Below, one piece after another: positions 1 to 64,000 of a stretch of 64,000 nucleotides of DNA (position 1 is the stretch's first letter; each line of letters starts with the position of its first letter). Made by a program: the position numbers and the translations under genes. The DNA lies in contig CP143625.1 in the NCBI GenBank assembly GCA_036362785.1, positions 62,001 through 126,000 on the forward strand, written 5' to 3'. The DNA comes from a beta proteobacterium MWH-UniP1. GTDB taxonomy: Bacteria > Pseudomonadota > Gammaproteobacteria > Burkholderiales > Burkholderiaceae_A. The notes under the pieces are model-generated. The model had not been told where the DNA came from. It saw nothing but the letters and a program-made list of their open reading frames with translations, and did no database searches.

Positions 1-697
1 AGGCAGCAACCCAGCCCAGCATGTCCATTGGGTCAAGTGTGGGGAGAAATTCGAATTTGCCCTCGGCAGATGCCTTGGTAATCACATTGGCAACCCCGCC
101 AGCCTGGTCGGCGGCATTGTTGGCCACGATCAAAAGACCAATGATGATGACAATCATCTGCACAAAAGTGGTCATGGCCACCGACCACATCCCGCCGAAC
201 AAGGTATAGACCAGAACCACACCGGCACCGATGAGCATGCCCTGGTTTGTCGAGATCAGATCATTGGACAAGACATTGAAGACCAGACCCAAGGCGGTGA
301 TCTGGGCCGATACCCAGCCCAGATACGACACGATGATGCAGATGGAGAGTAGTAATTCGGTCTGACGGTTGTAGCGCACACGGAAGTAGTCGCCCAGCGT
401 CATCAGGTTCATGCGATACAGCGGTCTGGCAAAGATCAATCCAAACAAAACAAGACATATGGAAGCGCCAAGCGGATCCGAGATCAGCCCACGGAACCCT
501 TTTTCTAGAAATGTTGCCGAGATGCCCAACACGGTTTCTGCCCCGAACCAGGTGGCAAAGACCATGGCCAGCACGATGGGCATGGGCAAATTGCGTCCGG
601 CCGTGATGTAGTCCTTGGCGTTGTGAACCTTGGTCGCGGCATATAAGCCGATCGCGATGGAAATCGCCAGGTAAGCAATGACCAGCCAGAGCAGCAT
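1..697 (-). CDS. Sodium:solute symporter (SSS family), 3' end cut by window edge
   Basis: The first 232 codons of a polytopic membrane protein are visible; the rest lies beyond base 1. The start is the ATG at 697, since an in-frame TAA lies eight codons upstream and no other start codon intervenes. The N-terminus is a hydrophobic helix (MLLWLVIAYLAISIAIGLYA), followed by the SSS-type GRNLPMP and ATWFGAETVLG segments and by further long hydrophobic helices, the pattern of the LeuT-fold SLC5/PutP family. Such proteins use the sodium gradient to import solutes across the inner membrane; the substrate cannot be told from this fragment. It reads in the same direction as ubiB but is separated from it by a terminator-like hairpin, so it is probably its own transcription unit. 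Confidence 0.85.
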   Translation of the reverse strand, partial: MLLWLVIAYLAISIAIGLYAATKVHNAKDYITAGRNLPMPIVLAMVFATWFGAETVLGISATFLEKGFRGLISDPLGASICLVLFGLIFARPLYRMNLMTLGDYFRVRYNRQTELLLSICIIVSYLGWVSAQITALGLVFNVLSNDLISTNQGMLIGAGVVLVYTLFGGMWSVAMTTFVQMIVIIIGLLIVANNAADQAGGVANVITKASAEGKFEFLPTLDPMDMLGWVAA

Positions 698-738
698 GTC
701 GTGGGCCCTATTGACAGGTTAAGGGTGGGAACCAGTAC

Positions 739-759
739 AAAAAACCGGCATTACGCCGG
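739..759 (-). terminator. Rho-independent terminator after ubiB
   Basis: On the minus strand a CCGGC/GCCGG stem with a 5-base loop is followed directly by six T residues (the A-run at 739-744). It lies 58 bases past the ubiB stop and 42 bases before the symporter start, so it fits the end of the folate-SDR/folB/ttcA/ubiB transcript. Confidence 0.65.
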
Positions 760-816
760 CAACAGTGATTATAGGATTGCCCGGTGTCTTGTAGCGCTCC
801 GGGTCGGCGTGGGGGC

Positions 817-2397
817 CTAATGGAGCCAGACCAGCCAGCGGCTGTCCGTGCCCAGCAAGACCACCACCAAAATAGCCGCCAGCAGGCCTGACATTAGCCA
901 CAGCACTGCCCGGGTCTGGCGTTGCGATCGTGCCAAGGCCTGGACCTGTTTTTGCAGTTCTTGGGGGTTTTGGTTGGCCGCATGGGCTAAGGCTTGATGC
1001 AAGAGTCGCGGCATCTGGGGCAGGGTCGTAGCCCAGCGTTCGGATTCCTTCATCAGGCCCTTGCGCAGCGCCCGAAACCCGATTTGCTCCTGCATCCAGC
1101 GCTCTAAAAATGGTTTGGCGGTTTTCCACAGATCTAGATCAGGGTCTAACTGTCGGCCCAGACCTTCGACATTGAGCAGGGTTTTCTGAAGTAGCGTGAG
1201 TTGCGGCTGGATTTCCACATTGAATCGCCGCGAGGCCTGAAAGAGCCGAACCAACACCTGGCCAAGCGAGATCTCTTTTAGGGGCCGGTCAAAATACGGC
1301 TCACAGACCCCCCGAATCGCGGTCTCGAGTGCGTCAATCCTTGTCTCGGCGGGAACCCAGCCTGACTCGACATGAAGCTCGGCTACGCGGCGGTAGTCCC
1401 TGCGGAAAAAGGCCAGAAAGTTCTGGGCAAGATAATTCTTATCGGTTTCTGAGAGCGTGCCCACGATGCCGAAATCCAGGGCGATGTAGTTGCCAAAATG
1501 GGGCCCACGATCGGCAACCAAGATATTGCCGGGGTGCATATCGGCATGGAAGTAGCCATCGCGAAAGACCTGGGTGAAGAAAATCTCCACACCGTCTCGC
1601 GCTAATTTTTTCAAATCGATGCCACGTGCCTGGAGTTCATCAAAGCGGTTGATGGGAATGCCATAAATCCGCTCCATCACGATCACATCATGACGACAGA
1701 GGTCCCAGACCATTTCCGGGATCTTTAAAAGCTTGGAATTTTCAAAGTTGCGTCTTAGCTGGCTCGCGTTGGCGGCCTCACGCACGAGATCAAGTTCGTC
1801 GTGCAGATAGCCATCAAACTCTTCGACGTTCTCCACAGGCTTTAAGCGACGGCCGTCGCTGGAGAATCGGGCAACAAATCGGGCGATGAGTTTCAGTAGG
1901 CCCATGTCTTGCTCAATGATGCCCACCATGCCCGGGCGCAAGACCTTGATGGCGACCTCACGGCCATCGAGTAGCCGGCCTAAGTGGACCTGGGCGATCG
2001 AGGCGCTTGCAATGGGTGTCTCGTCAAATTCAGAAAAGATCTCGTGAATTTTTTTCCCCAGCGAGCGCTCAATCGTGGCGACTGCCAATTTCGAGTCAAA
2101 TGGTGGAACCCGGTCTTGCAGCTTAGCCAACTCATTGGCAATGTCTTCGGGCAGCATGTCCCGGCGCGTGGACAGTACCTGGCCGAACTTCACAAAAATT
2201 GGGCCCAGACTCTCCATGGCCAATCGAAGCCGAACGCCGCGCGGCTCTTTGGGTTTGCGGCCCAAGTGCGACAGGCCAATGAAGGCATTAAGCAACCTGG
2301 AGTCAAAGGTTTTGGCAGCGCCCCCCAGCGCAAGCTGATCGAGTCCATATTTCAGAACAACACGCAAAATGGTGAGAAGGCGAAGAAACGAGCGCAT
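817..2397 (-). CDS. ubiB: Ubiquinone biosynthesis accessory protein UbiB (ABC1/ADCK-type atypical kinase)
   Basis: UbiB supports the late steps of ubiquinone synthesis at the inner membrane, probably through an ATPase activity that handles membrane-bound precursors. The 526-residue product has the family hallmarks in order: the KFGQVLSTR motif (KxGQ), an alanine-rich ASASIAQVH nucleotide loop in place of a glycine loop, the catalytic [10 protein letters not shown] stretch, ALDFGIVG as the DFG element, and a C-terminal hydrophobic anchor ending in [12 protein letters not shown]. Length is close to the usual 540-550. It is the last gene of a minus-strand series SDR-folB-ttcA-ubiB, 15 bases after ttcA, and is followed by a terminator hairpin. 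A quinone role fits the terminal oxidase encoded further along. Confidence 0.95.
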
Positions 2398-2412
2398 GAA
2401 CAGCTATCGGGC

Positions 2413-3306
2413 TTAGAGGTCGGTTGGTTTTTGGGAATGAAAGGTAACAGTGTGCGCTGACTGGGCCGGGTTTTCAAAATCGAAGGCCCGGTCGCCATCG
2501 GGGTTGGGCGCGTTGGTCGGCGTTAGTCCGCGGAAATCAAAGAGCTTTGGGTCAAGTAGATGCGATGGAGCTACATTGCCCAGTGCCTGGAACATGGATT
2601 CGATTCGGCCTGGAAACTTTTTCTCCCAGTCGATCAGCATCTGTTTGACCTGCTGCCGCTGTAGATTTTCTTGTGACCCACAGAGATCGCAGGGAATGAT
2701 CGGAAACTGCTGCAACGCCGCCCATGTGGCCAGATCTTTTTCTTCGCAATAGGCGAGCGGCCGAATCACGACATGGCGGCCATCATCAGAGACCAGCTTG
2801 GGCGGCATGGCTTTGAGTTTTCCGCCGAAAAACAGATTTAAAAAAAGCGTTTGCAGAATGTCATCGCGATGATGGCCAAGCGCGATCTTGGTGGCCTTCA
2901 GTTCTGTGGCCACTCGGTAGAGCACGCCGCGTCGCAGCCGAGAGCAGAGCGAGCACATGGTTTTGCCCTCGGGAATCACTCGCTTGACGATCGAGTATGT
3001 ATCTTGGTCTTCAATATGAAAGGCGACACCACGGCTTTTGAGATAGTTGGGCAGCGTGTCTTTTGGAAACCCAGGATGGCCCTGATCAAGGTTCACGGCC
3101 ACGATATCAAAGTCAATCGGCGCACGGGCCTTCATGGACAACAAGATATCGAGCAGTGCATAGCTGTCTTTGCCGCCGGACATGCAGACCATCACCCGGT
3201 CACCCGCTTCAATCATGTTGAAGTCCATAATGGCCTGGCCGGTGAGCCGATGAAGACGCTTGGAGAGTTTGTTGGCCTCAAAGGCCTGTTTATCGTTTGA
3301 TCCCAT
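2413..3306 (-). CDS. ttcA: tRNA 2-thiocytidine(32) synthetase TtcA
   Basis: TtcA thiolates cytidine 32 in the anticodon loop of several tRNAs, using ATP and an oxygen-sensitive [4Fe-4S] cluster. The 297-residue protein carries the PP-loop SGGKDS (residues 43-48), the CSLC pair (118-121) and a third cysteine site in PCDLCGSQ near residue 210, matching the three cluster-binding cysteines of the family. The ATG at 3306 lies 3 bases after the folB stop, so translation is likely coupled. Gene order folB-ttcA is common in Burkholderiales. Confidence 0.96.
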
Positions 3307-3309
3307 GGC

Positions 3310-3696
3310 TTAGGCTGCCCAACGAATAACTTCGATGCCCACCGTTTTGCAGTCGGGATAGACATCCGGCTTTTGGGTCTCGACCCTTGCTGCACGGACA
3401 TTGGGCTGCGATAGACAGAGGCTGCAGATTTCGTCGATCAAGGTTTCTTGAAGATTAAAGTGGCGAGACTGGGCAATTTTCACAATGCCTGTTCGGATGA
3501 AATCGTAGTCGACCACATCGAGCACGTCATCACGTGCCGAGGTGCTGTTGGCAATCGGCACGAACAGATCAACGCTAATTAAGATGCGTTGCGGTGCCTG
3601 TTTCTCAAATTCATGAAATCCAATTGACGCATCAATGGAAAAATCTCTGAGAAAAATTCTTCGGCAATCAGAAAGCCGTGGATCGGTAAGTTGCAT
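3310..3696 (-). CDS. folB: Dihydroneopterin aldolase FolB
   Basis: FolB cleaves 7,8-dihydroneopterin to 6-hydroxymethyl-dihydropterin and glycolaldehyde in folate synthesis; it is a cytosolic oligomer. The 128-residue product has the usual length and pattern: an early IGFHEFEKQAPQRI segment, the VDYDFI stretch, and a basic/aromatic KPDVYPDCKTVGIEV C-terminal strand. Its ATG overlaps the stop of the upstream SDR gene (TAATG), which argues for an operon. The neighbouring SDR has a pteridine-reductase-type nucleotide motif, so the two may act on related pterins. Confidence 0.92.
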   Translation of the reverse strand: MQLTDPRLSDCRRIFLRDFSIDASIGFHEFEKQAPQRILISVDLFVPIANSTSARDDVLDVVDYDFIRTGIVKIAQSRHFNLQETLIDEICSLCLSQPNVRAARVETQKPDVYPDCKTVGIEVIRWAA

Positions 3697-4514
3697 TATC
3701 GAATCATCATCATGACATCACGGGGCTGCGGACTTAAGTGCTGACCGCCATCGACCAGTAGTGTTGTGCCTGTCACCGCACGGGCTTGCGCCAGCCAGAC
3801 AACCGCCTGCGCAATTTCCTGGGGCCGACTGGATGCACCCAGTGGTGTCATGGTGTGGGTCTTGGCGAATTCGGCTTCGGTCTGGTCCGCAGATGGCAAG
3901 GTAATTCCCGGACTAACCCCAACCACTCGCAAGACTGGGGCCAGGGCCATGGCACTGAGTCGCGTGGCTTCGTGTAAGGCCGCCTTGGACAAGGTATAGG
4001 AATAAAAATCTGGGTTGGGATTGGCGAGTTTTTGATCCAGCACATGGATCACCACTCCCAACGGGTCTGCCCCAGCAAGATGTTTTGGCTGGAGGTGCTC
4101 GTAAAGCAGCCGGGTAAGCAAGACCGGGGCTACCAGGTTGGCTGCGAAATGATTTTGCAGATGATCGGCATTCACGGTTTCTGGCCGATCAAATTCAAAG
4201 TGCGAGGCATTGTTCACAACACACGACAGATGCGGTAGTTCTTGCACTGCCTGGCCAAAGGCAGCGCTCACCTGATCGGGTGCATTTAAATCCGCACGAA
4301 CACAAATGGCCTGCCGGCCCATGGCATGAATTGCCCGCTGCAGTTCCCGCGCGGGCGTCTCTGAATGGCGATAGTGGATGCCGATATCCCAGCCATCCGC
4401 TGCCATGGCCAGTGCAATGTCTCGGCCAAGACGCACGGCAGCGCCGGTGATCAGGGCAGCCTTTGGGGCCTTCTCAGCCTTGGCAGAGGGGTTGGGAATT
4501 CGGGAATTCGGCAT
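3696..4514 (-). CDS. Short-chain dehydrogenase, pteridine reductase-like (PTR1/FolM-type)
   Basis: A 272-residue SDR enzyme. The cofactor loop reads TGAAVRLG, the TGxxxRxG form with arginine that is typical of NADPH-dependent pteridine reductases rather than the usual TGxxxGxG. The NNAS element, the catalytic YSYTLSK (YxxxK) and a C-terminal VDGGQHLSP segment complete the fold. The start is the ATG at 4514; the frame is open upstream, but there it would run into the divergent midA gene. The stop overlaps folB (TAATG). Family knowledge plus linkage to folB suggest reduction of dihydropterin or dihydrofolate, but substrate is inference; a general SDR function cannot be excluded. Confidence 0.8.
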   Translation of the reverse strand: MPNSRIPNPSAKAEKAPKAALITGAAVRLGRDIALAMAADGWDIGIHYRHSETPARELQRAIHAMGRQAICVRADLNAPDQVSAAFGQAVQELPHLSCVVNNASHFEFDRPETVNADHLQNHFAANLVAPVLLTRLLYEHLQPKHLAGADPLGVVIHVLDQKLANPNPDFYSYTLSKAALHEATRLSAMALAPVLRVVGVSPGITLPSADQTEAEFAKTHTMTPLGASSRPQEIAQAVVWLAQARAVTGTTLLVDGGQHLSPQPRDVMMMIR

Positions 4515-4547
4515 GGGCCTAAGTGTAGCTTTGATACCCTGCTGCCC

Positions 4548-5768
4548 ATGACGCCATTGGTTCGAAAAATACAAGCCCAAATCCAAGACGCTGGGGGGTG
4601 GATTGGTGCAGACGCATTTATGCAGACCGCCTTGTACACACCTGGCTTGGGCTATTACACCGGCGGCGCCGACCCGTTTGGCCAGCCGCAGGCCAAGGCC
4701 GGATCTGCACGCGGCGATTTTGTGACCGGGCCAATGCTTGGCCCATGGCTTGCCCAGGCCATCTGGGACTGGTCTAAGCCCCTTCGACTGGCCCACCCAG
4801 GCCAAGCCACTGCGGCCCCCTTTCGCATTCGTGAATTTGGCGGTGGTCGCGGCGACCTTGCTGCAGCACTTCTTCGCCTTGCACAGGCGAGCCAGGCATG
4901 CGCCGATGCGTCGGCCGGGCCAATTGCAATTGAGATGGTGGAGCTGTCGGCCGATCTGCAGGCCCGGCAACAGGCGGCCACCCGTGATCTGGGGAATGTG
5001 GTGTGGACATCATCCCTGACGCCAGGCTTTTCAGGTCTCGTACTCGCCAACGAGGTAATCGACGCCATGCCCGTGAGATGTTTCGAATGGGCGGGTGGTG
5101 ATCAGGTCTTGGAGTGGGGCGTGGGACTCTCTGGTGAAGGGAACCTTGTCTGGCAGTCGCGGCCCGCCGATGCAGAACTGCAAGCCGTGGTGATCGACCG
5201 ACAGCGGGCGGCAGCCGCTCGTGGTCTGCCTTGGGATCAGGGCTATCGGGGCGAGGTCTGCCCGTGGCTGGCGCCCTGGTGTCGTAGTTTGTTTGAGAGC
5301 ATGGATCGGGGAGCCGTTCTTCTGATCGATTATGGCTATGCTCAGCCAGAACTCGACCACCCGGGCCGCACACGGGGCACGCTCTGTGCCCATTACCAAC
5401 ACCGGCGTTTTGACGAGCCACGGTATTTGCTTGACCGCATTGGACAGCAAGACCTAACAGCCCACGTTGATTTTTCAGCCTTGGCGCGGGCTGCGACGCA
5501 GGCCGGGTTTGAGGTTGGCGGCTTTGTGACCCAGGCCCGGTTTTTAATGAACACGGGCTTATTAGAGTCGGCGCAGCGCCTGTTGCATGAAACGCAGGAC
5601 ATGGTGCTGAGAACCAAGCTGCTCCAGTCACTACAGGTCTTGTTGTCTGAATCCGAGATGGGCGAGGTCTTCAAGGTGATGTTGCTTACCAAAAACCTGC
5701 CGGCTGATTTAGCAGAACAATTACACGCAATAGGATTTGCTTTGGGCGATCGCCACACAAGCCTGTGA
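4548..5768 (+). CDS. MidA/NDUFAF7-family SAM-dependent methyltransferase
   Basis: A 406-residue member of the MidA family (formerly DUF185), related to NDUFAF7, which methylates an arginine of a complex I subunit in mitochondria. The SAM-binding motif REFGGGRGDLAAALL is followed by an acidic ELSADLQ motif and by the family-specific LIDYGYAQPE, GTLCAHYQHR and DLTAHVDFSAL blocks. The start at 4548 places the usual LVRKIQAQIQDAGGWI helix at the N-terminus; the frame is open further upstream but would overlap the divergent SDR gene, leaving only 33 bases between the two starts as chosen. The bacterial target is not known to me. Confidence 0.88.
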   Translation: MTPLVRKIQAQIQDAGGWIGADAFMQTALYTPGLGYYTGGADPFGQPQAKAGSARGDFVTGPMLGPWLAQAIWDWSKPLRLAHPGQATAAPFRIREFGGGRGDLAAALLRLAQASQACADASAGPIAIEMVELSADLQARQQAATRDLGNVVWTSSLTPGFSGLVLANEVIDAMPVRCFEWAGGDQVLEWGVGLSGEGNLVWQSRPADAELQAVVIDRQRAAAARGLPWDQGYRGEVCPWLAPWCRSLFESMDRGAVLLIDYGYAQPELDHPGRTRGTLCAHYQHRRFDEPRYLLDRIGQQDLTAHVDFSALARAATQAGFEVGGFVTQARFLMNTGLLESAQRLLHETQDMVLRTKLLQSLQVLLSESEMGEVFKVMLLTKNLPADLAEQLHAIGFALGDRHTSL

Positions 5769-5801
5769 TGCTGCGCCCAACGGTTTAAGTTTTAGGCGGG
5801 G

Positions 5802-7040
5802 CTAATGGGCATTGATAAATTTCGGATGGGTCTTTAACAGGTCTCGGCGGGCCGACCGTGTGGCCTGCGCAATCGACTGGCCCGATTGCTGTGCGGTTTT
5901 GGCCGCAAGCCCCACCGCATGGGTAGCGGTATCACTGCACACGATTTCTGCCATGGTGCAAAGATCTTGGGCGAGCGTGCGAGTTAAAAGCCCTGTGATC
6001 TCCAAGGCCGTGATCAAGGTCTTAAATCGGTCTGGCTTGCGCACGACATCGGACTGCATCAACCAGTCAAACACCACATCGATAGCGAGTAATGTCGGTT
6101 TTTCGAGTGCGGCCATCACGGGTTTAAGCGTGTCAGCCTGTTGGATTGTCAGGACTGCCAAGTCAATACACTGACGTGGCGCCTTAAAAAAATCTGTTGC
6201 CAGTGGACTGCCGTGATTAAAGACCAACACGGCATAGCGAAGCTCTAGCGGCAAGTGTTGATGAGCGGCCTGATCAAGCGCAGTCATCGTCGCTGGCAGC
6301 GGCGCTCCAGCGCTGGCGTGTAAATCTGACCAGGCACCTGACGCCATCAGCAAATCAAGCATTCGAGAGGGTTGTTCCGCCATTAACCCTTTTTGAATCT
6401 CTTGCCAGACACGCTCTGCAACGAGCGCGCGGGTCTCGCCTGCGGTGACCATGGCCTTACATAAGGCCATGGTCTCTTGTGCGACAGTAAAGCTGGGCCA
6501 TCGTGCAGCGAATCGTGCGATTCTTAAGAGCCGGACAGGATCTTCAGAAAATGCCGGGCCAATATGGCGAAACACCCCTGCCTGCAGATCCGTGAGCCCA
6601 TGAAATGGATCAATCAACTCACCATGCTGGTTGATTGCAATGGCATTGATGGTTAAATCACGGCGCGACAAGTCTTCGGTTAACGTGACCGAGGCTGACG
6701 CATTAAAGACAAAACCTTTGTAACCGGTGCCCGATTTGCGCTCAGTTCGTGCAAGTGCGTATTCGTCATGGCTGACGGGGTGCAGGAACACCGGAAAGTC
6801 TTGGCCAACGGGCATAAAGCCCGCCGACAACATCTCATCGACAGTGGCGCCGACCACGACAAAATCAAGATCAGCGTTGGCGATGCCCAGAATCGCATCA
6901 CGGACTGCACCGCCAACACAGAAGACGCCAATCTTTGGGCCGAGTCGATCCCGAACGGGGTCGGGGGCCGAGAGCACCTTGGCAAGCTGTGACAACGCAG
7001 ATTGCGCGGTCACAGGCAGTCTGTGCTCAGGTTTTTGCAC
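5802..7040 (-). CDS. cca: CCA tRNA nucleotidyltransferase
   Basis: Adds or repairs the 3'-CCA of tRNAs using CTP and ATP without a template. The class II polymerase head is intact: FCVGGAVRDAILG, the metal-binding DLDFVVVG, RRDLTINAIA, DPFHGLTDL and RIARFAARW. The C-terminal half is helical but lacks the HD phosphohydrolase motif of the long E. coli-type enzyme: where HDLGK is expected the sequence reads NHGSP. The start is uncertain. I chose the GTG at 7040, which overlaps the upstream gene by 14 bases and keeps the normal short lead into the GGAVRD motif; the ATG at 7100 is an alternative. Convergent with midA. Confidence 0.85.
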   Translation of the reverse strand: MQKPEHRLPVTAQSALSQLAKVLSAPDPVRDRLGPKIGVFCVGGAVRDAILGIANADLDFVVVGATVDEMLSAGFMPVGQDFPVFLHPVSHDEYALARTERKSGTGYKGFVFNASASVTLTEDLSRRDLTINAIAINQHGELIDPFHGLTDLQAGVFRHIGPAFSEDPVRLLRIARFAARWPSFTVAQETMALCKAMVTAGETRALVAERVWQEIQKGLMAEQPSRMLDLLMASGAWSDLHASAGAPLPATMTALDQAAHQHLPLELRYAVLVFNHGSPLATDFFKAPRQCIDLAVLTIQQADTLKPVMAALEKPTLLAIDVVFDWLMQSDVVRKPDRFKTLITALEITGLLTRTLAQDLCTMAEIVCSDTATHAVGLAAKTAQQSGQSIAQATRSARRDLLKTHPKFINAH

Positions 7041-7989
7041 GACGCTCGGATAATCTTGCGCGGGGTGACTCTTTGCCCAGATAAGCGGGAGCCACCGCAT
7101 GAATCGAGATTGGATTTTCAATGCCAAGGTCTGGTGACATCGGAGCGGCCGCAACGTTGGGCACACTGGCCGAGGCTAAATTGTCCCGGGACATCATGGG
7201 CTTACCGGGCAGGTTTTCCATCAGCCAGGCCTGCACCCAGGCAGCACCGTCGGGCAAGGGAATAATCGGCCGTGGACAGCCTGCATAAACGCCTGCCCAG
7301 TGGACCAACTCATACAGCGTCAAGACATCGGGGCCCACACATTCGTATTGCTTACCGATGGTGGCCGGGTTTTCCAGGCAGTTGGCAATGGCGTTGGCCA
7401 GATCTTGGACGGCGATTGGCTGAAACCTTGCATGAGGCGTTGCCAATGGAATGACGGGGGCGAATCGTTGCAATTTGGCAAATAGATTCATAAATTGGTC
7501 TTCTGCCCCAAAGACCACTGATGGCCGAAGAATTGTCAGATCAATATTTTGATTGGCCCGCAAGGCGGACTCTCCAGCCGCCTTAGAGCGCAGGTACATT
7601 GATGGCGCATGCTCGGCTGCACCCAGAGCACTGATGTGTACGAGCCGACGGATTTTGCGCCGGTTCATGCACCGTGCGATTCGGGCAGGAAGCTTGACAT
7701 GGGCCGCGTCAAAATCTGGCCCCCATGGCTTGCCAGTCTTGCTGTGCAAGACACCCACCAGATTGACGACCATGTCGGCATTTTCAAAGGCGTCGTAAAG
7801 CTGGGCCTCGTCGTTGGGGTTGGCCTCGATGATTTCTAGTTTGGGCAATAACCATAGATCACGGGCTTGCTGACGCTTGCGGGTAATCACGCGCACCGAT
7901 TTGCCACGCGAGATCAAGGTCGACGCCAAGGCGCGACCAATAAAACCAGAACCGCCAACAATGACCACATCAGCATGAAGCAACGGCAT
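7027..7989 (-). CDS. NAD-dependent epimerase/dehydratase-like protein, complex I NDUFA9 type
   Basis: A 320-residue extended-SDR protein with the N-terminal nucleotide motif IVGGSGFIGRALAS, a VNLVGVL stretch, an altered active-site region ending in YLRSKAAGE (YxxxK), and the LRPSVVFG segment characteristic of the NDUFA9 branch. In mitochondria NDUFA9 is a non-catalytic complex I subunit that binds NADPH; the bacterial proteins have no settled function. Two ATGs are possible, at 7995 and 7989; the second is preferred because the GGAGA ribosome-binding site then sits 6 bases away. It lies between the transglycosylase gene (upstream) and cca, with which it overlaps. Confidence 0.82.
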   Translation of the reverse strand: MPLLHADVVIVGGSGFIGRALASTLISRGKSVRVITRKRQQARDLWLLPKLEIIEANPNDEAQLYDAFENADMVVNLVGVLHSKTGKPWGPDFDAAHVKLPARIARCMNRRKIRRLVHISALGAAEHAPSMYLRSKAAGESALRANQNIDLTILRPSVVFGAEDQFMNLFAKLQRFAPVIPLATPHARFQPIAVQDLANAIANCLENPATIGKQYECVGPDVLTLYELVHWAGVYAGCPRPIIPLPDGAAWVQAWLMENLPGKPMMSRDNLASASVPNVAAAPMSPDLGIENPISIHAVAPAYLGKESPRARLSERRAKT

Positions 7990-8022
7990 AGACATTCTCC
8001 GGTAGTAATCCAGGGGCTTGGC

Positions 8023-9978
8023 TTAACTTGGCTGCTCGCCTGGCACAACCTCGCCAAGCAGCTGCCGAAGCGACGGCACAGACCCTCCATTATGAAGGGC
8101 GTTGTATAAGACCGCATTGGTGAGCACTCGTTTCACATAGTCCCGTGTTTCCGGGAAGGGAATCGATTCTGCGAAGGCGGCACCCTCGATCTTTTTTGGT
8201 AAGGCGGATCGCCAAGACTGGGCCCGAGACGGCCCCGCGTTATAAGCGGCCGACGCCAACAGCGCCGAACCGCCAAATCGGTCTTGAAGCTGACGCATAT
8301 AGGTGGTGCCAAGCCGCACATTAAGATTCACATCGGTCAGTTTGAGTTGGCGCGTGTTTTTCATACCAATATTTTTTGCAAGCATGCTGCCCGTGGCTGG
8401 CATGATTTGCATCAGTCCTGAGGCACCCACAGAAGATCGAATATCTGAAATAAAGCGTGACTCTTGTCGGATCAGGCCCAGGACCCACCATGGGTCCAAG
8501 GCAGCCTGTTTCGCGGCAGGCAACACCGTGTCTTTGTAAGGTGTTGGAAACCGCAGATGAAAGTCGTGCTGAGTTCTAGTGCGATCAGCTGCCGCAATGG
8601 CACGGTCAAAAAAACCAGCATCTCGGGCATGCAAGGCCGCCTGAATGAGTTCAGCATCACTTCGATTGCGCATTGCTGCCGACCACTCTTGGACAGCCTC
8701 GGCCCGAAGCCCCGCACGCAGCAAGGCATAGCTGCGTTCCATGCCCTGATCCCGATCAAGCCGCTGACGGTCATTGGCGGTGAGTTTCACGTTTGAGTTG
8801 GGTGGCAGCCGCACAGGGCTGCCCGTGAGTTCGCGGGCCAACACGCCATAAAAGCCGAAGTCATCTTGTAGGCCTGTGAGTATTTCTCGGGCCAGATCGG
8901 CAGACTCTGTTTCTTTGAGTGCAATCGCGCGCCAGTATTGCCAAGTGGGCTCGGCCCGGGCCGACTCCGACATGGCGGCCACAATCGTAGTGAGCCTGGC
9001 CCAATCGCTTCGCCGAATTGCTTCGCGGGCCGCATTTTGTAAATTGGCGTCGGGCTGTTGTGACAGACTCTTCCAGCCCTCGAGCATCAGCGGCCAGGCA
9101 TTGGGATGGCTGCGACGCCAGAGTGCGGCGCCCACCGCAAAAGCGGCGTAATCGTGTTGTTCGAGGGTCAGCTCTTTTTGGTGACGCCGAAAATGTTCCT
9201 GGCTTGCCAGGCTGTCATTGCGGGTCAATCGAAGTATTTGACCAAGGGTGAGCTCGGTTTTAAGTGGATCAGGCCCCCTGGCGCCGAGCTCATGTGCTTT
9301 GGTATGGCGGCGAAAAATCTCGGCCATTTTGTTGTACTGGCTGTCTTGGCTCGATTGTGCGGCCCAGCGAAACCGTTGGCGTAGATAACCAGCTGTAATT
9401 TCCTCGCGCGTCGCCAACGTGTCGATCAGGCCCAGGCAGGTATCCAATGCTTCGTTGCCAATGACAAGCTGGGCAAGCGGGGTTGGCGCTGGCAAAAGCC
9501 CAAGCCGACCCTTGGTGCACTGAATTTGCGGGCCGCTCATCGTGACATTTAACTGAAGAATGACCTCGCCGGCCTCTGCCCAAAGGTCGCGCTTCACCAA
9601 GGCATTGATGAGATCACGCTGGGCCGATTCCACCAAGGGGTGCTCTGGATGCCGGGAGACAAACCCTTGGGTATGTTCACGCATTTCGCGGGCATCCATA
9701 CTGGGAATGCTGAGCAAAAGTTTGAGTCGCCAATAGTCTGGCCAAACGGCCAAGAGATGATTCTTGTGCCTTGAAATGATGCGCTCGAGTTCGGGGATTT
9801 TGCCCTTCTCGAAAGCGGCCTTCGCTTGAACAATGGGCGCGGCCGGATTTTTCTCTGCCGTCGCTTTTTCAGAGGCCCCTCGATCGGCGGTTGCGTGGGC
9901 CAGAGAGGCATCTACCAATACGGCGAAGCAGCAGACCGCCAATTGAACAACGGTATGACGTGCGTGTCGAAGCAACAA
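8023..9978 (-). CDS. slt: Soluble lytic murein transglycosylase (Slt70-like)
   Basis: Cleaves the MurNAc-GlcNAc bond of peptidoglycan to form 1,6-anhydro ends in the periplasm. The long helical N-terminal superhelix is followed by a C-terminal SLT domain with the catalytic glutamate in GLIRQESRF and the GLMQIMPATG and AAYNAGPSR motifs. The start is best placed at the TTG at 9978, behind AGGGGAA with good spacing, giving a clean signal peptide (MLLRHARHTVVQL then a hydrophobic core ending SLAHA). The ATG at 10050 would overlap the divergent cyclo-ligase gene and add a polar tail ahead of the signal. Mature length fits the Slt family. Confidence 0.9.
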   Translation of the reverse strand: MLLRHARHTVVQLAVCCFAVLVDASLAHATADRGASEKATAEKNPAAPIVQAKAAFEKGKIPELERIISRHKNHLLAVWPDYWRLKLLLSIPSMDAREMREHTQGFVSRHPEHPLVESAQRDLINALVKRDLWAEAGEVILQLNVTMSGPQIQCTKGRLGLLPAPTPLAQLVIGNEALDTCLGLIDTLATREEITAGYLRQRFRWAAQSSQDSQYNKMAEIFRRHTKAHELGARGPDPLKTELTLGQILRLTRNDSLASQEHFRRHQKELTLEQHDYAAFAVGAALWRRSHPNAWPLMLEGWKSLSQQPDANLQNAAREAIRRSDWARLTTIVAAMSESARAEPTWQYWRAIALKETESADLAREILTGLQDDFGFYGVLARELTGSPVRLPPNSNVKLTANDRQRLDRDQGMERSYALLRAGLRAEAVQEWSAAMRNRSDAELIQAALHARDAGFFDRAIAAADRTRTQHDFHLRFPTPYKDTVLPAAKQAALDPWWVLGLIRQESRFISDIRSSVGASGLMQIMPATGSMLAKNIGMKNTRQLKLTDVNLNVRLGTTYMRQLQDRFGGSALLASAAYNAGPSRAQSWRSALPKKIEGAAFAESIPFPETRDYVKRVLTNAVLYNALHNGGSVPSLRQLLGEVVPGEQPS

Positions 9979-10041
9979 AGGGCTTCCCCTAAGGAGATGG
10001 GATTGTCGAAGCTGGTTCACAGGGAGTAAATTTAACCGCAA

Positions 10042-10620
10042 ATGGCACAAATCTTATCGATTGAAAAATCACCGTTGCGTCAGCGTCTGCTCGGCCAGCG
10101 TGAGCAGTTGTCGGCGCAAAAGCGGCTGGCCGCCGAAAAGAAAATTTCTGATGTCTTGTCGGCAAAGGCCGTCACCCAAGGGTGGTTAAAGGTCGCGGTG
10201 TTTCTGCCATGGCGGGGCGAGCCAGACCTGATGTCGACCTGGCGGGCCTGGCATGCCCGCGGCCTGTTATTGGCCTTGCCGGTGGTGGTGGCACGAGACG
10301 CCCCCTTGCTGATGCAGGCCTGGCAGCCGGGGGCGGCACTGATTCGGGATGCTATGGGCTTAAGTGTGCCCGCGCAGGCCCACACATTGGACTGCGACAC
10401 CTGGCTAATCCCCTGTGTGGGGGTGGACCCCCAAGGAGCACGTCTAGGGGCGGGCAAGGGGTTTTATGACCGCACGATTGCGATCACGCCCAGCCCTTGG
10501 CCGCGCTTGGTTGGCGTTTGCTTTGATCATGCCCGGCATGACCAGAGTTTCGGTGAGGCGCATGACATCAGGCTCGATGCCTGCGTTACCGAAACTGGCT
10601 GGCACGACTTTAGGCGCTGA
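10042..10620 (+). CDS. 5-formyltetrahydrofolate cyclo-ligase
   Basis: Converts 5-formyl-THF to 5,10-methenyl-THF with ATP, returning stored folate to the one-carbon pool (YgfA/FthC family). The 192-residue product shows the basic N-terminal helix with LRQRLLGQREQ, the VAVFLPWRGEPD strand, and the signature GAGKGFYDR loop near residue 140 that binds phosphate. It is divergent from slt and its last 11 bases overlap the end of metF on the other strand. Proximity to metF, ahcY and metK makes a one-carbon block. Confidence 0.9.
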   Translation: MAQILSIEKSPLRQRLLGQREQLSAQKRLAAEKKISDVLSAKAVTQGWLKVAVFLPWRGEPDLMSTWRAWHARGLLLALPVVVARDAPLLMQAWQPGAALIRDAMGLSVPAQAHTLDCDTWLIPCVGVDPQGARLGAGKGFYDRTIAITPSPWPRLVGVCFDHARHDQSFGEAHDIRLDACVTETGWHDFRR

Positions 10621-11488
10621 CCAGGCTCAAGTCCCGCAGAATCGATAGCGTCGGTTCTGCGCGGTTCATGGTGTAGAAATGCAGGCCCGGTGCACCACCA
10701 GCGAGTAACTGATCACACAGGTCTGTTATCACTTCCTGGCCAAAGGCCTGGATAGATTGGGTGTCATCACCAAAGCCGGCCAAACGCTGCCGAATCCAAC
10801 GTGGAATTTCCGCGCCACAGGCATCGGAAAAACGGGCCAGTTGCGAAAAGTTGGTAATCGGCATGATGCCGGGAATAACAGGAACATCAACGCCTAATTT
10901 CTCAATGTCTTCTAAAAACCGGAAGTAGGCATCGGAATTAAAAAAGTATTGGGTAATGGCCTGATCTGCACCTGCGGCAACTTTTTCTGCAAAAAACCGA
11001 AGGTCATCCTGGGCACTCTTGGCCTGCGGATGAATCTCTGGGTAGGCGGCCACTTCAATTTCAAACTGATTGCCGTGATGCTGGCGAATAAACCGGACCA
11101 GATCGCTGGCATGCTGAAACTCGCCCCCCTGGCCATAGCCCGAAGGCAGATCGCCGCGCAGTGCCACCAACCGTTGAATGCCCATCGATGCATAGAGTTC
11201 GAGCAGCTCTTGCATCTGGGCACTCGTTGCGCCGATACAAGAAATATGTGGCGCCACATCTTGGAATATGGGCAGCATCTGCCGAACCGTATCTAGCGAG
11301 CCCTCACGCGTTGAGCCGCCTGCACCATAGGTAACGGACACATATTCCGGTTGAATCAGCTTTAAGCTGGCCGCGACGTGACGCAGCTTGTCGGCGGCCT
11401 CTGGCGTTTTCGGGGGAAAGAACTCCAGGCTCAGGCTGATGTCAGCGCTGTCGCCTGAATCTACGGATTCGTAAGCTTGTGATTGCAT
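10610..11488 (-). CDS. metF: 5,10-methylenetetrahydrofolate reductase
   Basis: Reduces methylene-THF to methyl-THF, the methyl donor for methionine synthase, using FAD and NADH. The 292-residue product has the family signatures SLEFFPPKTPEA, VSVTYGAGGSTR, LVALRGDLPSGYG, the EVAAYPEIHP stretch and PGIMPITNF. The ATG at 11488 has AAGG a few bases upstream. It follows ahcY after 73 bases in the same direction, so it probably belongs to the transcript headed by the SAH riboswitch: the enzyme that clears SAH and the one that remakes the methyl donor are then induced together. Confidence 0.95.
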   Translation of the reverse strand: MQSQAYESVDSGDSADISLSLEFFPPKTPEAADKLRHVAASLKLIQPEYVSVTYGAGGSTREGSLDTVRQMLPIFQDVAPHISCIGATSAQMQELLELYASMGIQRLVALRGDLPSGYGQGGEFQHASDLVRFIRQHHGNQFEIEVAAYPEIHPQAKSAQDDLRFFAEKVAAGADQAITQYFFNSDAYFRFLEDIEKLGVDVPVIPGIMPITNFSQLARFSDACGAEIPRWIRQRLAGFGDDTQSIQAFGQEVITDLCDQLLAGGAPGLHFYTMNRAEPTLSILRDLSLVSA

Positions 11489-11561
11489 AACCAGCCTTGG
11501 TGGTGGAGAGACTCTCCCGGGGTGCTAGTGATACCGGACCCCGGGGGTATGACGCTAAAGA

Positions 11562-12992
11562 TTAATAACGATAGGTGTCAGGCTTATAAGGGCCCTCGAC
11601 CGGAACGCCAATGTAGCGGGCCTGTTCGGGCGTGAGCTCGGTGAGCTGTGCACCAAGTTTTTTCAGCTGCAGGCGTGCTACTTTTTCATCCAGGTGCTTG
11701 GGCAGCACATAGACCTTGCCGCTCTCGTAGTAGTCCTTGTGGGTAAAGAGCTCAATCTGCGCAATCACTTGGTTGGCAAACGAAGAGCTCATCACATAGC
11801 TGGGGTGGCCGGTGCCACAACCCAAGTTCACCAGACGGCCCTGGGCGAGCAGGATGATGCGCTTGCCGTCTGGGAAGATCACGTGATCGACCTGGGGCTT
11901 GATCTCTTCCCACTTGCACTTGGAAAGTGATGCCACGTCAATCTCGTTATCGAAGTGGCCAATATTGCAGACAATCGACTGGTCTTTCATCTTGGCCATG
12001 TGCTCATAGGTGATCACATTTTTGTTGCCGGTGGCAGTCACAAAAATATCAGCCTTGTCTGCAGCGTAATCCATGGTCACTACGCGATAGCCTTCCATGG
12101 CGGCTTGTAGTGCACAGATCGGGTCCGATTCGGTCACCCAGACCTGGGCAGACAGCGCACGCAATGCCTGTGCAGAGCCCTTGCCCACATCACCATAGCC
12201 CGCGACCACCGCCACCTTGCCGGCGATCATCACGTCGGTCGCGCGCTTGATCGCATCTACCAAAGACTCGCGGCAGCCATACAGGTTGTCGAATTTGCTC
12301 TTGGTGACGGAATCGTTCACGTTGATGGCGCGAAATGCCAGTGTGCCTTTGGCGGACATTTCCTTGAGTCGATGTACCCCCGTGGTGGTCTCTTCAGTCA
12401 CGCCGATCACAGCTTTCAAATTGCGCTCATAAAAGCCAGGGTCTTTGGCGAGTTGTTTTTTGATCGAGTTAAAAAGACAAGTCTCTTCTTCGCTATTGGG
12501 CGAAGACAGCACGGAAGGATTCTTTGCGGCTTCAGTGCCAAGGTGCAACAACAGGGTGGCATCGCCGCCGTCATCCAGAATCATGTTGGATGGCTGGCCA
12601 TCGGACCAATCAAAAATACGATGGGTGTATTCCCAATACTCTTCCAGAGATTCGCCTTTATAGGCATAGACGGGAACGCCTGCTACTGCAATGGCAGCGG
12701 CAGCGTGGTCTTGAGTCGAGAAGATGTTGCATGACGCCCAACGGACTTGTGCTCCCAGATCCACCAGCGTTTCGATCAGCACGGCCGTTTGAATGGTCAT
12801 GTGCAGGGAGCCAGTGATACGTGCGCCCTTCAGTGGTTTTTTGGCAGCGTACTCTTCCCGAATCGCCATCAGGCCTGGCATTTCGGTTTCAGCAATACGG
12901 ATTTCTTTGCGGCCCCAGTCGGCCAAAGACAGGTCAGCCACTTTGAAGTCGGGCTGGCCATGTGCATCTACAGGTTTCAATACAGCGCTCAT
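11562..12992 (-). CDS. ahcY: S-adenosylhomocysteine hydrolase (adenosylhomocysteinase)
   Basis: Hydrolyses SAH to homocysteine and adenosine, relieving product inhibition of methyltransferases. The 476-residue protein shows [15 protein letters not shown], the NAD-binding [18 protein letters not shown] loop, the [12 protein letters not shown] stretch and the terminal KPDTYRY, all typical of the long bacterial/eukaryotic form with a mid-protein insertion. GGAGCG precedes the ATG. The 5' leader carries an SAH riboswitch at 13027-13105, so expression should rise when SAH accumulates. metF follows in the same direction. Confidence 0.97.
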
Positions 12993-13026
12993 CTCGCGCT
13001 CCTTTCATGAAAATCGTTGAAGGTTT

Positions 13027-13105
13027 CGCGAGCGCCGTTCGATTACAGATTTCTTCAAGCCTGGGAGTGTCGGGCTGTGCCGCACTCTCGCAACGCTCCT
13101 TGAAG
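13027..13105 (-). promoter_or_regulatory. S-adenosylhomocysteine (SAH) riboswitch
   Basis: In the leader of ahcY the minus strand holds the conserved SAH-aptamer elements in order: CTTCAAG (P1 5' strand), GGAGCGTTGCGAG, a variable GAGTG...CACTC hairpin, CCAGGCTTGAAG (P1 3' strand pairing perfectly with CTTCAAG), then AACGGCGCTCGCG. CGCTC at 13034-13030 can pair with GAGCG at 13098-13094, the pseudoknot expected of this class. The aptamer ends about 34 bases before the ahcY start. Known biology: this class is an ON switch upstream of ahcY and methionine-cycle genes in betaproteobacteria. Decisive test: a covariance-model scan with the Rfam SAH riboswitch family. Confidence 0.85.
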
Positions 13106-13120
13106 AGAAGCGAAAGTGTA

Positions 13121-13152
13121 AAGCAAAGCCCGCCTGATGGCGAGCCTTGCTT
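13121..13152 (-). terminator. Terminator-like hairpin after metK
   Basis: A 14-pair stem with two mismatches and a 4-base loop begins 10 bases past the metK stop. Only broken T-runs follow on the minus strand, so termination strength is uncertain. It separates metK from the SAH-riboswitch leader of ahcY. Confidence 0.4.
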
Positions 13153-13161
13153 GGTTCTACA

Positions 13162-14328
13162 TTACAGGCCGCAGGCAGCGCGCAAGGCGGCTGCTTTGTC
13201 GGTCTTCTCCCAAGAGAACTCCGGCAGCTCACGGCCGAAATGGCCATAAGATGCGGTCTTCTCATAAATGGGACGCAACAGATCCAACATCTGCACAATC
13301 CCCTTGGGCCGCAGATCAAAGACCTGCTGAACGGCCTGTGCGATTTTTTCATCTGACACCACGCCGGTGCCTTCGGTCGTCACCATGACGGAAGTTGGCT
13401 TGGCCACACCAATCGCGTAGCTCACCTGAATCAGGGCTTTTTTCGCCAGGCCCGCTGCCACGATATTTTTCGCAACATAGCGGCCGGCATACGCGGCAGA
13501 CCGGTCGACCTTGGAGGGGTCTTTGCCCGAGAAGGCACCACCACCGTGGGGGGCAGCACCGCCGTAGGTGTCCACAATAATTTTGCGGCCGGTTAGGCCG
13601 CAATCGCCTTGCGGGCCACCCACGACAAAGCGGCCGGTGGGGTTGACCAGGTATTTGATTTCGCCTTTGACCAGCTCTTTTGGGAGCACTGGCTTGATGA
13701 CCTCTTCAATCACGGCCTCGCGCAGCTTGTCCATGGGGATATCAGGCGAGTGCTGGGTGGAGAGCACCACGGTGTCGATGCTGTCGGGCCGGCCATCGAC
13801 ATAGCGCATGGTGACTTGGCTCTTGGCATCGGGCCGCAGCCATGGCAGGCGGCCATCTTTGCGCAGCATGGACTGGCGTTCCACCAAACGGTGGGAGTAA
13901 TAAATAGGGGCGGGCATTAGCACCGGCGTTTCATCGCAGGCGTAGCCAAACATCAGACCCTGGTCGCCAGCACCCTGGTCCAGATTGTTGTCCTGGGCCT
14001 TATCCACACCCTGGGCGATGTCGGGGCTCTGCTTGTCATAGGCCACCAAGACCGCACAGCCCTTGTAGTCAATACCAAACTCGGTGTTGTCGTAGCCAAT
14101 ACGCTTCAATGTGTTGCGCGCAACCTGGATGTAATCGACATTGGCGTTGGTGGTGATTTCACCGGCCAAGACCACCAGACCCGTGTTACACAAAGTCTCG
14201 GCAGCAACGCGTGAACGCGGATCCTGGGCCAAGATGGCGTCCAGAATGGCATCAGAAATTTGATCGGCTACTTTATCGGGATGGCCTTCACCGACCGACT
14301 CGGACGTGAAGAAGAATTCTTTAGACAC
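13162..14328 (-). CDS. metK: S-adenosylmethionine synthetase
   Basis: Makes SAM from methionine and ATP. With the GTG start at 14328 the product has 388 residues and begins [19 protein letters not shown], the family N-terminus; AGGAGG sits at ideal spacing upstream. The ATG at 14400 would add 24 residues not seen in the family. Further motifs are [32 protein letters not shown] and [19 protein letters not shown], which bind ATP, metals and methionine. The gene is divergent from the acyltransferase pair. With ahcY and metF it forms most of the activated methyl cycle; methionine synthase is not in this window. I searched the 160-base leader for a SAM riboswitch and recognised none. Confidence 0.97.
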
Positions 14329-14488
14329 AGCGCTACCTCCTGGTGGATAACCCAACCCTGCGGATGCTAGAGCGGCGCTATCTTGATGACTGATGACCAC
14401 AGAAGGCAGACGCTTTAGCGGAATTTATTGGACAACAACGTAAACTCTCGTTGCGCCATCGCCCCGCAAGTTGTGAATTAAATCGGCG

Positions 14489-15418
14489 ATGGCCCTAACT
14501 ATAAGGCAGATGATTCTCCTATTCAAACTCGCAGCAGCCTTGCCCCTATGGGTCGCCAGGGGGATTGGCCTGGCCCTGGGCTGGTTGGTCTGGGCCTTGT
14601 CGCCCCGGTATCGTCAGTTAACCCGAGACAATTGGGCGCGCGCCTGCGAATCTGGACGACTCGGCCCGCTACTGCAGCGATCCCCGGCGCGCGCCGCCAG
14701 GATTCTGCGCCAATCGATTGGCCATGCGGGTCTAATCGCAGCGGAGTTACCAAAAATTTGGTGCGACCCGGCCTCAGCAACACGCATGCGAATCACGGGC
14801 ATGGACGCTGTGAAGGAAGCAATTGGCCGTGGCCGCGGCGTGGTGATTCTCACGCCTCACCTTGGCGCTTTTGAGCTATCAGCGCGGGCTTTTGCTCAGC
14901 ACCTGCCCATCACTGTTTTGTATCGGCCGGCCCGTCAAGCAGCCTTGCGCCGCCTGATGGAAGCGCTTCGCCCCCTGCCCCAGATGGCCACGGCACCCGC
15001 AAACAGTGCCGGTGTGCGCCAATTGCTTCGGGCCCTGCGCAAGGGCGAGGCGGTGGGGATGCTGCCCGATCAGGTGCCAAGCAGTGGCGAAGGGCTCTGG
15101 GCGGATTTTTTTGGCCGCCCTGCCTACACCATGACCCTGCCCATTCGTCTGGCGCAGACCACTGGCGCAGTGATTGTCTGGGCTCTGGCCATTCGCACGC
15201 AGCGTGGTTGGCATCTGGATCTTTCTGTCTGGGATGTCGACCTGCAGAACAAGAGCGTGTCAATGGAGGCCTTGATTGACCAGATGAACAAAGCATTGGA
15301 GACCCAGATCGCCCGTGCGCCGGAGCAGTATCTCTGGGCCTATAACCGGTACAAAACCCCGAAAGGGGTTGTCTTGCTCGGGCATGAACGTCCCGAATCA
15401 CCGGGGGAGTCATCTTGA
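14489..15418 (+). CDS. Lysophospholipid/lipid A acyltransferase, LpxL/HtrB family (first of pair)
   Basis: A 309-residue LpxL-type acyltransferase acting at the inner membrane, adding a secondary acyl chain to lipid A or a related acceptor. An N-terminal hydrophobic anchor (MILLFKLAAALPLWVARG) precedes the catalytic block LTPHLGAFE, in which the usual HxxxxD/E carries glutamate, followed by LYRPARQAAL, MLPDQVPSSGEG (acceptor-site region) and the EQYLWAYNRYK motif. Its TGA overlaps the TTG start of the second acyltransferase. The pair precedes dapF. Which chain position each enzyme serves cannot be told from sequence. Confidence 0.87.
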   Translation: MALTIRQMILLFKLAAALPLWVARGIGLALGWLVWALSPRYRQLTRDNWARACESGRLGPLLQRSPARAARILRQSIGHAGLIAAELPKIWCDPASATRMRITGMDAVKEAIGRGRGVVILTPHLGAFELSARAFAQHLPITVLYRPARQAALRRLMEALRPLPQMATAPANSAGVRQLLRALRKGEAVGMLPDQVPSSGEGLWADFFGRPAYTMTLPIRLAQTTGAVIVWALAIRTQRGWHLDLSVWDVDLQNKSVSMEALIDQMNKALETQIARAPEQYLWAYNRYKTPKGVVLLGHERPESPGESS

Positions 15419-16299
15419 ATCGGGCCCTGACTTGGCTGCTGCTTTGGGGCTGCCGCTTGATTTCTTTTGGGCCGCGCCCACTTCTGCGCGGAATCGCCTG
15501 GGTCTTGGGGCAGTTGGTGTTCTGGGTGGCCGCACAGCGTCGCCATGTTGCCCTAGTCAATCTAAAAATCTGCTTTCCGCACTGGACGCAGATGCAGCGG
15601 CGCGCAGTTGCCAAACGCCATTTCTATTTCTATGCACGAGCGTTTTTAGAGCGTTTCGAAATCTGGTTTGGTAGCGAGGAGCGGCTGCGCCGTCGCGTGA
15701 AGATCATGGGCCTGGCCAATTTCACTGCCCACGAAGGAAAGCCTGTAATCATTCTTGCGCCCCATTTTCTTGGGCTGGATGCGGGCGGCGTTCGCTTTCA
15801 GTTGGAGCGCCAATTCGCATCGATGTATTCCCGGCAATCCAATCCTGTGCTGGATGATTGGACCCGCCGGGGTCGCACACGTTTTAATGAGCCGCTGATC
15901 CTGCCAAGGCATCAGGGCATGACCACGATTGCCCGTTGGCTCAGGCGCGGTGTACCGCTTTACTTCTTGCCGGACATGGACCTGGGGACTCGCGACGCAG
16001 TCTTCGCCCCATTTTTCGGCGAACCTGCGGCCACGGTGACCAGTGTGGTTCGCCTGTCGCGACTGCTGGGGGCAACCGTCGTGCCGCTGGTAACCCGCAT
16101 GACTGACGATGGCTATGAAGCCACGTTTTATCCGGGCTGGCAGCACCCCAACGACGACCAGCAAGAAACGCTGGAGCAGGCGGCAACCAAAATGAACCAG
16201 TTTATCGAGCAGCGAATTCTGGAAATGCCTGAACAATATCTTTGGACACACCGCCGATTTAAATCGCGGCCCCCCGGGATGGCCTCGGTCTATGGATAA
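15415..16299 (+). CDS. Lipid A biosynthesis acyltransferase, LpxL/HtrB family (second of pair)
   Basis: A 294-residue paralogue of the preceding gene. The TTG start at 15415 is supported by GGGGGAG 6 bases upstream and by overlap with the preceding TGA. The catalytic block is LAPHFLGLDAGG (HxxxxD), followed by MYSRQSNPVLDDW, YFLPDMDLGTRDAVFAPFF and MPEQYLWTHRRFKSRP. The two paralogues differ in the acidic catalytic residue (E in the first, D here). Known role of the family: secondary acylation of lipid A during LPS assembly. Ends 9 bases before dapF, so probably cotranscribed. Confidence 0.9.
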   Translation: MNRALTWLLLWGCRLISFGPRPLLRGIAWVLGQLVFWVAAQRRHVALVNLKICFPHWTQMQRRAVAKRHFYFYARAFLERFEIWFGSEERLRRRVKIMGLANFTAHEGKPVIILAPHFLGLDAGGVRFQLERQFASMYSRQSNPVLDDWTRRGRTRFNEPLILPRHQGMTTIARWLRRGVPLYFLPDMDLGTRDAVFAPFFGEPAATVTSVVRLSRLLGATVVPLVTRMTDDGYEATFYPGWQHPNDDQQETLEQAATKMNQFIEQRILEMPEQYLWTHRRFKSRPPGMASVYG

Positions 16300-16308
16300 T
16301 CGCGTTTT

Positions 16309-17172
16309 ATGAAGATTGCGTTTACAAAAATGCAGGGGGCCGGAAACGACTTTGTGGTGATTGATGCCACCCGCGCCCCATTGTCTTTCACAACCCAGCA
16401 ATGGCAAAGAATTGCGGATCGGCGTTTTGGCGTGGGTGCCGATCAGATTTTGATTGTTGAAGCATCGGATACACCGCAGGCAGATTTTGTTTATCGAATT
16501 TTTAACGCGGACGGCCAAGAGGTGGAGCAATGCGGCAATGGGGCCCGTTGTTTTGCGCGATTTGTTCGCGACCATGGGCTCAGCACTGCTGAAACCATCC
16601 GGGTCAAAACAAAGTCCGGCATTATTTCGCCAACCATTCATGCAGATGGCACGGTCACGGTGGACATGGGCATTCCAAGATATTTGCCCGAGGCAGTTGG
16701 CTTTGATGCATCGGGCCTGCCCCATCGCCACGAAGATCGTGCCGAGCTTTGGGAGTTATGTCCACCCCATGGCGCAGCGTTTTGGATCTCGGTGGTCTCC
16801 ATGGGTAATCCACACGCGGTTCAGTATGTCACTGGCCTTGCTGACTATCCGGTGCAAGACATTGGTGCTTGGCTTGAATCTCACCCGCGATTTCGTCATC
16901 GTGTGAACGCTGGGTTTGCTGAGATGGTGTCCTCTCAGGAAATTAATCTACGCGTTTTTGAGCGCGGCTCAGGTGAGACCCTGGCCTGTGGCACGGGCGC
17001 TTGTGCGGCGGTCGTGTCTGGCATCTTGCGCGGCATGCTCAAGGCAGACGCAGCCGTATCGGTGAATACCCGTGGTGGACGTTTGGTGATTCGCTGGCCC
17101 GGTAATGCCCAAGGCCATGTCATGATGACTGGGCCTGCTGAGCCAGTATTCGAAGGAGTAATAGAACTGTGA
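16309..17172 (+). CDS. dapF: Diaminopimelate epimerase
   Basis: Interconverts LL- and meso-diaminopimelate for peptidoglycan and lysine synthesis. The 287-residue protein has both catalytic cysteines in their signature contexts, C75 in EQCGNGARC and C227 in LACGTGACAA, plus the N-terminal KMQGAGNDFVVID and the MGNPHAV substrate loop. Its last four bases overlap the GTG start of the DUF484 gene (GTGA), so translation is probably coupled. Confidence 0.97.
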   Translation: MKIAFTKMQGAGNDFVVIDATRAPLSFTTQQWQRIADRRFGVGADQILIVEASDTPQADFVYRIFNADGQEVEQCGNGARCFARFVRDHGLSTAETIRVKTKSGIISPTIHADGTVTVDMGIPRYLPEAVGFDASGLPHRHEDRAELWELCPPHGAAFWISVVSMGNPHAVQYVTGLADYPVQDIGAWLESHPRFRHRVNAGFAEMVSSQEINLRVFERGSGETLACGTGACAAVVSGILRGMLKADAAVSVNTRGGRLVIRWPGNAQGHVMMTGPAEPVFEGVIEL

Positions 17173-17879
17173 CGCAAAAAGAGCCAACTTTGGACCTGGG
17201 ATCAACGCTGACTGCCATGCAGGTTGCGGATTATTTAAAGGCCCATCCAGATTTTTTTGATCAGCATCCGCATGTCTTGGGCGATATTAATGTGCCGCAC
17301 CCCGAATCGGGCAAGGCCATTTCATTGGTGGAACGACAGGCGATGGTTCTGCGCGACCGCATTAAATCAATGGAATTAAAGCTTGCTGATTTATTGCGTC
17401 ACGGCCAAGAAAACGACGCCATCTCCAACTCGATTCAGCGCTGGGTTCGCGGTTTATTTCTACACAACGATCTTGATGGCCTGCCAACATTTCTCGCGGA
17501 TTCCTTGGCCACAACCTTTAATGTGCCGCAGGTGGCCATTTCGATTTGGAATTGCAGCGAAGAGTGGCGAGATAACGATTGGGTGGGAAGCCCAACGGCT
17601 GATTTTGTCAGCCAGATAGACGGCCTGCGTGCCCCGATCTGCGGCCCTGCTGGCCTGTCATCGGCGGCCAGGCTTTTGCCTGAAGCAGGCAGAGACTGCC
17701 AGTCCATGGCGATTCTGCCCTTGCGTATGGGCGCTGCACCCGAGGCCTATGGTGTGTTGATTCTGGGTTCGCCCGATCCGCGACGTTTTTCTGCCGATAT
17801 GGGTGTCGCGTTTTTAGAGCGCATTAGTGAGATTGCCAGCGCAGCGCTGTCTCCGCTTTATGCCAACACCAACGCTTGA
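17169..17879 (+). CDS. DUF484 family protein
   Basis: A 236-residue protein of the DUF484 family, found between dapF and xerC in many proteobacteria. The N-terminal part contains VADYLKAHPDFFDQHPHVL and the SLVERQAMVLRDRIKSM helix, a likely coiled coil; the rest is GAF-like. The GTG start at 17169 overlaps the dapF stop. No catalytic residues are evident and no function is established to my knowledge; conservation beside xerC hints at a link with chromosome maintenance, which is inference. Confidence 0.85.
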   Translation: MTQKEPTLDLGSTLTAMQVADYLKAHPDFFDQHPHVLGDINVPHPESGKAISLVERQAMVLRDRIKSMELKLADLLRHGQENDAISNSIQRWVRGLFLHNDLDGLPTFLADSLATTFNVPQVAISIWNCSEEWRDNDWVGSPTADFVSQIDGLRAPICGPAGLSSAARLLPEAGRDCQSMAILPLRMGAAPEAYGVLILGSPDPRRFSADMGVAFLERISEIASAALSPLYANTNA

Positions 17880-18840
17880 TTCATTCGTTAACGATTTCTT
17901 AAATTCGCTGGCACACGAGCGCAGATACTCTGCCCATACGGTGTCCAACTATCGCCGGGATTTGGCAAAGTTGGTGGCAGCCCTCTCTGCCAAACCCGTT
18001 CAAGAGATTCGCGCGGTGGATATCCGGCAGCAGGTGGGGCAGTGGCGAATGGGTGGCCTGTCACCCAAAAGTATTTCGCGGCGGCTGTCGGCTTGGCGAT
18101 CTTTTTTTGATTGGCTTTCGCAACGCATCACCTTGTCGGCCAACCCCGCCAAAAGCGTTCGCGCGCCAAAGCCTGCCAAGCGATTACCAAAGGCCCTTTC
18201 CACAGATTGGGCGGTTCAGTTCGTGGCAGGCGACTCTGGCCAGGCCGAAGCGCAGACCGGTGAGCAGGATGAATTCTTGCGGGCCCGCGATACAGCCATG
18301 TTGGAGCTGATGTATTCCTGCGGGCTGCGGCTTTCCGAATTGGTGTCTTTGAATGATCGTCCGCCTGCCTCGTCGATCGGCCAGGGTTTTGGTTGGGTCG
18401 ACACGCAGGCTCAGGAGGTGTTGGTGGTGGGCAAAGGCAATAAGACTCGGCGCGTTCCAATCGGTGGACCGGCACTTGCGGCGCTTGCGCACTGGCGGTC
18501 GTGCCGGGCCAAGCATCCCAATGGGGCAATGTCAGAGGCGCTGTTCATCAATAGCCAGGGCGGCCGGCTATCGGGCCGATCAGTCGAGCGGCGCTTTGCT
18601 GCCCATGCCCGTAAAATTGGCATGCCAACCCATGTCCATCCGCATATGCTGCGGCATTCGTTTGCCACACATTTGCTGCAATCCAGCGGCGATCTCAGGG
18701 CGGTGCAGGAACTTCTGGGTCATGCGCAGATCGCTACAACCCAGGTCTATACCCACTTGGATTTTCAGCGGCTGGCACAGGTTTATGATGCTGCCCACCC
18801 CCGAGCCCGGCGAAAGCCCGGCACGGACGGGAACAATTGA
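17860..18840 (+). CDS. xerC: Site-specific tyrosine recombinase XerC
   Basis: XerC acts with XerD at the dif site to resolve chromosome dimers. The 326-residue product (ATG at 17860, overlapping the DUF484 gene by 20 bases) has an N-terminal SAM-like core-binding domain and the catalytic residues R157 (SCGLRLSEL), the GKGNKTR hairpin, H262 and R265 (HMLRHSFATH), H288 (LLGHAQI) and nucleophile Y297 (TTQVYTH). A somewhat long linker follows the first catalytic arginine. Position after dapF-DUF484 is the classical xerC context and distinguishes it from xerD. Confidence 0.93.
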   Translation: MPTPTLDSFVNDFLNSLAHERRYSAHTVSNYRRDLAKLVAALSAKPVQEIRAVDIRQQVGQWRMGGLSPKSISRRLSAWRSFFDWLSQRITLSANPAKSVRAPKPAKRLPKALSTDWAVQFVAGDSGQAEAQTGEQDEFLRARDTAMLELMYSCGLRLSELVSLNDRPPASSIGQGFGWVDTQAQEVLVVGKGNKTRRVPIGGPALAALAHWRSCRAKHPNGAMSEALFINSQGGRLSGRSVERRFAAHARKIGMPTHVHPHMLRHSFATHLLQSSGDLRAVQELLGHAQIATTQVYTHLDFQRLAQVYDAAHPRARRKPGTDGNN

Positions 18841-18853
18841 TTTTGGAGCCTTT

Positions 18854-19858
18854 ATGTCTGCACCAGTTGCAAATCAAACCGCGCCAGCGGTAATCCCTGT
18901 CACGATTCTGACGGGCTTTCTCGGCGCGGGGAAAACCACGCTTTTAAAGCGCATCTTGAGTGAGCCCCACGGCGAGCGGATTGCAGTCATTGAAAACGAA
19001 TTCGGCCAAGAGAGTATCGATAACGAGCTGCTGTTCGGCGATACCCAAGAGCGGATCGTTGAAATGAACAATGGCTGTATTTGTTGCACGGTTCGCGGTG
19101 ATTTGATTGAGATGTTGAATCGGCTCTGGGAAAAGCGTGCCAGCGGTGCGATTCAGTTTGATCGGGTCATTATTGAAACCACCGGCCTGGCTGAGCCCGG
19201 GCCAGTCGCACAGACTTTTTTTGTGGATGACGACATTGCTGAGCGATTTTTGTTAGACGCAGTCATCACAGTGGTCGATGCAGTGCATGGGTCAGAGCAG
19301 TTGAGCCAACATGCCGAGGCCCAGGCGCAGGTGGGCTTTGCTGATCGCATCTTGATTTCAAAAAGCGATTTGGTGGAGCCGACCGCTTTAGAGGCCCTGA
19401 AGGCCCGGCTCGCCCGCATGAATGCCCGTGCCAGCTTACATCTCGTGCATTTTGGTCAGACCCCGATTCAAGAAATCCTCGATATCCGTGGATTTAATCT
19501 GAATGCCGCTCTTGAGATTGACCCCGCCTTTCTGAATATCGATGCGGGCCACAGCCATATTGATGATGTCCAGTCTTTTGTGTACAAATCTACCCGGCCT
19601 TTTGATTCTGATCGGTTTGAGGGCTTTATGAGCGCAGTATCTCAGGCCTACGGCCCCCAGCTCTTGCGGTATAAGGGCGTGCTGAACATCAAAGGAAGCA
19701 ACAATCAAATGGTCTTTCAGGGTGTTCACATGCTGATGGGCGGCGATGTAGGCCGGCCCTGGGCGCCGGGCGAAGCGCGGGAGTCTAAGCTGGTCTTTAT
19801 CGGCCGAAAGCTACCCCGCGATACAATTGTCAAAGGTTTAGATCAATGTCTTATTTGA
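18854..19858 (+). CDS. CobW/COG0523-family GTPase (putative metal chaperone)
   Basis: A 334-residue G3E GTPase. Visible motifs are the P-loop TGFLGAGKTTLLKRIL, the ENEFGQESIDNELL segment, the metal-binding CICCTVRGDL (CxCC), the ETTGLAEPGPVAQTF block, and ISKSDLV as the guanine-specificity loop. The ATG at 18854 follows a GGAG site; the frame is open upstream but there overlaps xerC. Family members insert or deliver Zn, Co or other metals, often under zinc limitation. It sits 12 bases before dksA, whose product has lost most zinc-finger cysteines, a suggestive but unproven pairing. Confidence 0.85.
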   Translation: MSAPVANQTAPAVIPVTILTGFLGAGKTTLLKRILSEPHGERIAVIENEFGQESIDNELLFGDTQERIVEMNNGCICCTVRGDLIEMLNRLWEKRASGAIQFDRVIIETTGLAEPGPVAQTFFVDDDIAERFLLDAVITVVDAVHGSEQLSQHAEAQAQVGFADRILISKSDLVEPTALEALKARLARMNARASLHLVHFGQTPIQEILDIRGFNLNAALEIDPAFLNIDAGHSHIDDVQSFVYKSTRPFDSDRFEGFMSAVSQAYGPQLLRYKGVLNIKGSNNQMVFQGVHMLMGGDVGRPWAPGEARESKLVFIGRKLPRDTIVKGLDQCLI

Positions 19859-19870
19859 AAGTAGCAGGCC

Positions 19871-20299
19871 ATGAATACCGTTTCGTTTAAGCCCATCGCG
19901 ACTGAAAAAGAGCTGTTGGCTCAGCCAGCAGATCAGTACATGAGTGCGGCACAACTGGATTTTTTTAAGCGCAAATTAATGGCGCTTGAAGCAGAGTTGC
20001 GCGTGAATGCGGGGGAGACCACCGAGCACTTACGCGAGACAGTTTTGGTGCCCGACCCTGCTGATCGGGCCACCATCGAGGAAGAGCATGCGCTTGAACT
20101 TCGTACACGTGATCGCGAGCGCAAGCTCATTAAAAAAGTCCAGCAGGCCTTGGCCCGCATTGATTCTGGGGAATATGGTTACTGCGAAGAGACAGGGGAT
20201 CCTATCGGTCTGGCCCGTCTTTTGGCACGCCCAACCGCAACCCTGACGGTTGAGGCCCAGCAACGTCGCGAACTTCGGCAGCGTCAGTTCGGGGATTGA
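19871..20299 (+). CDS. dksA: RNA polymerase-binding transcription factor DksA (one-cysteine type)
   Basis: DksA enters the RNA polymerase secondary channel and works with ppGpp in the stringent response. The 142-residue protein has the coiled coil with its acidic tip (near VLVPDPADRATIEEEH) and a C-terminal globular part. The zinc-finger region reads YGYCEETGDPIGLARLLARP and then TLTVEAQQ: only the first of the four cysteines remains, so the structural zinc is probably absent. This resembles zinc-independent DksA2-like proteins and is, as far as I recall, usual in Burkholderiales. Cotranscribed with the COG0523 GTPase. Confidence 0.92.
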   Translation: MNTVSFKPIATEKELLAQPADQYMSAAQLDFFKRKLMALEAELRVNAGETTEHLRETVLVPDPADRATIEEEHALELRTRDRERKLIKKVQQALARIDSGEYGYCEETGDPIGLARLLARPTATLTVEAQQRRELRQRQFGD

Positions 20300-20314
20300 T
20301 TCACCCCGCCGGGC

Positions 20315-22018
<1,704 letters not shown>

Positions 22019-22035
22019 AACCGGCCAACTTTATT

Positions 22036-22785
22036 GTGATTCGCTTTGAGCGCAGGTCCCCTGCCCGCGGGTCCTTGGGCGGGCCTTTGTGGCTAATCGA
22101 TCTGGATAACACGCTCTACGATGCTTCGTGGCGTGTCATGGGGGAAATCAACCGCCGTATGACGCGTTATGTGGCCGATACCTTGGCCTTGTCTATGGAG
22201 GATGCCAGCCTGCTGCGGGAGCGTTATTGGCATCGCTACGGCGCAACACTCTTGGGTTTGGTGCGTCATCATGGGGTTGATCCCCATGATTTTTTGAATC
22301 GGACACATCCAGTGGCGGAACTGCCGGAATTTGTGCGCCGCATCCGGGGTGAAAGGCATCGGCTGCTGCGATTACACGGCGAGCGCTGGCTGCTGACCAA
22401 TGCGCCCAGGGCTTATGCAGAGCAGGTCTTAGCGCTAATTGGTCTTCGGCATCTTTTTGTAAGGATCATCAGTATCGAGGACATGCGGGCCTGCGGCAGA
22501 CTCTGCCCCAAACCCTCCACACTGCTCATGCGTCAGGTTCTTTGCCGCTCTAAACGCAGCCCCCACCAGGTAGTGCTGGTCGATGATCACAACGAAAACC
22601 TGCAGGCTGCCCACCGTCTAAGAATCAAGACCGCAAGAATATGGGCGTCTAAGACAGCTTTGGCCCGGGCCCAGGCCTCCGGGCGACCCCTAACGGCCCG
22701 GCGCCCCAGTTATGTTCAGCTTCAAGTAAACTCATTGGCCACACTACTGAGAAACCAGCACCGACTGGTCACGAGAAAACGCTGA
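22036..22785 (+). CDS. HAD-superfamily phosphatase, pyrimidine 5'-nucleotidase-like
   Basis: A 249-residue HAD hydrolase with motif I WLIDLDNTLYDAS (nucleophile Asp), a cap of helices containing YWHRYGATLLGL, motif II in RWLLTNAPR, and the acidic motif IV VVLVDDHNENLQAAH. This pattern matches the pyrimidine 5'-nucleotidase/phosphoglycolate-like group commonly found beside slmA in Burkholderiales. The start is uncertain: the open frame runs back into argB, and I chose the first start after the argB stop, the GTG at 22036; no strong ribosome-binding site is visible. It ends 2 bases before slmA. Confidence 0.8.
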   Translation: MIRFERRSPARGSLGGPLWLIDLDNTLYDASWRVMGEINRRMTRYVADTLALSMEDASLLRERYWHRYGATLLGLVRHHGVDPHDFLNRTHPVAELPEFVRRIRGERHRLLRLHGERWLLTNAPRAYAEQVLALIGLRHLFVRIISIEDMRACGRLCPKPSTLLMRQVLCRSKRSPHQVVLVDDHNENLQAAHRLRIKTARIWASKTALARAQASGRPLTARRPSYVQLQVNSLATLLRNQHRLVTRKR

Positions 22786-22787
22786 AC

Positions 22788-23417
22788 ATGGATGCCACCT
22801 CTACTGTCACAGAGCAGGCCACAGCGCCAACGCGTAAACGGCCAAAACCCGGCGAGCGCCGACTTCAGATTCTTCAGACGATTGCATCCATGCTGCAAGA
22901 TGGGGCCGCAGAAAAAGTTACAACGGCGGCATTGGCAGCACGGCTCTCGCTATCCGAGGCTGCTTTGTATCGACACTTCGCCAGCAAGGCCCAGATGTTT
23001 GAAGGCCTGCTGGATTTCATTGAAGAGACGGTCTTCTCACTCATCAATCAAATCGAATCGCGTTCTGCCGCGCCTGCCGCTCGAGCAAGAGAAATCATTT
23101 TGATGCTTCTGAACTTCTCAGAAAAAAATCCCGGCATGACGCGGGTGCTCATTGGGGATGCCATCGTGAATGAAGATGCGCGTCTGCAGGCCCGCGTGAA
23201 TCAATTCGTTGAGCGTGTCGAGGCCTCGCTGCGCCAGTGTGCCCGCCTGCAGGCGGCCGAATCCGGGCAGCCTGCAGCAGCAGCTCTCGACCCTGCTGTG
23301 CGAGCAGGCCTGGCCATGGCCTATATCCAGGGCCGCTGGCTTCAGTTTGCGAAATCAGGGTTTCGTAAGCGACCGTCGGAGACCGCAGAAGCCGCAGTTC
23401 AGGTGTTATTTCCCTGA
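22788..23417 (+). CDS. slmA: Nucleoid occlusion factor SlmA (TetR family)
   Basis: SlmA binds chromosomal sites and blocks FtsZ ring assembly over the nucleoid. The 209-residue product has a TetR-type N-terminal helix-turn-helix (RRLQILQTIASML, then TTAALAARLSLSEAALYRHF) and the SlmA-type continuation FASKAQMFEGLLDFIEETV with a ligand-domain remainder of normal length. The short basic N-terminal arm TRKRPKPGER is typical. Its 3' end overlaps the convergent ThiF-like gene by 12 bases. Confidence 0.9.
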   Translation: MDATSTVTEQATAPTRKRPKPGERRLQILQTIASMLQDGAAEKVTTAALAARLSLSEAALYRHFASKAQMFEGLLDFIEETVFSLINQIESRSAAPAARAREIILMLLNFSEKNPGMTRVLIGDAIVNEDARLQARVNQFVERVEASLRQCARLQAAESGQPAAAALDPAVRAGLAMAYIQGRWLQFAKSGFRKRPSETAEAAVQVLFP

Positions 23418-24176
23418 CGGCCCACAGACCGGACATTGCGGGTTTTTTGACACCAGGAGTTGTTGCCAGCTTCCGGTTTTCAGATCAAGCAGCGATAGCC
23501 GCTGCGCAGCTTTAGGCAGTTGGTTCTTGCCCGATCGCCGCAATAACATCTTGATGGCTTCTGCCGCCTGAAGGCAGCCCATGGCGCCAACCATTGGGGA
23601 CAGCACGCCATAAGCACCACAGGCATGGGCCTGCGGTTCCGATGCCGGATCAAACACGCAGGCATAGCAGGCATGGTCCGGGTCGGTTGTATCAATGGCC
23701 ATTAACTGTCCAGACCACTCGATGGCTGCTGCGGTGATCAATGGTTTTTGGTGGCGCACGCATGCTGCATTGATGAGCTGCCGAATGGACCACTGATCGG
23801 TGCAGTCGAGTACGACATCTGCAAGAGGCACCGCATTATTTAAAAAAGCCTCATCTGCAAACTGTGGCACTGCGATGAAATTCACATCTGGGTTAATTCG
23901 ATGCAGCGCCATCTGGCCCGCGGTCACCTTTGCTTGGCCAATATCGGCTGGGCCAAACAAGGTCTGCCGTGCGAGATTGGTGGCGTCGACCTGATCGCCA
24001 TCGACCCAATGAATCGTGCCAACACCACTTGCGGTGAGGTAAGTGGCGGCAGGGCAGCCGAGCCCCCCCGCACCAATGATGAGTACTCGCGACCGCTGTA
24101 AAACCTCAACGCCCTCTTCGTCAAAGCCGTCAAGCAGTGCATGACGGCTGTGGCGAAGCGCTGCAAGATCAGTCAT
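23406..24176 (-). CDS. ThiF/MoeB/HesA-family E1-like adenylyltransferase
   Basis: A 256-residue E1-like enzyme that adenylates the C-terminal glycine of a small sulfur-carrier protein (ThiS or MoaD). Seen are the nucleotide loop VLIIGAGGLGCPAATYL, the VDATNLARQTLF strand, DVVLDCTDQWSIRQLIN, and a structural zinc site from CYAC and CPVC pairs. Whether it serves thiamine or molybdopterin cannot be decided by sequence alone; no moa or thi genes are near. The start overlaps the end of ctpA by 8 bases, indicating one operon gpmA?-ctpA-thiF-like. Confidence 0.9.
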   Translation of the reverse strand: MTDLAALRHSRHALLDGFDEEGVEVLQRSRVLIIGAGGLGCPAATYLTASGVGTIHWVDGDQVDATNLARQTLFGPADIGQAKVTAGQMALHRINPDVNFIAVPQFADEAFLNNAVPLADVVLDCTDQWSIRQLINAACVRHQKPLITAAAIEWSGQLMAIDTTDPDHACYACVFDPASEPQAHACGAYGVLSPMVGAMGCLQAAEAIKMLLRRSGKNQLPKAAQRLSLLDLKTGSWQQLLVSKNPQCPVCGPSGK

Positions 24177-25572
24177 TTTCCGGGCGAGCGGACGTGACGA
24201 CTGTTTTGCCCTTGAGATGGTTCAAGGCCTGTTGCAACTGATAGTCGTTGGGGCCACCAAATTCAATCGGTTTGAGGTCTTTCGCATCGGTGCTGTTTTT
24301 CGGTTCGGCCTTTGTGTTTGGCTTGGCCTTGTCGTTGCCTGCTTTGGGTTTTGTTTCACCATTGGCCAGATGGCGGTTTAGGTCAGCCTCGCGAACACGC
24401 AACCGATCCATGACGGAACCGTCTGCAGTTTCTTCTACCCAGAAATCAGGCGTAATGCCTTTGGCCTGAATGGATTGGCCTTTGGGCGTGAAATAACGCG
24501 CGGTGGTGAGCTTGATGGCCGTGTTACTGGTGAGCGGCAAAATCGTCTGCACGGATCCTTTGCCGAAGCTCTGGGTGCCGAGAATTTTGGCGCGCTCATG
24601 GTCCTGCAAAGCACCAGCAACGATTTCTGACGCAGAGGCAGAGCCGCTGTTGACCAAGACCACCATGGGCACTTTCTTGGCCTGCGGTGAAAGCTTAACG
24701 AGCGGGTCTTCTGTTCGGCCGCGGTGATAGTCGGCAGGAGTGGCAAAGTATTTGCGCTTGGCATCCTCCTGGCGGCCATCGGTCGAGACCACCATGGTTT
24801 TTTCGGGCAAAAACGCTGCAGAAACACCAATGGCGCCATTGAGCAGCCCACCGGGATCATTGCGCAGATCCAACACCAATGCCTTGAGCGGCCCCTTGTC
24901 GGCCAGACCATTGAAGTGTTTCACCAGATCTTCAACCGTGTGCTCTTGGAATTGCGTGATACGAATGTAACCAAAGCCAGGCTCCAACATCTTGGAGCGA
25001 ACACTTTGAATCTGAATGATGTCGCGCACGATGGTGAAGACCAAGGGCCTGTTCTCGCCTTTACGGCTAATGGTGAGCGTGACCGATGACTTCGGTTTGC
25101 CGCGCATGAGTTTTACAGCTTCATTAAGCGCAAGCCCCTTGGTGGCCTTCTCATCAATTTTGATAATCAGGTCACCAGCCTTCACGCCGGCCCGTTCAGC
25201 GGGCGTGCCTTCAATCGGTGCCACGACACGAACAAAGCCGTCTTCAGTGCCAACTTCCAGGCCAAGGCCGCCGAATTCGCCCTGCGTGCCAACCTGCAGT
25301 TCTTTGAACGCTTCCGCATCCAAATAGGCGGAGTGCGGATCCAGCCCGGTCAGCATGCCGCTGATCGCTTCGGTGATCAGTTTTTTATCCTCAACGGGCT
25401 CGACGTAGTTGCCTTTGATTGCGCCGTAGACGTCGGCAAACTGCCGCAATTCTTCGATGGGCAGCGTGAGCTTTTGGTCGCGCTGTGCCAGCGCATTAAA
25501 GCCCATGCTGACCAGCACACCGCTGACCAGTCCGACGGCAATCCAACTCGTGATCTGTAATTTTTTAGACAT
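24169..25572 (-). CDS. ctpA: S41-family carboxyl-terminal processing protease
   Basis: A 467-residue periplasmic Ser-Lys protease. The ATG at 25572 gives MSKKLQITSWIAVGLVSGVL, an uncleaved anchor or signal peptide; the TTG at 25590 is less likely. Then come the GNYVEPVEDKKLITEAI cap region, a PDZ domain (GLGLEVGTEDGFVRVVAPIE to VTLTISRKG), and the protease core with VLDLRNDPGGLL, the catalytic serine in NSGSASASEIVAGAL and lysine in TQSFGKGSVQ. A charged K/N/T-rich tail precedes the last helix. Such enzymes trim periplasmic and membrane proteins. It follows gpmA behind a hairpin. Confidence 0.93.
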   Translation of the reverse strand: MSKKLQITSWIAVGLVSGVLVSMGFNALAQRDQKLTLPIEELRQFADVYGAIKGNYVEPVEDKKLITEAISGMLTGLDPHSAYLDAEAFKELQVGTQGEFGGLGLEVGTEDGFVRVVAPIEGTPAERAGVKAGDLIIKIDEKATKGLALNEAVKLMRGKPKSSVTLTISRKGENRPLVFTIVRDIIQIQSVRSKMLEPGFGYIRITQFQEHTVEDLVKHFNGLADKGPLKALVLDLRNDPGGLLNGAIGVSAAFLPEKTMVVSTDGRQEDAKRKYFATPADYHRGRTEDPLVKLSPQAKKVPMVVLVNSGSASASEIVAGALQDHERAKILGTQSFGKGSVQTILPLTSNTAIKLTTARYFTPKGQSIQAKGITPDFWVEETADGSVMDRLRVREADLNRHLANGETKPKAGNDKAKPNTKAEPKNSTDAKDLKPIEFGGPNDYQLQQALNHLKGKTVVTSARPEND

Positions 25573-25597
25573 AGTGACTTTCAAGCCCAAGGCGGCA

Positions 25598-25634
25598 TAA
25601 ATAAATCCCCGGGAAGCAATGCACCCCCGGGGAT
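25598..25634 (-). terminator. Terminator hairpin between gpmA and ctpA
   Basis: A perfect 9-pair stem (ATCCCCGGG at 25605-25613 with CCCGGGGAT at 25626-25634) and a 12-base loop, followed on the minus strand by the T-rich TTATTTAT. It lies 26 bases past the gpmA stop. Confidence 0.65.
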
Positions 25635-25660
25635 ATTAGGCTAACCCAATGCAGAAAAGT

Positions 25661-26422
25661 TTAGGTGGTTTTTGCTTTGCCTTGGTTGGCGACAGCAGCC
25701 AAGGCCGCCTCAATGACCTTTGGATCGGCCAGGTATTGGCGGTCGATAAATTTCATATTTTCATCAAGCCGAATGACCAGGGGTTGGGCGGTGGGAATAT
25801 TTAAGGCAATGATGTCGGCCTCGGACATGTTTTCCAGATACTTGATCAGGGCCCGAATGGAGTTGCCATGGGCGGCGACCAGAACACGCTTGCCGGCTCG
25901 GACATCCGGCGCAATCGCCTGGTCCCAGATGGGGATGACCCGCTCAATTGTGTCTTTTAGGCACTCTGTGGCGGGGATCTGGTCGGGGCTTAAGGCCGCA
26001 TAGCGGGGATCTTTGCCCGCCCAAAATTCATGGCTGGGGGCCATTGCCTCGGGCCGGATGTCGTAGGCCCGGCGCCACTTTAAGACCTGCTCTTCGCCAT
26101 ATTTGGCGGCAGTTTCGGACTTGTTAAGGCCGCTCAACGCCCCGTAGTGCCGTTCATTTAGCCGCCACTCCTTGCGGACGGGGATCCACATCTGGTCCAG
26201 GGCGTCTAAGGTGGTCCAGAGCGTGCGGATGGCCCGCTTGAGCACTGACGTGTAGGCCATATCAAAGGCGTAGCCCTTGGCCCGGAGCAGTTCCCCGGCG
26301 GTTTTGGCTTCGTCGCGGCCTTTGGCAGTCAGATCGACATCCACCCAGCCGGTGAAGCGGTTTTCAAGGTTCCACTGGCTCTCGCCGTGGCGTAATAGGA
26401 CGATGGAAAAGGTTTTGCTCAT
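25661..26422 (-). CDS. gpmA: 2,3-bisphosphoglycerate-dependent phosphoglycerate mutase
   Basis: Interconverts 3- and 2-phosphoglycerate in glycolysis and gluconeogenesis. With the ATG at 26422 the protein has 253 residues and begins [18 protein letters not shown], placing the phospho-accepting H12 where the family has it; an ATG three codons earlier (26431) is also possible. Other marks are [30 protein letters not shown] and the second histidine in [11 protein letters not shown]. Divergent from the rhodanese gene with 57 bases between starts. Confidence 0.95.
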
Positions 26423-26479
26423 ACCCGACATTCTATAATTTCATGCTTTCCACCCCTGTTCCGAACTGAGAGGCTTCGC

Positions 26480-26908
26480 GTGCAATTCTTTGTTGACAAC
26501 ATTATTTTGATTGCAGCGGCATTTATGAGCGGCGCCCTGTTGCTCTGGCCTTTGGTGGCCAAGGGGTCCAGCGCCCGCGCGATCAATACCCTGGGCGCAA
26601 CCCAGCTGCTGAATTCCCAAGACGCCCTGCTGATCGACCTGCGTGAGTCCAAGGAACTGGCCAAGGGCTCGCCCCCGCAGGCCCTGCATATTCCTTTGTC
26701 GAGCTTGCCAGCCCAGATCGATGACATTAAAAAGCGTGCCGACAAGGGTAAGACCCAGGCCCCGGTCATTCTGATGTGCCAAAGTGGCTGGCGTGGCGCC
26801 AAGGCTGGCCGCCTGCTCAAGAAAGCCGGGATTGAGGCAGTCTTTAATCTCGAGGGGGGTTTTGATGCCTGGCAGCAGGCCGGCCTTCCCGTCACCAAGC
26901 GGAGCTGA
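26480..26908 (+). CDS. Membrane-anchored rhodanese-like protein
   Basis: A 142-residue protein with one N-terminal membrane helix (VDNIILIAAAFMSGALLLW) and a cytoplasmic or periplasmic rhodanese domain. The active-site loop is CQSGWRG with nucleophile C100, preceded by ALLIDLRE and followed by VFNLEGGFDAW. The GTG start at 26480 has GAGAGG at good spacing. Rhodanese-like domains carry persulfide sulfur; here the link to grxC, 2 bases downstream, and then secB resembles the yibN-grxC-secB-gpsA order of many proteobacteria. Confidence 0.9.
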   Translation: MQFFVDNIILIAAAFMSGALLLWPLVAKGSSARAINTLGATQLLNSQDALLIDLRESKELAKGSPPQALHIPLSSLPAQIDDIKKRADKGKTQAPVILMCQSGWRGAKAGRLLKKAGIEAVFNLEGGFDAWQQAGLPVTKRS

Positions 26909-26910
26909 GC

Positions 26911-27168
26911 ATGGCCAAAGTCGTGATGTATAGCACCGCCGTCTGCCCCTATTGCCAGCGGGCGGAGATGTTGTTGAAGCAGCGCGGTGTGGCGGAAATT
27001 GAAAAAATTCGAATCGATCTGGATCCCGCCCAACGAGATCTGATGATTGAGAAAACGGGCCGTCGCACGGTACCGCAGATTTTTATCGGTGATCGCCACG
27101 TTGGCGGCTTTGATGATCTGGCAGCCCTGGATCGTGATGGCGGACTTGTGCCTTTGCTTTCTCAGTAG
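26911..27168 (+). CDS. grxC: Glutaredoxin 3
   Basis: A small 85-residue dithiol glutaredoxin that reduces disulfides with glutathione. The CPYC active site is at residues 12-15 (VCPYCQRA), and the cis-proline loop RTVPQIFIGDRHVGG and the GG-D C-terminal glutathione-binding turn are intact. It starts 2 bases after the rhodanese gene and precedes secB after an 83-base gap that holds no other gene I can see. Confidence 0.95.
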   Translation: MAKVVMYSTAVCPYCQRAEMLLKQRGVAEIEKIRIDLDPAQRDLMIEKTGRRTVPQIFIGDRHVGGFDDLAALDRDGGLVPLLSQ

Positions 27169-27251
27169 TTGTCCATGAGTTGACGGTGCCGGCTGGTGCG
27201 GTCAGCAGCCTGTAGATTTGTACTTCCCTTTACTATTTTTGAAAGTGTTTC

Positions 27252-27749
27252 ATGACGGATTCCAATTCGGCCGCTGACGGCCAGATGCCCACCCCTCAAT
27301 TCAACCTTCAGCGCGTTTATCTGAAAGATTTATCGCTTGAGATCCCCGACGCGCCAGCGGTTTTCCTCGACGGCACAGAGCCCCGTTTGGAGTTTCAGAT
27401 CGATACCCAAGACAAGACGCTTGCGCCCGGACTCCACGAGGTATCAGTCCGTTGCACGGTAACCTGCCATTTGGGCGATAAGGTGGGGTTTTTGGTCGAG
27501 GCCACTCAGGCAGGTATTTTTGAGATTGTTGGCGTGCCCGATGAGCAGCTGGAATTGATCAAGGGTATTAGTTGTCCCAGCATCATCTACCCTTACCTGC
27601 GTGCCAACTTGGCTGATGTGATTCAGCGGGCTAGCTTCCCGCCTGTGCATCTCGCCGAGTTGAACTGGGAAGCCTACTACCAGCAGCGTTTGGCGCGCCA
27701 AACCACATCGACCGCGAGTGAAAGCGGCATTATTCTTCCGCCCCAGTAA
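27252..27749 (+). CDS. secB: Protein-export chaperone SecB
   Basis: SecB holds preproteins unfolded and delivers them to SecA. The 165-residue protein includes FNLQRVYLKDLSLEIPDAP near the N-terminus, the VRCTVTCHLGDKVGFLVEA strand, SCPSIIYPYLRANLADVIQRA and FPPVHLAELNWEAYYQQR, all strongly conserved in SecB. The stop is directly followed by the gpsA ATG (TAAATG), so the two are probably cotranscribed. Confidence 0.97.
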   Translation: MTDSNSAADGQMPTPQFNLQRVYLKDLSLEIPDAPAVFLDGTEPRLEFQIDTQDKTLAPGLHEVSVRCTVTCHLGDKVGFLVEATQAGIFEIVGVPDEQLELIKGISCPSIIYPYLRANLADVIQRASFPPVHLAELNWEAYYQQRLARQTTSTASESGIILPPQ

Positions 27750-28886
27750 ATGACGGCCAACGCCCGCCAGTCGCTCGACCTTCCTGTATTGGTGGTGGGT
27801 GCAGGTGCCTGGGGCACGGCGGTGGCAATTCATTTGGCCAAGCGTGCACCCGATAGTGTGGTGTCGCTATGGGCGCGCGATGCCGCCCAAATCCAGGCCA
27901 TGACGCAGCTTCGGGAAAATAAAAAATACCTGCCAGGTGCGGTAGTTCCTGCGGGCTTGGCGCTGCATTCGGATCTCACCCGGGCCTGTGCGGAGTGGCG
28001 AGAAAAAACCAGTGCCCACCGATCCAGTTGTGCCGGTACTGGGCCGCACGGCCTGATTGTGCTTGCAACGCCAATGTCTGGCCTGGCGCAAAGCGCCACT
28101 GAGATCTATCGCTTGCTTGGCGAATCGAAACCCGGAGAAGGCTTGCTTTGGCTGGCCAAGGGGCTGCGGTGCATCCCTTCAACAGAGACAGTGGTTGGCG
28201 CTCCGAACAAAAAAGATTTAACCCTGATGTGGCCCCATCAGATCGTGGCCCAGGCCTGCCCCGGTTGGACCACCGGCGCCCTATCTGGCCCGAGCTTTGC
28301 GCAGGAAGTGGCCAACGGATTGCCCGTGGCCTTGACGCTCGCCAGCAACGACATTGCCTGGGCCCGTGCAGTCGCCCAGGCTTGTCATGGTGGTGGCATG
28401 CGAATTTATGCCACTCGCGACTTAATCGGAGTCGAGCTTGGTGGGGCCATGAAAAACGTGTTGGCCATTGCGGCGGGTGTGTGTGATGGGCTTGCACTTG
28501 GCGCCAACGCCCGCGCGGCCTTGTTGACTCGGGGCTTAGCGGAGATGGCGCGTCTGGGTGTGGCCATTGGCGCACAGCCCCAGACTTTTATGGGCCTGGC
28601 CACGCTTGGTGACTTGATTCTCACGGCAACTGGAGATTTGTCGCGCAATCGTCGCGTTGGGCTTGCCTTGGCGCGCGGCGAAAAATTAAACGACATTGTG
28701 CGTGGCCTTGGCCATGTCGCCGAAGGGGTTGCCACGGCCCCTGCCATTGCACAACTGGCCCGTGAGGCTGCGGTGGATGTGCCCATTACGGATTCTGTCT
28801 GCAGGCTAATTGCTGGCGAATGGTCAGCACAGCAGGCGATTGTTGAACTCATGTCACGTGAACCAAAAGATGAGCACCACGATTAA
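27750..28886 (+). CDS. gpsA: Glycerol-3-phosphate dehydrogenase [NAD(P)+]
   Basis: Reduces dihydroxyacetone phosphate to sn-glycerol-3-phosphate for phospholipid synthesis. The nucleotide motif VLVVGAGAWGTAVAIHLA opens the protein; ENKKYLPG, the TGALSGPSFAQEVANGLP block, GGAMKNVLAIAAGVCDGL with the catalytic lysine, and DLILTATGDLSRNRRVG follow. At 378 residues it is roughly 40 longer than typical (about 330-340); the extra sequence lies around WREKTSAHRSSCAG and the GLRCIPSTETVVGAPNKKD region. Begins immediately after secB and overlaps the LOG gene by 17 bases. Confidence 0.94.
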   Translation: MTANARQSLDLPVLVVGAGAWGTAVAIHLAKRAPDSVVSLWARDAAQIQAMTQLRENKKYLPGAVVPAGLALHSDLTRACAEWREKTSAHRSSCAGTGPHGLIVLATPMSGLAQSATEIYRLLGESKPGEGLLWLAKGLRCIPSTETVVGAPNKKDLTLMWPHQIVAQACPGWTTGALSGPSFAQEVANGLPVALTLASNDIAWARAVAQACHGGGMRIYATRDLIGVELGGAMKNVLAIAAGVCDGLALGANARAALLTRGLAEMARLGVAIGAQPQTFMGLATLGDLILTATGDLSRNRRVGLALARGEKLNDIVRGLGHVAEGVATAPAIAQLAREAAVDVPITDSVCRLIAGEWSAQQAIVELMSREPKDEHHD

Positions 28887-29445
28887 AACTGTCACCGTGT
28901 TTTGTGGCTCTCGCAGTGGGCACGATCCGAAGTGGGAAAAGATTGCAACGCAGTGTGGTGCCGAGCTGGTGCGCCGAGGGCTGCGCCTGGTCTTTGGTGG
29001 GGGCTGTAATGGTCTGATGGGGGCCATTGCCAAATCGGTGATTGCAGCCAAGGGCCAATCGACGGGCATTATTCCGGAAAGTCTGCTCGCCTTTGAGCCC
29101 GCACAAGAGGGGTTAACCGAGTTGTTTGTGGTGGACTCGATGCACACCAGAAAACTCTTGATGTCGGAGCGTGCCGATGCCTTTTTGGTGCTGCCGGGCG
29201 GCATTGGCACCTTCGAAGAATTCTTTGAGACTTGGACATGGCATCAAATCGGCCTGCACAACAAACCCATCGTGCTGCTCAATGCCTTTGATTACTACAC
29301 ACCACTGCTAGGCTTTTTAGAGCAAGGTATGAATCATGGCTTTATTAATCCCGGCCATCATTGTTATGTTCGCGTGGCCACGTCGGTAACGCAGGCCTTT
29401 GATCTGCTGTCAGAGCCCTGTGAGCCGATCCCCGCTGTCGGTTAG
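28870..29445 (+). CDS. LOG family protein (TIGR00730-type Rossmann fold)
   Basis: A 191-residue protein with TVTVFCGSRSGHDPKW at the N-terminus, FGGGCNGLMGAIA, the MHTRKLLM segment and the family signature LPGGIGTFEEFFE (PGGxGTxxE). Plant relatives are cytokinin riboside 5'-monophosphate phosphoribohydrolases; bacterial members hydrolyse purine/pyrimidine nucleotides or related compounds. The precise substrate here is unknown. The ATG at 28870 overlaps gpsA; an upstream in-frame start would lie deep in gpsA. Confidence 0.88.
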   Translation: MSTTIKTVTVFCGSRSGHDPKWEKIATQCGAELVRRGLRLVFGGGCNGLMGAIAKSVIAAKGQSTGIIPESLLAFEPAQEGLTELFVVDSMHTRKLLMSERADAFLVLPGGIGTFEEFFETWTWHQIGLHNKPIVLLNAFDYYTPLLGFLEQGMNHGFINPGHHCYVRVATSVTQAFDLLSEPCEPIPAVG

Positions 29446-29449
29446 TGCT

Positions 29450-29917
29450 TTACGCGCCACCTTCAAAATGAAGCTGCCGCCAGGCATCAAAGACCACGAT
29501 CGCAACCGAATTCGATAAATTCAGGCTTCGATTATTCGGCGCCAGCGGAATTCGAATTCGCTGCTCTGGTGCAAAAGTGTCTAACAAAGGCCCCAGCCCC
29601 TTGGTCTCGGAGCCAAACACGAACCAATCGTTTTTTTGAAAGCCAACATCGCCAAGTCGGCGCTGGCCTTTGGTGGTGATGGCAAACAGTCGATCTGGGT
29701 CAGGCCGCTCGTCGTTTAAAAACGCCTGCCAATCACGGTGGGTTTTGAATAACGTGAGTTCGTGATAATCCAAACCAGCACGCCGCATTTTGGCGTGATC
29801 AATTGGAAACCCAAGTGGCTCAATCAGGTGTAATCGTGCGCCAGTGTTGGCGCATAGACGAATCACATTGCCCGTGTTGGGTGGAATCTCGGGCTCAAAC
29901 AGGACGACGTTGAACAT
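29450..29917 (-). CDS. trmL: tRNA (cytidine(34)-2'-O)-methyltransferase TrmL
   Basis: A small 155-residue SPOUT methyltransferase that 2'-O-methylates the wobble base of tRNA-Leu species. The start at 29917 gives MFNVVLFEPEIPPNTGNVIR, the family N-terminus; RLHLIEPLGFPID, FVFGSETKGLGPLL and RIPLAPNNRSLNLSNSVAI form the knotted SAM site. Overlaps comF by 23 bases and converges on the LOG gene with a 4-base gap. Confidence 0.93.
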   Translation of the reverse strand: MFNVVLFEPEIPPNTGNVIRLCANTGARLHLIEPLGFPIDHAKMRRAGLDYHELTLFKTHRDWQAFLNDERPDPDRLFAITTKGQRRLGDVGFQKNDWFVFGSETKGLGPLLDTFAPEQRIRIPLAPNNRSLNLSNSVAIVVFDAWRQLHFEGGA

Positions 29918-30650
29918 AGGGCGTATGCTTTTGTTTGGATTGTAGGGGCTCTCGGTCATGATGAACGCGGGCAATCACGGCCGCCGCAATGACCTGTCCA
30001 CCACCTGTGGCTACGGCACGGGCGGCCTCGCGCAGGGTAGCACCGCTGGTCATGATGTCATCGACCAACACCACGCGTTGATCTCGCAGGTGCCTACAAG
30101 CCCAAAAAACTCCCTTTAGATTTTCTTGGCGTTCTTGGCGCTGCAAAGACGCCTGCCTTGCGCTCGCTTTTGTTTTTCTTAACCATCGGACTCGCAGTGG
30201 TGCCTGCCATGCTTTGGCAACACCCTGGGCGATAAACTGAGACTGGTTAAACCCGCGGTTGGCCAAACGTGTCGACGCCAGCGGAATCGGAATAATCAGG
30301 GGCGTGGGGCCAAGCCATGGCCGCGGCAGGCGGCCCAACGACCGGCCTAAAAATCGTGCAGATCCCCAGTCACCATGGTATTTCGCTTGCATGACGATGT
30401 CGGTCAGGGGCCCGCCATACGCCTCGCGCCAAATGACCGGAATTCGACAGTCATCAAGGGCCAGACTGCCCATGCCCCAGGGGGAGTGTAGGAGCTGGTG
30501 ATGGCAGTCTTGGCAGATCTCCAGGCCGCGATCGAACTTTCCGCAGAGCCTGCATGGTGAGTAAAGAAGTTGGCGAATCCACCGGTGGGCGCGACCAGCA
30601 AGAGAAGCTGCTTGGGGCGTCTGCACGGACTGGGCAGAGTAAGAAAACAT
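29895..30650 (-). CDS. ComF family phosphoribosyltransferase-like protein
   Basis: A 251-residue ComF-type protein. An N-terminal zinc-ribbon with CRLCG and CQDCHH precedes a phosphoribosyltransferase fold with LANRGFNQSQFIAQG and the PRPP-binding VVLVDDIMTSGATLREAA. In naturally competent bacteria ComF aids DNA uptake or its later processing; elsewhere the role is unclear. The gene overlaps trmL and is divergent from the BioC-like gene with a 20-base gap. Confidence 0.88.
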   Translation of the reverse strand: MFSYSAQSVQTPQAASLAGRAHRWIRQLLYSPCRLCGKFDRGLEICQDCHHQLLHSPWGMGSLALDDCRIPVIWREAYGGPLTDIVMQAKYHGDWGSARFLGRSLGRLPRPWLGPTPLIIPIPLASTRLANRGFNQSQFIAQGVAKAWQAPLRVRWLRKTKASARQASLQRQERQENLKGVFWACRHLRDQRVVLVDDIMTSGATLREAARAVATGGGQVIAAAVIARVHHDREPLQSKQKHTPYVQRRPV

Positions 30651-30670
30651 CGCTTGACTATACTGAGCCG

Positions 30671-31423
30671 GTGCAAAAAGATCCCCTCGTCCGAACGATT
30701 GATGCCAAGAGCATGCGGCTGCAGTTGCAGCGCCGCGGCACTGCCCAGATTGCGGCGCACCCCGTCTGGCAAGAGGCTGCGCTGCGATTGCAGGACCGTC
30801 TGGCCTACATTAAGACCGACCAAGCGCCTCGGCTTGACCATGGCATTGCTGAATATGGTCTGCCCATGAATCCCGCAGCCGCATCTCTACAGATGATTTG
30901 GTCGGTGGGCCTTCTGGCCTATCTCTCAGATTTGCGCAGCACACTGGGTTTCTGGGCGCAGGCGCTCAAGCCCGGGGGGCTCTTGATGTTTTCCACTCTG
31001 GGGCCCGACAGTTTTCGCAGCCTGGCTTTGGCGCTTGGCGACCAAGACCAGAGCCGCCACCTTGTGGGATACCCGGATATGCACGATATCGGCGATGCCC
31101 TGGTGGGTTTTCGAATGAGCAATCCCGTCATGGATGCTGAGTGGATCACGTTGACTTACTCCACGCCGGAATCTGCTCTGATCGATCTCAGGCGTCTTGG
31201 CGGAAACGCCTTGGCGGGCCGCCCAAAGGGCCTCTCGGGGCGGGACTGGCAAAGGAAAGTCTTGGATGCGCTCGAGTTACTGCGGGTGAATGGTCGAATC
31301 GCGCTTCAGGTGGAATTGGTCTTTGGCCATGCCTGGGCGGGCACCCCGAAGTCGTCCCGAACAACCGAAAAAGACAGTGTTTCCACCATTAAGTGGTCCG
31401 GCAAAATCCCAAAAACGCTGTAA
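30671..31423 (+). CDS. BioC-like methyltransferase-related protein missing the SAM-binding core
   Basis: A 250-residue protein resembling the malonyl-ACP O-methyltransferase BioC branch found next to comF in Burkholderiales. The distal half fits: ASLQMIWSVGLLAYLSDL, FWAQALKPGGLLMFSTLGPDSF and the DMHDIGDALVGFRMSNPVMD block. The proximal half goes from RLQDRLAYIKTDQAPR straight to LDHGIAEYGLP: the glycine loop (LDxGxGxG) and the next two strands, roughly 50 residues, are absent without a frameshift. It should not bind SAM normally. The start (GTG at 30671) is uncertain; a TTG at 30653 is possible. Confidence 0.6.
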   Translation: MQKDPLVRTIDAKSMRLQLQRRGTAQIAAHPVWQEAALRLQDRLAYIKTDQAPRLDHGIAEYGLPMNPAAASLQMIWSVGLLAYLSDLRSTLGFWAQALKPGGLLMFSTLGPDSFRSLALALGDQDQSRHLVGYPDMHDIGDALVGFRMSNPVMDAEWITLTYSTPESALIDLRRLGGNALAGRPKGLSGRDWQRKVLDALELLRVNGRIALQVELVFGHAWAGTPKSSRTTEKDSVSTIKWSGKIPKTL

Positions 31424-31480
31424 CGGGCATATAATCGCGCCGACTTGGTCATCTAGCTTTGAGATGTTAGGGGGAGAAGC

Positions 31481-31924
31481 GTGGAGACATTGACCAGAAC
31501 CTGGGTACTGAAGCGCAACTGCGCCATGACACCCGGCCAGCTGTGCATCACCTTTGTCGTTTTGGGTGGTGTGTCGCTGGCAGTCTCTTTGGCCTGGGCC
31601 TTATCAGGAGCCTGGGTCGTCCTCCCCTTTGTGTTGTTGGAATGGTGTGTGCTTGCGCTCGCCTTTCTGGTTTACGCGCGGCACGCGGCTGATCATGAGC
31701 GTGTCACGTTGAGTCCGGAAATCGTCAGCGTTGAGGTGTGCCGGGGGGAGCGATTGGACCGCCATGAAATCCCCCGCCAGTGGTTGCGCTGCCGCATTGA
31801 TGATGAACAGCAGGGTCTCGTTCAGTTGGTGAGTCAGCGAAAGGAATTAGGTGTTGGCCAGTTTGTGAATCAGGCGGGCCGACAAAAGTTTTACCAGGAG
31901 TTTCGTGCAGCCTTAGCCAGTTAG
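31481..31924 (+). CDS. DUF2244 domain-containing membrane protein
   Basis: A 147-residue protein with two membrane helices (LCITFVVLGGVSLAVSLAWA and VVLPFVLLEWCVLALAFLVY) and a C-terminal soluble domain with VTLSPEIVSVEVCRG, as in DUF2244 proteins that precede cytochrome oxidase operons in betaproteobacteria. The GTG start has GGGGAGA upstream. No function is established. A terminator hairpin follows, so coxB is probably transcribed separately. Confidence 0.82.
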   Translation: METLTRTWVLKRNCAMTPGQLCITFVVLGGVSLAVSLAWALSGAWVVLPFVLLEWCVLALAFLVYARHAADHERVTLSPEIVSVEVCRGERLDRHEIPRQWLRCRIDDEQQGLVQLVSQRKELGVGQFVNQAGRQKFYQEFRAALAS

Positions 31925-31925
31925 C

Positions 31926-31950
31926 CGCTCGAAGCGCCTTGAGCGTTTTT
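31926..31950 (+). terminator. Rho-independent terminator after the DUF2244 gene
   Basis: CGCTCGA pairs with TTGAGCG (7 pairs, one G-T) across a 6-base loop and is followed by five T residues, two bases after the stop. The T-run is part of a further 16-base perfect palindrome (31945-31960). Confidence 0.65.
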
Positions 31951-31983
31951 AATTAAAAACATTGAGAGTGGGGAGACATTTCA

Positions 31984-32745
31984 ATGGATGGTCGTTACAA
32001 CCTGCAGACGCCTGCAAGTGCGATGGCAGCAGATCTTTACAGCCTGCACACGTTTTTGTTTTTGCTGTGTCTGGTGATTTTCATTGCCGTGTTCACGGTG
32101 ATGTTCTATTCCATCTATGCACACCGCAAATCAAAGGGCCACAAGGCCGCCGATTTTCATGAGAGCACTGCCGTCGAAGTGGCCTGGACAGTGATCCCGC
32201 TGTTGATCGTGATCGTGATTGGTGTGTATGCCACGCCGATTGTGATCGCCCAGAAAAATACGGCGAATGCAGACATCACCATCAAGGCCACAGGCTATCA
32301 GTGGCGCTGGGGCTATGACTACTTAAAGGGTGAGGGCGAAGGCATTTCTTTCTTGTCCACCTTGTCAACGCCGCGTGAACAAATTACCGGTCAGGCCCCC
32401 AAGGGCCAGAACTACCTCTCAGAAGTGGATAACCCCTTGGTCGTGCCAGTTGGCAAAAAAATCCGTGTTGTGACGACCGCCAATGATGTGATTCACGCAT
32501 GGATGGTCCCGGCTTTTGGTGTAAAGCAAGACGCCATTCCTGGCTTTGTTCGCGATACCTGGTTTAAGCCAGAAAAGATTGGCACCTTCCGTGGCCACTG
32601 CGCTGAACTCTGCGGCAAGGACCATGCCTTTATGCCGATTGTGGTGAACGTGGTCTCTGAAGAGGACTACAGCAAGTGGGTGGCTGCTCAGCCCAAAAAG
32701 GCAGCTGCCGTGAAGACAGCCGCTGTCGCCACCAGCAAACAATAA
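31984..32745 (+). CDS. coxB: Cytochrome c oxidase subunit II (aa3 type)
   Basis: Carries the CuA centre that receives electrons from cytochrome c. Two membrane helices (residues about 22-47 and 66-88) precede the periplasmic cupredoxin domain. CuA ligands are visible: H171, C206, E208, C210, H214 and M217 (GHCAELCGKDHAFM). The product (253 residues) starts at MDGRYNLQTPASAMA, which corresponds to the mature N-terminus of relatives; no signal peptide is encoded, since an in-frame TGA lies 21 bases upstream of the ATG. GGGGAG precedes the start. First gene of the oxidase cluster. Confidence 0.94.
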   Translation: MDGRYNLQTPASAMAADLYSLHTFLFLLCLVIFIAVFTVMFYSIYAHRKSKGHKAADFHESTAVEVAWTVIPLLIVIVIGVYATPIVIAQKNTANADITIKATGYQWRWGYDYLKGEGEGISFLSTLSTPREQITGQAPKGQNYLSEVDNPLVVPVGKKIRVVTTANDVIHAWMVPAFGVKQDAIPGFVRDTWFKPEKIGTFRGHCAELCGKDHAFMPIVVNVVSEEDYSKWVAAQPKKAAAVKTAAVATSKQ

Positions 32746-32775
32746 CCTGCAAACACAGCCCCGAAGGAGAACACA

Positions 32776-34371
32776 ATGAGTGCTGTATTAGGCCCCCAAC
32801 ACGGAATCGCTGGTCACGATGATCATGCTCATGATCATCCCCACGGCTGGCGTCGCTGGTTGTTTGCAACCAACCACAAAGACATTGGAACGCTTTACCT
32901 TTGGTTCAGCTTTTCCATGTTGTTTGTCGGCGGTTTCTTAGCCCTTGGTATCCGCGCTGAACTCTTTCAGCCGGGCCTGCAGATTCTTAAGCCTGAACTC
33001 TTTAACCAGTTCACCACCATGCACGGCCTGATCATGGTGTTTGGCGCCATCATGCCGGCCTTTGTTGGCTTTGCGAACTGGATGATTCCGCTCCAGATTG
33101 GTGCAAGCGATATGGCCTTTGCGCGGATGAATAACTTCAGCTTCTGGTTGTTGATCCCTGCGGCGCTGCTGCTCGTTGTGTCCTTCTTTGTTCCTGGTGG
33201 TGCAACCGCCGCTGGCTGGACCCTGTACGCGCCGCTCTCGACCCAGATGGGTATCGGTATGGACTTGGCGATTTTCGCTGTCCATATCCTGGGTGCGAGC
33301 TCGATCATGGGTTCGATCAACATCATCACCACGATTCTGAACATGCGCGCCCCGGGCATGACGTTGATGAAGATGCCCATGTTCGTGTGGACCTGGCTGA
33401 TTACGGCTTACCTGCTGATTGCTGTCATGCCTGTATTGGCCGGTGCCATCACCATGCTGTTGACCGACCGTCACTTTGGCACCAGCTTCTTTAACGCCGC
33501 CGGCGGTGGCGACCCTGTGATGTACCAGCATATTTTCTGGTTCTTCGGCCACCCCGAGGTCTACATCATGATTCTGCCGGCCTTTGGCATCGTGTCAGAG
33601 ATTATCCCGACCTTTTCACGCAAGAAGCTCTTTGGTTACAGCTCGATGGTGTACGCAACAGGATCGATTGCAATTCTGTCGTTCATTGTCTGGGCCCACC
33701 ACATGTTCACAACCGGCATGCCGGTGACGGGCCAGTTGTTCTTCATGTACGCCACCATGCTGATTGCAGTTCCCACAGCAGCAAAGATTTTCAACTGGCT
33801 GGCCACCATGTGGCGCGGGTCTATGACTTTTGAAACTCCAATGCTCTTTGCGGTTGGTTTTATCTTTGTCTTCACCATGGGTGGCTTTACCGGAATCATC
33901 TTGTCGGTTGCGCCAGTCGATATTCAGCTCCACGACACTTATTACGTGGTGGCCCACTTCCACTATGTGTTGGTGGCGGGTTCGCTCTTTGCGCTCTTCG
34001 CGGGCCTGTACTACTGGCTGCCTAAGTGGACTGGCCACATGTACGATGAAAAGCTGGGCAAGTGGCACTTCTGGATGTCGATGATTTTCTTCAACATCAC
34101 CTTCTTCCCAATGCACTTCTTGGGTCTGGCCGGCATGCCCCGTCGTTACGCCGACTACAACATGCAGTTTGCTGACTTCAACGCGATTGCATCAATAGGC
34201 GCCTTTGGCTTTGGCTTTACTCAGCTGTTCTTGCTCTATATCGTGATCAAGTGCATCAAGGGTGGCCCCAAGGCCGCCGATAACCCATGGGGCAATGACC
34301 ATGGCCTGGAGTGGAGCGTGCCATCACCCGCACCTTTCCACACCTTTGAGACCCCGCCGGTTGTGAAGTAA
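32776..34371 (+). CDS. coxA: Cytochrome c oxidase subunit I (aa3 type)
   Basis: The 531-residue catalytic subunit with heme a and the heme a3-CuB site. A histidine-rich N-terminus ([12 protein letters not shown]) leads into the first of 12 membrane helices. Heme and CuB ligands are seen in [28 protein letters not shown] (with the crosslinked His-Tyr and the A1-type glutamate), WAHHMFTTG and [14 protein letters not shown]. The D-channel region [17 protein letters not shown] is intact, so it should pump protons. AAGGAG precedes the ATG, 30 bases after coxB. Confidence 0.97.
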
Positions 34372-34375
34372 ACAT

Positions 34376-34477
34376 ATGAGCGGCAAAGGATCGAATCTAC
34401 GGCTCGCCCTGATCTTGGCATCGGTGGCGGCCGTATTTTTTGCTGGCGTGATCGCCAAGTACACAATCTTTCAATAA
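34376..34477 (+). CDS. Small cytochrome oxidase assembly-type membrane peptide (33 aa)
   Basis: A 33-codon open frame begins 4 bases after the coxA stop and its TAA overlaps the ctaG ATG (TAATG). The peptide has a basic N-terminus and one membrane helix (LRLALILASVAAVFFAGVIA) and ends KYTIFQ. Burkholderiales encode a similar tiny protein at this exact place, annotated as cytochrome oxidase small assembly protein. Tight spacing and the coherent helix support it as real. Confidence 0.75.
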   Translation: MSGKGSNLRLALILASVAAVFFAGVIAKYTIFQ

Positions 34478-35088
34478 TGGACCAGCAGTCTCTCGACCCA
34501 AACAATCAGCAGGCCGTGAAGTCAGATAACGGGCGCATGATGGGCAAACTGCTCATGGTGGCCATCCTGATGTTTGGGTTTGGCTTTGCCTTAGTGCCGT
34601 TTTACGAAAAGATTTGCGAGATCACGGGCATCAATGTCTTGGCCCGCAAAGACAAACTGAATTACGCGGAAGCCCGCGAGTTTGCGAAAAACACCCAGGT
34701 CGACACGTCGAGAAAAATCACCATCGAGTTCGACGCCAATGTCCAAGGCGCCATGGTCTTTAAGCCCAAGGTGGCCTATATGACGGTCCACCCAGGCGAG
34801 CTGGCCACCGTGACCTATGCGGTGGCCAATGCCACGGCTGCGAACCTGGTGGGTCAGGCCATACCAAGTTATGCGCCACGCCACTCCGCAAGCCACTTTA
34901 AAAAGCTGGAGTGTTTTTGTTTCCAACAACAAGAGCTCAAGGGTAAAGAGACCCGGGAGTTTCCGGTGGTCTTTGTGATTGACCCGAAGTTACCTGCTGA
35001 TATTTCAACAATTACTTTGAGCTATACGTTTTTTGAGGTGGCTGGCCGCGCCAATGCTGCGCCGATTGCCGTCAAGTCAGGGGGCTAA
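34477..35088 (+). CDS. ctaG: Cytochrome c oxidase assembly protein CtaG (Cox11 type)
   Basis: Delivers copper to the CuB site of subunit I. The 203-residue protein has one N-terminal helix (MMGKLLMVAILMFGFGFALV) with YEKICEITGI just after it, and a periplasmic domain with the copper-binding KLECFCFQQQ (CxC) and DPKLPADISTITLSYTFF. Start overlaps the preceding small ORF. It lies between coxA and the DUF2970 gene, the usual order. Confidence 0.95.
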   Translation: MDQQSLDPNNQQAVKSDNGRMMGKLLMVAILMFGFGFALVPFYEKICEITGINVLARKDKLNYAEAREFAKNTQVDTSRKITIEFDANVQGAMVFKPKVAYMTVHPGELATVTYAVANATAANLVGQAIPSYAPRHSASHFKKLECFCFQQQELKGKETREFPVVFVIDPKLPADISTITLSYTFFEVAGRANAAPIAVKSGG

Positions 35089-35091
35089 TCG

Positions 35092-35304
35092 TTGCAAGAC
35101 ATTAAAGAGGCTGCCAGACGGAAGGCGAGTTTTGGCCAAACAATAAAAGCAGTACTGTGGTCGTTTTTTGGTGTACGTAAGGGGAAAGAGCACGATCGCG
35201 ATATGGCTCAGCTGAACCCGGTCCATGTCGTGATTGCTGGGGTACTTGCTGGGATTGTGTTCGTGCTTTTGCTGTTGACGGTAGTGAAAGTCGTCGTTAA
35301 CTAA
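35092..35304 (+). CDS. DUF2970 domain-containing small membrane protein
   Basis: A 70-residue protein with an N-terminal amphipathic part (KASFGQTIKAVLWSFFGVRK) and one C-terminal membrane helix (VIAGVLAGIVFVLLLLTVV), matching DUF2970 proteins between ctaG and coxC in betaproteobacteria. The TTG start at 35092 is backed by AGGGGG 7 bases upstream; no ATG is available. Probably an oxidase accessory protein by position only. Confidence 0.82.
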   Translation: MQDIKEAARRKASFGQTIKAVLWSFFGVRKGKEHDRDMAQLNPVHVVIAGVLAGIVFVLLLLTVVKVVVN

Positions 35305-35365
35305 CGCAACGTCAGTGTCAGACATTTGAAGATTTGATAACAACAAGCTTGAATAGGGGAGATTC

Positions 35366-36229
35366 ATGAGTTCAACTAGCCACGCACCTTATTATTTTGT
35401 GCCCTCGCCGAGCAAGTGGCCGCTCATCGGTTCGATCGCGATGATCTTTACGCTATTTGGCGCGGTTGGTGCCATGAATAGCCAGGCCTATGGCAAGTGG
35501 TCGCTGTTGATCGGGTTTGCCATCCTGATTTATATGTTCTTTGGCTGGTTTGGTGCCGTGATCAAAGAGTCCGAGGGCGGTCAGTACAGCGCCCGTGTCG
35601 ACGCAAGCTTCCGTTGGAGCATGAGCTGGTTCATCTTTTCTGAAGTCATGTTCTTTGCCGCGTTTTTTGGCGCCCTGTTTTACGCACGGGTCTTGGCCAT
35701 GCCCTGGCTGGGTGATATGAACCACAAGTCCATCCTCTGGCCTGATTTTCAAGCCGTATGGGGCGTGGGCACCGGCCCCGCAGGCATTATTGAAGAGTTC
35801 AAGACCATGGGGCCCTTCTGGATCCCCACCATCAACACAGCCTTGCTGTTGACTTCTGGCGTGACCTTGACGATTGCCCACCACGCTTTGCGGGACAACA
35901 ATCGCCAGAAGTTAAATATCTTCTTGGCCCTGACCATTATCCTGGGCTTTATCTTCTTGGGCTTTCAGGCGTATGAGTACATGCATGCGTATGCCGACCT
36001 GAACCTGAAGTTAACCTCGGGAATCTTCGGTTCTACCTTTTACATGCTGACCGGCTTTCATGGTTTCCACGTTTGTGTGGGTGCCATTATGTTGTCGGTA
36101 GTGCTGGTGCGTTGTGTCAAGGGCCATTTCAAGCCCAACCAACATTTTGCCTTCGAGGCCGCCGCCTGGTATTGGCACTTTGTGGACGTGGTCTGGCTTG
36201 GCCTGTATATAGTGGTCTACTGGCTGTAA
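35366..36229 (+). CDS. coxC: Cytochrome c oxidase subunit III
   Basis: A 287-residue subunit with seven membrane helices that stabilises subunit I and its proton uptake. Family marks are YFVPSPSKWPLIGSI, the MSWFIFSEVMFFAAFFGALF helix with the conserved glutamate, LLTSGVTLTIAHHAL, and GFHGFHVCVGAIML followed by AAAWYWHFVDVVWLGLY. AGGGGAG is upstream of the ATG. A perfect palindrome follows the stop. Confidence 0.96.
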   Translation: MSSTSHAPYYFVPSPSKWPLIGSIAMIFTLFGAVGAMNSQAYGKWSLLIGFAILIYMFFGWFGAVIKESEGGQYSARVDASFRWSMSWFIFSEVMFFAAFFGALFYARVLAMPWLGDMNHKSILWPDFQAVWGVGTGPAGIIEEFKTMGPFWIPTINTALLLTSGVTLTIAHHALRDNNRQKLNIFLALTIILGFIFLGFQAYEYMHAYADLNLKLTSGIFGSTFYMLTGFHGFHVCVGAIMLSVVLVRCVKGHFKPNQHFAFEAAAWYWHFVDVVWLGLYIVVYWL

Positions 36230-36240
36230 CGACACGGATC

Positions 36241-36262
36241 GGGCAGATCTATAGATCTGCCC
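36241..36262. terminator. Perfect 22-bp palindrome between coxC and the convergent twin-TM gene
   Basis: GGGCAGATCTATAGATCTGCCC is fully self-complementary and lies between convergent genes, followed by TTT on the plus strand. It can act as a terminator for both, although T-runs are short. Confidence 0.55.
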
Positions 36263-36263
36263 T

Positions 36264-36467
36264 TTAGTAACGAATCCCGGTGCTTTCAATCCAGCCAAGC
36301 TGATGGGCAAGGATAAGAAACACAAAGAGCGCCACTGAAAACCCAATGCGAAATGTCAGGGCTTGCACAGTTTTATTGCTGGTGCCGCGGTCGCGCATCA
36401 GATAAAAAAGCGCCGACCCAAGACTGATGAGAATCAAAACAAAGGCAACAAGCACCACAATCCGCAT
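36264..36467 (-). CDS. Twin transmembrane protein (DUF2909 type)
   Basis: A 67-residue protein of two membrane helices (MRIVVLVAFVLILISLGSAL and FRIGFSVALFVFLILAHQ) joined by a short polar YLMRDRGTSNK loop. A gene like this sits antisense between coxC and SURF1 in many Burkholderiales, where it is annotated as twin transmembrane or DUF2909 protein. It starts only 24 bases from the divergent SURF1 start. Function unknown; conservation of place suggests a link to oxidase assembly. Confidence 0.8.
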   Translation of the reverse strand: MRIVVLVAFVLILISLGSALFYLMRDRGTSNKTVQALTFRIGFSVALFVFLILAHQLGWIESTGIRY

Positions 36468-36491
36468 AAGGGCTCCAGTGAGAGAGTAACA

Positions 36492-37220
36492 ATGGTAAAC
36501 AAAACCGGCTGGCAGGCGTGGATTGCGGTGGGTGTGGCGCTGAGCTTGGCAGCGATAGGCGTTGGTTTAGGGTTTTGGCAGTTGGGCCGTGCCGATGAAA
36601 AACAGGCCATGATGGATTTGCGTGGCCAACGGGATCGCGACATCGTAATTGGGGACTTACTGCCTTGGCGTGAGGAACGCTCGGCCCAGTCGCTTGATCA
36701 GCAACGGGTCTTACTCACGGGCCGCTGGCTCGCCGACAAATCCATTGCCTTGGATAACCGGGCGTGGGAAGGCCAGGCCGGGGTCCATGTGTTGACGCCC
36801 CTGCAATTAAAAGACGGCAGCCTGGTCTGGGTGAACCGAGGCTGGTGGCCCAAGCCGCCGGGCGTGACGCAGGTGGATTTACCTGCGCCGACCGGATCAA
36901 CCGTCGTGTCGCTATCGGGTGTCGCTCTCGCTTCGGTAATGCGCCGCATGGAACTCTCGAGCGCACCGCAGGATCTGCGGCAGGGCAATGTTTGGCAGAA
37001 CTTTGATTGGGCCGCTGCCAAAGGCTGGCTTACTGGCAATACTTGGCCGGTGATTGTCTGGCAGACGGGTGAAACAGGCGATGGCCTGCGCCGCAAGGTG
37101 CCAGAAGTCAGCAGTGATGTACCAAAGCATTTGGGCTATGCCCTGCAGTGGTTTTTAATGTCGGCAGCTGCCTTATTTTTCGCCTGGCGCCTTCGACCAA
37201 AACGTGAACGGAAGTCATGA
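36492..37220 (+). CDS. SURF1 family protein, cytochrome oxidase assembly
   Basis: SURF1 helps insert heme a into subunit I. The 242-residue protein has a membrane helix at each end (AWIAVGVALSLAAIGVGLGF and LQWFLMSAAALFFAWRL) and the family motifs GFWQLGRADEKQ, VLLTGRWLADKSIALDNR and LVWVNRGWWPKP. The ATG at 36492 has GAGAGAG upstream; the longer open frame would extend into the divergent gene. The last four bases overlap the next gene (ATGA). Confidence 0.88.
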   Translation: MVNKTGWQAWIAVGVALSLAAIGVGLGFWQLGRADEKQAMMDLRGQRDRDIVIGDLLPWREERSAQSLDQQRVLLTGRWLADKSIALDNRAWEGQAGVHVLTPLQLKDGSLVWVNRGWWPKPPGVTQVDLPAPTGSTVVSLSGVALASVMRRMELSSAPQDLRQGNVWQNFDWAAAKGWLTGNTWPVIVWQTGETGDGLRRKVPEVSSDVPKHLGYALQWFLMSAAALFFAWRLRPKRERKS

Positions 37221-37906
37221 ATCAAGTTCAGAAAAAACGCAATCTGTGGCCCCTGTGGGGCGTACTGGCGGTCACGATCGCGCCGGTGATTGCGTCTTAC
37301 ATCACTTATTACGGCATCAAGCCCGACGGCCGCGTGAACTATGGGGATTTCGTGGAGCCCCAGGTAACGCTGTCATCCTTGGCCGTGTCCCCCGTCGTGA
37401 CGCCTGTCTCTGAGAGCGCCTTTCTCGCGCTGCAAGCGGAGCCCAAGACCCGCCGGGATCTCAACACTCTGGGCAGTTGGTCTGGCCGCTGGTTGATGGT
37501 CCGGATAGGCCCTGCAAGCTGCAACGAGGCTTGCAAGCAAGAACTCTGGTTGATGCGGCAGGTACGGCTCACCACGGGCCGAGAGCGTGAGCGGGTTGAG
37601 CGGCTTTGGATTGTCACGGATAACGGAGCCCCCGATCCGGCCCTGATGCGCGAGCACGAGGGCCTGTGGGTCGTTCGGCTGGGCAAACAGGCCCCGGTGC
37701 CGTCAGGCCCAGCATCGACCTCAGAGAGTCTGATTGCGAACTGGTTATCGGTTGCCGAGCAGGCGGTCGGCCGCAATGCGGGGGCGAGCAACATCTGGGT
37801 CGTAGATCCCCTAGGGAATTTAATGATGCGTTTCCCGGATAATCCAGATCCGAACGGCATGAGAAAAGACATCAATCGACTGCTCAAAGCATCGCGGATC
37901 GGCTAG
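37217..37906 (+). CDS. SCO1-like thioredoxin-fold membrane protein, oxidase-associated
   Basis: A 229-residue protein with one N-terminal membrane anchor (LWGVLAVTIAPVIASYITYY) and a periplasmic thioredoxin-like domain containing C102-NEA-C106 (CxxxC), the copper motif of SCO proteins, and a C-terminal NIWVVDPLGNLMMRF strand. In related clusters this gene is annotated as a hypothetical transmembrane protein. The CxxxC and the position between SURF1 and ctaB suggest copper delivery or thiol reduction for CuA, which is inference; the distal SCO histidine is not obvious. Confidence 0.65.
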   Translation: MNQVQKKRNLWPLWGVLAVTIAPVIASYITYYGIKPDGRVNYGDFVEPQVTLSSLAVSPVVTPVSESAFLALQAEPKTRRDLNTLGSWSGRWLMVRIGPASCNEACKQELWLMRQVRLTTGRERERVERLWIVTDNGAPDPALMREHEGLWVVRLGKQAPVPSGPASTSESLIANWLSVAEQAVGRNAGASNIWVVDPLGNLMMRFPDNPDPNGMRKDINRLLKASRIG

Positions 37907-37912
37907 CGCCCT

Positions 37913-38800
37913 ATGAATGATTTCACCTTAACGTCTTCGTCGATTTTTAAGCAGTACATGGCGCTGACCAAGCCGCGCGTGGTGATGCTGATCACCTTTT
38001 GTGCGGTGATTGGCATGTTCTTATCAACGCCGGGCTGGGTGCCGCTTGGTGTGCTGTTCAATGCCACGGTGGGTATCACTCTAGTCGCAGGTGCGGCAGC
38101 TGCAGTGAACTGTCTGGTTGAGCAGCACATTGACGCCAAGATGGCCCGCACGGCCTGGCGGCCACTGCCATCTGGCACGCTCACACCGCAACAAACCCTA
38201 ATCTTTTCTGGAATCATCGGCGGCATTGGCACGTTTCTGCTCTACGCGTTTGTGAATCCGCTGACCACCTGGTTAACGTTGGCCACTTTTGTGGGCTACG
38301 CGATTATTTACACGGTAATTTTGAAGCCACTCACGCCACAAAACATTGTGATTGGCGGTGCATCGGGCGCCATGCCACCGGTTCTGGGCTGGGCTGCAGT
38401 GACCGGCCAGGCACCGATCGAAGCCTGGGTCTTGTTCTTGATTATTTTTGTCTGGACGCCACCGCATTTCTGGGCTTTGGCGCTTTATCGCACGGATGAT
38501 TACGCACGCTCGGGTTTGCCCATGTTGCCGGTCACCCACGGGCCACAGTTCACACGGCTACACATTCTGCTCTACACACTGCTCTTGGTGGCCACCACCA
38601 TCTTGCCAACGTTAATTGGCATGAGCGGCTTTGTTTACTTAATTGCGGCCTTGGCCCTGGGGGGGTATTTCTTGTGGTTGTCTTGGCTGCTGTATAAAAA
38701 CTATTCCGAACCACTCGCCCGCAAGACCTTTAAGTACTCCATCAACTATCTGGCCCTGCTGTTTGCAGCGTTGTTGGTGGATCATTATCTCGTCACTTAA
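37913..38800 (+). CDS. ctaB: Protoheme IX farnesyltransferase (heme O synthase)
   Basis: Converts heme B to heme O by adding a farnesyl group. The 295-residue polytopic UbiA-family enzyme has the motif [26 protein letters not shown], the [20 protein letters not shown] loop and [15 protein letters not shown]. About eight or nine membrane helices are present. It starts 6 bases after the SCO-like gene. The ctaA gene for heme A synthase, which usually precedes ctaB here, is absent, so heme A must be made from a gene elsewhere. Confidence 0.95.
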
Positions 38801-38817
38801 AACTCTTTAACCACTGA

Positions 38818-39348
38818 TTACGGGCCAAACGCGCCAGCTACTGCCAATCAAAAGTAGATACCGGTATCACAGCTGTAACCGCAACCTTGGACGAAAAAGA
38901 CTCGGGATATAAGATTTTCCTAGGGCATAGATTCTCTGAAATATTTTCCGCTGAATTTCACTATACCGATGCCGGCGAAGCATCACTATCCGGAAATAAC
39001 GGTAGTACTTTTCGGATTGATGGGACTCTTTACCAATTCACAGCAAACAATGCGAAGATCTCCGCATCTGGTACTTCCTACGGCCTCTCGGGGTTGATTT
39101 ACCTTCCAGTGAATGAAGCTGTAAAACCGTTTGCTCGACTTGGTTTGCATCGCTGGGAGAATAAATTTAACGTTACCTCCTCTGACTACAACGGATCTGT
39201 AAAATTTACCGGTACTGATCCGATGTATGGCGTTGGTGTGGACATTGCAATTACAAAAAGCGTATCAGCACGTCTAGAGCATGAAATTTACAAGGCCGAT
39301 GATGATAAGGTTTCGTTCACCTCGGTTGGGGTAATTTTTTCGTTTTGA
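38818..39348 (+). pseudogene. Headless OmpA/Opa-like outer-membrane beta-barrel fragment
   Basis: An open frame with amphipathic strand pattern: DSGYKIFLGHRFSEIFSAEF, HYTDAGEASL, SYGLSGLIYLPVNEAVKPFA, DPMYGVGVDIAI and a terminal aromatic strand ending VSFTSVGVIFSF, as in 8-stranded OmpA-like barrels. The part ahead of DEKDSGYK, where relatives have the signal peptide and first strands, is missing: the frame opens after a TGA at 38815 and offers no ATG, only a TTG at 38887 without a good ribosome-binding site. Base composition is clearly more AT-rich than the flanks. I read it as a 5'-truncated remnant; a short functional product cannot be fully excluded. Confidence 0.55.
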
Positions 39349-39438
39349 GGCGGTTTTAACGTGCAGCGGTTAACCAGCCGCTGCCTACCCCCTGGCGCTG
39401 CCCGAGCAATTTAGAAATCGGGTGTTAGCTAAATTCGG

Positions 39439-39465
39439 TTAAGACAACTGGGCCCGCAGTTTCTT
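39439..39465 (-). repeat. Diverged copy of the rpoH 3' end
   Basis: These 27 bases match 40223-40249, the last codons of rpoH, at 22 of 27 positions and in the same orientation. Read on the minus strand they give KKLRAQLS then a stop, against KKLRSQLS in rpoH. Upstream codons (LRSIKGAVELFCKL) keep only a weak resemblance. It lies 784 bases from the true rpoH end, with the toxin-antitoxin remnant in between. The surrounding 39349-39586 holds no gene I can support. Confidence 0.4.
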
Positions 39466-39586
39466 CAATTTGCAGAATAGCTCTACCGCTCCTTTGATGG
39501 AGCGCAACCAATCCGCTCTAGACTCTCAACCTTACGCCTAGCCGCTCTGGCTGATTTTCAAATAAGGCTAAGCGCCTTAACCTTGA

Positions 39587-39846
39587 ATACCCTCTTCCAA
39601 ACGTTATCAGCGGTTGATACAATTGATTGCCCAGCAAGATCCGGGAATTTCCACCCTGCTCGAACTTCATGACCAAATTATTGATCAAGGAAATTCATTT
39701 ATGCGGGGACTCGACTACCTTATGACCACAAACATCGGCATATCAGCGACAAAGGCGAGCCCTATGAATTTCGGGATGCCCATCAGTTGCTGGCCGATTT
39801 TTTCAATGAGGTCGATCGGGTGTTAAGGGAGATCAAAAAGCCATGA
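39587..39846 (+). pseudogene. Frameshifted TumE/DUF6516-like toxin gene
   Basis: Two frames join into one sensible protein. The first reads IQLIAQQDPGISTLLELHDQ and on through IIDQGNSFMRGLDYL; the second, from 39721, reads YDHKHRHISDKGEPYEFRDA and HQLLADFFNEVDRVLREIKK to the TGA at 39844. One missing base near 39719 breaks the frame. The stop overlaps the ATG of the HTH gene (ATGA), the coupling seen in toxin-antitoxin pairs. The H-rich segment and partner resemble the TumE (toxin)/TumA (HTH antitoxin) type; that family name is from memory. No clear start codon is present, so the 5' end may also be damaged. Confidence 0.6.
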
Positions 39847-40190
39847 AAGCCATTGTGATCGGAATCATGTCCCAAGACCGTATTCGCCAGCGTATGCTTG
39901 CAATTGCGCGAGGCCAATACAAACCGAAGGCCACTGAGCCGAAAATTTGGTTTACTTCCATGCGGTCACTCGCCGAGGTGCTAAGCGACGAAAACCGTGC
40001 GTTGCTCAGAGTGATTCAGGAAGCGAAGCCTCAATCCATTTCGTCTTTGGCGGACATGACCGGGCGCAAACCGGGAAATCTTTCCCGCACGCTCAAAACC
40101 ATGTCGAACTACGGGTTCGTTGAAATGAAACGGGAGAACCGTCAGGTACGGCCCATCGCCAAGGCGACTGAGTTCCGAATTGTGGCCTGA
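39843..40190 (+). CDS. HTH-domain antitoxin/transcriptional regulator (TumA-like)
   Basis: A 115-residue protein with a winged helix-turn-helix: LAEVLSDENRALLRVIQEAK, PQSISSLADMTGRKPGNLSR, TLKTMSNYGFVEMKRENRQV and a C-terminal VRPIAKATEFRI strand. This MarR-like arrangement is typical of antitoxins paired with small TumE-type toxins. Its ATG overlaps the stop of the broken toxin gene; a second ATG at 39867 is possible. With the toxin inactive the antitoxin may persist as a solitary DNA-binding protein. Convergent with rpoH, 32 bases from its stop. Confidence 0.75.
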   Translation: MKAIVIGIMSQDRIRQRMLAIARGQYKPKATEPKIWFTSMRSLAEVLSDENRALLRVIQEAKPQSISSLADMTGRKPGNLSRTLKTMSNYGFVEMKRENRQVRPIAKATEFRIVA

Positions 40191-40222
40191 TTTCAAAAGG
40201 CAGCTTGTCGGGCTTCCATGGC

Positions 40223-41107
40223 TTAAGACAGCTGGGACCTGAGCTTCTTTAACGCCGCTGATTCAATCTGTCGCACCCGTTCAGCCGAAATGCCATAGCG
40301 ATCGGCGAGCTCTTGCAGGGTTGTGCCGCCGCCCTCGTCTTCATCGCGTAGCCAGCGGGCAATCATGATTTCCCGGCTGCGCCCATCCAGCGAGTTAAGT
40401 GCCCGCAGCAGGCCCTCCGACTGAATGGTCTGGGACTGTTGGGCCTCAACCACCTGGGCGGGGTCCGCATCTGGCGCTTCCAGATAGGCAATCGGGGCAA
40501 ACGACTCTTCGCTATCGTCCACTCGGGATTCGATCGCGATATCACCGCCCGACAGCCGCTGGTCCATTTCCAAGACTTCCTTGGGGGCGACATCGAGCTG
40601 CTTGGCAATCACCTTCGCCTGGTCGTCGGACACGCTGTCTTGTACGCCAAGCGACTGCTTAATCGAGCGTAGATTGAAAAAGAGTTTGCGCTGGGCCTTG
40701 GTCGTGGCGACTTTGACCAGCTGCCAGTTGCGCAGGATGTATTCGTGGATTTCGGCCTTGATCCAGAGCATGGCAAAAGAGACCAGCCGTACCCCCCGGG
40801 TGGGGTCAAAGCGCTTGACCGCCTTCATCAGGCCGATATTGCCTTCTTGGATTAGGTCGGCCTGGGCCAGACCGTAGCCCTTGAACTGGCGGGAAACAGA
40901 TACCACCAGACGTAAGTGAGAGAGCACTAACTCACGGGCAGCGTCAATATCATTGAGGGTTCTAAAGCGGAGTGCGAGCTCTTCTTCCCGCTCGGGCGTG
41001 AGCATAGGAAACTGCTGGACGGCCCGTACATAAGCGTCCAGATTGCCGCCTGGCGAGAGTGAGAGCGTGGCCAGGGCGTGGTCAGCAGCGAAAGCTTGAG
41101 CCGTCAT
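40223..41107 (-). CDS. rpoH: RNA polymerase heat-shock sigma factor RpoH (sigma-32)
   Basis: Directs transcription of heat-shock genes. The 294-residue product (ATG at 41107 behind AAGGAGGG) has region 2 with SHLRLVVSVSRQF, DLIQEGNIGLMKAVKRFDPT and FAMLWIKAEIHEYILRNW, then the RpoH box QRKLFFNLR that separates it from RpoD, and a region 4 helix-turn-helix TLQELADRYGISAERVRQIE. The longer frame to 41374 runs past the operator and is not credible. A perfect CIRCE element lies 32 bases upstream, so HrcA probably represses it. Confidence 0.96.
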   Translation of the reverse strand: MTAQAFAADHALATLSLSPGGNLDAYVRAVQQFPMLTPEREEELALRFRTLNDIDAARELVLSHLRLVVSVSRQFKGYGLAQADLIQEGNIGLMKAVKRFDPTRGVRLVSFAMLWIKAEIHEYILRNWQLVKVATTKAQRKLFFNLRSIKQSLGVQDSVSDDQAKVIAKQLDVAPKEVLEMDQRLSGGDIAIESRVDDSEESFAPIAYLEAPDADPAQVVEAQQSQTIQSEGLLRALNSLDGRSREIMIARWLRDEDEGGGTTLQELADRYGISAERVRQIESAALKKLRSQLS

Positions 41108-41139
41108 GCAAAACCCTCCTTGTTCCGGATAGACCAAGT

Positions 41140-41166
41140 TTAGCACTCTCGGTTCCCGAGTGCTAA
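41140..41166. promoter_or_regulatory. CIRCE operator (HrcA binding site), perfect consensus
   Basis: TTAGCACTC at 41140-41148 and GAGTGCTAA at 41158-41166 flank a 9-base spacer, exactly the TTAGCACTC-N9-GAGTGCTAA consensus of the HrcA repressor. It sits in the 142-base divergent region: 32 bases from the rpoH start and 83 from the decarboxylase start. On the rpoH side a TTGACT (41190-41185) could serve as a -35 whose -10 would fall at the edge of the operator. No hrcA, groESL or dnaK gene is in the window. Confidence 0.93.
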
Positions 41167-41249
41167 GGCCCCAGGCACCACTTAAGTCAAGGCGGGGCCG
41201 GGGTTTTTGTCCTACTATCGCCTCTCTGTTTTTGGGAAGGGCCCAGCCA

Positions 41250-43520
41250 ATGAAGTTTCGTTTTCCAGTGGTCATCATTGATGAGGATTTTCGTTCTGAG
41301 AATGCCTCGGGTTTGGGGATTCGTGCCTTGGCCGATGCCCTGGAAAAAGAAGGCGTCGAGGTCTTGGGCGTCACCAGTTATGGCGACCTGACCCAGTTCG
41401 CCCAGCAGCAAAGCCGTGCATCCGCCTTTATTTTGTCGATTGATGACGAAGAGTTCGGCTCTGGCTCGAAAGAAGACACCGATGCCGCGCTGAAAAATCT
41501 GCGGGCCTTTGTGGGCGAGCTGCGTTTCCGTAATGCTGAAATCCCCATTTATATCTATGGCGAGACCAGAACATCGCGCCATATTCCCAATGATGTGCTG
41601 CGTGAGCTCCACGGCTTCATTCATATGTTTGAAGACACCCCAGAGTTTGTGGCCCGACATATCCTGCGCGAAGTGAAGTCATATATGGATTCACTTGCGC
41701 CACCGTTTTTCAGGGCGCTACTGGATTACGCCCAAGACGGTTCTTACTCGTGGCACTGCCCCGGGCATTCCGGTGGTGTGGCGTTTTTAAAGTCCCCCGT
41801 GGGTCAGATGTTCCACCAGTTTTTCGGCGAGAACATGCTGCGTGCAGACGTGTGTAATGCAGTGGATGAATTGGGCCAGCTGCTAGATCACACTGGGCCT
41901 GTGGCTGCATCCGAGCGAAACGCGGCGCGAATCTTTAATGCCGACCATTGTTTCTTTGTGACCAATGGCACATCGACATCCAACAAGATTGTCTGGCATT
42001 CATCGGTTGCGCCTGGTGACATCGTGGTGGTGGACCGCAACTGCCACAAGAGTGTGCTGCACTCGATCATCATGACCGGTGCTATTCCCGTGTTTCTTAT
42101 GCCCACGCGTAATCACCTGGGCATCATCGGGCCGATTCCTTTAGAGGAATTTAAGCCCGAGAACATCCGCAAGAAAATCGAAGCCAATCCATTTGCCCGC
42201 GAGGCACTGAAAAACGGCAATGCCAAGCCCCGCATTCTCACCATCACGCAAAGCACGTATGACGGTGTTCTTTATAACGTTGAGATGATCAAAGACGTGC
42301 TGGGTAGCTGCGTGGACACCCTTCACTTTGACGAGGCATGGATTCCTCACGCGGCCTTTCATGATTTCTACAAAGACATGCACGCGATTGGCAAGGACCG
42401 GCCCCGCCCACAAGACCCCCTGATCTTTTCGACGCAGTCAACGCACAAAGTACTCGCTGGTCTGTCGCAGGCCTCTCAAGTCTTGGTGCAGGAATCCGCG
42501 ACCCGCAAGCTCGATCGCGACATGTTTAACGAGGCGTATCTGATGCATACGTCGACCAGTCCCCAGTACGCCATCATCGCTTCATTGGATGTGTCGGCGG
42601 CCATGATGGAGCCCCCAGGTGGCACGGCCCTGGTTGAGGAATCCATTATTGAAGCGTTGGATTTTCGTCGGGCCATGCACAAGGTGGACCAAGAGTTTGG
42701 TGAAAACGATTGGTGGTTCCAGGTCTGGGGCCCGGAAGATGTGACCTCTGACAGTAATGGCATGGCTAACCGCAATGAGTGGGGGCTTGATCCAGAAGAT
42801 GAGTGGCATGGGTTTGATGGGCTAGTGCCCGGCTTTAACATGCTGGACCCCATTAAGGCCACTGTGGTGACACCGGGCCTGAATATCAAGGGCGAATTCG
42901 ATAAGCGCGGTATTCCCGCATCGATTGTGACCAAGTATCTGGCCGAACACGGTGTGATTGTGGAGAAGACGGGTCTGTATTCCTTCTTCATCATGTTCAC
43001 CATCGGCATTACCAAGGGTCGCTGGAATACGCTACTCACCGCCTTGCAGCAGTTTAAAGATGATGTAGATAAGAACCAGCCACTCTGGCGCGTACTGCCC
43101 GAGTTCTGTGCCAAGCACCCACGCTATGAGCGGGTGGGTTTGGCAGATCTTTGCCAGCAGCTGCACGACATTTACAAAGCCAACGATATTGCACGGCTCA
43201 CCACCGAAATGTATCTGTCGAACATGGAACCTGCCATGAAGCCAGCAGATGCGTTTTCATGCCTGGCCCATCGCAAGACTGAGCGAGTACCCATTGATGA
43301 ATTAGAAGGCCGTATCACCACCAGCCTGCTGACCCCTTATCCACCAGGCATTCCCCTGTTGATTCCGGGTGAGCGGTTTAATAAAACTATTATTCGCTAC
43401 CTGCAATTTGCACGTGACTTTAACGGCAAGTTCCCTGGCTTTGAGGCCGATATTCATGGCCTGGTGCAGCAGGAAGTCGATGGCGTGAAGCAGTACTTTG
43501 TCGACTGCGTCGCGAATTAA
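41250..43520 (+). CDS. Orn/Lys/Arg decarboxylase, biodegradative (AdiA/CadA-type fold)
   Basis: A 756-residue PLP enzyme that decarboxylates a basic amino acid, consuming protons. The N-terminal wing domain (FRFPVVIIDEDFRSENASG) is followed by the PLP fold with WHCPGHSGG, FVTNGTSTSNKI, the LHFDEAWIPHA aspartate block and the Schiff-base lysine in STQSTHKVLAGLSQ, then a C-terminal domain. Arginine is the likeliest substrate by resemblance to arginine decarboxylases used in Burkholderiales, but lysine or ornithine cannot be excluded. ATG at 41250 follows GGGAAGGG. Divergent from rpoH and shares the CIRCE region; a 15-bp inverted repeat follows. Confidence 0.88.
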   Translation: MKFRFPVVIIDEDFRSENASGLGIRALADALEKEGVEVLGVTSYGDLTQFAQQQSRASAFILSIDDEEFGSGSKEDTDAALKNLRAFVGELRFRNAEIPIYIYGETRTSRHIPNDVLRELHGFIHMFEDTPEFVARHILREVKSYMDSLAPPFFRALLDYAQDGSYSWHCPGHSGGVAFLKSPVGQMFHQFFGENMLRADVCNAVDELGQLLDHTGPVAASERNAARIFNADHCFFVTNGTSTSNKIVWHSSVAPGDIVVVDRNCHKSVLHSIIMTGAIPVFLMPTRNHLGIIGPIPLEEFKPENIRKKIEANPFAREALKNGNAKPRILTITQSTYDGVLYNVEMIKDVLGSCVDTLHFDEAWIPHAAFHDFYKDMHAIGKDRPRPQDPLIFSTQSTHKVLAGLSQASQVLVQESATRKLDRDMFNEAYLMHTSTSPQYAIIASLDVSAAMMEPPGGTALVEESIIEALDFRRAMHKVDQEFGENDWWFQVWGPEDVTSDSNGMANRNEWGLDPEDEWHGFDGLVPGFNMLDPIKATVVTPGLNIKGEFDKRGIPASIVTKYLAEHGVIVEKTGLYSFFIMFTIGITKGRWNTLLTALQQFKDDVDKNQPLWRVLPEFCAKHPRYERVGLADLCQQLHDIYKANDIARLTTEMYLSNMEPAMKPADAFSCLAHRKTERVPIDELEGRITTSLLTPYPPGIPLLIPGERFNKTIIRYLQFARDFNGKFPGFEADIHGLVQQEVDGVKQYFVDCVAN

Positions 43521-43524
43521 ACTG

Positions 43525-43560
43525 TGAATTCAATCGCGATCTAATTCGCGATTGAATTCA
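43525..43560. terminator. Perfect 15-bp stem between convergent decarboxylase and ftsY genes
   Basis: TGAATTCAATCGCGA and its exact complement flank a 6-base loop, starting 4 bases past the decarboxylase stop and ending 15 bases before the ftsY stop. No long T-run follows on either side, so it may be a bidirectional terminator or an mRNA-stabilising hairpin. Confidence 0.5.
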
Positions 43561-43575
43561 GAACGCGGGGCTTTT

Positions 43576-44520
43576 CTAAATCTCACCCACCAGGGCCTGT
43601 GCAAAGGCCCTGGCATCAAAGGGTTGCAGATCTTCAATGCCCTCGCCTACCCCGACATAACGCACGGGGATTGGCCGAGCCTTGGCAATGGCCAGTAGTA
43701 CACCGCCTTTGGCGGTGCCATCCAACTTGGTGACGACCAATCCAGTAAGCCCCAGGGCATCATCAAAGGCCTTGACCTGCGCAATGGCGTTTTGTCCGGT
43801 GCCACCATCAATCACTAGCCAGACCTCGTGGGGTGCTTCCATCATCGCCTTGGCCATGACACGCTTGACCTTTTTAAGCTCTTCCATCAGATGCAGCTGA
43901 GTGGGCAGCCGGCCTGCCGTGTCCACCAACACAATATCGACGCCACGGGCCATGCCGGCACTCACGGCATCAAAGGCAACGGCTGCTGGGTCGCCCTGGG
44001 CCTGAGAAATGACATCCACTTGGTTACGTTCACCCCAGACGATGAGTTGTTCGCGGGCGGCCGCACGAAAGGTATCGCCCGCACCCAGCAAAATCTTTTT
44101 CCCTTCAGTCTTCCAGGCGTGGGCCAGCTTGCCAATGGACGTGGTCTTGCCCGCGCCGTTCACGCCTGCCACCATCACGACCTGCGGCCGGGGGCCGGCT
44201 GGCGAGTCTGCGGCCATAATCGGGGCAAGGGCCAACTCAATGCAGTGGCAGACAGCGGCCTGCAGTTCCTCGGGGCTGCTGTCGTTGTTCAGCTTGCGGG
44301 ATTTCACCTCCCGCCGGATGGCATCTAACAATTCCTGGGTGGCCTGCGTGCCCACATCGGCGGTGAGCAGGGCGGTTTCGACATCGTCAAACCACTCAGC
44401 ATCGAGCTTTCGGCCTGAAAATAAAGCACCCAGCTGGGCGCTGGTTTTGGTCAGGCCTTCTTTAAGTCTGCTAAGTTTGAGCCGATCAAGGGTTCGGCCT
44501 AACCCTAAGAAACCTATCAT
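43576..44520 (-). CDS. ftsY: Signal recognition particle receptor FtsY
   Basis: FtsY docks ribosome-SRP complexes to the inner membrane. The 314-residue protein has a short N-terminus directly followed by the N domain (LSRLKEGLTKTSAQL) and a G domain with [54 protein letters not shown] and RYVGVGEGIEDLQPF. The acidic A domain of E. coli FtsY is missing, common in other groups. ftsE and ftsX, which often follow ftsY ahead of rpoH, are absent here. Divergent from the M16 pair with 58 bases between starts. Confidence 0.96.
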   Translation of the reverse strand: MIGFLGLGRTLDRLKLSRLKEGLTKTSAQLGALFSGRKLDAEWFDDVETALLTADVGTQATQELLDAIRREVKSRKLNNDSSPEELQAAVCHCIELALAPIMAADSPAGPRPQVVMVAGVNGAGKTTSIGKLAHAWKTEGKKILLGAGDTFRAAAREQLIVWGERNQVDVISQAQGDPAAVAFDAVSAGMARGVDIVLVDTAGRLPTQLHLMEELKKVKRVMAKAMMEAPHEVWLVIDGGTGQNAIAQVKAFDDALGLTGLVVTKLDGTAKGGVLLAIAKARPIPVRYVGVGEGIEDLQPFDARAFAQALVGEI

Positions 44521-44578
44521 GGGTTTTGTGGTCTGCTAATACTCGGATGTCTTAGATTCTATAGGTTGAGATTTATTG

Positions 44579-45988
44579 ATGCTGACACGATGCGCTGCTT
44601 TTCTTATTGGTGTGTTGGGCCTGTCTTTTGCAGGTGTTGTGGCCGCAAGCCCGGCCAAGCCCACTCTGGATCGAACCCTGCCCAATGGCATGCGGGTGCT
44701 GGTCTATGAAAACTCCAGGGCGCCTACCGCCTTGCATATGGTCTGGGTCAAGGCCGGGTCGATGGATGAAATCAATGGCCGCACGGGTTTGGCCCATGTC
44801 TTGGAGCACATGATGTTTAAGGGCACCAAGACTCTGGCCCCCGGCGAATTCAGTCGCCGAGTGGCAGCCCTTGGGGGGCGGGAAAACGCATTTACCTCGA
44901 AAGATTACACGGGGTACTTTCAGCAAATCCACAAGGATTCGTTGCGTGAGGTCATGCGGCTAGAAGCAGACCGCCAGCGTTTTTTGAAACTTAAGGAAGA
45001 GGAATTTAAAAAAGAAGTTCAGGTGGTGATGGAAGAGCGGCGGCTTCGCACAGATGACAATCCCACCAGCCTGGCTTATGAATCTCTTTACGCCCAGGCT
45101 TTTGCCGCCAACCCTGTGCGCAATCCCATCATTGGTTGGATGAGTGATCTTGAGCATCTCTCTGTGAAAGACCTAGAGGACTGGTATCGCACCTGGTATG
45201 CACCTAACAATCTGATTCTGGTGGTGGCCGGTGATGTGAAATCTGAGCAGGTCTGGAACTGGGCCAAAGAGTTTTATGGCCCCATGAAATCGCGCGCACT
45301 GCCCGCACGTAAACCCCAGGCCGAGCCGCAGCAAAACGGCATTCGTCGCGTGGGCCTGCGGGCACCCGCACAAAACGCCTTTGTCATGATGGGCTACAAG
45401 GCCCCAACGCTCAACGAAACCCTTGGTCCGTTGACACCCTCAGCAGGAGCGGCCCGTGATTTTGTCGCCCTTGGTGTCTTGGCTGCACTCTTAGATGACC
45501 CAGGTACAGGCCGATTGACCAAACGCCTGGTGCGCGAAGAAAAAGTCGCGGTATCCGTTGGCGCGGGCGCCGATAGCATTGCCCGTGGTCCGGGATTATT
45601 TGTGATTGATGTCACGGCATCGCCTGGCGTCACGCTGGAATCCTTAGAGGCCAAAGTCAAAGAAGAAATTGCAGCCATTGCGACATCGGGCGTGGAAGAA
45701 AAAGAGCTCACCCGTATCAAGCGCCAGGCCAAGGCCAGTCAGGTCTTTCGTCAGGATTCGGCATTCTCTTTGGCCATGGAGGCTGCACGTCTTTTATTGT
45801 CTGGCCGCGACTTGAAAGATGCAGACCGTTGGCTAGAGGTGCTCGATGCCATCACATCGGAAGATATTCAGCGTGTTGCCAAAGGGTTTTTCTCTGATCA
45901 TCAACTCACCGTCTTGGCCTTTGAACCCCTGCCACTTGATCAGGCTGCTGCACGCAAGCCATCGACGATCCCCGGCATGCGTCATTAA
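44579..45988 (+). CDS. M16 zinc peptidase, catalytic partner (periplasmic)
   Basis: A 469-residue pitrilysin-family protein with a signal peptide (MLTRCAAFLIGVLGLSFAGVVAAS). The inverted zinc motif HxxEH is intact at H73-VLE-H77 (GLAHVLEHMMFKGT), with the third ligand glutamate in VQVVMEERR. It forms a pair with the next gene, which lacks the motif, as in the two-subunit M16B peptidases of many proteobacteria. The ATG at 44579 is used; a TTG one codon earlier is possible. Substrate unknown; likely degrades peptides in the periplasm. Confidence 0.9.
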   Translation: MLTRCAAFLIGVLGLSFAGVVAASPAKPTLDRTLPNGMRVLVYENSRAPTALHMVWVKAGSMDEINGRTGLAHVLEHMMFKGTKTLAPGEFSRRVAALGGRENAFTSKDYTGYFQQIHKDSLREVMRLEADRQRFLKLKEEEFKKEVQVVMEERRLRTDDNPTSLAYESLYAQAFAANPVRNPIIGWMSDLEHLSVKDLEDWYRTWYAPNNLILVVAGDVKSEQVWNWAKEFYGPMKSRALPARKPQAEPQQNGIRRVGLRAPAQNAFVMMGYKAPTLNETLGPLTPSAGAARDFVALGVLAALLDDPGTGRLTKRLVREEKVAVSVGAGADSIARGPGLFVIDVTASPGVTLESLEAKVKEEIAAIATSGVEEKELTRIKRQAKASQVFRQDSAFSLAMEAARLLLSGRDLKDADRWLEVLDAITSEDIQRVAKGFFSDHQLTVLAFEPLPLDQAAARKPSTIPGMRH

Positions 45989-46005
45989 TAAAAAAGTAGA
46001 TCACT

Positions 46006-47367
46006 ATGTTTAAGAATTTTTTCGCTCTGTTTTGTGGGGCATTTCTATCGGCGACCGTGGTCTGGGCCCAGCCGCAGGACCGTGGCGCCAATCTGCGCGA
46101 GTGGACTACCGGTAGTGGCGTTCGCGTTTTATTTCTCGCTGCTCCTGAAATCCCGATGGTGGATGTGTCGGTTGATGTCGATGCCGGTTCGCGCTGGGAC
46201 CCGGCTGATCGTGCGGGATTGGCCAGCATGACGCATGCCATGTTGGCCCTGGGTGTGCGTGGCGGTGAATCACAGCCCGCCTTAAACGAAGTGGAAATTA
46301 GCGAACGTTTCGCCGAGCTTGCGGTGCAGCGCGGTGGCGCAGCCGGCTTGGATCGTGCCAGCATGACCATGCGCATGCTGTCAGACAGTGATGTCCGTGC
46401 GAATGCATCGCGCCTGTTAGCGCGCATCATGGCAGCCCCCAGTTTTGATCGCCAAATCTTAGAGCGCGAAAAAAAGCGCACCATCGCGGCCATTCAGGAA
46501 TCCATGACACAGCCCCAGTCGATTGCGACCAAGGCCCTGTGGAAGGCCATGTATGGGAAGCATCCTTATGGCGCTGAACCAACGCCTGAGTCGATCGGCG
46601 CCATCACGGCAGAAGATTTAAAAGCCTTCCACTCACGTTACTGGCAGCCTGAGCGTATGCGCATCACCATTGTAGGAGCGCTTTCAGAGCCGCAGGCCCG
46701 TGAACTGGTTGACCAATTGATGGATCAATTCCCCAAACAGGCCGCAGTCCCAAGCCATCCAATTCGCCAGCAACCAGCGGTGATCACCGCAACTCCTGCA
46801 AGTCGTCAGGCAATCGCCCACCCTGCCTCACAAAGCCATGTCTGGCTGGGGCTGCCCGCACTTAGCCGTGACGACCCTGATTTTTTTGCAATGACGGTTG
46901 GCAATTACATCTTGGGTGGTGGTGGGTTCGTGTCGCGTCTTACAGAAGAGATTCGTGAAAAACGTGGCCTGTCTTACAGCGTGTTCAGTGCCTTTTCACC
47001 CTTGGCGCAGCCTGGCCCGTTTTTAATGGGGCTGCAGACACAGACCGCAAAAGCCCCCGAGGCCCTGCGTGTGGTGGAAGACACTCTGGCGCGTTTTCTA
47101 AAAGAGGGCCCAACTGAAAAAGAGTTAAAGGCGGCCAAACAAAATCTGATTGGCGGTTTTGCCTTGCGTGTCGATACCAATCGAAAACTCTTAGACAACC
47201 TGGCCCAGATCAACTATTACGATCTACCACTCGATTATTTGAAGACCTGGACAGATAAGGTCGCGGCGGTCACGGTGGCCGATATTCGTCGGGTGATGAA
47301 TCGTGTCGTGCGCCCAGCTGATTTGTCGGTCGTGGTGGTCGCGGGTCCCGCAGGCTTTCAGCCCTAA
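46006..47367 (+). CDS. M16 peptidase-like protein, non-catalytic partner
   Basis: A 453-residue protein with a signal peptide (MFKNFFALFCGAFLSATVVWA). The place of HxxEH reads GLASMTHAMLALG, so no zinc site is formed, but the R/Y pair typical of the partner subunit (KRGLSYSVFSAF-like EKRGLSYSV) is present. It follows the catalytic subunit by 17 bases. Expected to form a heterodimer that clamps substrate. Confidence 0.88.
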   Translation: MFKNFFALFCGAFLSATVVWAQPQDRGANLREWTTGSGVRVLFLAAPEIPMVDVSVDVDAGSRWDPADRAGLASMTHAMLALGVRGGESQPALNEVEISERFAELAVQRGGAAGLDRASMTMRMLSDSDVRANASRLLARIMAAPSFDRQILEREKKRTIAAIQESMTQPQSIATKALWKAMYGKHPYGAEPTPESIGAITAEDLKAFHSRYWQPERMRITIVGALSEPQARELVDQLMDQFPKQAAVPSHPIRQQPAVITATPASRQAIAHPASQSHVWLGLPALSRDDPDFFAMTVGNYILGGGGFVSRLTEEIREKRGLSYSVFSAFSPLAQPGPFLMGLQTQTAKAPEALRVVEDTLARFLKEGPTEKELKAAKQNLIGGFALRVDTNRKLLDNLAQINYYDLPLDYLKTWTDKVAAVTVADIRRVMNRVVRPADLSVVVVAGPAGFQP

Positions 47368-47390
47368 TCACGGCCTGAGTCGCAGAGTTC

Positions 47391-48723
<1,333 letters not shown>

Positions 48724-48794
48724 CATTTGTTTGTAACGCTGGCTTTTTCGTGCGGATGATCAGCCGAAGGCCTTCAACCTGAATCGAGAAATCA

Positions 48795-49889
48795 ATGGCA
48801 CTTCAATGCGGCATCGTCGGCCTGCCCAATGTCGGCAAATCGACATTATTTAACGCGCTTACCAAGGCAGGTATCGCTGCAGAAAATTATCCCTTTTGCA
48901 CCATTGAGCCCAATGTGGGCATTGTGGAAGTGCCCGATCCGCGGCTTGCCAAACTCGCCGAAATCGTCAAACCCGAGCGCATCCTGCCAGCCACCGTTGA
49001 ATTTGTTGATATTGCTGGTTTGGTGGCGGGTGCCAGTAAAGGTGAGGGTTTGGGTAATCAGTTTCTGGCCAATATCCGCGAGACCGATGCGATTGTGAAT
49101 GTGGTCCGCTGCTTTGATGACGACAACGTGGTCCATGTGAGTGGCCGAGTCGATCCACTGGCCGATATTGAAACGATTGAAACGGAATTGGCCCTGGCCG
49201 ATCTGGCCAACGTGGAAAAACAGATTCAGAAAAGCGCCAAGCTCGCGAAATCCGGCAATGACAAAGAGGCAGTGCGTCTTCTCGCGGTTTTGGAAAAGTG
49301 TCAGGCCCAGCTGGATCAGGCCAAACCCGTTCGCGGCATGGCGCTTGATGCCGAAGAAAAAGCCTTGATTCAGCCCTTTTGTTTGATTACGGCCAAGCCC
49401 GCCATGTTTGTGGCCAATGTGTCGGAGAGTGGGTTTAAAGACAACCCGTATCTTGAGAAGCTACAGGCCTATGCCAAGGCTCAGAACGCCCCCGTGGTGG
49501 CGATCTGTGCAGCCATTGAGGCTGAGATTGGCGATATGCCGGAAGAAGACAAGGCCGTGTTTTTAGCAGACATGGGCATGGACGAGCCCGGCTTAAATCG
49601 ATTGATTCGTGCTGGTTTTAGCTTATTAGGCCTGCAGACTTACTTCACTGCCGGTGTGAAAGAAGTCCGTGCCTGGACCGTGAAGGTCGGCGCCACGGCG
49701 CCACAGGCTGCGGGAGTGATCCACACTGATTTCGAACGTGGATTTATTCGTGCTGAGGTCATCGCTTATGACGACTACATCACCTATAAGGGTGAGCAAG
49801 GCGCAAAAGAAGCCGGCAAGATGCGGCTAGAGGGCAAAGACTACATCGTCAAAGACGGCGATGTGATGCACTTCCGGTTTAACGTCTAA
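48795..49889 (+). CDS. ychF: Redox-regulated ATPase/GTPase YchF
   Basis: A 364-residue OBG-family P-loop protein that binds ribosomes and prefers ATP. Motifs are [17 protein letters not shown], the [20 protein letters not shown] switch block, the altered NVSE loop (in place of NKxD, explaining ATP preference), and a C-terminal TGS domain (LQTYFTAG to [10 protein letters not shown]). Preceded by a 71-base gap after the ferredoxin; convergent with pth. Confidence 0.96.
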
Positions 49890-49900
49890 GTCAACTTGTT

Positions 49901-50467
49901 TTATAGGCCGTGTAACTTACGCTGCACGGCTGCCACCTGACCTGACACGAGCGCGGGCAGTTCTTTCACGATTTCATCGACGGCGCGGTCAATCGCGATT
50001 TTTTCTTCTAAGCGTGGCGCATTCAGCACAAAGGCCGCCACGTCTTGCTGAAGATTGAGTGTGCGTGGGTGCCCAATGCCGATGCGCAACCGCCAGAAGT
50101 TGGGTGAACCCAGATGCGACTCAATATCCCGCACACCATTGTGACCACCATGGCCACCGCCTTGTTTGAGTCGCACACCGCCGGGCGGCAGATCGAGTTC
50201 GTCGTGAATGACCAGCACATCAGCCGCTTCTAAACGATGAAAACGTGCAAAGGCACCTACCGCTTCGCCCGAGGCATTCATAAACGTGGCGGGTTTCATG
50301 AGCCAGCGGTCCTCATTGGCGATACGAACCTTGACGATATCGGCCTTGAACTTGGTTTCGCGTGACCAGCCAGAACTCGCGAGCTGATCCACCACCCAAA
50401 AGCCAACATTGTGGCGATGGTGTTGGTATTGCTGTCCGGGATTGCCGAGTCCAACGATCAGTTTCAT
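49901..50467 (-). CDS. pth: Peptidyl-tRNA hydrolase
   Basis: Releases tRNA from prematurely dropped peptidyl-tRNA. The 188-residue product has IVGLGNPGQQYQHHRHNVGF with the catalytic histidine in RHNVGF, PATFMNASGEAV, VIHDELDLPPG and KQGGGHGGHNGVR. It lies downstream of rplY behind a terminator hairpin, so part of its expression may depend on read-through or its own promoter. Confidence 0.97.
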   Translation of the reverse strand: MKLIVGLGNPGQQYQHHRHNVGFWVVDQLASSGWSRETKFKADIVKVRIANEDRWLMKPATFMNASGEAVGAFARFHRLEAADVLVIHDELDLPPGGVRLKQGGGHGGHNGVRDIESHLGSPNFWRLRIGIGHPRTLNLQQDVAAFVLNAPRLEEKIAIDRAVDEIVKELPALVSGQVAAVQRKLHGL

Positions 50468-50483
50468 GGCGTTAAAGACTTAT

Positions 50484-50522
50484 AAAAAAGGCTGCAACAG
50501 GGTTCGTCATCCCATTGCAGCC
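50484..50522 (-). terminator. Rho-independent terminator between rplY and pth
   Basis: GGCTGCAA and TTGCAGCC form an 8-pair stem with a 17-base loop, followed on the minus strand by six T residues. It begins 21 bases after the rplY stop. Confidence 0.75.
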
Positions 50523-50543
50523 TGTTTGCCCAGGGCTTAAAAA

Positions 50544-51173
50544 TCAAGCGGCGGGTTTCTCACCGGCGGCTGGTGCAGCGGCAGCTGCCTCGGGTGCAGC
50601 TTCGTCGGCAGCACCACCCGGTACCGATGCGGTCACCACGGTTGGGTTCTCACCCTCGTGCAGCACTAGTGTGACGCCAGCAGGCACCACCAGGTCGCGC
50701 ACGTGAACCGAGTGGCCAACAGCCAGTGTCGAGAGGTCAACTTCGATGAACTCGGGCAGGTCTTTCGGCAGGCAAGAGACCAACACATCGTTGATCACGT
50801 GGCTCACGATGGCGCCATTGAGTTTCACTGCAGGAGAAATCTCCTGGTTTTTGAAGTGCAGCGGCACCTTGGTCTGCAGCTTGGCCTTGGCATCAATGCG
50901 CTGAAAATCGACGTGCAGCACCAAAGGCTTATAGGGGTGCATTTGATAGTCACGCAGCAATACCTGCTCGGTCTTGCCATCAATTTCCAGGTCCAGAATG
51001 GAAGAGTGGAAGGCCTCGACTTTGAGCGCGAGAATCACGGGGTTGTGATCCATCTCGATATTGAGAGGGGTTTTTTGTGCGCCGTACACAATGCCGGGCA
51101 CTTTGCCGTTACGGCGGAGTCGGCGGCTCGCACCCGATCCCTGCACCGTGCGGGAAGTTGCAACTACTTTCAT
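50544..51173 (-). CDS. rplY: 50S ribosomal protein L25/general stress protein Ctc
   Basis: A 209-residue two-domain L25 that binds 5S rRNA. The N-terminal domain ([26 protein letters not shown]) is followed by the TL5/Ctc C-terminal domain ([35 protein letters not shown]) and an alanine-rich tail. AAGGAG precedes the ATG. A hairpin with a T-run lies just upstream, between prs and this start, and a terminator follows, so it may be regulated apart from its neighbours. Confidence 0.96.
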
Positions 51174-51185
51174 TTACTACTCCTT

Positions 51186-51211
51186 AAAAAACGCACGCCC
51201 TTTGGGGTGCG
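51186..51211 (-). terminator. Hairpin with T-run between prs and rplY (possible attenuator)
   Basis: CGCAC/GTGCG plus CCC/GGG with one bulged base and a short loop, followed on the minus strand by TTTTTT and then directly by the rplY ribosome-binding site. It could end the ispE-tRNA-prs transcript or set how much reads into rplY. Confidence 0.6.
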
Positions 51212-51280
51212 CGGTCAAAAACCTTTCATCAATTTGGACGCCGCGACCAGCAGTTCCAAGCCAAGGAAAGGAACGAAAAA

Positions 51281-52261
51281 TTACTCCACAAACAAAGAGC
51301 TGACGGAATCAGACTTCACGATTCGCAGCAGGGTCTCGGCCACCAGGCCCGCGCAGGACAGTACGCGAATACGGCCAGTAGCCTGTGCTTCCTTAGAAAG
51401 CGGGATTGAGTCAGTGACCACCAATTCATCCAATGCAGACTTGGCGACACGCTCAACCGCGCCACCCGAGAGAACCGCATGTGTGCAATAGGCTACAACG
51501 CGATCAGCGCCATGATCTTTTAGTGCTTGGGCTGCTTTGGTAAGCGTGCCGGCGGTATCGACCATGTCGTCCATGATCATGCAGACGCGGCCACGCACAT
51601 CACCAATGATGTTCATGACCTCTGACACATTGGCCTTGGGCCGGCGCTTGTCGATGATGGCCAGGTCACAATCCATTTGCTTGGCAAAGGCTCGGGCCCG
51701 CACCACGCCGCCCACGTCGGGCGAGACCACCATCAGGTTGGGATAGGTCTGCTGCCAGACATCCGCCAGAATGATGGGGGCTGCGTAAATATTGTCGACC
51801 GGAATATCAAAAAAGCCTTGGATCTGATCGGAGTGCAAATCCATGGTGAGCACACGATCCACGCCAACGCTTTGCAGCATATTGGCCACGACTTTGGCGC
51901 TAATCGGCACGCGGGATGAGCGCACACGACGGTCTTGACGGGCATAGCCGAAGTAGGGAACTGCGGCGGTAATCTTTTCGGCAGAGGCGCGACGCAAGGC
52001 ATCGCACATCAGCATGACTTCCATCAGGTGGTCATTGGCTGGTGCACAGGTGGATTGCAACACCACGCAGTGTTTGCCACGCACGTGTTCCAAAATTTCA
52101 ACGGTGGATTCGCCGTCACTGAATTGCGCGACGTTGGCGCGACCAACCCGGGTATTGAGATGACGCGCTACATCGGATGCCAATTTGGGATTGGCATTGC
52201 CGGTAAAGATCATCAGCCCCTCGGGGGCACCGCCGTCTTTGTTTAGTATGCGGTCGACCAT
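51281..52261 (-). CDS. prs: Ribose-phosphate pyrophosphokinase
   Basis: Makes PRPP from ribose 5-phosphate and ATP for nucleotide, histidine and tryptophan synthesis. The 326-residue protein carries [17 protein letters not shown], the flexible [16 protein letters not shown] loop, [12 protein letters not shown] and the PRPP loop [14 protein letters not shown]. About 12 residues precede the normal start region, so an internal start is possible. It follows tRNA-Gln in the same direction. Confidence 0.96.
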
Positions 52262-52291
52262 GTCTGCGCTTTGTCCAGGGGCTAAAAAATT

Positions 52292-52368
52292 TGGCTGGGG
52301 AGGAAGGACTCGAACCCTCGCATGCCGGAATCAAAATCCGGTGCCTTAACCAACTTGGCGACTCCCCA
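52292..52368 (-). tRNA. tRNA-Gln (anticodon UUG)
   Basis: A 77-base cloverleaf on the minus strand: acceptor TGGGGAG pairs with CTCCCCA, the anticodon stem CCGGA/TCCGG encloses the 7-base loop TTTTGAT with anticodon TTG, and the T arm holds GGTTCGAGTCC. CCA is encoded. It lies between ispE, whose stop is 5 bases upstream, and prs, so it is processed from a mixed transcript; ispE-tRNA-Gln-prs is a known betaproteobacterial order. Confidence 0.95.
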
Positions 52369-52373
52369 ACGGT

Positions 52374-53291
52374 TTAACTACGGTGCTCCGGGTGCACTGA
52401 TAAGGTCTGACAGACTCGAACCTGCGCCAGCATGTGGCCTTGCGCAGAACTCTGAAAACCCTTCATGCGATCCAAGATGCGATGCGCAGAATCAGGATCT
52501 GGTGCGGTGCAAAAAACCGCACCACCGGAACCCGACATCCGCACCGCAAGCGGGGCAATATTCTCAACAGCAGCGGCCTGGGTTAACCAATTCAACACCT
52601 GGTCCACCTGGGGAAACCTTGCCCGGGTGACGGGTTCTAAATCGTTGTGCCCAAACACCCAAACAGGGTTTATCGCCGCTTCAGCGAAACCCGAGATTTT
52701 CAAGGGTTTAGAATTTCGTGTCAATTCGGGGGCCCGAAAGATTTCGGCGGTCGGGACCATGACCGCCGGCACGGCCACCACCAATGACCGCTCCACGCTC
52801 TTATAAGCCTGAAGGTCTTCGCCAACCCCCTGGGCAAAGGCAGCTTGTCCGAATAAGAAGAACGGAACATCTGCCCCCAGCCCAAGGCCGATAGCCGATA
52901 GGGTGGCTTGGTCAAGCCCAAGGCCCCACAGCCGATTTAGGCCCATGAGTGTGGTGGCGGCGTCCGAACTGCCACCGCCCAAACCCGCTCCGGCGGGAAT
53001 CGATTTCTGGACTGTGATGACCGCCCCGGGGCCGCCTGCGGCCAGCCAGGCAGGGTGGCGCTGAAGGGCTCGGGCAGCCCGAACTGCCAAGTCGTCTTCG
53101 GGCGGTCCAAGCAGGTCCCCTTGTCGAATGATGTCGCCCCCTGGCCGCACCGAGAGGGAGACGGTGTCGCACCAATCAATCAGCTCAAAGGCACTCTGGA
53201 GCAGGTGATAGCCGTCAGGCCGTCGGCCGACCACATGCAAAAACAAATTAATTTTTGCGGGGGCCAGTAGCTGGGTTGTTGTTGAAGTCAA
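52374..53291 (-). CDS. ispE: 4-diphosphocytidyl-2-C-methyl-D-erythritol kinase
   Basis: GHMP kinase of the MEP isoprenoid pathway. The 305-residue product begins with LLAPAKINLFLHVVGRRPDG, has the ATP loop IPAGAGLGGGSSDAATTLMG and the C-terminal VRMSGSGGAVFC. It stands between lolB (29 bases upstream) and tRNA-Gln. Confidence 0.96.
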   Translation of the reverse strand: MTSTTTQLLAPAKINLFLHVVGRRPDGYHLLQSAFELIDWCDTVSLSVRPGGDIIRQGDLLGPPEDDLAVRAARALQRHPAWLAAGGPGAVITVQKSIPAGAGLGGGSSDAATTLMGLNRLWGLGLDQATLSAIGLGLGADVPFFLFGQAAFAQGVGEDLQAYKSVERSLVVAVPAVMVPTAEIFRAPELTRNSKPLKISGFAEAAINPVWVFGHNDLEPVTRARFPQVDQVLNWLTQAAAVENIAPLAVRMSGSGGAVFCTAPDPDSAHRILDRMKGFQSSAQGHMLAQVRVCQTLSVHPEHRS

Positions 53292-53319
53292 GGCGAATTA
53301 ATGCGTCAAGGTGAAGAAG

Positions 53320-53883
53320 TTATGGCTGATCAAAGGCAATGCGCAGATCGATGACTGCCTTGCCAACTAGGAATTGTGATTCATGTCGTGTTGCTTGTGC
53401 GTTTACCGATGCCTGAAAAAATCTCATGATCGATTGCAGGGCGACATAAACTTCGTCATCACTCATGGCAAGCGCATCGCCGCCCAGCACTGCAGAAAGG
53501 AAACGTAACTGATCTTGATGTGTGAGCCGTAGCCCTTGCTCGTCATAGGCAGCAATGGCTGGCCCTGAAACCGGCTGCCAGCGTTGCTCAAGACTGGCGG
53601 CTGATTGGCCTAGCGGCCCCAACCAGATCAGTACCTGGCGTGGAGCCCCCTGGCTCGACCGATACTCCAACCACTCAAATCTTCCCTGTGTGCCGCGCTC
53701 ACCAAGATTGGGGGCCTGGCCCTGCAACACAAAACGGCCGGCCCGTGTCTGCACCAAGATCTCATCGCTGCGCTCCAGCACGAGTCGCTCGCGGACAGTT
53801 TGATCTGGGGCAATTGATGCACAGCCCGCGATTACCGCAAAGAGCATCAGACTGCAGAGCCAACGAGACAGCTGACGCAACAT
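53320..53883 (-). CDS. lolB: Outer-membrane lipoprotein receptor LolB
   Basis: Accepts lipoproteins from LolA and inserts them in the outer membrane. With the ATG at 53883 the 187-residue protein starts MLRQLSRWLCSLMLFAVIAGC, a lipoprotein signal with lipobox IAGC (C21). The domain contains GRFVLQGQAPN, GRFEWLEYRS and a hydrophobic loop, compatible with LolB, although overall similarity in this family is low. Its place between the TPR gene and ispE is the usual lolB context. A longer frame to 53940 would overlap the TPR gene. Confidence 0.85.
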   Translation of the reverse strand: MLRQLSRWLCSLMLFAVIAGCASIAPDQTVRERLVLERSDEILVQTRAGRFVLQGQAPNLGERGTQGRFEWLEYRSSQGAPRQVLIWLGPLGQSAASLEQRWQPVSGPAIAAYDEQGLRLTHQDQLRFLSAVLGGDALAMSDDEVYVALQSIMRFFQASVNAQATRHESQFLVGKAVIDLRIAFDQP

Positions 53884-53905
53884 GAGTGATGTTGTACCGC
53901 TGGTT

Positions 53906-54898
53906 TTATTGGGGGTGAACGCGGGTTGGTGAAATGCCAAGGCGTTTTAAGGTGTCGTTTAACACCGGATTGCGTGGGTCCATCGTAAAGGCTGCTCGCA
54001 GAAAACGTTCTGCCTCTGCGGTTTGGCCTTTCACCCAAAGGACTTCACCAAGATGGGTTGAGATCTCGGGATCGGGCTGCTGCTGATGGGCCTGCCGTAA
54101 ATAACGCTCGGCAAGGTCAAGGTTACCCTTGCGAAAATACACCCAGCCCATGCTGTCAATAATGTGTGCGTCTTTGGGGGCGAGCGTGAGTGCGCGTTCA
54201 ATCAGTTGAAGGGCTTCGTCGAGACGCTCATTGCGATCAGCGAAGTGATAGCCCAGTGCGTTGTGGGCATGGGCATGATTGGGTTCGCGTCGGATCAACT
54301 CCCGCAGCAATCGCTCCATCTCGGGATGCTGGCCAGCACGCTCATGGAGCATTGCCTTGGTGTACATCACGCTGGATTTATTGCGGTCGGGATCGGTGAT
54401 GCGCTCAAAGAGCTTGAGTCCGTCTTGGCGGTTGGCAGACCGGCCGGCAAGCCCTGCGACATAGTCGTAAAACGCATCCAGTTTGTTTTCCTTGGCGGCA
54501 AGGGTACGACGTGTTGACAGAGAGCGCACCAATTTCTCTTGCTCACCCAAGATGATTTGCAGCAGATCAAGTGTGCTCTGGGCCTCGGCATCGGCAGGCG
54601 CATTTTTTAGCCAGATGGCAGCGGCTTCCTCGGCGTACTGCGGTGCCCGAGCTTCAATGGCCAGTTCGGTGGCCCGTTTGGCTGCAGCGGGGTCTTGTGT
54701 CTGGCGTGCCACACTGAGATAAGTGGCTGCCGCAACACCGATTTCCCCTTGGGCTAAGGCCAGCTCGCTGGCCAGAATCTGGAATACGATCGATGCCTGC
54801 TGTTGGCCACGATCGGCAAACGCCTGTGCATTGGTGGACCAGGACAGGCCCATAGCCAGGCAAATGCCAGCAATCTGGAGATGTCTTTTGAATACCAT
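53906..54898 (-). CDS. Tetratricopeptide-repeat protein, exported
   Basis: A 330-residue protein with a signal peptide (LQIAGICLAMGLSWSTNAQA) and helical repeats; HAHNALGYHFADRNERLDEA and DSMGWVYFRKGNLDLAERYL are clear TPR units. In Burkholderiales this gene lies between mutM and lolB. It probably acts as a protein-protein adaptor in the periplasm; partner unknown. Divergent from mutM with 35 bases between starts. Confidence 0.87.
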   Translation of the reverse strand: MVFKRHLQIAGICLAMGLSWSTNAQAFADRGQQQASIVFQILASELALAQGEIGVAAATYLSVARQTQDPAAAKRATELAIEARAPQYAEEAAAIWLKNAPADAEAQSTLDLLQIILGEQEKLVRSLSTRRTLAAKENKLDAFYDYVAGLAGRSANRQDGLKLFERITDPDRNKSSVMYTKAMLHERAGQHPEMERLLRELIRREPNHAHAHNALGYHFADRNERLDEALQLIERALTLAPKDAHIIDSMGWVYFRKGNLDLAERYLRQAHQQQPDPEISTHLGEVLWVKGQTAEAERFLRAAFTMDPRNPVLNDTLKRLGISPTRVHPQ

Positions 54899-54933
54899 GC
54901 GCTTACAGTACCTGATTCTGAAAATTTCGTGTC

Positions 54934-55800
54934 ATGCCTGAATTACCGGAAGTCGAAGTGACTGCCCAACATCTTGGCGCGGTTGTGCAGGGGGCAACAC
55001 TCCTGTCGGCCCACTTCAGCGGCAAGCGCCTTCGCCATCCGTTTCCCCGGCAGGCCCTTGCGGGCCTGGCCGGGCAGACCCTTCGGCGGGTTGGCCGACG
55101 CGCCAAGTATCTGCTTTTAGAGTTCGACCCCGGCTGCGTGGCGGTCCACTTGGGCATGTCGGGCGTCATGCAGTGCTGTGACCCGCAAACGCCGCCACAG
55201 TTGCACGATCATGTGCGGCTCCTCTTTCGGCTTCCCAGTGGTCGGCGACAAGATGTGGTCTTTCATGACCCCAGGCGCTTTGGTAGTTTTCAATGGATTG
55301 ACCGCGCCGGCCTGTCTCAGGCTGAGGATATCGGCCAGCATCTGGGCGAGAGTGCTCGCGGCATGGAGCCCTTTGATCCGGCTTTTGATGGGGATTTTTT
55401 GTATCGACAGTCACGCGGCAAAACCACTCCAATCAAGCATTGGCTGATGAGTGGGCAGACGGTGGTGGGGGTGGGCAACATTTATGCCTGTGAGGCCTTG
55501 TTTGAAAGTGGCATTCATCCGTCGCGGGCGGCGGGCAGCATTTCCAAGGCGCGTTATCAGACCTTGGCGATAGGCATTCGCCGCATACTGGCTGCAGCCA
55601 TTGCATCAGGTGGCAGCACCATTTCTGATTTTCTTGGGGCCGATGGCCAGGCGGGTCGTTACGGGCAATCCCATCAGGTCTACGACCACGAAGGTGACCC
55701 CTGCCCGCGCTGCAGCCAAGCCGGCAAGGCACACGTCAGAATTCGACGCATGGTGCAACAACAACGAAGTACTTTTTACTGCTATGTCTGCCAACATTAA
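54934..55800 (+). CDS. mutM: Formamidopyrimidine-DNA glycosylase (Fpg)
   Basis: Excises 8-oxoguanine and opened purines. The 288-residue protein begins MPELPEVEVTAQHL with catalytic P2 and E3, has K58 in RRAKYLLLEF, the GVGNIYACEALFESGI helix-two-turn-helix and a C-terminal zinc finger CPRC...CYVC. The last 17 bases overlap mutY, pairing two GO-system repair genes. Confidence 0.96.
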   Translation: MPELPEVEVTAQHLGAVVQGATLLSAHFSGKRLRHPFPRQALAGLAGQTLRRVGRRAKYLLLEFDPGCVAVHLGMSGVMQCCDPQTPPQLHDHVRLLFRLPSGRRQDVVFHDPRRFGSFQWIDRAGLSQAEDIGQHLGESARGMEPFDPAFDGDFLYRQSRGKTTPIKHWLMSGQTVVGVGNIYACEALFESGIHPSRAAGSISKARYQTLAIGIRRILAAAIASGGSTISDFLGADGQAGRYGQSHQVYDHEGDPCPRCSQAGKAHVRIRRMVQQQRSTFYCYVCQH

Positions 55801-56953
55801 TTCAACAGACTTTGCGCAACGGTTGATTCACTGGCAGCGGCAGGCCGGCCGCCACGATCTGCCCTGGCAGTCGTCCCCACCGAACGCTTATTGGGTCTGG
55901 CTTTCTGAAATCATGCTGCAGCAGACCCAGGTTCAAACAGTCATTCCATACTTTGTTCGATTCACCCAACGATTTCCGAATCTTCAGGCATTGGCCAATG
56001 CCACCGAACAAGAGGTGTTGGCCCTGTGGTCGGGCCTGGGCTACTATCAACGCGGCAGAAACCTGTTGGCCTGCGCCAAAGAAATTCAAGATCGTTTTGG
56101 TGGCCATTTCCCGAACAATGCCCAGGCATTAATGACTCTGCCGGGCATCGGGCCTTCAACGGCTGCGGCCATTGCATCGGTGGTTTATCAAGAACGTGTT
56201 GCGATTTTGGATGGCAACGTGAAACGGGTCTTGGCCAGAGTGACCTGCGCTGATGCACCCTGGGGTTCGCCCGCGCTTGAGAAAATGTTGTGGCAAGAAG
56301 CCCAGGCCCGGCTTCCGCAGAGTGCACCACAGATGCCCATCTACACCCAGGCCATTATGGATCTTGGGGCAATGGTCTGCCGCGCGAAAAATCCGGATTG
56401 TCCGGCGTGCCCTGTTCGAGCAGACTGCAAGGCCCATGCCAGCCAAACGGTGGCAGATTTTCCAAAACCAAAACTAAAAAAAATCACATCACGCAGACAA
56501 GCCCATTGGGTTGTGTTGTGTAACCCCGATGGGGTCTGGCTAATGCAGCAGCCCACGCGTGGGATTTGGCCTGGGCTCTGGGTGCCATGGCGTCTTGATT
56601 TGCAGGCCATGCCCAATAACTGGGACCAGACGGTATCTCAGTTGATTCAAGTCATCGAGATGAAGCATGCCTTTACCCACTACAAATTAGACATCTCGGC
56701 GGGTGTGATCCGCTGGCCCATGACCTCAAAACCGATATTGATAAGGCCCGGGCAAGTAACAGCCAAAGAATTAAGAGCCGGTGGTTTGCTGCCGGTTGGC
56801 GCACCGAGCGGGCTCGTATTTTTTTCTTGGCACCAGGCTTTTGACTTGCCCTTACCAGCGCCGGTCAGGACATTGCTGTCTAAGCTCTACCCTTTTGAGA
56901 AAGCGAGCGGTGGCGAATCGCGCAAGAGTAGTCCGAAGAAAAGCGTTGTTTGA
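55784..56953 (+). CDS. mutY: A/G-specific adenine glycosylase
   Basis: Removes adenine mispaired with 8-oxoguanine. The 389-residue product starts inside mutM at 55784 and shows LPWQSSPPNAYWVWLSEIML, the TLPGIGPSTAAAIASV helix-hairpin-helix, the cluster cysteines in VCRAKNPDCPACPVRADC, and a NUDIX-like C-terminal domain (WVVLCNPDGVWLMQQPTRG). The 3' end overlaps the convergent rapZ gene by 74 bases, encoding the last codons after SKLYPF. Confidence 0.95.
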   Translation: MSANINSTDFAQRLIHWQRQAGRHDLPWQSSPPNAYWVWLSEIMLQQTQVQTVIPYFVRFTQRFPNLQALANATEQEVLALWSGLGYYQRGRNLLACAKEIQDRFGGHFPNNAQALMTLPGIGPSTAAAIASVVYQERVAILDGNVKRVLARVTCADAPWGSPALEKMLWQEAQARLPQSAPQMPIYTQAIMDLGAMVCRAKNPDCPACPVRADCKAHASQTVADFPKPKLKKITSRRQAHWVVLCNPDGVWLMQQPTRGIWPGLWVPWRLDLQAMPNNWDQTVSQLIQVIEMKHAFTHYKLDISAGVIRWPMTSKPILIRPGQVTAKELRAGGLLPVGAPSGLVFFSWHQAFDLPLPAPVRTLLSKLYPFEKASGGESRKSSPKKSVV

Positions 56954-57764
56954 GTTGCTCGGCGCAATAGACAGATCGGTGTTGCCCGCCGGTGCAGCCA
57001 ATGGCCACCGTTAAGTAGCTTCGGTTTTCTTCAGCGTGCCGGGGTAACCACTTCGATAAGTAGCTGCCAATGTCGGTAATCATTTCGGCAACTTCCGGCT
57101 TGGATTCAAGATAACGAATCACCGGCTCGTCCCGGCCGGTCAATCCTTTTAGCTCTGACACGTAATATGGGTTGGGCAGACAACGCGCATCAAACACCAA
57201 GTCGGCGTCCATGGGGATGCCATCTTTAAAGGCAAAGGATTGAAAGAGCAGCGTTAGTCGTGTGGTCTGAAGATCCAGAATCTCTCTCACCCAACGGCGC
57301 AAGACCTGGGGTTGCAAGTCACTGGTGTCTAGCGGAATGGCCAGCGACTCAATCTCGGACAAAATCTCCCGCTCTCGGCGGATGCAATCCGCCAGGGTCT
57401 GGACCAAGTCACTTTCAAGCGCGGAGACGGCAGTTGGTTGCCGGCTCAATGGGTGGCGACGGCGGGTCTCGGAGTAGCGCTGAATCAGCGTTTCATCCCG
57501 CGCGTTTAAGAAAATCACTTTGACCTCATGGCCATCGCGCTTGAGCTGGGCAAGACTCTTGGATAACTGGCCCAGCGACCCCACTGTTCGCGCATCAACC
57601 GCCACCGCCAGTTGTGTCTGGCCTTGGCCAATTAAATCGCCAACAGCTTGCTCTAAAAATGCAACGGGCAGGTTGTCGATACAGAAGTAACCCGCGTCTT
57701 CCAACACATTTAAGGCAACGGATTTTCCTGAGCCCGACATGCCCGTGACCAACACAATCTTCAT
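56880..57764 (-). CDS. rapZ: RNase adapter protein RapZ
   Basis: A 294-residue P-loop protein (YvcJ/RapZ). The nucleotide site GMSGSGKS lies at residues 8-15; [28 protein letters not shown] and the C-terminal [16 protein letters not shown] block, which binds RNA in RapZ, follow. In enterobacteria it adapts GlmZ sRNA to RNase E and binds glucosamine-6-phosphate; its role here is inferred. Stop-start overlap (4 bases) with hprK. Confidence 0.94.
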
Positions 57765-58699
57765 TGTGACTGCCCGTCGGTCTGCTCCCGCATGGCCGCC
57801 TGTTGACGTTCCAAAAATTCTTGCATGGTGTCGATGCCGCGAAGACTTAAAACGGTATTTCGCACAGCAGCCTCGACCAAGACGGCCAGGTTTCGGCCAG
57901 CCGCCACTGGGATCACCACTTTGCGCACCGGCAGGCCCATGATGTCTTGTGACATGGCCTCGAGTGGTAGCCGCTCAAACTCATCCATGGAGCTTCGGCG
58001 AATCAACTGCACAATCAGCTTGAGCCGCATTTTGCGGCGCACAGAGGTCTCGCCAAAGATGGTGCGAATATCCAAAAGCCCCAGCCCACGAACTTCCAAC
58101 AGGTTTTGAATCAAGGGCGGGCAACGGCCTTCAATAGCGTCAGGCGCAATACGTGTGAGATCCACGACGTCATCGGCAATCAGGCCATGGCCACGGGTAA
58201 TTAATTCGAGCGCCAACTCACTTTTGCCAAGCCCAGATTCGCCGGTGATCAACACACCCATGCCCAGCACGTCCATGTAAACACCATGCATCTGGGTCTT
58301 GGGGGCCAGGATTCGCGATACCTGCGCCCGAGCGATTTCAATGATTTGTGCCGCCGAGACGGGCGTGCGTAATAACGCAAGGCCTTCTCGTTCGCAGGCA
58401 GAGAAAATTTCTGCTGGCGGAATCTCGTCGTCGGCAATGATGATGGCCGGGGGCTTGCCTGCGATGAGCTCAGCCGTGAGATAGCTTTTTCGTTGGGGGT
58501 CGAGCCGGTTGTAGTAGACCACCTCGGCTGTGCCCATGACCTGAATTCGGTTGGGGTGAATCAGGTTTAAGTGGCCGATAAGATCGGCACTTTCGACCGA
58601 CTGGATTGCAATTTTTTTACTGGCGCCGGCCTGGCCTGTTAAAAAGCTCAGTTGTAGCGCCGCCGCGTTTTCTTCGAAGAGTGACTTAACGTCAAGCAC
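57761..58699 (-). CDS. hprK: HPr kinase/phosphorylase
   Basis: Phosphorylates and dephosphorylates a serine of HPr-type proteins. The 312-residue enzyme has an N-terminal regulatory domain and a C-terminal domain with the Walker A motif [20 protein letters not shown] near residue 155, [14 protein letters not shown], and [17 protein letters not shown]. In betaproteobacteria HprK stands in a reduced PTS together with PtsN and links carbon and nitrogen signals. Overlaps ptsN by 8 bases. Confidence 0.95.
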
Positions 58700-59156
58700 G
58701 TGCAGGCTGCCAGGATTCCAGTGCCTGATGAATCAGATCGGCCTGACTCTCGTTGAGCAAAGTTTCACGCATGGATTTGTCGGACAACATTTCGGCGACT
58801 TCGGACAAGATTTCTAAATGTTGTTGGGTGGCCTGCTCGGGCACCAATAAAAAGAGCAACAGGTTGACCGGCTTGCCGTCGGGCGCGTCGAAGGCCACCG
58901 GCTCTGCAAGCCGAACCAGTGCCGCTACGGCCTCTTTCAGTCCTTTGATTCGACCATGGGGAATAGCGATGCCCTCCCCAAGGCCGGTCGAGCCGAGTCG
59001 CTCGCGAGCGAATAACGAATCAAAGACCTTGACCCGGGCAATGCCCTGGTTGTTTTCAAACAAAAGACCCGCCTGCTCAAAGACACGCTTTTTGCTGCTG
59101 GCCTCAAGACCAACCACGATGTTGGTCGCTGGAAGTAACTGGCTTATGCGGTTCAT
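58692..59156 (-). CDS. ptsN: PTS IIA-like nitrogen regulatory protein
   Basis: EIIA-Ntr, phosphorylated on histidine, controls potassium transport and other targets. The 154-residue product has the phospho-site H67 in [10 protein letters not shown], the [20 protein letters not shown] block and [13 protein letters not shown]. Upstream a TATAAT-like hexamer (59191-59196) and a GC-rich hairpin suggest a separate promoter, though it also lies 64 bases behind hpf. Confidence 0.94.
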
Positions 59157-59220
59157 CTCTCCGCCTCGTCTAGTCGAGTGGGCGGATTATAGATCGTTTG
59201 TTGCGCCGCGTTATGCCACC

Positions 59221-59547
59221 TTATGAGATCACGGTGTGGGTTACCCCCTGGCCCCGATGGACGCCGGGACGGTGGGTTTCCTTGTACCGGAGTACCTGGC
59301 GGTCCAGCTTGTCGGAAAGCAGGTCAATGGCGGCATAAAGGTCCGTGTGGCTGGCCTCGCAGTGGATATCTTTGCCGGGCAGATGAACGGTAACTTCTGC
59401 AATCTGGTTGAGCTTTTGCACACTCAGGACCACATGGACCTCGTTGACTTGGTGGAAGTGACGCCAGGCGCGGCCGAATTTCTGGTCGACGTAGTCGCGA
59501 ATTGCTGGGGTGATTTCAACGTGATGTCCCTTAATGGTCAGATGCAT
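59221..59547 (-). CDS. hpf: Ribosome hibernation-promoting factor, short type
   Basis: A 108-residue short HPF/YfiA protein that binds the 30S subunit in stationary phase. It begins MHLTIKGHHVEITPAIRDYV and contains IHCEASHTDLYAAIDLLSDK and RQVLRYKETH. The C-terminal dimerisation domain of long HPF is absent. Gene order rpoN-hpf-ptsN is typical. Confidence 0.93.
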   Translation of the reverse strand: MHLTIKGHHVEITPAIRDYVDQKFGRAWRHFHQVNEVHVVLSVQKLNQIAEVTVHLPGKDIHCEASHTDLYAAIDLLSDKLDRQVLRYKETHRPGVHRGQGVTHTVIS

Positions 59548-59561
59548 GACACAACCTCCTT

Positions 59562-61025
59562 TTAGAGTTGTTTACGTTGGCCTACGGGGTTAATTCTGAG
59601 CGCTTCTCTGTACTTTGCAATCGTGCGGCGCGCAACGTGGACACCCTCTTGTACGAACCGGTCGGCGATTTGCTGATCGGACAAGGGGTTGCGGGGGTTT
59701 TCTTGGGAAATCCACTGCTTGATTTTCGCCCGAATGGCGGTGGAGGAGGCGGTGCCACCAGTGTCGGTGCTGACATGGCTGGCAAAAAAATACTTAAGTT
59801 CAAAAGTGCCCTTGGGTGTCAGGATGTATTTGTTGGTTGTGACCCGCGACACGGTGGACTCATGAAGCTCACAGAGTTCCGCAATTTCTCGTAGGACCAG
59901 CGGCTTCATGGCGAGTTCCCCATGCACAAAGAAGGCCTGCTGCTCCATGGCAATCGCCTGGGCCACCCGAAGAATGGTGTCAAACCGCTGCTGGATATTT
60001 TTAATCATCCATCGGGCCTCTTGTAGCTGACTGCTCATGCGGTGGGCCGGGTCTTTGCGAATCGTCTCGGCGTAGACCGGGTTGATGGTGAGCCGCGGGA
60101 CTGCAGATTCGTTGAGCCGCACCTGCCAGACGGGGCCTGTTTTGGTCTGGACCTGGTAGGCAATCACATCTGGAATAACGTTTTCGGCAGTGTCTTGTTG
60201 GAACGCTTTGCCAGGGTGGGGGTTTAGGCTTTGGATGAGTTTGACACTGCCACGCAAAGACTCCTGATCGCAGGCCAGCACTTTGCATAAATTCTTGAAC
60301 TCTTTTGCACCCAATGCTTTTAGGTGCGCATCATGGCTGACGATACGTTTTGCAAGCGCCAGTGTTTCGGGCTCGCAGACCAATTCGTTGGTCTGCTCGA
60401 GTCGCTCAAGCTGCAGCAGTAAACAATCCTGCAAGCTTCGCGCGCCCACACCGGGCGGGTCCATGCTCTGCAAAAGTTTTAGCCCAAGTTGTAGCTCGTC
60501 TTGGGCAAGCCGCTCACCGAAATTGGTCTCGAATAAATCAGCAATGGCAGCTTCGATCTCCACCAGGCTTTCTCGCAGATAGCCATCGTCATCAAGTGAC
60601 TCGATCAGAACATCAAGCCAGGCCATATCACGCTCGGATAGCGTTAGATCGTGGGCCTGCTCGTGTAAATGGTCACGCAGACTGAGGGGCTGGGCTCGTC
60701 GGGCGGACCAATCCTGATCATCGTCGTCGCTGGTGCGGCCCGCGCTTGCTGCCCAAACTTCAGTGGCGCCTGGCTGGCCTTCATCAGTGGGGCCTGCATC
60801 AGCGGAGTCGTGTTCAAAACCCGCTGAAAGACTGTTGGTCGAGTCTGCGGCGGCAATGCTTTGCGCGGCCTGGTCCTGTGTTTCTAAAAGTGGATTTTCA
60901 GCAAGAAATTTTTCAATTTCTTCTTCGAGCTCGGCGGTCGACATCTGCAAGAGCCGAATAGACTGCTGGAGCTGGGGCGTGAGCGCCAGGTGTTGGGAGA
61001 TCCGCAGTCCAAGAGCGGGCTTCAT
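59562..61025 (-). CDS. rpoN: RNA polymerase sigma-54 factor
   Basis: Sigma-54 recognises -24/-12 promoters with AAA+ activators. The 487-residue protein has the glutamine-rich region I (LRISQHLALTPQLQQSIRLL), an acidic linker, the core-binding region, a helix-turn-helix (EIAELCELHESTVSRVTTNK) and the C-terminal RpoN box ARRTIAKYREAL. Follows lptB by 11 bases. Confidence 0.97.
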   Translation of the reverse strand: MKPALGLRISQHLALTPQLQQSIRLLQMSTAELEEEIEKFLAENPLLETQDQAAQSIAAADSTNSLSAGFEHDSADAGPTDEGQPGATEVWAASAGRTSDDDDQDWSARRAQPLSLRDHLHEQAHDLTLSERDMAWLDVLIESLDDDGYLRESLVEIEAAIADLFETNFGERLAQDELQLGLKLLQSMDPPGVGARSLQDCLLLQLERLEQTNELVCEPETLALAKRIVSHDAHLKALGAKEFKNLCKVLACDQESLRGSVKLIQSLNPHPGKAFQQDTAENVIPDVIAYQVQTKTGPVWQVRLNESAVPRLTINPVYAETIRKDPAHRMSSQLQEARWMIKNIQQRFDTILRVAQAIAMEQQAFFVHGELAMKPLVLREIAELCELHESTVSRVTTNKYILTPKGTFELKYFFASHVSTDTGGTASSTAIRAKIKQWISQENPRNPLSDQQIADRFVQEGVHVARRTIAKYREALRINPVGQRKQL

Positions 61026-61036
61026 GGGCCGCAGAG

Positions 61037-61789
61037 TTACATCCGGAAATGTTCCCCAAGGTAGACCTTGCGAACATTTTCATTGGCCACGATTTCTTGT
61101 GGTGTACCGCTGGCCAGGACCGACCCTTCACTGATGATGTAGGCACGATCACAAATACCCAGGGTCTCGCGGACATTATGGTCCGTAATCAGTACGCCAA
61201 TGCCACGGCTTTTTAAGAACCGAACAATGCGTTGAATCTCGATGACCGCAATGGGGTCTACGCCCGCAAAAGGCTCGTCAAGCAAAATGAATCGGGGGGA
61301 AGTCGCCAAGGCCCGCGCAATTTCAACCCGTCGCCGCTCGCCACCGGACAAAGAAATGGCCATGCTGTCGCGAATGTGGCCAATCTGTAAGTCGTCTAAG
61401 AGCTCGGTCAGTCGGGTCTCAACGGTTTTGGCGTCAAGTGGCCGACCATCACGATCGGTCTGAAGCTGCAAGATCGCACGGATATTGTCAGCCACCGAGA
61501 GTTTGCGAAAGACCGATGCTTCTTGCGGCAGATAGGAAAGCCCCATACGTGCCCGTTGATGGATCGGCATGCGGGCCAGGTTCCTTCCGTCCATCAGAAT
61601 CTCGCCAGCGTCGGATTTCACCAGGCCAACAATCATATAAAAACTGGTGGTCTTGCCTGCCCCATTGGGCCCAAGCAATCCAACCACCTCGCCGCTCGAA
61701 ATCGTCATCGAGACGTTTTGCACCACGGTTCGGCCCTTGTAGGCCTTTCGTAACGCCTGAATATCGAGGGTGCTCAAATGGGCATTCAT
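61037..61789 (-). CDS. lptB: LPS export ABC transporter ATP-binding protein LptB
   Basis: Powers LPS extraction with LptFG. The 250-residue ATPase has Walker [15 protein letters not shown], the Q-loop [12 protein letters not shown], the signature [17 protein letters not shown] and Walker [17 protein letters not shown]. It starts 3 bases after the lptA stop, in a run kdsD-kdsC-lptC-lptA-lptB-rpoN. Confidence 0.97.
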
Positions 61790-61792
61790 GAA

Positions 61793-62347
61793 TTATTTAC
61801 TGGCTGCAGGGCTGGCTTTGCTGTCACCCTTGGGCATGAGGAACATTCGTGAGCGCGGCTGTCCTTGGCCGGATTCCACCACATAACGCTCCGTGATGTT
61901 GTTGTACGTCAGCCGGTCACCAGAGACCTGGTCTTTGAGCACATCGCCCTCTAAGCGACGCATGATGGCGTTGTTGGTCAGGATGACGATCTCTTCTTTG
62001 CCATCGTAATCAAGTCGTAATGCCTCACCTTCCATGAACTCGTTGGGGAGGTCACGTTTTTGGCGAAAACGTGCGGGCCGACCGGTCATGATGCCGAAGT
62101 AATTGCCAACCGCGTCTTGCCACATTTCCATACGATCGCCACGCATGATCAGGGTGCCTTTGGTGAGCACCACATTGCCCGTGAAAATCGTGATTTGCTT
62201 TTGATCGTCGTGATTGAGCTTGTCAGAGTCAATAGTGGTGGGTTTGTCGCGATCGGCCCGCTCAGCCTGCGCTGACGGCAGGTGAATTGTCAGCATCACG
62301 CCCAGCGCGGCGGCCATCAATGGCAATGACCATGGGTAGTGTTTCAT
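61793..62347 (-). CDS. lptA: LPS transport periplasmic protein LptA
   Basis: Forms the periplasmic bridge carrying LPS to the outer membrane. The 184-residue product has a signal peptide (MKHYPWSLPLMAAALGVML then SAQA) and an OstA/LptA jellyroll with VLTKGTLIMRGDRMEMW and GEALRLDYDG. Start overlaps the lptC stop by 4 bases. Confidence 0.94.
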   Translation of the reverse strand: MKHYPWSLPLMAAALGVMLTIHLPSAQAERADRDKPTTIDSDKLNHDDQKQITIFTGNVVLTKGTLIMRGDRMEMWQDAVGNYFGIMTGRPARFRQKRDLPNEFMEGEALRLDYDGKEEIVILTNNAIMRRLEGDVLKDQVSGDRLTYNNITERYVVESGQGQPRSRMFLMPKGDSKASPAASK

Positions 62348-62931
62348 TGTTTCTTGTTTTCCTTGGGAACCACCATCCGGGATTCCGAAACGATATCAAT
62401 CTTCTGGGTTTTCTGATCAAACCGCATGCCAATGCCCTGCAGGGTGGATAGACCCCGCTGTACAAAAACCGGCGCTGTGGTGCTGGCCTGCTCTTCAGCA
62501 ACCAGCAGGGTCGCCTTCGAAGTGGTGATTTTTGCAGCGGGTTGTGTGCCGAAGGCTTCTCGAGTGATCACCACGTCGCCATTGAGATCGATTTGATTCT
62601 GTTGGTCGGTCGCAATGGCCGTGTTGGCCCGCACTACAGTCTTGGGTTTATCGATTGCCAGCGAGGTCATCACCGGGAACTCTAGCAAGCTTTCATCGCC
62701 GCGTTCGTTGTGCAGAATTCTTTTGGCTTCAAGCCGGTACTGCGGTTTTCCGAAGATATCGGTTCGCGTAATCGTTGGGTTTTCAATGATGGCGTTGGGG
62801 CCACTGCCAACCACAGCCTGGTCGTTGAGTCGGCCGCGCTGCAGCACTTCGCTTAGGCCCCAAGCGGCGATCGCAAGCACGCCAAACAAGAGAATGGAGA
62901 TTGTGTTGCCAATCCACTCGGTGTTTTTCAT
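62344..62931 (-). CDS. lptC: LPS export system protein LptC
   Basis: Inner-membrane-anchored LPS relay between LptBFG and LptA. The 195-residue protein has one N-terminal helix (ISILLFGVLAIAAWGLSEVL) and a periplasmic beta-jellyroll (DIFGKPQYRLEAKRILHN, QIDLNGDVVITREAFG). Overlaps kdsC by 4 bases and lptA by 4. Confidence 0.93.
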   Translation of the reverse strand: MKNTEWIGNTISILLFGVLAIAAWGLSEVLQRGRLNDQAVVGSGPNAIIENPTITRTDIFGKPQYRLEAKRILHNERGDESLLEFPVMTSLAIDKPKTVVRANTAIATDQQNQIDLNGDVVITREAFGTQPAAKITTSKATLLVAEEQASTTAPVFVQRGLSTLQGIGMRFDQKTQKIDIVSESRMVVPKENKKQ

Positions 62932-63455
62932 GCGCGGCTTTTCAGAATAAATTCACAGCATTCGCGCACTGCCCCATCACCGCCTCTGCGACTCGAGACC
63001 CAGTGGGCCTGGGCCAAAACATCGGCCGTTGCATTTGGAACTGCTGCGGCAAACACGACACGTGAGAACAGATCTAGGTCAGGCGTGTCATCTCCCATAT
63101 GGCCGCAGCGCGCCGGGTCAATGCCCTGGGTTTTAATCAGCTGATCAAAAGCAGCCCCTTTGTCTGATTGCCCCTGCAGCACGACATCAAACCCTAGTTC
63201 CTTTGCGCGGGTGGCGGTTGCGTCATGCTGCCGGCCACTGATGATGCCAATTCGGATGCCGGCTTTACGCAAAAGTTTTAAGCCATGGCCATCGAGCACA
63301 TGAAACCGCTTCAGGCTTTCACCTTGCGGACCATAAAACAGGCCCCCATCCGTCATCACGCCATCCACATCAAAAAACATCCACTCCACTTCGCGTGCGC
63401 GGGCAGCAGCATCTTTGGGGCTCGCATCAGTTGGATGGGGAACAAATAACGACAT
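62928..63455 (-). CDS. kdsC: 3-deoxy-D-manno-octulosonate 8-phosphate phosphatase
   Basis: Dephosphorylates Kdo-8-phosphate for LPS inner-core synthesis. The 175-residue tetrameric HAD enzyme shows MFFDVDGVMTDGGLFYGPQG, FHVLDGHGLKLL, IGIISGRQ, and CGHMGDDTPDLDLF. It begins 10 bases after kdsD. Confidence 0.95.
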   Translation of the reverse strand: MSLFVPHPTDASPKDAAARAREVEWMFFDVDGVMTDGGLFYGPQGESLKRFHVLDGHGLKLLRKAGIRIGIISGRQHDATATRAKELGFDVVLQGQSDKGAAFDQLIKTQGIDPARCGHMGDDTPDLDLFSRVVFAAAVPNATADVLAQAHWVSSRRGGDGAVRECCEFILKSRA

Positions 63456-63465
63456 GGCAATTCAC

Positions 63466-64000
63466 TCAGAGTATTTTTGATTCGAGCAGATCATGAACGC
63501 CCACCGCACCAATCAGCACACCAGATGGATCGACCACGAGCAGATGATTGATACGCGTGGTGTCGATCAGATGGGCCACCTCACTGGCAAGCCGCTGAGG
63601 CTCAATCGTTTTCGGGTTGGCGCTCATGACTTGATCAATCTTAAGGTTTCGCACATCAACACCCTGGGACAGGACTCGACGCAAGTCGCCGTCGGTAAAG
63701 ATCCCCACGGCCTGATGTTGATCGTTCACCACTGCGGTCATGCCCATGCGTTTGGCGCTGATCACTTGGAAGGCTTCGGTCACCGGGGTGCCAAGCGGCA
63801 CCACTGGCAATTGATCGCCCTTGCGCATCACGTCTTCTACCCGCATTAAGAGTTTTCTTCCCAGGCTTCCGCCCGGGTGCGATCGGGCAAAGTCCTCGGC
63901 ACTAAAGCCTTTTAAATCAAGCAAGACAAGCGCCAAGGCATCGCCCAGCGCCAAGGCTGCCGTGGTGCTTGCTGTTGGCGCAAGGTTTAAGGGGCAGGCC
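63466..64000 (-). CDS. kdsD: Arabinose-5-phosphate isomerase KdsD, 5' part outside window
   Basis: Converts ribulose 5-phosphate to arabinose 5-phosphate, the first step to Kdo. The frame is open to the window edge. The visible 178 codons start in the end of the SIS domain (NLAPTASTTAALALGDALA) and continue with two CBS domains (VMRKGDQLPVVPLGTPVTEA and MGMTAVVNDQHQAVGIFTDG, then KIDQVMSANPKTIEP). The SIS N-terminal half lies beyond base 64000. Confidence 0.95.
   Translation of the reverse strand, partial: ACPLNLAPTASTTAALALGDALALVLLDLKGFSAEDFARSHPGGSLGRKLLMRVEDVMRKGDQLPVVPLGTPVTEAFQVISAKRMGMTAVVNDQHQAVGIFTDGDLRRVLSQGVDVRNLKIDQVMSANPKTIEPQRLASEVAHLIDTTRINHLLVVDPSGVLIGAVGVHDLLESKIL

Follow-up and report, generated by a model that had tools for sequence, protein, structure and literature searches.

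Organisation of the rpoH-decarboxylase locus

The window, by which we mean the whole 64-kb stretch of DNA analysed here, carries the gene for the heat-shock sigma factor, rpoH, back to back with a divergently oriented gene for a large Orn/Lys/Arg decarboxylase. The DNA around the two gene starts contains a predicted operator of the repressor HrcA (CIRCE), a ribosome-binding sequence and several candidate promoter elements of differing quality:

40223 to 41107, minus strand: rpoH, heat-shock sigma factor, 294 aa (TIGR02392, 380.4 bits, cut-off 323.1)
41114 to 41121, minus strand: Shine-Dalgarno-like sequence of rpoH, AAGGAGGG, identified by reading the sequence
41129 to 41133, minus strand: tentative sigma-E-type -10, TCTAT, partner of the -35 in the operator loop
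41137 to 41145, minus strand: extended -10-like element of rpoH, TGCTAAACT, made of an operator half site and the three following bases
41140 to 41166, no strand assigned: predicted CIRCE, a perfect inverted repeat with a 9-base loop, kept upstream of rpoH
41150 to 41156, minus strand: tentative sigma-E-type -35, GGAACCG, in the operator loop (-10 at N16, 3 mismatches in all)
41211 to 41218, plus strand: conserved promoter-like block of the decarboxylase, CCTACTAT, 44 bases past CIRCE, present in 7 of 7 genomes of the genus
41250 to 43520, plus strand: Orn/Lys/Arg decarboxylase, 756 aa, divergent neighbour (PF01276, 502.7 bits; domains over nearly the full length)
41253 to 41259, minus strand: competing sigma-E-like -35, GAAACTT (GAAACTT-N15-TCCCA, 2 mismatches in all, offset -93)

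The sequence TTAGCACTC-TCGGTTCCC-GAGTGCTAA at 41140-41166 matches CIRCE with 0 mismatches and lies 32 bases from the rpoH start codon (41107, minus strand) and 83 bases from the decarboxylase ATG (41250), which bears out the preliminary description of this DNA in both the position and the perfection of the operator. It is the sole CIRCE match in the window at ≤3 mismatches (shuffle mean 0.01). The complete genome (G000; 1 contig, 2,049,113 bases) contains 2 sites at this threshold, both perfect, of which the second precedes groES-groEL; the reversed control pattern gives 0 matches in the whole genome, and about 3e-5 perfect sites would be expected by chance at equal base frequencies. Chance origin of the site at rpoH is ruled out by the shuffles, the reversed control and this expected count, and the placement of TTAGCACTC-N9-GAGTGCTAA near a gene start is that of a member of the HrcA/CIRCE regulon.

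Conservation of the operator and its association with hrcA

A single copy of hrcA is present in the genome as an open frame at G000:C1:681823-682479 (PF01628, 212.9 bits, cut-off 22.2); its neighbours, from a reading of their translations, are NAD kinase and ferrochelatase, with grpE and dnaK 4-5 kb downstream. The preliminary description had proposed that HrcA represses rpoH, a proposal that a genome lacking hrcA would have contradicted; with one hrcA present, this objection does not apply. The conserved inverted repeat that it anticipated at the rpoH of relatives is also found. Our comparison set comprised 61 genomes (our own and 60 relatives), all with some RpoH match, from which G031 and G054 were not counted as having rpoH, their matches showing 28-29% identity, as for other sigma factors; 55 of the remaining 59 have CIRCE at ≤2 mismatches upstream of rpoH, including the family members G008, G014 and G016 with 0, 2 and 1 mismatches. 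Genome-wide, the pattern occurs at ≤2 mismatches in 57/61 genomes and the reversed control in 4/61.

Loss of the operator largely accompanies loss of the repressor. G043 and G058, with 8 and 5 mismatches respectively in CIRCE at rpoH, are the only genomes without hrcA among the 44 with completeness of 90% or more and contamination of 5% or less; G034 and G050 have hrcA and yet 4 mismatches at rpoH, and in G018, a genome 70% complete, CIRCE is present at rpoH and hrcA was not found. Among 80 named genome loci, 50 have CIRCE at rpoH at ≤3 mismatches. We searched for hrcA in 50 of the 80, a set that took in every one of the 30 genomes lacking CIRCE, while each of the 30 genomes outside it has CIRCE. 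We found both hrcA and CIRCE in 19, hrcA only in 2, CIRCE only in 1 and neither in 28 (Fisher 1.3e-10, in a test which ignores shared ancestry and on a sample biased by the choice of all 30 CIRCE-less genomes). The exceptions are L057 (Xanthomonas) and L082, which have hrcA without a standard CIRCE, and L048, which shows the reverse. Conservation at the orthologous gene (55/59) and loss together with hrcA (19/2 versus 1/28), with these exceptions, are what is expected of a regulon member, and the predicted control of rpoH by HrcA is well supported by these comparisons.

Such control is known in kind and common in this bacterial group, so rpoH is mostly an expected member of a known regulon. 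A 2003 survey of beta-, gamma- and epsilon-proteobacteria by Permina and Gelfand reportedly found CIRCE at rpoH in beta-proteobacteria. That survey is cited in the consulted parts of a report on Geobacter sulfurreducens, where an HrcA-rpoH link was predicted from CIRCE upstream of rpoH (PMC545781), the same operator sequence and predicted control as here; those parts give the site and its position and do not mention overlap with sigma-E or extended -10 elements. Neisseria is described as being without HrcA (PMC3135505). We found no paper on HrcA at a betaproteobacterial rpoH in the open-licence literature searched.

Two further observations concern diverged operators. Xanthomonas-like genomes with hrcA have CAGTC-N9-GACTG in place of CACTC-N9-GAGTG at rpoH (L052:4904, L057:4904, L078:4942): a diverged palindrome around this core is found in L057 and L082, about 10 bases before rpoH in the latter, with one such half only in L052, which suggests a changed HrcA specificity. 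In G058 (locus L180, G058:C2:184919-189722) a relict CIRCE with 5 mismatches lies between intact promoter-like elements, the rpoH region retaining GGAACTT-N16-TCATA and TGATAAAAT despite the decayed operator; in G102, of the same genus, CIRCE is still perfect and stands behind GAACTT.

Promoter elements built around the operator

The operator at rpoH commonly continues into an extended -10 element. We examined 76 diverse rpoH regions, which include some Gammaproteobacteria, after excluding loci without CIRCE at ≤2 mismatches, exact repeats and regions with short upstream sequence (minimum 60 bases for the extended -10 count and 100 bases for the sigma-E-type count), and treated the family of the window (f1, 26 genomes) separately. 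The three bases after CIRCE are NAT in 69 of the 76 loci (AAT 30, TAT 28, CAT 9, GAT 2), completing TGCTAAnAT, an extended -10. AT stands at the matching positions of 1 of 30 groES operators (p 2.6e-18 versus the rpoH operators; 31 groES stretches were taken, and L167, which held no groES, was dropped). When rpoH upstream regions are aligned on CIRCE, the opposite flank of the palindrome has no comparable extension, so this is not a longer symmetric operator. In family f1, NAT is present in 16/26 genomes, comprising 6/7 of the window's genus, 10/11 of its sister genus and 0/8 of the third genus; within its genus the window is the exception, with ACT against AAT in the other six genomes, and a strict sigma-70 scan of 41080-41300 returned no promoter. 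In the third genus (L196, L198, L202, L204, L205), which lacks NAT, one operator half is GACTGC or GCAGTC, and TATAAT extends into the first base of the operator in the majority of the 8 genomes, which looks like a shift of the -10 to the opposite side of the operator.

Sigma-E-type promoters have GGAACTT as their -35 and TCTnA as their -10. In many loci GGAACTT lies 16-17 bases before the operator, which puts TCTnA at the junction of the first half and the loop, and an order-wide list has GAAC at this distance before CIRCE in 141 of 399 genomes (none for the reversed control). In a search reaching 100 bases upstream and 60 bases downstream of the operator, we found GGAACTT-N15-17-TCTnA at ≤2 mismatches in 54 of the 76 loci (200 shuffles: mean 1.1, maximum 6) and at ≤1 mismatch in 38 (shuffle mean 0.1); at ≤2 mismatches it is absent from the other 22. 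Forty-five of the 54 sites begin at -17 to -12 and thus overlap CIRCE, and in 5/76 loci the element is far upstream (offsets -58 to -31). The -10 moves along with the -35, which argues for a real promoter: with GGAACTT at -12, TC occupies loop bases 3-4 in 5/5 loci versus 3/71 others (p 3e-6), and with GGAACTT at -16 or -17, A is the third loop base in 24/28 versus 12/48 (p 2.7e-7). Where the order-wide list has GAACTT with a 9-base gap after GAAC, TC forms the first loop bases in 11 of 11 rows, counted by eye, although loops at other registers often start with TC too. Upstream of groES operators, GGAACTT-like words occur in 2/30. One genome of the order, G399, has three CIRCE behind GAAC words (C6:246678, C21:21268, C65:3117), two of them identical in sequence.

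Within the window's family a sigma-E-type site at ≤2 mismatches is found in 14 of the 26 genomes (shuffles mean 0.3). The genus of the window no longer has the upstream GGAACTT; there the operator loop reads, on the rpoH strand, GGGAACC(T/G) in 6/7 genomes and TTGAACCT in the seventh, with GAACC in 7/7. Paired with a -10 at N16-17, this loop word gives a sigma-E-like site at ≤2 mismatches in 3/7 genomes and at 3 mismatches in 2/7, including the window, and no site in 2/7. It is possible that the sigma-E-type promoter has moved into the operator loop in this genus. The competing site within the beginning of the decarboxylase gene (offset -93) outscores the loop site and counts against it, and in the window both the extended -10 and the sigma-E-type elements are weak. 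The genome does encode rpoE (TIGR02939, 299.5 bits, cut-off 236.15), followed by ORFs that read as rseA-, rseB- and mucD-like from their translations; no good sigma-E-type site stands before this rpoE gene.

While the geometry of these elements in relatives can be read directly from the DNA, we infer from it both sigma-E activity and the promoter that the window's rpoH would use. On balance we lean slightly towards the following reading for Betaproteobacteria and some hrcA-bearing Gammaproteobacteria. CIRCE would be part of the rpoH promoter, forming an extended -10 of sigma-70 type and overlapping a sigma-E-type promoter, such that one repressor could gate both the housekeeping and the envelope-stress routes that lead to sigma-32. 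Over evolution the sigma-E-type promoter would have shifted as a unit, -35 together with -10, between several positions relative to an operator that stayed in place (offsets -58 to -12, most of them -17 to -12); in the window's genus its -35 may now lie within the loop (+10). The apparent interlock of promoter and operator, with its sliding registers across the group, is the fresh part of this reading, and is clear in relatives and weak in the window.

Sigma-E-dependent rpoH promoters themselves have precedents: E. coli rpoHP3 and the Bordetella bronchiseptica rpoH homologue fam, the latter under sigma-E control in vitro (PMC3490749), and an RpoE-dependent rpoH promoter in Burkholderia pseudomallei (PMC5994319). 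These have an upstream GGAACTT-type -35 and TCTnA-type -10, as do the 54/76 loci here. The text of PMC3490749 does not mention HrcA; here the element overlaps CIRCE in 45/76 loci, and in the window it is weak. None of the consulted portions of open-licence papers (including PMC545781, PMC3135505, PMC3490749, PMC5994319, PMC2194791, PMC11764788 and PMC3224663) describes CIRCE interlocked with promoter elements of the sigma-E and extended -10 types, which is weak evidence of novelty given that most subscription papers were outside this scope.

Alternative readings of the element and its neighbourhood

The elements at the operator might not be promoters at all, the flanking bases instead widening the contact of HrcA or being inherited without function. 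We think this rather unlikely. In its favour, the genomes share ancestry and a few families supply some of the counts, the -12 offset in particular being represented by 5 loci of which those named to genus are Comamonadaceae; moreover, groES operator loops are also conserved in the window's genus, where sigma-E-like sites are as patchy as described above (3/7 at ≤2 mismatches, absent in 2/7), and the genome's own rpoE lacks a good site. Against this, NAT is one-sided and rare at groES operators (1/30), GGAACTT at -12 is matched by TC at loop bases 3-4, and B. bronchiseptica SigE transcribes fam in vitro (PMC3490749). The same geometry bears on another reading, in which the palindrome works not at the DNA level as an operator but at the RNA level, as a leader hairpin of rpoH that affects stability or senses temperature. 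Its perfect symmetry and its position 32 bases ahead of the start codon would suit such a role, and CIRCE would be transcribed in the 5/76 loci with a far upstream sigma-E-type element; however, with the sigma-E-type -10 within the operator in 45/76 loci and the NAT element ending 3 bases after it, transcripts would be expected to start inside or after CIRCE, and loss of the palindrome accompanies loss of hrcA. A transcribed CIRCE hairpin was judged unlikely on promoter-element geometry, and as an account of the palindrome it strikes us as very improbable indeed.

A bidirectional operator, through which HrcA would repress both rpoH and the decarboxylase and so tie polyamine or pH state to protein stress within the family, is a further possibility, which we consider improbable. 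The divergent arrangement is preserved in 26/26 genomes of family f1, across three genera, and in the sister genus as few as 11 bases separate CIRCE from the promoter-like block before the decarboxylase (G015), so that an effect on the enzyme's gene is least improbable there. Elsewhere, however, 0/33 other relatives with the rpoH locus have the decarboxylase beside rpoH, with about 1.5-2 kb of flank covered. The gene does stand there in 2/80 named loci, for which flanks reached 5 kb at most; the operators of these two, L003 and L077, are identical to those of the family members G009 and G018. In none of 26 decarboxylases from outside the family does CIRCE accompany the gene (best 6-9 mismatches in 500 bases). 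Within the window's genus, CCTACTAT is found in 7/7 genomes at 30-37 bases before the ATG and, with variable spacing, 44-73 bases past the operator; 8/11 genomes of the sister genus have a similar block, and 0/8 of the third. The longer stretch TTTTGnCCTACTATC at 41205-41219 is likewise kept before the decarboxylase in 7/7 genomes of the genus. We dropped shared control of the decarboxylase as the main reading on the family-limited neighbourhood, the absence of CIRCE elsewhere and the separate conserved block, the same observations that speak against the HrcA gating proposed in the preliminary description. The decarboxylase most likely has its own promoter and is probably outside the HrcA regulon, and its link to rpoH is probably one of shared neighbourhood only.

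Nor was the enzyme established as one of acid-resistance type, as had been suggested. It belongs to the expected fold family, and its nearest solved chain, 6q6i, is named "Biodegradative arginine decarboxylase"; its score against the curated arginine decarboxylase model PRK15029 is 624.5 against a cut-off of 1167, and the lysine and ornithine models are also below cut-off. A match to the decarboxylase is present in 56/61 genomes, which makes a housekeeping role likelier.

A predicted two-tier heat-shock circuit

We return to the reading of the element as an HrcA operator of rpoH and to its place among the heat-shock genes of the genome. Before groES, CTTGAA-N15-CCCTAT, a sigma-32-type motif with 1 mismatch, stands directly before CIRCE, and 23 of the 30 groES operators of the comparison have such a motif; perfect CTTGAA-N14-CCCCAT sites stand before grpE and dnaK, neither of which has CIRCE. 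No sigma-32-type site at ≤1 mismatch occurs in the 64-kb window, and autoregulation of rpoH by sigma-32 was rejected in the absence of CTTGAA-N11-16-CCCCAT at ≤3 mismatches on the rpoH strand of 41001-41400. Since CIRCE is found only at groES and rpoH, and sigma-32-type motifs at groES, grpE and dnaK, HrcA would govern groES and rpoH directly and grpE-dnaK via sigma-32, in a feed-forward loop. This distribution fits the two-tier circuit of the preliminary description, whose placing of HrcA over sigma-32 is supported by hrcA, conservation and coupling, while its extension to the decarboxylase is not supported.

Heat is established to draw GroEL away from other HrcA proteins. From the operator, the hrcA gene, their conservation and coupling, and the sigma-32-type motifs, which are all observed, we infer HrcA binding, repression and a corresponding GroEL feedback here. 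HrcA on CIRCE would repress rpoH, and bound HrcA would cover its core promoter, because the rpoH-proximal operator half is part of the extended -10 and the sigma-E-type promoter overlaps the operator in many relatives. On heating, titration of GroEL from HrcA would cause the repressor to leave CIRCE and rpoH to be transcribed; sigma-32 would then drive grpE-dnaK, and groESL would respond both to sigma-32 and to loss of HrcA from the second CIRCE. Taken together, the element is very probably an HrcA operator that represses rpoH and feeds a sigma-32 circuit, with the decarboxylase a neighbour most likely served by its own promoter.

Should this hold, heat-shock control by a repressor and heat-shock control by a sigma factor would here be connected in series. 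A single short piece of DNA governing sigma-32 supply would then bring together misfolding in the cytoplasm, signalled by HrcA (and by GroEL, provided that the known feedback operates here), and envelope stress, signalled by sigma-E. The interlock makes a sharp prediction, namely that single base changes should uncouple each input, and lineages like G058, in which hrcA is gone but the promoter elements persist, amount to a natural experiment. Double control of groESL by RpoH and HrcA is described for Agrobacterium (PMC11764788), and the groES of our genome likewise has a sigma-32-type motif directly before CIRCE; unlike in that comparison, the repressor site here also stands at the sigma-32 gene, giving the predicted feed-forward arrangement. 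Finally, grpE and dnaK of this genome are adjacent, yet each has its own perfect sigma-32-type motif (G000:C1:686642 and 687265; L206:10643 and 11266).
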